The notes below the pieces were generated by a model. It saw only the letters and a program-made list of their open reading frames with translations, ran no database searches and was not told the DNA's origin. Shown here one piece after another: positions 1-32,858 of a DNA stretch of 32,858 nucleotides (position 1 is the first letter of the stretch; each line of letters begins with the position of its first letter). A program made the translations under genes and the position numbers. The DNA is taken from the NCBI GenBank assembly GCA_900547155.1, contig URFH01000030.1, positions 1 to 32,858 on the forward strand. Reading direction: 5' to 3'. This DNA is from an uncultured bacterium. GTDB taxonomy: Bacteria > Cyanobacteriota > Vampirovibrionia > Gastranaerophilales > Gastranaerophilaceae.

Positions 1-2418
1 ATTGATTCTTTTTTTAGTGTCTTTGGTTTCTTGCTTTAAGACAATGATAAAAATGTCGAACAATTTGTCCAAAGTCAGATTAGTCTCTTTTAGATTATAA
101 ATAAATAAGTTTAGATAGTTTTTTGAATGCAAAATGCCATCTGTTAAGGCTTTTAAAATAATTTTATATAATCTTTCATTTTCAAAAAACATTTTGTCTG
201 TAGTTAATCTCATATAATTTTTATCATTTGAAATTAACTTTACAATTTCATCATCAGTCAACTCTTCGAATAGGCTTAGAACCTCTTTTCTTGCCTTATA
301 AATTGAAGAACGAACAAGTTCATAACAAAAATTGATTTTTTTATCATCAGAGGATTTCAAAATTTGAAGCAACTCTCCGTTTTTGAATAAGGTCAAAAAT
401 ATCAAATAATAATATTCAGGTTTTTTATAAATAATCTCGTTTAATCTTGAGTTAATACTTGCTAAGATTTGAATTTCATCATCATGTATAGAAGCAAAAT
501 TGCATAATAAGTCCAATACAAGAAGTTTTAAATGAATTCGTATATTTTCATTGTTTAAAACTTTGCTAACTTGGTCTAGATAAATATTAAAATCATTAAT
601 CCTCAAAAATTCTAGAGTTTGTCTTACATTCGAACGTATAAACAGGCTTTGATCTGAATTAATAATGAATTGTTCTAACGTATTATTAGAATCACCGGTC
701 ATTATTCTTGCAAAGCAGTAATCAAAAAATGTTTCATGGAAAAAAGCAACTTTATTCTTAGCTATATTGTAAAAAACGTGATTTGATATCATCTTTTCAA
801 AATCATCTTGAAAATTATCAAAAATATGAGAAGGCGCAATCAAAGTTTTATTTTTATTGAGATAATTAACCATGGTTTTTATTATATTAACCCAACTTAA
901 TGAACCAACATTTATTCTTTTAGCATTCCAGAATGCGTCAAATAAATCTACTTTACTTAAATATTTTAATTCTGTATCAGATGTAGATGTTAATATTTCT
1001 GATAAAAGCTTCAAGTGTAATGGCAATGAAAAAAGTGAAATTGTTTTTGAACAAATATTTTTTTCTTCCATTCCTAATTTTAACAAAAGTTCCTTTACTT
1101 GTTTTTCTGGTAAAACATTTGAATCAACAATTTTAATTAAATCGTTGTTTAGCTTTCGAAAATTGCTAAACCTGCTGTCTCTTTCCAAATCAAAACTTCT
1201 ACAAGCAACTACAACTTTTATATTTGAGTATGCTTTAGCATCATTAAGAATTTTATTTATAATCTGCCATTTATTAATATTTCTACCTGAAACAGTACTT
1301 AATGCGTCTAATTGGTCAATTACAATCAATGCACTTCGACCTTGTGAAATATTGACCAAAATATTTAGTGGCGATTCTTTTTTATTGTAAATACACTCTC
1401 CTAAATCCTGGCAGTTATTTATGTTATCATAATCACGGATATTGATTGGCAATACATTAATGCTATTATCAATACAGTATTTGCAAACTTCTTTTAAAAT
1501 AATTGATTTTCCACAACCGGCATTACCAGTTAAAAAAATGAACTTTTTTTCATTTTTAATAGAATCGATAATTTGTTCAGTTTCATGTCTTACAATTAAA
1601 TAATTTTTATAAAAATAATCATCAGAACTAATAAAATGTTTTACATGTTCATTAATTCGCATTACAAGAGACTTATCAAGGGCATAATTGCTAAAGGTGT
1701 AATTTTTAACAGATTGCAGATAGTTAATTAATTCTGATTTAGTATATTTTTTGTTGTAATTTTCTTGAGAAAAACGAAATAAACCATCTGAAATATTATC
1801 TGCAGTTGGTGATTTAAATATTGAGGCAATTAATTCAGTATTAAGTTCATTTAACGAAATTTCATCAATTACTCTATATTCTGTTTTTCTTAGTAAATTA
1901 TATGTTAATTTTTGTATTTGTAGTTTTATGTCTTCATTTTTAGTGTTATCAAATTGTAAAAAATCAAACTCCGGAAATTCAATATTACATACTTCTCGCA
2001 ATATTAACTCGATGTCTGCCCTTAAGTCATTACTTAGCATAGAAGTAAAATAAACATCAAAAGATGTTGCTCGCTTTGCTCTGTCAATAAGCTCTTGAAT
2101 GCTAGAATTTGAACAGGATAAAAATATGCACTTTGCATTCTTATCTTTCTTTATTTTGTTAAAAAAGTTGCTTATGATTTTGTTTGTGCAAAGAGAGGCA
2201 CAAGTCCAATTCTTCTGATAATTTTTTACTGGATAATGTTCTGTTTTGCCTGAAGTATATATTGAAAATTCAAAACCATCATTTACTTCATCAGGTTTTT
2301 CAAAATATATAGATGAACAATCTGGATAATTCAGCAAAAAATGACAAAGGACATTGGTTGTCCAATAATTCTCGTAATTATTCCCGGCTTTATCTGCAGA
2401 ACCACCTTTTAATGCCAA
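1..2418 (-). CDS. Avs/STAND-like P-loop NTPase with Cap4-type nuclease-like N-terminus (C-terminus outside window)
   Basis: This frame is open for 806 codons and leaves the window without a stop. The start is a TTG: an in-frame TAA lies about 20 nt upstream, no ATG lies between, and GAGGTG sits just before the TTG. Residues 5-21 carry GGSADKAGNNYENYWT, the opening signature I associate with nuclease-like N-termini (Cap4/DUF4297 style) of large anti-phage NTPases. Residues 60-65 (EHYPVK) align with the usual ExxQVK catalytic strand, but Pro replaces Gln. The ATPase core has Walker A GNAGCGKS (298-305), Walker B LIVIDQLD (364-371) and a CRSFDL segment near 407. FFHETFFDY (559-567) resembles the conserved motif after the NACHT/STAND winged helix. 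The remainder looks helical and may be a sensor region. It lies 84 bp after the helicase gene on the same strand, so it may share that transcript. A defence ATPase is a confident class call; the exact family is not. Confidence 0.85.
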   Translation of the reverse strand, partial: MALKGGSADKAGNNYENYWTTNVLCHFLLNYPDCSSIYFEKPDEVNDGFEFSIYTSGKTEHYPVKNYQKNWTCASLCTNKIISNFFNKIKKDKNAKCIFLSCSNSSIQELIDRAKRATSFDVYFTSMLSNDLRADIELILREVCNIEFPEFDFLQFDNTKNEDIKLQIQKLTYNLLRKTEYRVIDEISLNELNTELIASIFKSPTADNISDGLFRFSQENYNKKYTKSELINYLQSVKNYTFSNYALDKSLVMRINEHVKHFISSDDYFYKNYLIVRHETEQIIDSIKNEKKFIFLTGNAGCGKSIILKEVCKYCIDNSINVLPINIRDYDNINNCQDLGECIYNKKESPLNILVNISQGRSALIVIDQLDALSTVSGRNINKWQIINKILNDAKAYSNIKVVVACRSFDLERDSRFSNFRKLNNDLIKIVDSNVLPEKQVKELLLKLGMEEKNICSKTISLFSLPLHLKLLSEILTSTSDTELKYLSKVDLFDAFWNAKRINVGSLSWVNIIKTMVNYLNKNKTLIAPSHIFDNFQDDFEKMISNHVFYNIAKNKVAFFHETFFDYCFARIMTGDSNNTLEQFIINSDQSLFIRSNVRQTLEFLRINDFNIYLDQVSKVLNNENIRIHLKLLVLDLLCNFASIHDDEIQILASINSRLNEIIYKKPEYYYLIFLTLFKNGELLQILKSSDDKKINFCYELVRSSIYKARKEVLSLFEELTDDEIVKLISNDKNYMRLTTDKMFFENERLYKIILKALTDGILHSKNYLNLFIYNLKETNLTLDKLFDIFIIVLKQETKDTKKRIN

Positions 2419-2502
2419 CTTACACCTCGTTTTGTTTTAATATTATCATAAAATGGGGTATTTTCTATTAGGATTAAAGTTTTTAGTAATAAACCTTGTG
2501 CC

Positions 2503-4602
2503 TTATAACCCTTTTATAAATTCAATAGTGCCGAAAAAGTCTAAATTTGAATCAGCATATGATTTGTTTAAAATATTATCCGGTAAAAGATAATCAAATT
2601 TATTTTTCATCTTTTTGGTTCTTTCATACTTTGATAGCAAATCTTGTATACTTAATGTACTGAAATCGATTGACTTTAATGCATTAATCAAAAATATTTT
2701 TCCTTCAGATGCTTTAAAACCAATTGGTAACTTTTCTACATTCATCTCCATGTAATCAAATAAAACACACAGTGTATTTTGGATTCTGCTGCCACCAAAT
2801 ACAGGTAAAACCAGACTGTCTTTTGCTTGAATATTCGTTGAATATTCGTAAAAAATATTTTTTAGAATATGAATAGAATTTTTTGCTAAATAAGATGGAA
2901 TAAAATTACTTTCATATATGAATTTCATTTTTTCATGTATTTTCGGGTGTATTAATTGTGCATCCCCGTCAAAGCTAATTTTTCCTTTATCAAATGAACG
3001 TTTTACCTGTATTGTTCTCGTATCTTCATTAACTTCTGTGATTTCCCACCTTTTAGCGGCAAATATAAAATTTTTACCGGGTTTAAGAGATAATAAATTA
3101 ATTTCATGAATTTTTCCTAATTCTTTTCCATTATTGAAAATACGCCATTCAACAGGTGTATCGAATGAAGCATAAAACTTATAATTTTCAACAATTTTTT
3201 CACCGAGTCTGTCAAGCGTTATAGAATTACTCTCTGTTTGATATATAATCTGTTCATCTTTCAAATTTTTTAATATTTCAATAAAATCACCGGAAGAAAA
3301 CTTTGAGTTAAATGACTTTATTCCAATATTTTCATATATATTCAGTGCTGTATCACCACCGGTTTGACCTAGATATGATAGAATTTGATGCACAAATGTT
3401 GAATAATCATAGATATTGGCGTCTAATGGTTCACACCAGCCTTCAAGCATTAATTCAACAATCGCAATGCTTTGAATCAGTTCAAATTTAAGTTTTTCAT
3501 ATAAAGTATCGTTTTCTGAATCATATGGTAAAAGAAATCGAAATTCTTTAACTGCATCTTCTTTCCGGCCGCTTCTTCCAAGCCTTTGGATAAATGACGA
3601 TACACTAAAGGGCGGAGATAAAAATACTACTCTTTTTATGTTTCCAATATCTATTCCCAATTCCAGTGTGTTCGTGCAAAAAACTGACAAATTCTTTTCT
3701 TTTTTCAGCAAGGCTTCTGTTTCTTCTCTGATATTTTTAGATAGAGAACCATGGTGGATTTTATAAATATCAGGATACGCATTTTTCTTTGCTATTACTT
3801 TCATTGAGTCGCAATAAAACTCAAGAGACATTTTATTATTAGCAAAAATTAAATTTTTGTCTTTTTTGACTGCATTAAAAAGTTCATTTTCAATTTCCTC
3901 ACCGTTGCACATCTTTATTAATCCTGATACACCCTTAGATGTATCATTATCACAAATAATTTTAACACTTGATGGATCTTGAGGATTAAGCCATTCTGAA
4001 ATACTTTCAGGATTATAAACAGTGGCACTAAGCCCAATTTTTGTTGGATGTTTTTTTATATTATTTTCCAACCTTGCTAACAGACTCCGAAGATGTGTTC
4101 CTCTTGGATTTTCAATAAAATAATGTATTTCATCAATTATTATATAATCAAGTTCTCTAAACATCGCAACAAGTTTATCAAAACGGTTTAAAAATAAAGC
4201 TTCCAGGGATTCCGGAGTAATTAATAAAATCCCGCCCGGCTTTTTTAATAATTTCGCTTTTGCACTTGAATTAGCATCTCCATGCCACTTGGTTATTGGA
4301 AAGTCAATTTTTTCACATAATTGTTCTACTCTTTTAAACTGATCATTTATAAGAGCTTTTAATGGTGATATATATAAAACCTTAACTGATTTTTCAGGAT
4401 TTTTATCAATAATATCAGAAATAACAGGTAGAAATGCAGCTTCTGTTTTCCCGCTTGCTGTAGGTGCACATATTAGCATATCAGATTTGTTTGTTAATAA
4501 AGAAGATACAGCATCATCCTGGATTGGCCTGAATTCTGACCAACCTAAATTCCAGATAGCTTTTTGTATTTTAGGATGCAATAAATCAAAAGTTGTTGTC
4601 AT
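2503..4602 (-). CDS. sngC: Lhr-like DEAD/DEAH helicase, Shango component SngC
   Basis: This is a superfamily 2 helicase of 699 residues. It shows a Q-like motif FRPIQ (24-28), motif I APTASGKTEA (46-55), motif Ia SPLKAL (79-84), TPESLE (129-134), motif II DEIH (157-160) and motif III SAT (192-194). Later in the second RecA domain come GIDIGNIKRVV and QRLGRSGRK, motifs V and VI. The C-terminal 300 residues resemble the Lhr/BrxHII extension, although the protein is shorter than full-length Lhr. It starts 6 nt after the stop of the ATPase gene, so it is the last gene of a three-gene operon. TerB protein, BrxD-like ATPase and this helicase together match the Shango anti-phage system; I infer DNA unwinding or translocation as its role. 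BREX type II also pairs BrxD with BrxHII, but no PglX, PglZ or BrxC is visible here. Confidence 0.92.
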   Translation of the reverse strand: MTTTFDLLHPKIQKAIWNLGWSEFRPIQDDAVSSLLTNKSDMLICAPTASGKTEAAFLPVISDIIDKNPEKSVKVLYISPLKALINDQFKRVEQLCEKIDFPITKWHGDANSSAKAKLLKKPGGILLITPESLEALFLNRFDKLVAMFRELDYIIIDEIHYFIENPRGTHLRSLLARLENNIKKHPTKIGLSATVYNPESISEWLNPQDPSSVKIICDNDTSKGVSGLIKMCNGEEIENELFNAVKKDKNLIFANNKMSLEFYCDSMKVIAKKNAYPDIYKIHHGSLSKNIREETEALLKKEKNLSVFCTNTLELGIDIGNIKRVVFLSPPFSVSSFIQRLGRSGRKEDAVKEFRFLLPYDSENDTLYEKLKFELIQSIAIVELMLEGWCEPLDANIYDYSTFVHQILSYLGQTGGDTALNIYENIGIKSFNSKFSSGDFIEILKNLKDEQIIYQTESNSITLDRLGEKIVENYKFYASFDTPVEWRIFNNGKELGKIHEINLLSLKPGKNFIFAAKRWEITEVNEDTRTIQVKRSFDKGKISFDGDAQLIHPKIHEKMKFIYESNFIPSYLAKNSIHILKNIFYEYSTNIQAKDSLVLPVFGGSRIQNTLCVLFDYMEMNVEKLPIGFKASEGKIFLINALKSIDFSTLSIQDLLSKYERTKKMKNKFDYLLPDNILNKSYADSNLDFFGTIEFIKGL

Positions 4603-4608
4603 TTAAAC

Positions 4609-5880
4609 CTAAATTCTTAAATTTACCAGTTCGTTATCAATATTCTCTTCTGTTTGAATTGTGCACTGACCTAGATAATCTTCTATTTTAGTATCAGGAT
4701 AATTTTCTAACTGAGTTAATAGCCCTACAAAACTTTTAATAGATTCCCGGGGGGTAAGAAATGCTTTTGCACCTAAACGTTGAACTATCCAATTTAAAAA
4801 ATATTCTATTTGCTGATCTGTAACAAGAAAATTATCTTCACATCCTGAAGCAAAAACATTCCTTATATTTATAAAAAGAATATATAATTCTTCTTGTGTA
4901 AGATTTTTTAGTCTAATCACAGGTCCGGATAAATCTTCCATACCTTCTTTTGAAAAAGGATTTTCAGCAAGTCTTGTTTCTAATGCACCATAACTATACA
5001 TACCCTTGTATTTATCTTCCAGAAATTCAGGTGTACCGCCAAAAATAAATCCTAAATTTTCTGTTGTGCCTTGAAGAGAATCATTGATAATTGTGAGCAT
5101 CCTTTCAAAATTTTTATTTCTTACAGTTGATTTCAAACGAGACAATATTGCCAGTTCATCAATATTGACTATAAGACCGGCATATCCTGCTAACTTAACA
5201 AAGCCGGCATATAGTTTTAAATAATCATAAAAGTTTTCATCATCAATTATTGTTCTCACGCCTAAATCACTTTTTGCTTCTGTTTTTGTTGTGTATTCTG
5301 CCTTTAACCATCTTAAAGCTTGTGACATTTTTATATCATCACATTGTTTATAAGCATCTATATATGCGTGCAGAACCTTACTAAAATCATAACAAGATAC
5401 ATATTTTTCTAAAGGAGAGAGAAGTTTATGAATTTTTTCCTCTGTTAAGTTTTCATCTGAAATTATTTTAGCTGCCCAATTTTCAATTACGGATTTTAAA
5501 GCATTGCCATCCGGGCTTGTCTTTGTTGACATATTAGAAATGAGTTCAGAAAACAAGGCTCTTGTCTTTCCATCAGAAGAACAAAGAACTTTTTCTGTTG
5601 TAATGTCAGCAGATAGAACAACAAAGTTTTTCTCATGTGCAATCAATTTTGCTAACGTGAGAAAGAAAGTTTTTCCACTGCCAAATTCACCTATAATAAA
5701 TCTTGTCTTTGAAGCACCGTCTGAAATTAACTCGAAATCGTTAAGCATTTCCTTAATTTCTTTTGCTCTGCCTACCTGGATATGCTGCAATCCTATCTTA
5801 GGAACAATACCTGCTTTTAAAGAATTTATAATTGCAGTTCTTTCACGATTTTTTATTTTAACAGCTGCTTCTTTAGCCAT
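4609..5880 (-). CDS. sngB: BrxD-like (DUF2791) ATPase, Shango component SngB
   Basis: This is a P-loop ATPase of 423 residues. Walker A is GEFGSGKT (64-71), Walker B is LIVNIDELA (236-244), and GGTPEF (281-286) fits sensor 1. The arrangement matches BrxD/DUF2791 ATPases, which accompany helicases in phage-defence operons. The start is well supported: the ATG follows GGAAAGG, with the upstream gene stopping 6 nt before it. The downstream gene likewise starts 6 nt after its stop, which implies stoichiometric co-expression of all three proteins. In the Shango layout this is the middle gene. Its biochemical partner and trigger are not visible in the sequence. An alternative family name would be AAA ATPase of unknown function; the motif set makes ATP binding very likely. 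Confidence 0.92.
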   Translation of the reverse strand: MAKEAAVKIKNRERTAIINSLKAGIVPKIGLQHIQVGRAKEIKEMLNDFELISDGASKTRFIIGEFGSGKTFFLTLAKLIAHEKNFVVLSADITTEKVLCSSDGKTRALFSELISNMSTKTSPDGNALKSVIENWAAKIISDENLTEEKIHKLLSPLEKYVSCYDFSKVLHAYIDAYKQCDDIKMSQALRWLKAEYTTKTEAKSDLGVRTIIDDENFYDYLKLYAGFVKLAGYAGLIVNIDELAILSRLKSTVRNKNFERMLTIINDSLQGTTENLGFIFGGTPEFLEDKYKGMYSYGALETRLAENPFSKEGMEDLSGPVIRLKNLTQEELYILFINIRNVFASGCEDNFLVTDQQIEYFLNWIVQRLGAKAFLTPRESIKSFVGLLTQLENYPDTKIEDYLGQCTIQTEENIDNELVNLRI

Positions 5881-5886
5881 ATCTTA

Positions 5887-8103
5887 TTACCTTTCCAAAT
5901 TTGATTGCACTGCTTGCATGATTTCTGAATTTAAGTTGATTTTATTGCCATTATTTTCTATTAAAAAATCTCCAAATTCATTATCTGTCCATTCATTTAT
6001 TTTATCGATAGCATTATTTAACATAAGCTTTAAATTTTTACAGATATTTTTTAGTTCAATTGTTTCCCATTCTTCTTTTTCCAAAATAATTTTTGCGAAT
6101 TCCAAATATCTCTCATCTATTGTATCATTATTTTCGACATTTTGCTTTGTAGATGTTATTTCTATTGCCTCAGTTTGTGATTCTTCTTCAAAAATAGTAT
6201 TTAAAACATTTTGTATTTCTTTTGTATCAACCATTAAATCTGAAATTTTTTCTTTATTTAATGAAATTTGAATTTTAGACTCAGTTGGTTTTATTGGTAT
6301 TTTAGAACCTTTTCTTGTTTTTGAAGAAGGACTTTTTACTATTATATTATCTTCTGAGGTTATTTCATTTAACAACCTGTCTAAATAATCATCAGCTAAA
6401 CCCAGTTTCTTAAAATACTTTTTTAACAATTTATATTCTTCGGGTTGTACCATATTATCTGATGCGGCAACCGAAATTAAATACTTACAAAATTTTTCAA
6501 GGTTTATGTCATTGATTCTGGAAAGTAGTTTCTTTGTAATATCAGATGTTGTTATATCTTGCGTTTCCTCAATTAGTTCAGCCTTACATTTCAAACGTTC
6601 TTTAGCAGAAGAAGTTAAAGCAAAATTATTGAAAACATATTGTATTATATAATTTTTTTCAATATCAAGCAGTTTTGTATCTTCTAAAGCTATTTGGAAA
6701 CCGCAATCAAGATATATTGCAGGAATTAAATAATTAAGAGAAGCTTGTGACTCGATTTTTTCAGGTTTAAATACTTTTACTTTTTGTTCAAAATTATAAG
6801 GCTTATTCAAAACTCGTGCATCAGGTTCAATAGCATATCCGGCGCTTTCATAGCAATCAACAAGGAATTTTGAATGTGTAATAGTGTGTTTTTCCGGGAA
6901 TTTTATACCTGTTAACTCAATCAATTTTTTAATAGTAAATGTATTCTGATTTTCCATATAAGTATCGAAAAGTTTCTGCAACGGATGGTCAATTTCTTTT
7001 TTGAGTTTTTCAGGCAAAAGAATGTATTTCTCAATTTCACAAAGCTTTTCCGTTGTACCGTCAAATTTTCTTATGCTGTTTGGAAAACGACAGCTATTCC
7101 ATTTCTTTTTGCAAGAACGATATATTGAAATAAAAGCATCAGAAGGAACTATTTCATAGTATTCAACAGGTGAAAAATTAAATCTCATAGAAGATGCTTG
7201 ATAATAATTAAACTGTACAGATTTCTTATAAAAAAGATTTGTATCTTTAAAACCATCTATTATTTTAGATAAATAATAAACAAATATCTCTTTTTTTCTT
7301 CCTTGAATATTGAAACGATTATCATTATAAATAAGTTTTTTTACAGCACTATCATAATCAAAGGAAATATTTCCAGTTAAATTTAGAATAAGGCTTTCTT
7401 TATCAAAATAATAACCGTATGGTATATTTTTTATAAAGTTAAGTATTGAAGATTTTTTTTCTTCAGAAAAGTATTTTATCTTATATATTAAATATGAAAT
7501 CAAGCTCAATGAATAGTTTTGAAAAGAATGATAATGATAAATTTGGGCTAAACGAATAAGCTCAAATAATATTTCTTCAAGGTTTTGTTGCTCTTTTAAT
7601 GCTCTATATTCAAGCCCATAGTAATAAATAAAAACATACCCAATATCTATATCAGGATCTTTTTTTCCAGATGCAAGCCATTTTATAAAAATGCCTTTTT
7701 GCAATGATGTTAAACCAGTAAAACTGGGCCAATAGTTCAACTTTTCATTATTATTTGTACTACCAAATTCAACTTTTGTATTATTCGAAACCATAAAGGG
7801 AATTTGATAGTCAGAATAATTGCTTATGTAAATCATTGGATTTGTTATTTTATAACCATACAACTCAATATCATCATTATTAATAAACTGCATGTTTTGC
7901 TTTTTTGATAGATTTGATATAGGGGCAGAATAAGAGTCGGGTTCAATGTTATTTTTTCTAATATTATTATGTTCATTATTTTTTTCTGAATCTGCAGAAG
8001 CTAAACTCCATATCAGAAAAGGAATAAACAACCAAAATAATTTTGGATATGCACAACAAATAAAAAATAGTATTAATAGAAATAGACAACCGCAACCTTG
8101 CAT
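5887..8103 (-). CDS. sngA: TerB-domain membrane protein, Shango component SngA
   Basis: The protein has 738 residues and begins with a hydrophobic, Cys-rich hairpin of about 30 residues (5-36) that should place it in the inner membrane. A TerB_N-like domain follows around 100-290, with WPSFTGLTSLQKGIFIKWL at 125-143. A TerB-like helical core lies near 495-585, including ISVAASDNMVQPEEY (543-557), where acidic residues could bind a metal. A TerB_C-like tail occupies about 660-735, with an INEW and GDFLIE pattern. TerB_N, TerB and TerB_C in one chain are known from Ter-linked stress and defence proteins, and TerB proteins head Shango operons. It is the first gene of the operon. A TATAAT-like -10 lies on the minus strand at 8136-8141, and the start has only a weak ribosome-binding site. 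Confidence 0.92.
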   Translation of the reverse strand: MQGCGCLFLLILFFICCAYPKLFWLFIPFLIWSLASADSEKNNEHNNIRKNNIEPDSYSAPISNLSKKQNMQFINNDDIELYGYKITNPMIYISNYSDYQIPFMVSNNTKVEFGSTNNNEKLNYWPSFTGLTSLQKGIFIKWLASGKKDPDIDIGYVFIYYYGLEYRALKEQQNLEEILFELIRLAQIYHYHSFQNYSLSLISYLIYKIKYFSEEKKSSILNFIKNIPYGYYFDKESLILNLTGNISFDYDSAVKKLIYNDNRFNIQGRKKEIFVYYLSKIIDGFKDTNLFYKKSVQFNYYQASSMRFNFSPVEYYEIVPSDAFISIYRSCKKKWNSCRFPNSIRKFDGTTEKLCEIEKYILLPEKLKKEIDHPLQKLFDTYMENQNTFTIKKLIELTGIKFPEKHTITHSKFLVDCYESAGYAIEPDARVLNKPYNFEQKVKVFKPEKIESQASLNYLIPAIYLDCGFQIALEDTKLLDIEKNYIIQYVFNNFALTSSAKERLKCKAELIEETQDITTSDITKKLLSRINDINLEKFCKYLISVAASDNMVQPEEYKLLKKYFKKLGLADDYLDRLLNEITSEDNIIVKSPSSKTRKGSKIPIKPTESKIQISLNKEKISDLMVDTKEIQNVLNTIFEEESQTEAIEITSTKQNVENNDTIDERYLEFAKIILEKEEWETIELKNICKNLKLMLNNAIDKINEWTDNEFGDFLIENNGNKINLNSEIMQAVQSNLER

Positions 8104-8135
8104 ATAAAAACTTTCTGATATTTGTTAATATGTTT

Positions 8136-8195
8136 ATTATAGCTTTAAAATAAAAAAAAGTTGCATTACACAAATGTAAAACATCATGATATGAT
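8136..8195. promoter_or_regulatory. Divergent promoter region between the Shango operon and the Spy-like gene, with a palindrome
   Basis: On the minus strand TATAAT (8141 to 8136) is a good -10 for the Shango operon, but no matching -35 is visible. On the plus strand TATGAT (8190-8195) with TTACAC (8166-8171) 18 bp upstream could serve the Spy-like gene. The perfect inverted repeat TTACA-caaa-TGTAA (8166-8179) overlaps that plus-strand -35 and lies between the two promoters, so a bound protein could affect both. Confidence 0.4.
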
Positions 8196-8221
8196 AAATC
8201 TGTTATCAAAGGAGTATTTAT

Positions 8222-8677
8222 ATGAAAAAGATTTTAACTCTAATTCTTTGCCTTATGTTTTTGGGCGTAAACGCAACATTTGCCGCAGAATCTAACTCAA
8301 CAGAAAATGCTGTACAAAACAAAACAGCGATTGAAAAACAAAAAGTAAAACGCTGCCCTTGTAAGAAAATTTTTGAAAAAACGCTTGGCTTAACACCGGA
8401 ACAAATTAAACTTGCTGATAAAAACAGAGCCGATGAGAAAAAAGAAATAAAAGCTGTTAATAAAAAAATTAAAAAGCTAAGAAACAAAAAGCAATCAGAA
8501 AAAAATATGAAAAAAATCGCTGATTTGAAGCAAAAAAAGTCAGAAATCAAAGCAAAACATAACGACATTTTTGAATCTTACCTAACTGATGAGCAAAAAG
8601 TTAAACTTCAGCAAATGCGTGAAGACAAGAAAAACGGAAAATCCTGCTGCCCTTGCGGAAGAAATCCGTATTACTAA
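8222..8677 (+). CDS. Spy/LTXXQ-like periplasmic protein with Cys clusters
   Basis: This is an exported protein of 151 residues. A Lys-Lys start, hydrophobic core and AFA-like cleavage site (about residue 22) form a standard signal peptide. The mature part is highly charged and helical, with LTPEQ (57-61) and LTDEQ (121-125), the spacing and motif type of Spy/CpxP (LTXXQ) proteins, which act as periplasmic chaperones or stress sensors. Unlike classical Spy it has Cys clusters at both ends: CPC at 45-47 and CCPC at 142-145. These suggest metal binding or disulfide formation, which is inference. AAAGGAG sits 7 nt before the ATG. The gene is convergent with the ParB-methyltransferase gene and their stop codons overlap. 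It could be a resident gene or cargo of the AT-rich island. Confidence 0.8.
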   Translation: MKKILTLILCLMFLGVNATFAAESNSTENAVQNKTAIEKQKVKRCPCKKIFEKTLGLTPEQIKLADKNRADEKKEIKAVNKKIKKLRNKKQSEKNMKKIADLKQKKSEIKAKHNDIFESYLTDEQKVKLQQMREDKKNGKSCCPCGRNPYY

Positions 8678-10050
8678 ACAATATTATTTAGAATAGTTTT
8701 AACTAAATTTTTATGTTTGTTATGCTTAAAGCCATTAGGATACGTCATATTAAATTCAGTATTCAAAGCCTTTTTATAATCTGAACTTGACCATCTTATT
8801 GGTTTTTTGCATATTGCATAAATATTTGATCGTGTTTCGCTGCCCAATACCTCAACGTCGCGAAAATATGGCAGTAGCTCTTTTTTAAGATTTTCTTTAG
8901 TATTAAAACGCTGTTTTGTCCACACACCATTTCTGAAAGTAACACTAAAATTATTGTCATCAAGAAATTCCAATTCTCTTTTTGAGTTTGTTGATACTTT
9001 CTGATTTAGAACAAGTGTAGTTTTACCAAGACACCTTGTTCCCAGAATCAACAGTCCGTCTTCTTTTAAAAGAGAATTACATGTCAGAAGAACATTGTGT
9101 TGCATCTTCTTGCTTGTGATAGAATTCAAAACGCTATCCAACACTACTATGTCAAATAATCCATTTTTTAAAATATCTACATTAATATTGTCAATGCATT
9201 CAATAATTTTTGTAATATCAAAACTATTTTCTCCCTCTTTTCTGATGAATGGTTCATACATTAAAATTTTATATCCGTTATTACGTAACATATTTGCATA
9301 AGCACACTTACCTGAACCAAAATCCAGTATTCTATGGCTTTTATTTAAAATAGGTATAACATATTTAGTATAAGTCGTTGATTTCAAATTTTTAGTGCCA
9401 TTCAACCTGTTCATTTGACAATAGGTCTGATTATAATCTTTTATTTTCAATGCATCAAAATAATATTTACCATAGTCCAATGTAATATATCTAAGAAACT
9501 CAGGAATCTTTGAATTACTCATTTTATAGATTAATAATTGCTTGTTAAGAATTTTACAGGCAACAGCATAATCTGAATTGCATAAAATGTTGCCTGTTTC
9601 ATCACAAACAACACTACCCCATTCACCATATTTGATAAGTAATTTCCCAATTTCTTTTACTATGGCCGGATTTAAGTTTTTTTCAAAAATTATCTTTGCA
9701 GGATCAATAAAATTGTAACCCTGTGGTAAACTCTGCACGTCGACGATATTTGCCTTTGAAAGATTTGTTTCTATCGAATTATGAAAAAGGTTAAACATTA
9801 TTTCATCAGATTTAGCAATTTCATCTAATCTAATAACAGGAACACTACTTAAACAAAGTTCTTTTATCGCTTTTACTCTTTGATGTCCTGCAGTTAAAAT
9901 TCCATTATCACCATTTATAATAAGAGGTTTTACAACACCAAACTTTAATATGCTCTCTTTAAGTTTTTTAAACTGTTTTTTGTTGATTTTTCTCGGATTG
10001 TATTCTGCAGGAATCAACTGTTCTATCGGGAAATTGAACATAAATTTCAT
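8674..10050 (-). CDS. ParB/Srx-domain plus SAM-dependent methyltransferase fusion
   Basis: The protein has 458 residues. The N-terminus is a ParB/Srx fold with NPRKI (18-22) and TAGHQRVKA (53-61), the motifs of the nucleotide-binding pocket. Residues 135-176 (WGSVV, DETGN, AVACKIL) look like a second, degenerate ParB-like module. From about 235 a class I methyltransferase begins, with SAM-binding motif I DFGSGKCAY (243-251), an acidic residue EPF at 266-268 and FDIVVLDSVL (299-308). No DPPY/NPPF amino-methyltransferase motif is visible, so a DNA N6-adenine or N4-cytosine target is not supported and the substrate is unknown. ParB-methyltransferase combinations occur in phages and mobile elements. 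The start overlaps the stop of the upstream 72-residue gene by ATGA, indicating translational coupling. Confidence 0.85.
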   Translation of the reverse strand: MKFMFNFPIEQLIPAEYNPRKINKKQFKKLKESILKFGVVKPLIINGDNGILTAGHQRVKAIKELCLSSVPVIRLDEIAKSDEIMFNLFHNSIETNLSKANIVDVQSLPQGYNFIDPAKIIFEKNLNPAIVKEIGKLLIKYGEWGSVVCDETGNILCNSDYAVACKILNKQLLIYKMSNSKIPEFLRYITLDYGKYYFDALKIKDYNQTYCQMNRLNGTKNLKSTTYTKYVIPILNKSHRILDFGSGKCAYANMLRNNGYKILMYEPFIRKEGENSFDITKIIECIDNINVDILKNGLFDIVVLDSVLNSITSKKMQHNVLLTCNSLLKEDGLLILGTRCLGKTTLVLNQKVSTNSKRELEFLDDNNFSVTFRNGVWTKQRFNTKENLKKELLPYFRDVEVLGSETRSNIYAICKKPIRWSSSDYKKALNTEFNMTYPNGFKHNKHKNLVKTILNNIV

Positions 10051-10265
10051 ACAATTCCCCCTAAATTATTTATTAAATAATGTATAAATCCCAATTCAAC
10101 ACCATACATACTTACATATTTATTGTAAAGCGTTTCTAATTTTTCAAACTCTTCATCTGACAAAAGAATTTTTCTTTTGCCGAAAGAAAGCCTTTTTATA
10201 GGTTTACTATGTGTAACTTTATTACCATAATCAGGTATTAGTGGTAAGTTTAAAATCTTTTTCAT
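10047..10265 (-). CDS. Small protein coupled to the ParB-methyltransferase
   Basis: This 72-residue protein matches no family I recognise. It has a basic N-terminal half (KPIKRLSFGKRKI, about 22-34) and a helical C-terminal half (LSDEEFEKLETLYNKYVSMYG). It could be a small nucleic-acid-binding or adaptor protein for the downstream enzyme. GGGGA precedes the ATG, and the stop overlaps the start of the fusion gene by 4 nt, so the two are almost certainly co-translated. A weak TTGTAC / TATATT pair lies upstream on the minus strand, but its 15-bp spacing is poor. Confidence 0.65.
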   Translation of the reverse strand: MKKILNLPLIPDYGNKVTHSKPIKRLSFGKRKILLSDEEFEKLETLYNKYVSMYGVELGFIHYLINNLGGIV

Positions 10266-10389
10266 GAAAAAATCCCCGAATAAATTTTTCTGTAAATAAA
10301 TACATCAAAAATTTAAGCAATATAAAAAAGCACATAAATGTACAAGAGAATACTTATTTTGCAAAAAACTTTAACTAATAATTAATCTC

Positions 10390-10773
10390 CTATTTTTCAA
10401 TACGCTGTCGGATTTTGTTTAAATAATCATCTTGTGCAGTTTGTATGTTTTTTTTGAGCTCAATAGTTTGAGATATTGTAAACTCGGCTAGTTCAATAAT
10501 TTCTTTAAGATTTTTAATCCGTTCATTACAATCAAAAACAATAGGCTTGCCCTGGTCCTCTTTGCTAATCCAGTCAAGAGCATTAGCTTTAAGTCTGGAC
10601 ATTAAAATTTCAGGCATACAATCTTTGTAAATAAGATTTCTAATATATTCAGCTCTACCATTAGGTGACTTTTCTTGAATAAGCGCATTTAGGCGCTCAG
10701 GTAATTTCAAGGGTACTTGAACATTAATTGAGCCAAATTCACTAATAATCTTATTTAAGATTTCATTATTCAT
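10390..10773 (-). CDS. Ribbon-helix-helix-like transcriptional regulator
   Basis: This is a 127-residue protein. Near the N-terminus INVQVPLKLPERLNALIQEKS-type sequence (about 15-35) followed by RAEYIRNLIYKD has the strand-helix-helix pattern of Arc/MetJ/CopG-like DNA-binding domains. The rest is helical and may mediate oligomerisation. A longer reading from 10818 is possible, but that codon lies inside the promoter, upstream of the predicted transcription start. The ATG at 10773 is preceded by AGGA and is preferred. Inverted repeats overlap its promoter, so autorepression is likely. It could also control the two genes that follow it on the same strand, about 125 bp away. Pairing with a toxin is possible, but no toxin-like gene adjoins it. 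Confidence 0.75.
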   Translation of the reverse strand: MNNEILNKIISEFGSINVQVPLKLPERLNALIQEKSPNGRAEYIRNLIYKDCMPEILMSRLKANALDWISKEDQGKPIVFDCNERIKNLKEIIELAEFTISQTIELKKNIQTAQDDYLNKIRQRIEK

Positions 10774-10808
10774 AAAGAAAATCCTATTTTGAAGTAAATA
10801 ACTTTTTA

Positions 10809-10837
10809 ATAATAGCAAATTTTGGATACCTTGTCAA
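10809..10837 (-). promoter_or_regulatory. Strong sigma70-type promoter of the RHH gene
   Basis: On the minus strand TTGACA (10837 to 10832) and TATTAT (10814 to 10809) are separated by 17 bp, a near-consensus promoter. The predicted start of transcription is about 10802, which excludes the upstream ATG at 10818 and supports the start at 10773. Confidence 0.8.
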
Positions 10838-10868
10838 TAAGGTATCCAGATATCTTGCAAAAAAGATA
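10824..10868. promoter_or_regulatory. Tandem inverted-repeat operators over the RHH promoter
   Basis: Two perfect inverted repeats with the same 6-nt spacer lie 24 bp apart centre to centre. The first is GGATACCTT-N6-AAGGTATCC (10824-10847), and the second is TATCTT-N6-AAGATA (10851-10868). The first covers the -35 box. A further GATACCC-AAGG half-site borders the second. This is typical of cooperative autoregulation by ribbon-helix-helix dimers. Confidence 0.65.
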
Positions 10869-11190
10869 CCCAAGGTAAAATAAACATTCATGATTTATTT
10901 CTCTGCAAAACTTCTGTTTTTAAAAAACAGGAATTTTAGCTAAGGGGCTTGGGATACAAGGTTAAGTCATACATAAAATATAAAATTCGCTGCAAATATA
11001 TACAAATTCGTAGAAAAATCCGGAAAAACAGCAAATTGATTTTAAAGATTTCAGCTGTCAAACCTTGGTTCTCCGTTTTTTTCTGTTTTTTTCAAGCCCA
11101 AAGCAAAAAGCTTCGCACCGGTGAGTTTTTCCCGCCGGTCAAAACTCATGGAATGTCTGTCCGTTGCAACAAACTTTTATTGTTTGCTTG

Positions 11191-11206
11191 TTACATTTAT
11201 ATGTAT
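11191..11206. promoter_or_regulatory. Operator-like palindrome TTACAT-N4-ATGTAT
   Basis: It has the same architecture (6+4+6) as the perfect TTACAT-N4-ATGTAA site in front of the CI-like repressor, with one mismatch. It could be a remote site for the same regulator, upstream of the YopX-like gene. Confidence 0.3.
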
Positions 11207-11258
11207 TCTTCTTCTTGTAAAAATTTGTTATCATAATTGAACTTATGTAACAATATGA

Positions 11259-11285
11259 GCTAAAAAGCCCTTTTTAGCCCTTTTT
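11259..11285 (+). terminator. Possible terminator hairpin
   Basis: GCTAAAAA-GCCC-TTTTTAGC forms an 8-bp stem followed by CCCTTTTT. No plus-strand gene clearly ends before it, so it may close an unannotated RNA. Confidence 0.35.
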
Positions 11286-11483
11286 CAGGCTGTTTTCTAT
11301 GGGGCAAAACCCGCTTATATCAAGAAAAATGAAAATTTGCGCACGTATTTTCCGTTTTGTTTAACTTTTACATTGTTTTACAAACTATATTAGTCCTGCT
11401 ATGTAATTGCTATAACGGTAATAATAAATTGTTATCGTGTTATTTTTTTAATTTTATTGCTGATGAAGCAAGAAAGGACTGGA

Positions 11484-11981
11484 ATGAATAATTGGACGTG
11501 TAAAGCAAAAATGGGAAGAAAAGTGAAAGAAACTTTTCAAATGGAAATCAATCTGGAAAGATTGCTGGGAACTATTACCCTGGGCTGTGATGAGGCTGAA
11601 AGAGAGGTGCTGGATAATATTAATAAAATCGAACTTATGCAGTTTCTCGGGCTGAAAGATAAATTCGGCAGGGTAATCCACTTTGGCGATATTCTTGTTG
11701 ATAAATACTACAATTTTTTGACCCCGGTGTGCGAAGTTTCTAACGATGAGCACATACTCTTTTTTAAACCAATACAACATCTGGGAAAACCGTTCAATAT
11801 CGGCTGCAAATCGACTTATAGCGATACACTCGCCGTGGTCGGGAATATTTATGAAAATTCCGAGCTGTTTTGCGGAATGAAAGCAAAAAACACATTGAGC
11901 AATTTCATAAAATTCTCCCAGCACCCCGAACTTTTAAAAACGACCATACATATCGAACTCAGCAGAGTAATTTACGGGTAG
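11484..11981 (+). CDS. YopX-like protein of unknown function
   Basis: This is a 165-residue protein. The ATG at 11484 follows AAGGA by 5 nt and is preferred to earlier in-frame codons. The segment LGLKDKFGRVIHFGDILVD (about 55-73) resembles the core of YopX proteins (GLKDKNGKEIYEGDIV), small phage- and plasmid-borne barrels of unknown role. The rest of the chain matches nothing I know. It is isolated, between a gene-poor stretch and a convergent mlaD-like gene. Transcription should stop at the hairpin that begins inside its stop codon. A phage or element origin is suggested only by the YopX-like motif. Confidence 0.65.
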   Translation: MNNWTCKAKMGRKVKETFQMEINLERLLGTITLGCDEAEREVLDNINKIELMQFLGLKDKFGRVIHFGDILVDKYYNFLTPVCEVSNDEHILFFKPIQHLGKPFNIGCKSTYSDTLAVVGNIYENSELFCGMKAKNTLSNFIKFSQHPELLKTTIHIELSRVIYG

Positions 11982-12009
11982 GGCTTCCGGATTACCGGCA
12001 GCCCTTTTT
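11980..12009 (+). terminator. Terminator of the YopX-like gene, overlapping the mlaD-like 3' end
   Basis: AGGGCT-t-CCGG-atta-CCGG-c-AGCCCT forms a near-perfect stem followed by TTTTT. The stem starts in the plus-strand stop codon, and the loop contains the minus-strand stop codon of the mlaD-like gene. Confidence 0.85.
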
Positions 12010-12945
12010 GCAGGCGGATTTGCAGGGGCAGTCATTTTCTATCACCTTTCCGAAAAATATTCGCAAGCCTCCGAATCTGGTTTTGAGCTTGTTTTTTATC
12101 CCGCAGGTAATTTCGTTCAGATTTTTCATCAGGCAGCCCGTTTCTGTAATGGCTGTTTCAACCTGAGGCATGGCGGAGTTCAGGGCTTGTGAAAGCTGCT
12201 CAATATTTGTGGTTATTGCCTGCAAATTCGTGGTTCCGCTGCTGAAATTGGCTGTTGTTGAATCAAGACTGGAAAATGTGCTGTTCAGCCTTTGTTCGGA
12301 GAGCGCGGAATTCAGGCTTGCGGTTGTGCTGCGCAGATTTGCACTGCTTAAACTCAGATTTCTTAAAGTTGTGTTTATATTCGCGCGATTTTCATTCAAA
12401 ATCTCCTGAACCGTCACGAAAATTCCGCTCAGCGCTTCTATCATACCGTTTAAATTTTTTACGGTCTGCTCAATTTCTTTTTTAACATTTTCGAGGCTGT
12501 TTTTGTCCAGACTTGCAAAGAAAGACTCCGCATCTACTGTCGAGGTGCCCTCTATCACGTCATTGTTTTGTAAATATGTGTCAGCAGGCTCCTTTGGGGC
12601 GACCAGTTCGAGATAATCGATTTTTGTGCGTAAATGTTTTTCTTTTTTTAAGATTGCTGTGGTATTTGAGGGTAGTTTGAGGTTTTTCGGGTAGATTATA
12701 ACCTTCACCAGCGTGCTCTGATAATCATCGGAGGGCTTGATTTTACAGGTTTTTCCGATTTTATAGCCTTTGTAATAAACATTGATATGCCTGTGAAAAG
12801 GGCGTAAATCTGTGAATTTCACGGTTATATGCGGAAGCAGATGACATCTCACGGTCGTAAAAACCATGAAAAATACAGCCCCGAAAAGCGCTATGAGCAG
12901 GAATATCCTGTGTTTCACGATAAACTCTTTGATTGCATTCTGCAT
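11992..12945 (-). CDS. MCE/MlaD-family lipid-transport protein
   Basis: This 317-residue protein has one N-terminal transmembrane helix (about 13-32). An MCE domain follows (about 37-115), with the VYYKGYKIGKTCKI and LPSNTTAILKK patterns of MlaD-like proteins. A long Ser/Thr/Asn-rich helical region (about 130-270) resembles the coiled-coil needle of YebT/Pqi or TGD2-type members. Such proteins sit in the inner membrane and bridge the periplasm to move phospholipids. The C-terminus has an unusual Cys-rich tail (CPCKSACKKGC). The partner permease (MlaE) and ATPase (MlaF) genes are not in this window. The gene is divergent from the coiled-coil protein at 13043, with a shared 97-bp promoter region. 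Its ribosome-binding site is weak. Confidence 0.88.
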   Translation of the reverse strand: MQNAIKEFIVKHRIFLLIALFGAVFFMVFTTVRCHLLPHITVKFTDLRPFHRHINVYYKGYKIGKTCKIKPSDDYQSTLVKVIIYPKNLKLPSNTTAILKKEKHLRTKIDYLELVAPKEPADTYLQNNDVIEGTSTVDAESFFASLDKNSLENVKKEIEQTVKNLNGMIEALSGIFVTVQEILNENRANINTTLRNLSLSSANLRSTTASLNSALSEQRLNSTFSSLDSTTANFSSGTTNLQAITTNIEQLSQALNSAMPQVETAITETGCLMKNLNEITCGIKNKLKTRFGGLRIFFGKVIENDCPCKSACKKGCR

Positions 12946-12993
12946 ATTTCAGGTTTAACCCGAATTTTTGCATAATCGTATAAACAGTTGTAC

Positions 12994-13022
12994 AGGACAA
13001 AGGCGCTATTTTAGATTATAAT
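12994..13022 (+). promoter_or_regulatory. Promoter of the exported coiled-coil protein
   Basis: A perfect TATAAT (13017-13022) lies 17 bp after AGGACA (12994-12999), placing a start about 15 nt ahead of the ribosome-binding site. Confidence 0.6.
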
Positions 13023-13042
13023 AAATTTGAGGGAGAGCGCTT

Positions 13043-14215
13043 ATGAAATCAAAAAATTTTTTGGCTTTGTTATTAATTTTTATCGGGCTCGGCTTTTTCA
13101 GCTGCGCGCATTGCTTTCAGCTCCAGAAAAAGCCCAAATTGACCAGAACAGAAAAAATTGCAAAAAAATACAACGAAAATCGTATAAAATTAAAAACGCA
13201 AATTGAAAATACCGGCAAACAAATGCAGGAGGCTGATTCTGCGATTCTCGTAAACAGCGCGGAAATCCAAAATAGCCAATCTATTATATCTGCGCGCTCC
13301 AAAAATCTCAAAAAACTTGATAATGCTGTGAAAAACTTTGGAATTAAAACGCTTTCTGATGAAGAAGAACAGCTTTTTGCAGAAATGTTTTCTTCCGCGC
13401 TTTCCGCTGAAAACGCAGAAGTTCTGGGCAGCTGTATGAAAAATCCGGCCGGAAAATTAACAGAGGAGCAAAAAACTATGCTTGAAGAGGCGCTCAGCCT
13501 CTATAAACTGGAATCAGAAACCCAGATAAACACCCTGAATGCCTATATTACGCAGCTTCAGGAGGAAATTTTTGTTAAAAGAGAAGAACGCAAAAAACTC
13601 GCAATGCAAAAAGACGAGCTGGCCGCCAAACTGCTTGAAATTGAAGAACAGTGCGACGAAATCGGGCGAAAAATCGCCTCAGAAAAAGAAGAAGTGGCGG
13701 TAAATAAAGCCGGAATCGCTGAAAACCCCGAAACGTCCCCAAAAGTGACCGTTGCTGTGATTGTTCCGCCCAATGCGTTCAAATTTGTTAAATTTGAGCC
13801 GGATATAAAGATGTTTGAGCTCCAGTTGAGAAATTCTTCTATCTTTTTGCCTGCTGCGCCTGCTATACAGCCGGAAAAGGAAGAAAACTTTGTGCAGGTG
13901 GCGCTTAATGATGATTATTCGCTCGAGCTGCTGGAAGAAAAGTCCGTTGTCTGGCACAAAGAGGTTGTTCAGCCGGAAAATGAGCCCTCCGCAGCCCCTC
14001 AAAAGCCCTCAAATGAGCTTTCTGCCGTAAACGCCTCCACTGCAATTGCATATTGTTTTGAGAAAATTTGCGGTTTAAATCCGCCCTCAAAAATCCACAA
14101 TTCTGCAATGACAGAGGCGCTTTCCGAGATAAAAAAATACAAAGTATTGAATTTGAATACTTACTTTACTTTTTCGCCCGAAGAAATAATCTGTCCGGAA
14201 AAATTTTATGAATAA
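13043..14215 (+). CDS. Exported coiled-coil protein of unknown function
   Basis: This 390-residue protein starts with a signal peptide (KSKNF, then a hydrophobic stretch to about residue 20, then SCAHC). The Cys could be a lipobox, but FFSC departs from the consensus, so ordinary signal cleavage is equally possible. Residues 35-235 are strongly helical with heptad-like Lys/Glu/Leu patterns, indicating long coiled coils as in periplasmic adaptor or FlgJ/EnvC-like proteins. The C-terminal third is Pro- and Glu-rich with no recognised domain. GAGGGAG precedes the ATG. It is divergent from the mlaD-like gene, so an envelope role is plausible but only by association. Confidence 0.75.
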   Translation: MKSKNFLALLLIFIGLGFFSCAHCFQLQKKPKLTRTEKIAKKYNENRIKLKTQIENTGKQMQEADSAILVNSAEIQNSQSIISARSKNLKKLDNAVKNFGIKTLSDEEEQLFAEMFSSALSAENAEVLGSCMKNPAGKLTEEQKTMLEEALSLYKLESETQINTLNAYITQLQEEIFVKREERKKLAMQKDELAAKLLEIEEQCDEIGRKIASEKEEVAVNKAGIAENPETSPKVTVAVIVPPNAFKFVKFEPDIKMFELQLRNSSIFLPAAPAIQPEKEENFVQVALNDDYSLELLEEKSVVWHKEVVQPENEPSAAPQKPSNELSAVNASTAIAYCFEKICGLNPPSKIHNSAMTEALSEIKKYKVLNLNTYFTFSPEEIICPEKFYE

Positions 14216-14307
14216 TATTAAAATTTTATGAAAAATTGTAAAGATTCATGAAAAAATGTTACATTTTGTCCGAACATGTTAAATAATATAGGTAGGAGCT
14301 TTGCTGT

Positions 14308-15279
14308 ATGAATGATATTGTAAACAACAATACTTATAAAGTTTCCTCAGGGTATGCAACATCAAAAGTTGTAGATATTAACCTGCGCAGAGATGAAAAG
14401 CTTGCCATAAACAAGTATTCCAAGCTCACATCTATTGACACGGGCACATATTCTGATGTAGAAAAACTGGAAACTTATTACGCCTCCACAGCAGCCTCCA
14501 ACAGAGCAAAATACAGCAATAACACAGAATTATACAATCATTTATACAATAAATACTTCAACGAAAGTTCCGAAGAATACGCAGGCGCTGATTATTCAAA
14601 AGAAGAAATCGTCGCCATGTACAACAATGAAAAAAATATGACTCTTTATGGCTCGCTCCGCTATGATGCGTCGTTTGAAGACCCTGTTTTAAAAGACGAA
14701 GCCGCAGTTGACGATGCTGTGGTTACCGCACAGAAAGAACACAGCAAAGACTCCGTCAGCAAGCAAATTGACAACGTTTTGAAGTTTAACGGCGTAAATC
14801 TTGACAAAAATGAGTTCGTTCTTTTCAGTATTGAGCCGATAGATTTCAAACTCAGCGCTACAGGCCTGGAAAATCCGCCGAAAGTTTCTATGCTCATTGA
14901 CGCATTGAATTTTGAGAACAACGCGGAAGAGCTTTTCTATTATCTTTTGCATTCAGGTTTCCCTGTTCCGGAAGATGTAATGGCTAAATTTGAGGCTGCA
15001 CGCGAAATCAAAAACGCTACAGGCGAAAATTTGAATAATCTGAAATTTGAAGACGGAAGCTACTTCACAGAAAGCGGTGAAGATGTTGCCGAGCTTTACA
15101 AAAGCTCGATTGAAAAAACTGATTTGCCTGAGGAGCTCAAATCGCAGGCTTATGAAGAGTTTATGGGCAATCTTGATACTGTTACCCAAAAAGGCCGCGA
15201 CAATATTCCGGATTTGACCATGGTTGCAGGTTATCGCAACAGCAAGATTGTAAGCATGAATGTAAATTACGAGGTTTAA
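14308..15279 (+). CDS. Hypothetical protein, 323 residues
   Basis: I recognise no domain here. The N-terminus is Asn/Tyr/Ser-rich with no signal peptide or membrane helix. The chain is acidic and probably mixed alpha/beta, with a Tyr-rich segment around 55-90. GGTAGGAG lies 10 nt before the ATG. A possible promoter is AATAAT near 14283 with TTACAT 17 bp upstream. It is transcribed in the same direction as the preceding coiled-coil gene, 92 bp apart, and ends at its own hairpin. It may be a lineage-specific cytoplasmic or secreted protein. Confidence 0.75.
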   Translation: MNDIVNNNTYKVSSGYATSKVVDINLRRDEKLAINKYSKLTSIDTGTYSDVEKLETYYASTAASNRAKYSNNTELYNHLYNKYFNESSEEYAGADYSKEEIVAMYNNEKNMTLYGSLRYDASFEDPVLKDEAAVDDAVVTAQKEHSKDSVSKQIDNVLKFNGVNLDKNEFVLFSIEPIDFKLSATGLENPPKVSMLIDALNFENNAEELFYYLLHSGFPVPEDVMAKFEAAREIKNATGENLNNLKFEDGSYFTESGEDVAELYKSSIEKTDLPEELKSQAYEEFMGNLDTVTQKGRDNIPDLTMVAGYRNSKIVSMNVNYEV

Positions 15280-15298
15280 TCTCGTATTTGGCTTTTTT
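15268..15298 (+). terminator. Terminator after the 323-residue protein
   Basis: TACGAG-N7-CTCGTA spans the stop codon and is followed, after ATTTGGC, by TTTTTT. Confidence 0.55.
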
Positions 15299-15303
15299 CG
15301 CGA

Positions 15304-15424
15304 AGAATAACAGGTAATGCCTTTTCCGTTCCGATTCCCCCGGGCATTGCACCGCTATGAGCAGTTTTTTCTATGTTAATGAGCCCTCCTCCATAGTCAC
15401 TGCAAAGGCATTACCTGTTATTCT
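15304..15424. repeat. 121-bp element with perfect 21-bp inverted termini
   Basis: The first 21 bases (beginning AGAATAACAGG, ending GCCTTT) are the exact reverse complement of the last 21 (15404-15424). The 79-bp centre is GC-richer than its surroundings and has further short complementary pieces, such as CTATG near 15353 and CATAG near 15392. It has no open reading frame, no clear target-site duplication and no T-run after either end. It could be a structured RNA with a long closing stem (6S-like in overall shape) or a MITE-type element. I could not match conserved 6S or SRP RNA motifs. Confidence 0.7.
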
Positions 15425-15470
15425 GCACTATTTTGTGTTGTTTCTGGATTAGCGGCCTTAATTTTGCCCC

Positions 15471-15502
15471 AAAAAAAAGCTTAACCTTTTGGGGTTAAGC
15501 TT
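15471..15502 (-). terminator. Minus-strand intrinsic terminator with no gene before it
   Basis: A perfect 10-bp stem AAGCTTAACC / GGTTAAGCTT (15477-15502) with a 6-nt loop is followed, on the minus strand only, by eight T residues. Confidence 0.85.
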
Positions 15503-15740
15503 GGAATGAAATTTCTTTGCATTCCTCGATGTGTGAAGTGAAAGTATGAAAGTAAATGAAGTATGTAAGAAGTAGTAAGTAATTTCCTCGTGGTTTATTG
15601 TTTCTCTAATTCTCTCAGGTGGTAAGTTTAACCGTTTAGGGTTTTGTTTTCTCTCGTATTTATATAAAGTAAATTTGATATAAAAAATTGCCATTTTTTA
15701 TTTGTTTTGTATATATTTTATTCACAAAACTTAATAAAAT
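15503..15740 (-). ncRNA. Candidate small RNA or leaderless transcript
   Basis: The strong minus-strand terminator just downstream implies a transcript from this stretch, yet no reading frame here has a ribosome-binding site. A TATATAAAT sequence around 15655-15665 on the minus strand could be a -10, with no good -35. The upstream repressor gene has its own terminator, so read-through is not needed. The rest of the 375-bp gap from 15425 to 15799 shows nothing else. Confidence 0.3.
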
Positions 15741-15782
15741 GTGCAAAAATAAAGCGGAGCAGCCATTTTGGGCGTCCGCTTA
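15741..15782 (-). terminator. Terminator of the CI-like repressor gene
   Basis: AAGCGGA (15752-15758) pairs with TCCGCTT (15775-15781). On the minus strand the stem is followed by TTATTTTT. Confidence 0.7.
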
Positions 15783-15799
15783 AAATTTTTTCAGAAAAT

Positions 15800-16459
15800 T
15801 TATCTTGCTACCCTGCCCCACCAGCAGACTTCGCCAATGATTCCGAAATCAAATTCCAAATCCTTTGAAAGATTGATTTCAAAACTGCGGTATTTTTCAT
15901 TGTCGGATACTACACGAATCGTGCTCGGGGGGATTTTTTGGAGCCTTTTTGCGTAAAGCTGCCCGTCAATTCGTACGCAGTAGATTTTTCCATCATGAAC
16001 CTCTTTTTTTGACAAATCCACAAGCAAACTGTCGCCACCCTCAATCGTGGGCAGCATGCTGTCGCCCTGCGCAAAAATCATCTCGGTTTTGCTTGTGTTT
16101 ACGCCCAAATCCCTTGCAAGTTTTTTGCTTATTGAGTAAGTTGCGGTTTGTGTCTCATTATAAACTGTCACCCCGTAGCCCAAACTTGCCGTAACTTCGC
16201 CGCGAACGGGTATAGCAAGGCAATCTTCATCAGAAACTTCAAGCTGGTTCAAAAATTTCGTCCCAACACCTGTAAGAAACCAATTTACGTTTATATGTAA
16301 CTTTTGTACAAGCGCATTTAAAAATTTCTGGTTCGGGGGTGCTTCATCTCTTTCGTAGCCTCCGATAGTTCTGGCCGGAATTTCCAGTTTTTCCCCCAAT
16401 TCTGTTACAGTAAGATTAAGTTCTTTCTTGATTTCCTTCAACCTTTGTCCGGTAGTCAT
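15800..16459 (-). CDS. CI/LexA-like repressor (XRE helix-turn-helix plus S24 peptidase)
   Basis: This 219-residue protein has an XRE-type helix-turn-helix at about 5-60 (TVTELGEKLEIPARTIGGYERDE). An S24 peptidase domain spans about 80-215. The catalytic pair is visible: Ser134 in GDSML and Lys171 in YAKRL, so RecA-stimulated self-cleavage is expected, as in phage repressors. The hinge reads PVRGEVTASLGYG, with Ala-Ser where Ala-Gly is usual, so cleavage efficiency is uncertain. AGAGG lies 6 nt before the ATG. It is divergent from three small plus-strand genes and separated from them by palindromic sites, the layout of a phage immunity region. No integrase or structural phage gene is nearby, so this may be a remnant or a small element. 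Confidence 0.93.
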   Translation of the reverse strand: MTTGQRLKEIKKELNLTVTELGEKLEIPARTIGGYERDEAPPNQKFLNALVQKLHINVNWFLTGVGTKFLNQLEVSDEDCLAIPVRGEVTASLGYGVTVYNETQTATYSISKKLARDLGVNTSKTEMIFAQGDSMLPTIEGGDSLLVDLSKKEVHDGKIYCVRIDGQLYAKRLQKIPPSTIRVVSDNEKYRSFEINLSKDLEFDFGIIGEVCWWGRVAR

Positions 16460-16504
16460 ATATGCCTCTTTGTTAATAAATGTTACATGATATAGTAAAA
16501 TTTC

Positions 16505-16533
16505 TTGACTTAAATTACATCATTATGTAAGAT
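16505..16533 (+). promoter_or_regulatory. Rightward promoter with embedded perfect operator
   Basis: TTGACT (16505-16510) and TAAGAT (16528-16533) are 17 bp apart. The perfect palindrome TTACAT-CATT-ATGTAA (16515-16530) fills the spacer and enters the -10, so a bound repressor would block it. Another TTACAT half-site lies at 16483-16488. Confidence 0.6.
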
Positions 16534-16583
16534 GATATTTATATAAATACTTTGTAAACAATAATATCATGAGCTTTGATTAG

Positions 16584-16611
16584 TTTTACATTTGTGCGTC
16601 AAAATGTAAAA
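16584..16611. promoter_or_regulatory. Second operator-like pair TTTTACAT-N12-ATGTAAAA
   Basis: This perfect 8-bp inverted pair uses the same TTACAT/ATGTAA half-sites with a wider spacer. It lies downstream of the rightward promoter and could be an auxiliary repressor site. Confidence 0.4.
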
Positions 16612-16691
16612 AATCTTTGCGAAAATTTTTCTAAAGTTTACAAAAAACAGGACAAAATACTTACAAATTAATCATGGTGTAACATCTAAAA

Positions 16692-16712
16692 CCGCATTGT
16701 GTGCGGATTTTT
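16692..16712 (+). terminator. Hairpin with T-run in the leader of the small-gene operon
   Basis: CCGCA-TTGTG-TGCGG is followed by ATTTTT. It lies about 25 nt before the first gene and after the predicted promoter, so it could attenuate the operon. Confidence 0.45.
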
Positions 16713-16736
16713 CAATACCAAGAAGGGAAAGAATGT

Positions 16737-16970
16737 ATGTTGGGGTACATAAGGAAATTTATTGACGAAAAACGTGAAACAGAAGCCAGAATTGCTTTTA
16801 GAAATAAAATGGAAATCATTGACAGGATGGAAGCGTACTATATTGCGGTGCAAAACGGCGATGTTGACTTCAATCCGCGTTATCTTGCCATTCAGGATTT
16901 TTGGAACGCCAAGAAAAGCGGACGCCTTGACCGGTTGAACCGGATTAAGGGCAGAAAGTATGACAGATAA
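16737..16970 (+). CDS. Small protein 1 of the phage-like module
   Basis: This 77-residue basic, helical protein matches no family I know. The ATG at 16737 follows AAGGGA by 8 nt; an earlier GTG in frame lies within the leader hairpin and is unlikely. It is the first of three overlapping genes facing away from the repressor, a position held in phages by early regulators such as Cro or CII. No helix-turn-helix is obvious (about 10-45 is a charged helix, EKRETEARIAFRNKMEIIDR). It overlaps the next gene by 11 nt. Confidence 0.6.
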   Translation: MLGYIRKFIDEKRETEARIAFRNKMEIIDRMEAYYIAVQNGDVDFNPRYLAIQDFWNAKKSGRLDRLNRIKGRKYDR

Positions 16971-17160
16971 AGAGAAAATCCGCCAGCTTGAATGGATAGC
17001 GGGCGAGAGTATCGGGATTCTGGTGGAAAATGAAATCTGCACGGGCTGCAAAATATTTCACAACCGTGATTATCGCTGCAAAAGCGGCAATTTTTGTGCG
17101 GATTTGATATATGAGGGACTTTTGGAAAAATTAAGGGGGAATCAGGGGAATGAAGATTGA
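16960..17160 (+). CDS. Small Cys-rich protein 2 of the phage-like module
   Basis: This 66-residue protein has four Cys residues in the order CTGC, then RC, then FC (C27, C30, C40, C46), which could form a small zinc site. I do not recognise the family. AAGGG precedes the ATG inside the end of the previous gene, and it overlaps the next gene by 11 nt, so the three are translated from one message. Small zinc-binding proteins are common in phage early regions, but the function here is unknown. Confidence 0.6.
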   Translation: MTDKEKIRQLEWIAGESIGILVENEICTGCKIFHNRDYRCKSGNFCADLIYEGLLEKLRGNQGNED

Positions 17161-17365
17161 CGAAAAGGAGAAAAAAAGAATTATTGAGATGATTCTGAAA
17201 GGTTACACGAATGTGGAAATTTCTGCACATATGGGATACAGCCCTGCGAGCGTAAAACGCCGTTTAAAAGAAATTTATAAAAGCTATAACGTGGAAAACA
17301 GGATAGGATTGGTTACAAAACAGGTTACGGGGGTGGTGGCACAAAAACTCTTATTTAACAAATGA
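17150..17365 (+). CDS. LuxR/GerE-type helix-turn-helix protein
   Basis: This 71-residue protein is essentially a stand-alone DNA-binding domain. GYTNVEISAHMGYSPASVKRRLKEIYKSYNV-type sequence (19-49) has the pattern of the LuxR C-terminal helix-turn-helix, followed by NRIGLV as in NarL/GerE. Without a receiver domain it resembles short phage or sporulation-type regulators or a sigma region 4 mimic. AAGGGGGA lies 9 nt before the ATG. Probably it activates later genes of the element or opposes the repressor. A 29-codon reading overlaps its stop (ATGA at 17362), but nothing supports it. Confidence 0.75.
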   Translation: MKIDEKEKKRIIEMILKGYTNVEISAHMGYSPASVKRRLKEIYKSYNVENRIGLVTKQVTGVVAQKLLFNK

Positions 17366-17500
17366 ATTATTTGCTTATTTTGTCCGGAAAAGTTCGTGAT
17401 AAGCGGCATTTTGCCGCCTGTCCGGCTATTTTCGGCGGCGGAAATGATTGAGTATCATTTTGTGAAAGGCAAGATTCGGCTAAAAGCGGTCGGATTTGAG

Positions 17501-17537
17501 AAAAAGGCTTCCCGCGGGAAGCCTTTTTGGATTTTTT
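17501..17537. terminator. Bidirectional terminator
   Basis: The perfect palindrome AAAAAGGCTTCCC-GC-GGGAAGCCTTTTT is followed by GGATTTTTT on the plus strand and by a T-run on the minus strand. It can close both the small-gene operon and the convergent Hsp20-like gene. Confidence 0.9.
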
Positions 17538-18057
17538 AATCTTCAATAGGAAGTGTTATTATGTATTTGCCTTTGACTTTTTCTTTGGTCACAGCTTTGG
17601 GATTGATTTTTTCGGGAAGCATGAAACTTTGTGAAAATGCGTAATCTGTTTCAGAATTGCGTTTTTTGGACATTTTTTCACCATAAATGCTTATCCTGTC
17701 GGGCGTAATATCGGTTTTTATGTTCGAGGGCTCGCCGTTAAAGGGTTTTAGGTCAACAACTATCTTGTAAGTATCATCTTTTTTGAATGTTTGGACGACG
17801 GGCGTGTTTGGGGGAAGCAGCGTTGAAAGGTCAATTGCCTCCATTTCGTCGAACATTTTGTCCTGTTCCCTCAAAACATTGTCAATATTGTGAATAGGGC
17901 GTACAGGCGTGTAATATTTGTGATGTGCGCGGTCTAAAAGATAGTAGCTTGCCAGATAACAGCCCAGAAACACAGCCAGCAGCAAAAGTGCGAATTTTAG
18001 CCAGTCCTGTTTTCCGCAATCACAACTTATGAATTTTTTTTCTCCGTTTTCGTCCAT
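17536..18057 (-). CDS. Membrane-anchored Hsp20/alpha-crystallin-like protein
   Basis: From the preferred start the protein has 173 residues. A transmembrane helix lies at about 18-40 (WLKFALLLLAVFLGCYLASYY). An alpha-crystallin-like domain follows at about 88-172: TYKIVVDLKPF, ISIYGEK, SQSFMLPEKI and GKYIITLPIE are the strand pattern of small heat-shock proteins. Classical Hsp20 proteins are soluble, so a membrane anchor is unusual. Three starts compete: ATG at 18057 with AAGGAGG 5 nt upstream (best), ATG at 18078 after AAAGGGG, and TTG at 18099 after GGAGG. A short Cys motif (SCDCG) precedes the helix. The likely role is protecting membrane or periplasmic proteins, depending on topology. Confidence 0.8.
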   Translation of the reverse strand: MDENGEKKFISCDCGKQDWLKFALLLLAVFLGCYLASYYLLDRAHHKYYTPVRPIHNIDNVLREQDKMFDEMEAIDLSTLLPPNTPVVQTFKKDDTYKIVVDLKPFNGEPSNIKTDITPDRISIYGEKMSKKRNSETDYAFSQSFMLPEKINPKAVTKEKVKGKYIITLPIED

Positions 18058-18216
18058 TTGAACCTCCTTTTTCGGCATATTAGCCCCTTTGTGCGGCAAA
18101 AATATCCTCCGTTTGTACGTCTTTGGGGGTAATTTTTTTTAATAATCTGGTCTATACAATGGATTCGCAAAACTTAACAAAACTTTATAATAAAACTAAA
18201 TTGGGGAGAAGTATAA

Positions 18217-18687
18217 ATGAATACGATTCAAACAGGCTCTGAAAATTTATTGGATAAACTCGCCTCGAGCGCGCAAAAGTATATTTCCAAAATGCAAAAC
18301 GAGGATGATAAAGCGTTTGCCGATTTTTTAAAGGATAATTTTGACACAATTGATGAAAATAAGGACAGTTTGCTTTCAAAGCAGGAAATTACTACTGCCG
18401 TAAGCAAGGAAAACCAGAATCCGGCTATCCAAAAAATTCTTCAAAACAAAAACATTGAAAGCATAATCTCAAACCTCGACGCAAACCATGACGCTTCTAT
18501 TTCCAAAAAAGAGGTGGATTCGGACTCAAATCTGGGCGATATTTTTAAATCTGCTTACAAGGATTTGAAAAATGACGTCGGTCTGAAAAATACAGCGCTG
18601 AATCTCACGAACAAAGTTGCGCAGGCTTATTTTTTGAATGATTCTTTCCGTTCGGCCGCTACATCGGCTATAAATCTGGTTTTATAA
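18217..18687 (+). CDS. EF-hand calcium-binding protein
   Basis: This 156-residue protein carries two canonical 12-residue EF-hand loops: DENKDSLLSKQE (46-57) and DANHDASISKKE (88-99), with Asp at 1, Asn at 3, Asp at 5 and Glu at 12. The pairing suggests true calcium binding of the calmodulin/calerythrin type. No signal peptide is present. GGGGAGAAG lies 7 nt before the ATG and TATAAT (18186-18191) is a likely -10 without a clear -35. A terminator follows, so it is a single-gene unit. The target is unknown. Confidence 0.88.
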   Translation: MNTIQTGSENLLDKLASSAQKYISKMQNEDDKAFADFLKDNFDTIDENKDSLLSKQEITTAVSKENQNPAIQKILQNKNIESIISNLDANHDASISKKEVDSDSNLGDIFKSAYKDLKNDVGLKNTALNLTNKVAQAYFLNDSFRSAATSAINLVL

Positions 18688-18710
18688 GCATTCATCAAGA
18701 GAGGAAAACG

Positions 18711-18739
18711 AAAGCGAAGGCAGCCTGTCTTCGCTTTTT
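18711..18739 (+). terminator. Terminator of the EF-hand gene
   Basis: AAAGCGAAG-N9-CTTCGCTTT followed by a run of T residues. Confidence 0.8.
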
Positions 18740-18790
18740 GTCATGTATGGCTAACCGTCAGGGGCAATCTTTAATCTATTAGTTTCAAAT

Positions 18791-20302
18791 ATGCTTTCAA
18801 ATATGAAACGTTTCATGATAGCAATACTTGTGAGCATATTTGCATGCATTGTTCTCCCGCAGCCGGCAAAAGCCGATGACGGGCTTATCTGGAATTATAA
18901 AAATGACGATTTTCTTGATTATTTGAAAAATGATGATGAAAAAAAGCTAATCGAGCGTCAAAAAAAACTGGATGATGAAATCAGGCGGGCATTAAACGTA
19001 AACCTGCTGCCCGTGAACCTTGAGGATTGCATTACCATAATGCTAAAAAACAGCTCCACCCTAAAAATCGCCAAGGAAAACAAGGAAGAGGCAAAATGGA
19101 CTTACGCAAATTCAATGACTTTTCTGCTTCCTGACTTTTACTATCGCTACCAGATTCAGGATGTAAGGGGTGAAATCCTTGTAGGCAGCGTATTGCCCGT
19201 AAGATTGCATGTAAATCCGGTTTACAGCGGTTTTAGTGTGACATATCCGATTTTGAGCGACTGGGGGCAGTTTTTTCAGGCAGCAAGCAGCCGCAGCCTC
19301 TACAAAGCAGCGGAACACAGGCTTAACAGAACCCGCGAAGAGCTGCTAAAGAATGTTGCAACCAGCTATTATGAACTTTTGCAGGCAAAATTAAATATTG
19401 AAGTGTTGATTATAAACCTGCGCGACAGACAGGAGCAGCTCCGTTTAATGCAGGCGCGCCACCAGATAGGCGTTGGCACAAAATATGACGTCTTGAGGGC
19501 GCAGGCAGAGCTTGCAAAGTCAAAAATGGAGCTCATAAACTCCCTTAATTCACTGCGTTTGAAACAGGCTTCTCTGGCAGATGCAATGGGGCTTGATGTA
19601 ATGATTGCTGTTTATCCGATGGAGGGCGCTGTTCAGCCTGTTGAGCTGGTTGAAAAAAAGTATGATATAGAAAACCTCTACAAAGTTGCGCTTTCTTTGA
19701 GGCAGGATGTCAAAGCAAAAGAGCGTGAAATAATGTCGCTAAATTACCTGAGAAAGAAGAATTACGCTGATTTTGCACCTCAGGTTGCCCTTACGTATGA
19801 TTATGCACGCCAGGGAACGTTGCAGCTAGGTACTTTGCGCCCCAGTACGACATGGGGGCTTGCTGCGGTAATTCCGCTGGGCAAAAGGCTGGGTGTCGGA
19901 ACTATGACGCAGGAAAAAGCCGATGCCGCAAAGCTAAAAGCCGCACAATACGAGCTTCGCAAGCTGAAAGGCGACGTAAAACAGTATATTTTGACCTCTT
20001 ATTATGACTCAATGTCGGCTCTTGAAAAAATTGAAGCAAATAAAAAAGAAGTAGAGGCGGCAGATGAGGGTGTAAGGTTTGCACTGGTGGGATTTGAGGT
20101 CGGAAATAACGATTTTCTTGATGTTTTGGATTCTCAAGCAACAAAAACGCAGGCGCGTGTGCAGCTGATTAATTCAACGATTGAGTATAACAAAGCACAG
20201 GTTACGCTTTTATACGAATCGGGCATTATTTCCCCCAAAACGCTTCTCAGGTGCTACAAAACGCCATCTGTTCTGAATCAGAAGTACCGTTTTGAAGAAT
20301 AA
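18791..20302 (+). CDS. TolC-family outer-membrane efflux protein
   Basis: This 503-residue protein has a signal peptide (about 1-28, ending PAKA) and two OEP-type helical repeats (roughly 75-265 and 295-490) with QLRLMQARHQIGVGTKYDVLRAQAELAKSK-type and VGFEVGNNDFLDVLDSQATKTQARV-type signatures. TolC homologues form trimeric channels for efflux pumps or type I secretion. No periplasmic adaptor or pump gene is next to it. The start region contains a small tandem duplication (TTTCAAATATG twice, 18784-18805), giving two in-frame ATGs 12 nt apart, neither with a clear Shine-Dalgarno sequence. The giant effector-like gene follows 89 nt downstream, but a transport link is speculative. Confidence 0.93.
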   Translation: MLSNMKRFMIAILVSIFACIVLPQPAKADDGLIWNYKNDDFLDYLKNDDEKKLIERQKKLDDEIRRALNVNLLPVNLEDCITIMLKNSSTLKIAKENKEEAKWTYANSMTFLLPDFYYRYQIQDVRGEILVGSVLPVRLHVNPVYSGFSVTYPILSDWGQFFQAASSRSLYKAAEHRLNRTREELLKNVATSYYELLQAKLNIEVLIINLRDRQEQLRLMQARHQIGVGTKYDVLRAQAELAKSKMELINSLNSLRLKQASLADAMGLDVMIAVYPMEGAVQPVELVEKKYDIENLYKVALSLRQDVKAKEREIMSLNYLRKKNYADFAPQVALTYDYARQGTLQLGTLRPSTTWGLAAVIPLGKRLGVGTMTQEKADAAKLKAAQYELRKLKGDVKQYILTSYYDSMSALEKIEANKKEVEAADEGVRFALVGFEVGNNDFLDVLDSQATKTQARVQLINSTIEYNKAQVTLLYESGIISPKTLLRCYKTPSVLNQKYRFEE

Positions 20303-20306
20303 TTTT

Positions 20307-20321
20307 GTAACGAATTGTTAC
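20307..20321. promoter_or_regulatory. Palindrome GTAAC-N5-GTTAC before the giant gene
   Basis: A perfect inverted repeat in the short gap between tolC-like and giant genes. The left arm, TGTAACGA, recurs before the MerR-like gene (25760) and the autotransporter gene (29317). It may be a shared regulator site. Confidence 0.3.
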
Positions 20322-20391
20322 TTTGCTGCTGTTTTCTCTAAATTTTTTGCTGCAACTTGCCGATAAAACTAATGAAGGCGGAAGAAAAGTA

Positions 20392-23300
20392 ATGACTTTT
20401 GTTAATAAATCGGAAATAGCAAGGCAAATAGCTTCAGCAGAAGGACTTTCGGGTGCAGCTCTGGAAAGCCGCGCAAAAACCCTTGAAAGCTTGAGCGAAA
20501 AAGCCCTGAATGAAAAGCTCCAATCGACTTTGAACGGCAGCGCGCAGAAATCTGAGGAATTGGAATCTGATGGCTGGGATTACCTCGGAGTGGAGGTCGA
20601 GGGTAAAAAATCTTTGCCTGAAAAGGATTTCGGGCTGCTTCAACCGCTGAGTTATGAAGAATCAAAAGATTTGGCGCTAAATTCGCTTTTTCAAGATACC
20701 GAAACCGGCATGAAACTGCTGACAAACACGGATAACGGAGCTGTAAGCAAACTATATGAATCCTGGAAACAGTGTGAGGGCTCTTTTCTTTCTCTGCCGT
20801 CGACTGTCAGGGCTATACATTTGCAGGAAAAATCAAATTTAATCTTAGAAGAAGCCAGAGCCGGCCGGCTCACAAAAAATTCCTACTATGAAATGCTTAA
20901 AGGAACTCTTCTGGAAATATATCCGAGTGTTGAGTCAAAATCTGATGAAGAAAAACAAGAATTAGCAGAAAAAATAGGCACTTTGAGCCCGTCAAAGCTA
21001 AAACGCTGGCAGGACAATGTTCTTCGCTTGCCCAGAGAGGGTACGGAGCGCTATGCTGACGCTGTTAGGGAATTTGAAAACCTTTTTGAAATGGAAACTA
21101 CCGATGAGGAAACAAAAATCGTCAAAAACGGCGACGGTCAAACCCTGCTGAACGAAACAAAACGCCTACCAAAGCCACAGTATGAGCTAAAATCCGGCAC
21201 AGGCGATGAAATTTTGACTTTTGAACAGGCTTACAGGCTTGAGCGCGGAATTGAGTTTTCGCAGGAGAAAGTTACCGAATTTAGCGAAAAAAGTATGATT
21301 TACCAGCTTGTGGAATCCAAGGGCAGGGAGCTCGATGAGATAAAATCTGCCCTAAAATCGCCGCTGGCGCTTGTTAAGGGCAATTCCCAATCCGCAGTTC
21401 CTCCGGAAGTTATTGAGCGTTCAAATCAACAGCTGGAAACCGCCCTCTACAGCTCTTTAGCTTCATTGTACGGTGATGATGAAAAGGCTTTGAATAAAGG
21501 GTTGCAGGATTTGTCGGGATTTGAGGGGCTTGTTTTTGAAAACGGACGCCTGAAAAACAAAGTAAAATCCCCGAACCCGCTTTTTGGCGAAAATATGCCC
21601 GTTCCTTATGCACAGGCAGCCGAAAATGTAATAAAAAGCCTCGACAAAAACTACAATGCCCTGCTAAACGGCAAATCCCGCGAACAATACGCTGAAGAAT
21701 ATGCCCGGAGCTACGCAGAGGCGTACGGAAAAAACAACGCCTCAAAACTTGCCAGGGCATATATAAATGACCAGCAGGAAGCCGTCCAGAGCATTCGTTC
21801 GGGCGTGGAATATCTGGGTGCGGGGCTTATGGTCGGCGGAATGCTTGTATTTCCTCCGGCGGCGCTCGTCGGTGGCGGAATTTCTACATTTGGCGGGGCC
21901 GGAATCGAACTTTTAGACGAATCCACAAAAAAACGTCCGGATTCAGAAAAAATAGATGAATTGAAAAAAGAAATGTTTACCAACGGGCTCCTTATGGGCG
22001 TTGGTATGGGCGCAAGCAAGGTCGGTCAGGCTATATTTGCAAGAGCAGCTAATTCCTCAATGCTTGCTATAAGCGCTGCAACCGTTGCAGATTACGGTGT
22101 AGATATTGCGATTAGTCTGGTGGGTGATTTAGCTTTGACAGGACAGATAAGCCTTGAGGGCGAGGGTTTTTCACAGGCTATGGCGCTTATTGCCGGTCAT
22201 AAAAATAAAATTGTGAAATATGTGCGAAAAGGCGCTCATTCTGCAATGAATTTTGCTTCTTCGGCCATTTCTCCGCGAAAAACAGCTTATATTTCCCGAA
22301 TGTCCAAATTTACGGATTCTTCCGGAAAGCCTGTTTTCAGCGATTTTGCCCTGAAACAAATGGCGAAAACCTATGGTGAAAAAAATTTGGACAAAATCCC
22401 CCGGATTTATGAAAAAGTCATGGAAAAAACCGACAATATTGAGGTTTTTAATGAAGCTATTTCAAATCCCGCGATTGCCAAATCTAAAAATCTGAAACTT
22501 CTTGAAGATATTTTGAATGTGAATGATGAAAATGCGTCTGCCGGAGAGTTTAAAAGGCTTTTCGCAAGTATAAATGAAAAAAATGTTGAATATTATGAAA
22601 CCATTGTCGACGCGGTAAAAAAACGCGGGAATGACAGTGAAATTTACAGAATTATGCAGGCTGCGGATTGGGTAAATAAAGAAAATTTTCCGGCGCTGAA
22701 AAAGGCGCTTGAAGCAAAATCTCCCGATGGAAATTACAAGCTTTTCATCTCTGATATTCCTTATTTTTGTAAACAAAATTACAAAATATACGGTTCGGAC
22801 AAACTTTCCGAGGAAACGAAAGATTTCTTGCTTTGCAGGCACCTTGCCACTGAAGAGATTTGTACCGCAATTGAAGTGTGCCCGAAAGATTCAAAGTTCA
22901 TAAAAGAGCTGAATTCTGCCAATTCTGATGATTTTGATGTAAAAAAACTCGAAAAACTTGCCATTGAGGCTATTGAAGAAGATGTTTTGCGCATTGCACC
23001 CGACAAAAAGCTCAAAAACAAGCTCAATACGTATTTTAACGATGAAGCTGTCAATAAAAGAATTAGTTCTGTAGAAATACACGATTATCTTACAGGTATA
23101 GACCAAATTTCCGACCCGACATTGAAAATTTCTGCCAGAAGAAACTTTGACGCAGCAATTGACGGGATTTTGCTGAATTCCGGCAAGGATTTCGGCGCCA
23201 ATCTCACAGAAATCAATGAGATGATAAAACTGGATGAGATTTTGAGCGGAAAAAGACCTGCGGATGGCACTGTCGAGGAGTATTTTGAAAAATTACGGCA

Positions 23301-25218
23301 AAATAACCCTCAAAAAGCACAAAAAATGCTTAATTTGTTAGAAAATTCCGCCCCTCAACACAAAAGCCGCTTTCAAAAAATTAAAGAAAAACTTTTTGGC
23401 ACCAAAACTCAGAATTTAGAAGATTTGGAAATTTCCGACGTAGAAATGAGGGATTTGAAATTCGATAAGGAATTTGCGCCTATAAAAGAATGGATAGCCA
23501 ACTGTTCTGACCCGAAAGCCGCTGCCCGTATGTACGAAACAAAATACCTCAGCCGCCTTTCGCCCGCAGCGCGTGAAATTGCTGCAAAAATCGATAAAGA
23601 TTTCGGCACAAAAGTCTTTATGAGCGATACAAACAACCCCGAATCCCTCCAGCTTATCTACAACGAACTTCTGGAATGGAAAAAAGCCGGAAAACAGGAT
23701 GTTAAATTCCCTAAAGTTATTGATTGTACAAAAATTGATGAATTGTATGTGAATAGCACTTCTGTTGCTTATCACCAGCATGATGGTAAAAAACTTTCGT
23801 TTTCATCGAGCGAATCTGATGAGATTTTGTTTGCATTGCGTCATGAAATGATGCACGAAAATGATTCTTATATAGATTTTGATTTTGGCGTATGGAACAG
23901 GGTGAATTCTGAATATATTATCAAGAATAAAAAATACTACGATGAAATTCAATACGGACTTGCGGCAAATGACATAAATCCTGCTCATGCAGATTATGCC
24001 TACACAAATCGTAAAGAATTTCTTGCTGTTGCGGCCGAGGGCGATTATTCTGTATATTCTGATGAATTCAAAGATGTTCTCGTCAAACTGGGAATGCCGC
24101 AATGGGTTCTTAAAATGCAAAACAAACAGAATATCGGCACAAAAACCCAGATTTATTCACATCCTGAGTATTCTAAAAAATACAACGACCTCCAGAATGC
24201 GAGAATCTCAGCCAGCGCCCGAAATATGTACGTAGAAGCCGTAAATTCAATCGACGGTGTTAAAAAGGATTATTCAGAAATCTTCACCTCTGTTCAGGAC
24301 GCAAAATTCATGTCCAGAGTTAAGGATATGGACAAGGTTTTCGAAAAACATTACAGGCGCCTTGAATCCTTTGATAAACAAATCAAAAAAGTAATAAAAT
24401 CCGGCGAACTTACGTCCGAAGAAATCGCAGCGGGCAAAAAACCGCGTACTTCCGAACAAATAAATGCTGAAATAGCGCGTTTGCAGGCCTTAAAAGAGGA
24501 AGCTTTGAACGATTTGCAAAAAATCCGTGATGATATTCAAGATACCATCGGTGCAAGAATCGTAATGGACGATTGTTCGGAGCTCGCCACGGACAAAGTC
24601 GTTTATGACCTTATAAATGCAATTGATGAGGGCAAAATTGAGGTTTTGTCACTGGAAAACTATTGCGGTGACGGGCTCAAACCTTATTTTTCGAGTACAC
24701 AAATCAAAAAAATCAGAATGCACTGCCGCGCAAAGGGTTATGACCCTGTCATAACCTCGGTCGTCAACAGGTCGACGACCGCAAAAATGGACTATGAGGC
24801 TGTTTTTAACTCAAAAGACGCGCTGAAACCCTCCGGTTATACAACCGCACAGCTGAATATAAAACATAAAAACGGCGCAATAAGCGAGCTTCAAATACGC
24901 GGAAAAGCCATAAATGAACTCGCTGAAAGCGAACATATTATCTATGATTTTAAAGAAGGCAAGGATTTGATTGGCGAAAACCCCCAAAAATCCAAACTTC
25001 TGGGCGATGTAGAAAAAGCCGTTGCCGATATCTACAAAGCAGGCAATGAAAACAAGCAAAAAGCCTACTCCGCATACCTGACACAATGTTACGAATACGC
25101 AAGAAAATCCGAACTCAATGAACCCGCCCAAAAACCTGTTCTTCCTGCGGGAATCGACCCCTCGCTCGACATGGACAACATTATCCGTATCCACAAAGAG
25201 CTTGGTAAGTTAAAATAA
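20392..25218 (+). CDS. Giant protein with HExxH motif and C-terminal RelA/SpoT-like nucleotidyltransferase
   Basis: From the ATG at 20392 (GGAAG upstream) the protein has 1608 residues; the 23 earlier in-frame codons lack a ribosome site. The first 470 residues are helical and unrecognised. Gly-rich hydrophobic segments lie at about 474-505 and 530-585 and could insert in a membrane. H1151-E-M-M-H1155 is a zinc-metallopeptidase motif, with acidic residues following. The C-terminus matches RelA/SpoT synthetases: SRVK (1308-1311), DTIGAR (1384-1389), GY (1482-1483) and ELQIR (1499-1503) correspond to the ATP-binding Arg/Lys, metal-binding Asp, base-stacking Tyr and catalytic Glu, then EHIIYD. 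The His after GY is replaced by Gln. There is no hydrolase, TGS or ACT domain. A secreted or intracellular toxin making (p)ppGpp, (p)ppApp or modifying RNA is plausible but inferred. Confidence 0.88.
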   Translation: MTFVNKSEIARQIASAEGLSGAALESRAKTLESLSEKALNEKLQSTLNGSAQKSEELESDGWDYLGVEVEGKKSLPEKDFGLLQPLSYEESKDLALNSLFQDTETGMKLLTNTDNGAVSKLYESWKQCEGSFLSLPSTVRAIHLQEKSNLILEEARAGRLTKNSYYEMLKGTLLEIYPSVESKSDEEKQELAEKIGTLSPSKLKRWQDNVLRLPREGTERYADAVREFENLFEMETTDEETKIVKNGDGQTLLNETKRLPKPQYELKSGTGDEILTFEQAYRLERGIEFSQEKVTEFSEKSMIYQLVESKGRELDEIKSALKSPLALVKGNSQSAVPPEVIERSNQQLETALYSSLASLYGDDEKALNKGLQDLSGFEGLVFENGRLKNKVKSPNPLFGENMPVPYAQAAENVIKSLDKNYNALLNGKSREQYAEEYARSYAEAYGKNNASKLARAYINDQQEAVQSIRSGVEYLGAGLMVGGMLVFPPAALVGGGISTFGGAGIELLDESTKKRPDSEKIDELKKEMFTNGLLMGVGMGASKVGQAIFARAANSSMLAISAATVADYGVDIAISLVGDLALTGQISLEGEGFSQAMALIAGHKNKIVKYVRKGAHSAMNFASSAISPRKTAYISRMSKFTDSSGKPVFSDFALKQMAKTYGEKNLDKIPRIYEKVMEKTDNIEVFNEAISNPAIAKSKNLKLLEDILNVNDENASAGEFKRLFASINEKNVEYYETIVDAVKKRGNDSEIYRIMQAADWVNKENFPALKKALEAKSPDGNYKLFISDIPYFCKQNYKIYGSDKLSEETKDFLLCRHLATEEICTAIEVCPKDSKFIKELNSANSDDFDVKKLEKLAIEAIEEDVLRIAPDKKLKNKLNTYFNDEAVNKRISSVEIHDYLTGIDQISDPTLKISARRNFDAAIDGILLNSGKDFGANLTEINEMIKLDEILSGKRPADGTVEEYFEKLRQNNPQKAQKMLNLLENSAPQHKSRFQKIKEKLFGTKTQNLEDLEISDVEMRDLKFDKEFAPIKEWIANCSDPKAAARMYETKYLSRLSPAAREIAAKIDKDFGTKVFMSDTNNPESLQLIYNELLEWKKAGKQDVKFPKVIDCTKIDELYVNSTSVAYHQHDGKKLSFSSSESDEILFALRHEMMHENDSYIDFDFGVWNRVNSEYIIKNKKYYDEIQYGLAANDINPAHADYAYTNRKEFLAVAAEGDYSVYSDEFKDVLVKLGMPQWVLKMQNKQNIGTKTQIYSHPEYSKKYNDLQNARISASARNMYVEAVNSIDGVKKDYSEIFTSVQDAKFMSRVKDMDKVFEKHYRRLESFDKQIKKVIKSGELTSEEIAAGKKPRTSEQINAEIARLQALKEEALNDLQKIRDDIQDTIGARIVMDDCSELATDKVVYDLINAIDEGKIEVLSLENYCGDGLKPYFSSTQIKKIRMHCRAKGYDPVITSVVNRSTTAKMDYEAVFNSKDALKPSGYTTAQLNIKHKNGAISELQIRGKAINELAESEHIIYDFKEGKDLIGENPQKSKLLGDVEKAVADIYKAGNENKQKAYSAYLTQCYEYARKSELNEPAQKPVLPAGIDPSLDMDNIIRIHKELGKLK

Positions 25219-25254
25219 CTTGTTAATATTAAGAAAAAGAGGTAAAACTAATCT

Positions 25255-25683
25255 ATGGAAATAAACAAAACACAAAACCCCGCCAATGTTTCACAAACAG
25301 GCTTTAAATCAGCCCCGAAAGGAGAACCTGTGGAAAAAATTCAGGAATTTTTGAGCAATTTTATTAACCGCGCAGAGTTTGAGCTTTCTGATGTGGGCTA
25401 TTTTCGTGCGATTAGCTCGGAATTCGTGAATGACAACCCTTTGCGCTACGTTGGAACAGTAAAGCTGACGCTTTCTCCCGAAAATTCTTCTACAAAATGC
25501 AAAAACCGCATTCTGGAAGCTTTTGTAACCGATGAAACCGGCAAATATGAAACCTCAAAAGTCCTCAAAGAGGGCGGGCGCGGTGAACTTCTTGAATATT
25601 TGAAATCCGGCAATGCTGCGCGTGAACTTGAGGATTATATAACCCGAACAAGCGACAGATTTTTTACAATGGAGAATATGTAG
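25255..25683 (+). CDS. Small protein downstream of the giant RelA/SpoT-like gene
   Basis: This 142-residue protein has no recognised domain, signal peptide or membrane helix. The N-terminus is Asn/Gln-rich (up to about residue 20) and is followed by a helix (VEKIQEFLSNFINRAEFEL) and a predicted beta-rich middle (RYVGTVKLTLS). It starts 36 nt after the giant gene with only a distant AGAGG, so it is probably on the same transcript. By position it could be an immunity protein, chaperone or accessory factor for the giant protein. That is inference from adjacency only. Confidence 0.7.
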   Translation: MEINKTQNPANVSQTGFKSAPKGEPVEKIQEFLSNFINRAEFELSDVGYFRAISSEFVNDNPLRYVGTVKLTLSPENSSTKCKNRILEAFVTDETGKYETSKVLKEGGRGELLEYLKSGNAARELEDYITRTSDRFFTMENM

Positions 25684-25864
25684 GCTGAAACTGTGGTTTT
25701 TAACCCGAATTCCCGCTGATTACCCCTATTTTCGTCCGGCATGCGAAAAAATTTAAAAATGTAACGAAAATTTCTTAATTTGTTTAAATTAATTGCTTTT
25801 TAAAATATAATGTATATCAAATATAAATCATTTTATGCAATAATGGTAAAAAAAGGGAATGACG

Positions 25865-26512
25865 TTGGCTAACGCAGTAAATGAACAGGAAAAACTACCC
25901 CAGAATTTTTCCGTAGAAACAGTAAGAAACTTTTTGAAACTTGATAACAAAGGAATCGCAAAACTCTGTGCGGAAGTTTCGCTTATGCCGAAAAAAGACC
26001 GCCACGGACGCACATATTTCTCAAAAGATGACGTGGATGTGCTGAAAAGAATGCACTCGCTCCACCAGAAAGCCGCTGCAAGCAAGGTTTCTGTACCTGT
26101 AAAGCCGGCAGCCCCCTCGAAAGTAACAAAAGAGCCAAAACAGCCGCAGCTTGCGCAAAAACTTCCTGCGCTTCAGGAGGCTGTTGTGAAAAAAATCGAA
26201 AAACTTGCGGAAAATTCCCCCATGTTCCCGCCCATGCCCAAACCCTCCGCAAATACCGAAAGAATTTTGACCTCAATCGACAGACTTGAGGACAATTTGA
26301 CCCAAAAATTAACAAAAATCATCGACGAAAAGCTCGACGGAATGGATGAAGTCGTTGTTGAGCTCGTACGCTGCAAAACAGAAAACGAAACCCTGCGCTA
26401 CAAGCTCAATGAACTGAACAAAGAAAATTACAACCTCAAAAACGAGCTTTCGCAGTACAAAGAGGTCGGTTTTGGCTTCTATCTTAAAAAATCCGGCGGC
26501 TCTTTGCTCTAA
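25865..26512 (+). CDS. MerR-like helix-turn-helix protein with C-terminal coiled coil
   Basis: From the preferred start the protein has 215 residues. The N-terminal 70 residues have a winged-helix pattern like MerR/excisionase domains (VETVRNFLKLDNKGIAKLC, then GRTYFSKDDVDVLKRMH). A Pro/Lys-rich linker (about 85-150) leads to a coiled coil (about 155-200, LEDNLTQKLTKIIDEKL and LNELNKENYNLKNEL). The ATG at 25859 overlaps the ribosome site AAAAGGGA, whereas a TTG at 25865 sits 6 nt after it, so the TTG is favoured. TATAAT (25806-25811) is a likely -10. It is 27 nt upstream of folC and likely co-transcribed. The target genes are unknown; the architecture resembles cell-cycle or partition-type DNA binders too. 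Confidence 0.8.
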   Translation: MANAVNEQEKLPQNFSVETVRNFLKLDNKGIAKLCAEVSLMPKKDRHGRTYFSKDDVDVLKRMHSLHQKAAASKVSVPVKPAAPSKVTKEPKQPQLAQKLPALQEAVVKKIEKLAENSPMFPPMPKPSANTERILTSIDRLEDNLTQKLTKIIDEKLDGMDEVVVELVRCKTENETLRYKLNELNKENYNLKNELSQYKEVGFGFYLKKSGGSLL

Positions 26513-26539
26513 ACTGCCTGATTTGCTGAGGAGAGGATT

Positions 26540-27793
26540 ATGGAGAACTACAAAAAGGCTCTTGGGCTTTTGACTTCGGCTCAAAAGTTCAGGATTAAAC
26601 TCGGGCTTGAGAGGATAAACGCCCTGCTGGCACTGCTCGGTAGCCCTCACAAAAACCTGAACGTCATTCATGTTGCCGGCACAAACGGAAAAGGCTCGGT
26701 TTGTGCGATTTTGTCCTCTGTTTTTGCGGCTGCTGGCTACAAAACGGGGCTTTACACAAGCCCGCATCTTGTCAGCTACACTGAACGCATAAAAATCAAT
26801 AACAAACCCGTTGACGAGGAAAAATTCGCGCAGCTCGTGTGCGAAATTTGCGATATTGCGCAAAAAAATAACATTGAACCCACGGAATTCGAGGTTTTGA
26901 CGGCTGCAATGTTTAAATATTTCCACGATGAGGGCGCTGAAATATGTATTGTGGAAACCGGACTGGGCGGGCGTTTTGACGCGACAAATGTCCTTGAAAA
27001 TCCCGTTTGCTCAATAATAACCTCAATTTCAAAAGACCACACGGAGCGGCTGGGCAATACAATTGACCAAATTGCGTTTGAAAAAGCCGGAATCATAAAA
27101 CAAAACTCAAAAGTCGTCTGCGAAAGCGAAAATGCCGGTTTTGAAGTAATAAAAAATGCCGCACAAAGCCGAAACGCGCAGCTTTTTACGCCCTCAAGCG
27201 ATGTAAGCGTAGAATTTACCGGCGGACGAAATTTTGCCGGAATTGACGGCAAAACCTATGAATTCGGCCTCGTCGGGCAGTATCAGGAGGGGAATTTGAG
27301 GCTTGCGCTGGAGGCAATCAGGCAGAGCGGGCTTAAAATCAGCGAAAAAGCGCTCGCTTCCGGACTGGAAAAGGTTTTTCATCCCTGCAGAATCCAGTAT
27401 TTGAGCGAAAAAAAGCTCATAATCGACGGCGCGCACAATCCTGACGGCGCAAAACGCCTGCGCGAAACGCTGGATTTGTATTTTGGAAATGAAGAAAAAT
27501 TGTGGATTTTTGGTGCGCTCAAAAATAAAGATTACGAAAAAATGGCAAAAACACTTTTCAAAAAGGGCGATGAAGTTTTTGTGTGTGAATTTTCGCATGC
27601 AAACCACGCTGATTTTGCGCAAATCTCCGCAGTTTCGCCCGTTTTGGTCAAGAGAATTTCTCCAAAAAAGGTTTCAGAGCTTGCCGGTTCATCGAAAAAG
27701 CTGAAAATCATTGCCGGTTCGCTTTATATGGCGGGCGAAATTCTGGAGAAGAACGAGGATTTGAGAAAATTAGTTTATGGAGGAACGGAATGA
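26540..27793 (+). CDS. folC: Bifunctional folylpolyglutamate/dihydrofolate synthase
   Basis: This 417-residue Mur-ligase-fold enzyme has the P-loop GTNGKGS (47-53). GLGGRFDATN, the SISKDHTERLGNT segment with FEKAGIIK, and DGAHNPDGAKR near 295 are FolC hallmarks. It adds glutamate to dihydropteroate and/or tetrahydrofolate in the cytoplasm; whether it has both activities cannot be told. Length is normal for the family. GAGGAG precedes the ATG. Its stop overlaps the start of the YhcH-like gene (ATGA), so the two are coupled, and the MerR-like gene 27 nt upstream probably shares the transcript. Confidence 0.96.
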   Translation: MENYKKALGLLTSAQKFRIKLGLERINALLALLGSPHKNLNVIHVAGTNGKGSVCAILSSVFAAAGYKTGLYTSPHLVSYTERIKINNKPVDEEKFAQLVCEICDIAQKNNIEPTEFEVLTAAMFKYFHDEGAEICIVETGLGGRFDATNVLENPVCSIITSISKDHTERLGNTIDQIAFEKAGIIKQNSKVVCESENAGFEVIKNAAQSRNAQLFTPSSDVSVEFTGGRNFAGIDGKTYEFGLVGQYQEGNLRLALEAIRQSGLKISEKALASGLEKVFHPCRIQYLSEKKLIIDGAHNPDGAKRLRETLDLYFGNEEKLWIFGALKNKDYEKMAKTLFKKGDEVFVCEFSHANHADFAQISAVSPVLVKRISPKKVSELAGSSKKLKIIAGSLYMAGEILEKNEDLRKLVYGGTE

Positions 27794-28239
27794 TTATCGA
27801 CAGCCTGAAAAATGCAAAATTTTACTACGCGCTCGGCGAAAGAATTGCCAAAGGACTGAAATTTCTTGAAGAAAACGACCTTTCACAATTTGAAAACGGA
27901 AAATACGAGATTGAGGGTGATGAACTTTTTGTTTCGGTGCAGGATTATGAAACAAAACCCCTTGAGCAGGGCAAGTTTGAGGCACATAGAAAATATCTTG
28001 ATATCCAGTTTTTGATAAAAGGCTCCGAACGGCTCGGGTTCGGCAAAACGCAGGATTTTCAGCCGGTTACGGACTACGATGAGCAAAAAGATATCGTGTT
28101 TTTGGACGGAGGGGGCGATTTTGCAACGGCTCGTGAGGGGGATTTTTTGATATTTGCGCCCTCTGACGCTCATATGCCCTGTATTGCAGTGGATACGCCG
28201 GCTTATGTCAAAAAAGCGGTTGTGAAAGTTTTGTTGTAG
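27790..28239 (+). CDS. YhcH/YjgK/YiaL (DUF386) family protein
   Basis: This 149-residue cupin-like protein shows the family metal-site residues: EAHRKYLDIQ (Glu64, His66, Asp71, Gln73) and PSDAHMP (His128). Family members are linked to sugar metabolism, notably sialic acid catabolism and beta-galactosidase subunit beta (EbgC), and may act as sugar epimerases or anomerases. Translation is coupled to folC by a 4-nt ATGA overlap, an unusual pairing with no obvious pathway link. No sialic-acid genes are visible in the window. The length is standard and the call is secure at family level. Confidence 0.92.
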   Translation: MIIDSLKNAKFYYALGERIAKGLKFLEENDLSQFENGKYEIEGDELFVSVQDYETKPLEQGKFEAHRKYLDIQFLIKGSERLGFGKTQDFQPVTDYDEQKDIVFLDGGGDFATAREGDFLIFAPSDAHMPCIAVDTPAYVKKAVVKVLL

Positions 28240-28260
28240 AATTGTTAAAGAAAAAAGCCG

Positions 28261-28337
28261 TCATTCCGAATTTATTTCGGAATCGCAAGGTCAAAGTCGA
28301 CAAGCAGCGCCCTTGCGGCCCTGAATCAAGTTCAAGG
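28261..28337. repeat. Palindromic intergenic repeat (REP-like)
   Basis: Three consecutive hairpins: ATTCCGAA/TTCGGAAT (28263-28283), CGCAAGG/CCTTGCG (28284-28317) and CCTGAA/TTCA(A)GG (28320-28337). The outline TCATTCCGAA...CCTGAATCAAGTTCAAGG resembles the widespread bacterial intergenic palindromes of the form CATTCC...TTCAGG. It may also end the folC-yhcH transcript. Confidence 0.6.
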
Positions 28338-28400
28338 TAACGAAAAATCAAGCCGGCGCGCCCCCAAAAAAGCGCCATAGCGGCGAAAAAAGGTAATTCA

Positions 28401-29189
28401 ATGAACAAACTCGAAAAAAACATGGCAGATTTGCTTGCCGATTTGAAAAAAAACTACTGCGTAAAGGCTGTCAAGGCTGAATTTGAGTCTGAGGAGCTTT
28501 CTTTTGCACAAATCTCCTCGCTCAAGGAGCTTGCGCATAGTGCAGGATTGGAGTTTACCCTGAAATTGGGCGGATGTGCGCCCGTCAGGGATTTTTCCGA
28601 GGCCCAAAAACTCGGAATTGATAATATTGTCGCTCCGATGATTGAATCCCGATATGCTATGGAAAAATTCGTAAATACCGCAAAATCAATCTTTCCGCCC
28701 TCCGATTTTTCCCGAAAAAAGCTTTATATAAACCTTGAAACCGTTACCGGCGTCCAAAATTTCCATGAAATCGCTTCATCACCGCTTTTTGAGGCGCTGA
28801 GCGGCGTGGTTTTCGGGCGGAGCGATTATGCAGCTTCAATTTCTGCAAAATCCGGCACTGATTCGGATTTTGTGTTTGAGGCGGCGGAAAAAGTTGCCCG
28901 AAAAGCCCTTGCAACGGGCAAAGAGCTGATTGCGGGCGGAAATGTCACAGCGCTTTCGCTTCCTTTCTTTAAAAAACTCCAAACAACCCACCTGAGCGGG
29001 TTTGAAACAAGAAAAATCATCTTTTCCGCGCCTGAAGCTCTGGCGGTGCCGGATATTGAGGCCGGAATACTTAAAGCAGCGGAATTTGAGCTGCTCTGGC
29101 TAAAAAATAAATGTGAGAATACAAATTCGCTTTCAACTCCGGATAAAAATCGCATAAAAATGATTGAAAAAAGGTTCAATCTCGGTTAA
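28401..29189 (+). CDS. HpcH/HpaI aldolase or citrate-lyase-like protein
   Basis: This 262-residue TIM-barrel enzyme of the HpcH/HpaI/CitE superfamily has APMIESRYAM (78-87), NLETVTGVQNF (111-121, with the metal-binding Glu at 113) and VFGRSDYAAS (137-146, with the Asp at 142). Members cleave or form C-C bonds of acyl-CoA or hydroxy-acid substrates. This one diverges from CitE and HpaI, so the substrate is unknown. AAAGG lies 8 nt before the ATG. It follows the YhcH-like gene after a palindromic repeat and is probably a separate unit. Confidence 0.85.
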   Translation: MNKLEKNMADLLADLKKNYCVKAVKAEFESEELSFAQISSLKELAHSAGLEFTLKLGGCAPVRDFSEAQKLGIDNIVAPMIESRYAMEKFVNTAKSIFPPSDFSRKKLYINLETVTGVQNFHEIASSPLFEALSGVVFGRSDYAASISAKSGTDSDFVFEAAEKVARKALATGKELIAGGNVTALSLPFFKKLQTTHLSGFETRKIIFSAPEALAVPDIEAGILKAAEFELLWLKNKCENTNSLSTPDKNRIKMIEKRFNLG

Positions 29190-29294
29190 TTGTTAAAATT
29201 GTAAATTTGTAAATTGAGCTATTGACATAATGTTATTTTTAGAGATTTTGTTTGACACTGAAAAGCTTATTCCAGCGCGTTTTCGGGGATGGGT

Positions 29295-29332
29295 TTATTA
29301 TTTGAATAATAATCGATGTAACGATTTGTAAC
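29295..29332. promoter_or_regulatory. Palindrome and TGTAAC direct repeats before the autotransporter gene
   Basis: TTATTAT-TTGA-ATAATAA (29295-29312) is a perfect inverted repeat. It is followed by TGTAACGA (29317-29324) and TGTAAC (29327-29332) in tandem, 10 bp apart. They lie about 100 bp before the start codon, and a regulatory role is inferred. Confidence 0.35.
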
Positions 29333-29434
29333 AAAATAAAATCATACGAATAAATGACGTTTAAAAATCTGAAAATCGGGTATATTAAATATAGGTGAAG
29401 TATTACAAAATCTGGTGTTGAGAGCTTAATCTTT

Positions 29435-32400
29435 ATGAAGTCAAGCGATAAAAAAACACTAATATTTTTTATTGCCTCGATTCTAATGGGGGCAGCTCCG
29501 GCCTGCGCAAATACCGAAACCGGCTCAATCCCCCCCGAAATAACAGATATAAACTTGAACAATACTGGCGTTTTTGAGGTTGATGAAGACACTTCTTCAG
29601 AATTAGTTACAAAAAACTCTGAAGAACCCAGAAAACCGCCCGTCCCAACAAACACTGACGGCAAAAACCAAACTCTGGGCGAATTAGCTGCTAATTCGGT
29701 GTCGGATTTGTCCGCAAATCCGACACAAATCTCCTCTGAAACGAAAGAAGAGGCTGTTCAAGCCGAAAATTCGGAGGAATCTGCAAGTGTAGCAAATCAG
29801 CAGCAGGTTTTAAGCACATATTCGCTTGCTTCTGCCGGCCCTGTGGCTGCTGCGACATATTCTGTCCTGAGTGATTCGGGAATATCTCTCTATGCTGCTA
29901 CTTCTGCCGGCGATGTCAATTCTACTCAAAAGATTGAAAACACTTCATATGGCAGTAAATCCTCGCAGATTCTCAGTTTTGGTTATAATTATGATTCTTA
30001 CGGCCCGTGTGTATTGCAAAGCGGCTCGAGTTTTACTGTCAACCTTGGAACAAACATTGGCTCCAGCCACAATACAACGGTCAGCCTACTTAATGATTAT
30101 TATGGTATATCCTATTCTTCTGATGTTGCTGATGATACGGTCAACGGTGTTTCAGTGCCGATGGGCGGAGCTCTATGTTTAAAAAGCGGCTCTTTTTCAA
30201 TTTCTAACTCTTTTGTAAATAACACAATTCAATCAAGCTCCGGTTCTCCATATGGAGGTGCCATAGGCGCAACCGATTCAGTTCTTTATATAAGTTCTTC
30301 CAACTTTATCAACAACAGATCTTTGAAAAGCGATTCAATTTCCCGTTCTGCTGGAGGCGGCGCAATTTACATAGGGAAAGGTACGAATGCAACCATTAAC
30401 TCTACTAATTTCATAGGGAACCGTGCTGTTTATACCGGTTCAACGATTAGCTCTTCCAGCGGTGGTGCAATAAAAGCTCTGGACGCTTCACCATTGAGCA
30501 TATCTGGCAGTTACTTTAGGGCAAATCTGGCTTATGGTCAATCTTACAACGGTCAGGGCGGTGCAATCGCCAGTGAAAAGGGAAAAGTTATAGTTTCTTC
30601 TACCACATTTTATGACAACTGGGCTGTTTCCGGCTCCTCTCTCTATAATGCCAGAGGTGGTGCTATCCATACATATTCCGGATGTGTAGAAATTACGTCA
30701 TCTTCATTCTTAAACAATAAAGCAAGTGCACCCGGAGCAAATGCGTGGGGAGGTGCCATTGCTCTGGAAGACTTTGCAATGGATTCTTATATTAAAGATA
30801 GTGACTTTTACAAAAACTCCGCGGACGGTCAATTTGGCTGCGGAGGAGCTATTTCTGCTGTATCAACTATTGCCGTAAACCTGGATATTGATAGCTCTAT
30901 ATTCCGTGAAAACATGGCTAGCTCCAATGGCGGAGCTTTATATCTGAATACTACTACAACAATTGATGATTCAAATTTTTATGGCAATTCAGCTATTTAT
31001 GGCGGTGCAATCTACAATGAGGGGTCGCTTTCAGTATCAAATAGCGAATTTTCTGATAATGTAGCCTCGACGGTTTTAGGCGGAGCTATTTATAATGAGG
31101 GAGCTTTGTATTTATCCGGTACAAATATTTTTCGCGGAAATACTGGTACAACCAACACAGGATACACGCTGCGCAATGATATTTACATTTCGGGTGGTGA
31201 TGTAACCTTTATGTCGGGCAGTACAAACCGATTATATAATGGTTTGGGCGGTGATTCTAATGTTTACTTTGCGACTGGAAGTAATACCTATATCTATGGA
31301 AAAATAAATGACACAGCCTCTTTTCAAGGAGCTCTTAACTTTAACGGCGGTAATTTGTATATGCCTGAACAGTTTTATTTCATGCCAAATTCAATAATTG
31401 TAGATGGCGGTGGTTTACTGCATATTCAAAATGATTATATTGACACTGTTTCCGCATCGCGTCTTCTTGTGAACTCCGGTACTTTGGGTGTTTACATTGA
31501 TGCTGATTTAGCAAATTCTCGATGCGATAATTTTGATTTCAGCTTCGCGCCCACAATCAGGGATGATATAGTTGTGAGCGGCATACACATTATGTCTGAC
31601 GGTACAGACAAAAAAACATATACTACACTTGTCAAAAATTCTAACTCTTACGAATTATTTAGGCTGGACAACGTTATTGATATCAGCTATGCCTCCGGAC
31701 TAAAGGGAACTTACGTAATTACCTATGATAACACCACAGGCCAGCTTATATTTAACAAAGACGGCGGCTCTCTTAAAGAAACAATAAATGAAACAAGCCC
31801 TCTAACACGTATTTACGATATGTCCGAAGCCGAAAACGTAGAAGCTACAATAGGCGCCATGGGCGGAGACGGCTCAACAGTCACTGTAAACGGTAACGGC
31901 TATGCCGTAAACGGAAATGGCTACGGCGGCGTTGAATTCGCCATACAAGGCAACCAAACCCTCAATATAAATAATGTATCTGATTGGAACGGTTTTGTTG
32001 CCAAAGATGGCGGCGCTATAAGAGTTTGGCATGGCACTTTGAATGTTACAAATACGAAATTTTCTAATAACCGAGCCCAAGGCGGTGATTATGGTGTTTC
32101 GGCCGGGGGAGCCATAGATATTGAATCTGGCGTCGTGAATATATCTGATAGTTCTTTTGTGAACAATTATTCAGAGAGTTTAGGCTCTGCAATTTATGCG
32201 GCTACACTTACCGGTTACACGCAATCAAAGTTAACTGTTTCAAACACCTTATTTGAATCTAATTCGGGTGCACCTGCCGTAGGCGTTAGTAACACTATAA
32301 GCTCCTTTACAGATTGCACTTTTACAAATAACACAAACGGCGACATGATAATTTTTAACGGGTCAGCAACAATTACGGCCCAAAATAAAGACGTTGTTTT

Positions 32401-32858
32401 CAATCATACTGGCAATCATACAAATATTCATCTACAAAATACGGATACAAGTGGTCTTGAGGTGTATTTTAATGGCCCCAAAAACATCTATTTGAACCAG
32501 GGAATGAAGTATTACTTTCTAAATGGCGGCTCTGCTTCTGTATATAAACAAGGAAATGGCACCCTGTATTTGTATGGTCAAAAATTTCTCAATGAAACTG
32601 ACAAACAATATGATCTCAAAAACTATAACGGAAATGTCTATATCCAAGGCGGAAAAATCCTCTTTACAAAAACATCTGCGGATGTTGGCTCCTACTTTGG
32701 CGGCACAACAACAATCAGCAACGGCGCCACACTGGAATACAACACAACAGTATCCGATACCCTGGCCGCCACGCTAACCGGAAGCGGCTCCTTCATAAAA
32801 TCCGGCACGGGCACGCTAACCATAACCGGCAACCAAAGCGGCTACAGCGGCCAGAGCA
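29435..32858 (+). CDS. Autotransporter-type surface protein with Pmp-like beta-helix repeats (C-terminus outside window)
   Basis: The frame is open for 1141 codons to the window edge. A signal peptide (SSDKKTLIFFIASILMGAAPACA) ends at about residue 26. A low-complexity Glu/Ser/Thr-rich linker runs to about 150. Then many repeats pair GGAI with a following SxFxxN (GGALCLKSG...NSFVNN, GGAIYIGKG...TNFIGN and so on), the signature of chlamydial polymorphic outer-membrane proteins, which form a beta-helix adhesin stalk. Near the end LTGSGSFIKSGTGTLTITG is an autotransporter-associated beta-strand (PATR) repeat. A C-terminal beta-barrel is expected beyond the window but not seen. There is no strong ribosome-binding site at the ATG (29435), only GAGAG about 10 nt before. 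Probable role: adhesion or host contact. Confidence 0.9.
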   Translation, partial: MKSSDKKTLIFFIASILMGAAPACANTETGSIPPEITDINLNNTGVFEVDEDTSSELVTKNSEEPRKPPVPTNTDGKNQTLGELAANSVSDLSANPTQISSETKEEAVQAENSEESASVANQQQVLSTYSLASAGPVAAATYSVLSDSGISLYAATSAGDVNSTQKIENTSYGSKSSQILSFGYNYDSYGPCVLQSGSSFTVNLGTNIGSSHNTTVSLLNDYYGISYSSDVADDTVNGVSVPMGGALCLKSGSFSISNSFVNNTIQSSSGSPYGGAIGATDSVLYISSSNFINNRSLKSDSISRSAGGGAIYIGKGTNATINSTNFIGNRAVYTGSTISSSSGGAIKALDASPLSISGSYFRANLAYGQSYNGQGGAIASEKGKVIVSSTTFYDNWAVSGSSLYNARGGAIHTYSGCVEITSSSFLNNKASAPGANAWGGAIALEDFAMDSYIKDSDFYKNSADGQFGCGGAISAVSTIAVNLDIDSSIFRENMASSNGGALYLNTTTTIDDSNFYGNSAIYGGAIYNEGSLSVSNSEFSDNVASTVLGGAIYNEGALYLSGTNIFRGNTGTTNTGYTLRNDIYISGGDVTFMSGSTNRLYNGLGGDSNVYFATGSNTYIYGKINDTASFQGALNFNGGNLYMPEQFYFMPNSIIVDGGGLLHIQNDYIDTVSASRLLVNSGTLGVYIDADLANSRCDNFDFSFAPTIRDDIVVSGIHIMSDGTDKKTYTTLVKNSNSYELFRLDNVIDISYASGLKGTYVITYDNTTGQLIFNKDGGSLKETINETSPLTRIYDMSEAENVEATIGAMGGDGSTVTVNGNGYAVNGNGYGGVEFAIQGNQTLNINNVSDWNGFVAKDGGAIRVWHGTLNVTNTKFSNNRAQGGDYGVSAGGAIDIESGVVNISDSSFVNNYSESLGSAIYAATLTGYTQSKLTVSNTLFESNSGAPAVGVSNTISSFTDCTFTNNTNGDMIIFNGSATITAQNKDVVFNHTGNHTNIHLQNTDTSGLEVYFNGPKNIYLNQGMKYYFLNGGSASVYKQGNGTLYLYGQKFLNETDKQYDLKNYNGNVYIQGGKILFTKTSADVGSYFGGTTTISNGATLEYNTTVSDTLAATLTGSGSFIKSGTGTLTITGNQSGYSGQS

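Follow-up and report, generated by a model that had tools for sequence, protein, structure and literature searches.

A giant modular protein with an alarmone-synthetase-like tip and a small partner gene in Gastranaerophilales: a probable polymorphic effector

One question raised by this locus is why an intact-looking RelA/SpoT-like (RSH) domain forms the tail of a giant protein that also carries an HExxH motif. The window, i.e. the whole 32,858-nucleotide stretch of DNA that was analysed, comes from a Gastranaerophilales bacterium, and the observation of a giant with both elements, made in the original prediction, was confirmed. The giant and the small gene behind it comprise the following features:

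20392..25218, + strand: giant modular protein, 1608 aa; homologues of similar length were found
20392..20571, + strand: N-terminal segment of ~60 residues with an AEGLSG motif, common to giants of other make-up
21679..22251, + strand: conserved trunk, residues 430-620, including the hydrophobic stretch 475-493
22339..23511, + strand: poorly conserved middle, residues 650-1040
23512..24141, + strand: zincin-type peptidase module, residues 1041-1250
23842..23856, + strand: HEMMH, residues 1151-1155, the HExxH of the peptidase module
24199..25215, + strand: RSH (alarmone-synthetase-like) tip, residues 1270-1608
24316..24348, + strand: RVK...EK motif, R1309-K1319, within the RSH tip
24541..24543, + strand: D1384, within the RSH tip
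24826..24840, + strand: K1479 to Y1483, within the RSH tip
24886..24888, + strand: E1499, within the RSH tip
25255..25683, + strand: partner gene, 142 aa, starting 36 bp past the stop of the giant

A family search using residues 1050-1608 as query yielded 37 proteins (P0001-P0037), including the window's own P0001. The order peptidase-RSH is retained in P0001-P0029 and reversed with respect to the window in P0030 and P0031, with the RSH first and the peptidase last; P0032 combines the peptidase with a more distant RSH, and P0033-P0037 have the peptidase and no RSH match. Among 383 genomes of the order of G001, drawn from a larger group, the peptidase profile matched in 78, the partner profile in 206 and the RSH piece in 269, a number that may include canonical Rel enzymes among the weaker matches. 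The sole related locus among the genome contigs searched was L001, from a Candidatus Gastranaerophilales MAG. Carriage by phages was discarded, as a single scan of viral contigs picked up 35 stretches with the alignment patterns, and tblastn identified no relative.

Structure comparison revealed the synthetase (nucleotidyltransferase) fold in the RSH tip, and the catalytic Arg/Lys, Asp, Tyr and Glu positions are all present. By analogy, we take the RVK...EK motif to be ATP-binding, D1384 to be the metal-binding Asp, Y1483 the base-stacking Tyr and E1499 the catalytic Glu. The 1384 position is occupied by D in 78 of 83 non-gap stretches, those of Y1483 and E1499 by Y and E, respectively, in 86/86, and that of K1479 (90 stretches) by K in 60, R in 14 and Q in 7. 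The fold and the conservation of the catalytic residues among relatives bear out that the RelA/SpoT-like domain looks intact. The window protein scored 13.5 bits with PF04607 (RelA_SpoT), whose gathering score is 27; this value is exceeded by the relatives P0031, L022 and L013, nearly reached by L023 and L025, and no match was obtained for L018. The NCBIfam Rel model (TIGR00691) did not match the window protein. A separate canonical Rel above the cut-off was present in 56 of 60 genomes of the order, including the RSH-giant carriers G001, G026, G028 and G051, and was missing or in pieces only in G017, G018, G027 and G029. The separate Rel in genomes carrying RSH giants indicates that the RSH module is not the housekeeping enzyme.

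The putative peptidase module contains both the HExxH motif and a zincin fold. Two acidic residues downstream of HEMMH, E1209 and E1216 of KEFLAVAAEGD, are likewise invariant in all 9 rows of the alignment. The closest solved fold is that of an effector protease, with a modest Z; identity to lethal-factor-type zincins is ~16%, and the module has no Pfam match. The original prediction assigned to this peptidase the self-processing of the protein, a role that its variable position and RSH-free occurrences led us to reject as a general rule. The module shares an ORF with a listed RSH in 18 of the 80 peptidase rows used (17 of 146 listed RSH ORFs), follows the RSH in P0030 and P0031, occurs twice in one protein in P0010 and L047, and is also found in ORFs of ~450-500 aa. 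Very long ORFs of 6621, 6282 and 5693 aa (G105:C4, G331:C11 and G283:C24, respectively) bear one or two zincin modules. An additional region of P0010 (~860-1040), with no Pfam match, shows an STS...E pattern and could be an ADP-ribosyltransferase.

The pore-like part postulated for the middle of the giant has no statistical support: hydropathy around the stretch 475-493 was no higher than in shuffled sequences, and a membrane pore was rejected. BLASTP matches to the middle (650-1040) among the 37 proteins were confined to P0001-P0009 and P0029, the latter at 21% identity. No known export or trafficking domain was detected in the giant by Pfam. The N-terminal segment matched in 21 of 146 genomes at E<=0.01 (31 rows), with 22 rows in ORFs of 949-6621 aa and nine in ORFs of 53-307 aa. 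It occurs in giants of different make-up and is, by inference, the best candidate for an export or assembly signal and, like the trunk, a candidate trafficking part. A lineage-wide N-terminal signal, F[KSRNTQHG][GSA], was dismissed, since its density over the first 20 residues (64 hits, 6.4 per 1000 positions) exceeded that of later bins (2.6-4.5) only mildly. A phage-type sheath was found in 10 of 60 genomes.

The modest zincin fold match and the presence of RelA/SpoT domains in plant-directed XopAD effectors, noted in sections of Zhang 2012 (PMC3482391), would suit a giant directed at eukaryotic host or protist cells, with zincin and RSH as host effectors and the partner as secretion chaperone. 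We regard this as unlikely, since VirB4 was found in 0/60 genomes. In addition, having a small gene immediately behind it is more usual for an interbacterial toxin.

In the window, the giant and its partner lie between TolC and a MerR-like gene, and in L001 between YhcH and HpcH; apart from this, gene order around the pair is conserved. The difference could stem from relocation of the pair, from two insertions or from the loss of alternate copies. TolC and the giant are thus apart in L001, and the TolC neighbour is not supported as the exporter. Identity between the window and L001 is 61% for the giant and 65% for the partner, compared with 88-94% for the EF-hand, TolC and MerR-like neighbours, 78% for YhcH, 70% for FolC and 42% for HpcH, indicating faster divergence of the pair than of most, though not all, neighbouring genes. 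Elsewhere, the giant of L046 and the short RSH genes of L048 and L049 adjoin the same two gene families, one that we read as glyoxalase-like and one of ~370 aa. Other parts of the window hold an AAA/STAND-like NTPase cut by the window end (1-2418, - strand), a DEAD/Lhr-like helicase, a BrxC/BrxD-type ATPase (PF10923, 4.5e-135) and an adjacent TerB-domain protein that are perhaps a defence cluster (2503-8103, - strand), and an autotransporter-like Chlamydia-PMP repeat protein (2.6e-10) open at the window end (29435-32857).

In the window, in L001 and in 20 further regions (L032-L051), the RSH gene is followed directly by an ORF of 137-149 aa on the same strand. BLASTP interlinks 21 of these 22 partners; the exception, from L051, entered the partner alignment by size and position, so that its later profile match is circular. 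The predicted structure consists of a helix, four strands and two helices, preceded by 24 disordered residues, and neither Foldseek nor VIA-align gave a convincing relative, the Tas1 immunity protein being absent among the matches listed. Of 146 listed RSH ORFs, 134 are followed by a partner: for 109 of them one was listed on the same strand no more than 10 kb downstream, and of the other 37 (L092-L128), 25 had one by profile at the fetched loci and 12 had none; L092 and L094 extend past their contig ends, and L096 stops near one. Six short RSH ORFs (L101, L116, L124, L126, L127 and L128), 305-398 aa in length, lack the partner family and are perhaps a branch with other partners. Spacing between gene and partner fell between -31 and 83 bp in 78 of 80 distances. 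The RSH, placed by the original prediction as a toxin tip, is C-terminal in the window and internal in 9 of 74 RSH-bearing genes preceding a partner.

Conversely, an RSH was listed upstream of 110 of 150 listed partners. Among the other 40 (L052-L091), an RSH match precedes the partner in 28, that of L058 being a fragment, and six (L060, L061, L062, L064, L065 and L069) had a kinase-like tip. The partner of L052 is preceded by a 195-aa zincin-like ORF, separate from the ORF before it and 95% identical to the tip of L041; those of L053, L054 and L057 begin close to the end of a contig, and in L059 and L066 no effector gene was recognised upstream of the partner. In L066 the orphan gene of the partner family stands behind a gene that we read as adenylate-kinase-like.

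Tips differ among homologues, which the original prediction had proposed to survey for variable C-terminal domains: the same trunk module carries an RSH tip in the window and L001 and a kinase-like tip in L060, L062 and L065. The kinase-like name rests on a glycine-rich loop, VVLK and HNIINGKIIDYGD, which we take to be kinase motifs, and no Pfam kinase match was obtained. The zincin tip of L040-L042 was named from HEFGH, its sole Pfam match being a sub-threshold one to Reprolysin_3 (0.14). The tip of L063 is a PRTase-CE domain (PF24390, 1.3e-16), L044 and L047 have in common an unnamed tip (56% identity), and L045 and L046 bear other tips with no Pfam match above the cut-off. The finding of kinase-like, zincin and PRTase-CE tips beside the partner family led us to abandon the partner as an RSH-specific immunity protein. 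Of the polymorphic-toxin layout originally proposed, the trunk with exchangeable tips and the small gene directly 3' were upheld, the pore-like part and the dedicated self-processing peptidase were not.

In an IQ-TREE phylogeny of 41 of 85 partners, those of the six kinase-like tips and that of L043 formed one clade (100/99), and those of the zincin tips of L040, L041, L042 and L052 another (99/98). L043 has an internal RSH and a kinase-like tip, and in FastTree analysis its RSH grouped with that of L042 (0.97) and with L040-L042 (1.0). Forcing the L043 partner into the L040-L042/L052 clade was rejected (p-AU 1.4e-6, an optimistic value, as the grouping had been chosen from an initial FastTree). 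Since the RSH of L043 belongs with L040-L042 and its partner with the kinase-tipped clade, the tip has changed and the partner along with it. This single case fits immunity, and it fits plain linkage of the gene 3' end as well.

These data also bear on whether the partner might be a general export chaperone or adaptor for giants, with any needed protection coming from elsewhere. The same family stands beside RSH, kinase-like, zincin and PRTase-CE tips, and its size and predicted fold are well kept, as expected of such a protein. However, in the cases traced, the clade of a partner goes with the type of tip, and partners also accompany RSH genes of 437-474 aa that gave no trunk match. Moreover, of 62 rows of peptidase ORFs without a listed RSH, only two were followed within 20 kb by a partner among the matches listed, which could miss weak partners; one of these (G140) carries an RSH too, and in the other (G130) the partner is behind a separate RSH gene. 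We consider a chaperone role rather improbable. According to parts of PMC3482391, some immunity families are thought to serve up to 27 toxin types.

Short RSH relatives with a partner do exist, and the pair might instead be an intracellular toxin-antitoxin unit of the toxSAS kind, the giant staying in the cell. toxSAS enzymes (CapRel, PDB 7ztb) are small stand-alone RSH toxins with an antitoxin, whereas the window protein is a 1608-aa multi-module protein; lengths of 1600-4366 aa, several modules and exchangeable tips are not a toxin-antitoxin layout, and with PADLOC the partner had no match and the RSH piece a single weak one of a different kind (CARF_HEPN, 0.011). This explanation is very improbable. 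The T6SS effector Tas1/Apk1 and its immunity protein (PDB 6ox6) also differ, as the window protein has no recognised T6SS part and the partner family here is found beside non-RSH tips as well. Exported alarmone synthetases (EAS) are tied, in the portion of the mBio 2025 article consulted, to Sec, T7SS, XopAD-type, MuF, DUF4157 and PAAR parts (PMC12691689); in contrast to SaEAS (PDB 8vx3), the window protein is a multi-module giant in which no Pfam export domain was found. The giants also resemble the polymorphic toxins of Zhang 2012, which, in the passages covered, have variable C-terminal enzymes, common N-terminal parts and an adjacent small gene, include RelA/SpoT and ALF-type metallopeptidase toxin domains, and comprise giant actinobacterial proteins with several toxin domains (PMC3482391). 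The present proteins depart from them in lineage, in having no recognised trafficking part, in one partner family over several tips and in an RSH that is sometimes internal. No giants of this kind were found in the literature on Gastranaerophilales/Melainabacteria effectors, toxins, secretion or RelA SpoT, among the matches listed, and in the portion of PMC5877343 searched for secretion terms the word 'effector' was absent.

The best overall reading, with a probability of about 0.6, is that this Gastranaerophilales giant with an RSH tip and a partner is a polymorphic and probably multi-effector protein. The giant would be exported from the producer, and the RSH tip would make (p)ppGpp, (p)ppApp or pyrophosphorylated RNA in the target cell, where growth would stop. 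The peptidase may serve as a second effector or in processing. The partner would shield the producer from the tip as an immunity protein or, less likely, escort the giant as a chaperone. More tentatively, and with somewhat less confidence than even odds, we propose that gut non-photosynthetic cyanobacteria possess an undescribed order-wide armoury of modular multi-enzyme effectors that are sent out of the cell. Within it, members of one ~140-aa partner family would have diverged so as to neutralise tips of unrelated chemistry (alarmone synthetase, kinase-like, zincin, PRTase), and tip and partner would be exchanged as a cassette.

Exported alarmone synthetases are a recent discovery; the article describing them (PMC12691689) does not name this lineage in its main text, where neither 'Cyanobacteri' nor 'Gastranaero' occurs. 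If our proposal is true, a gut group known mainly from metagenome assemblies would have a large arsenal that evolves fast and can be read, part by part, from sequence, and a single family of small proteins could provide a test case for coping with unrelated enzymes.
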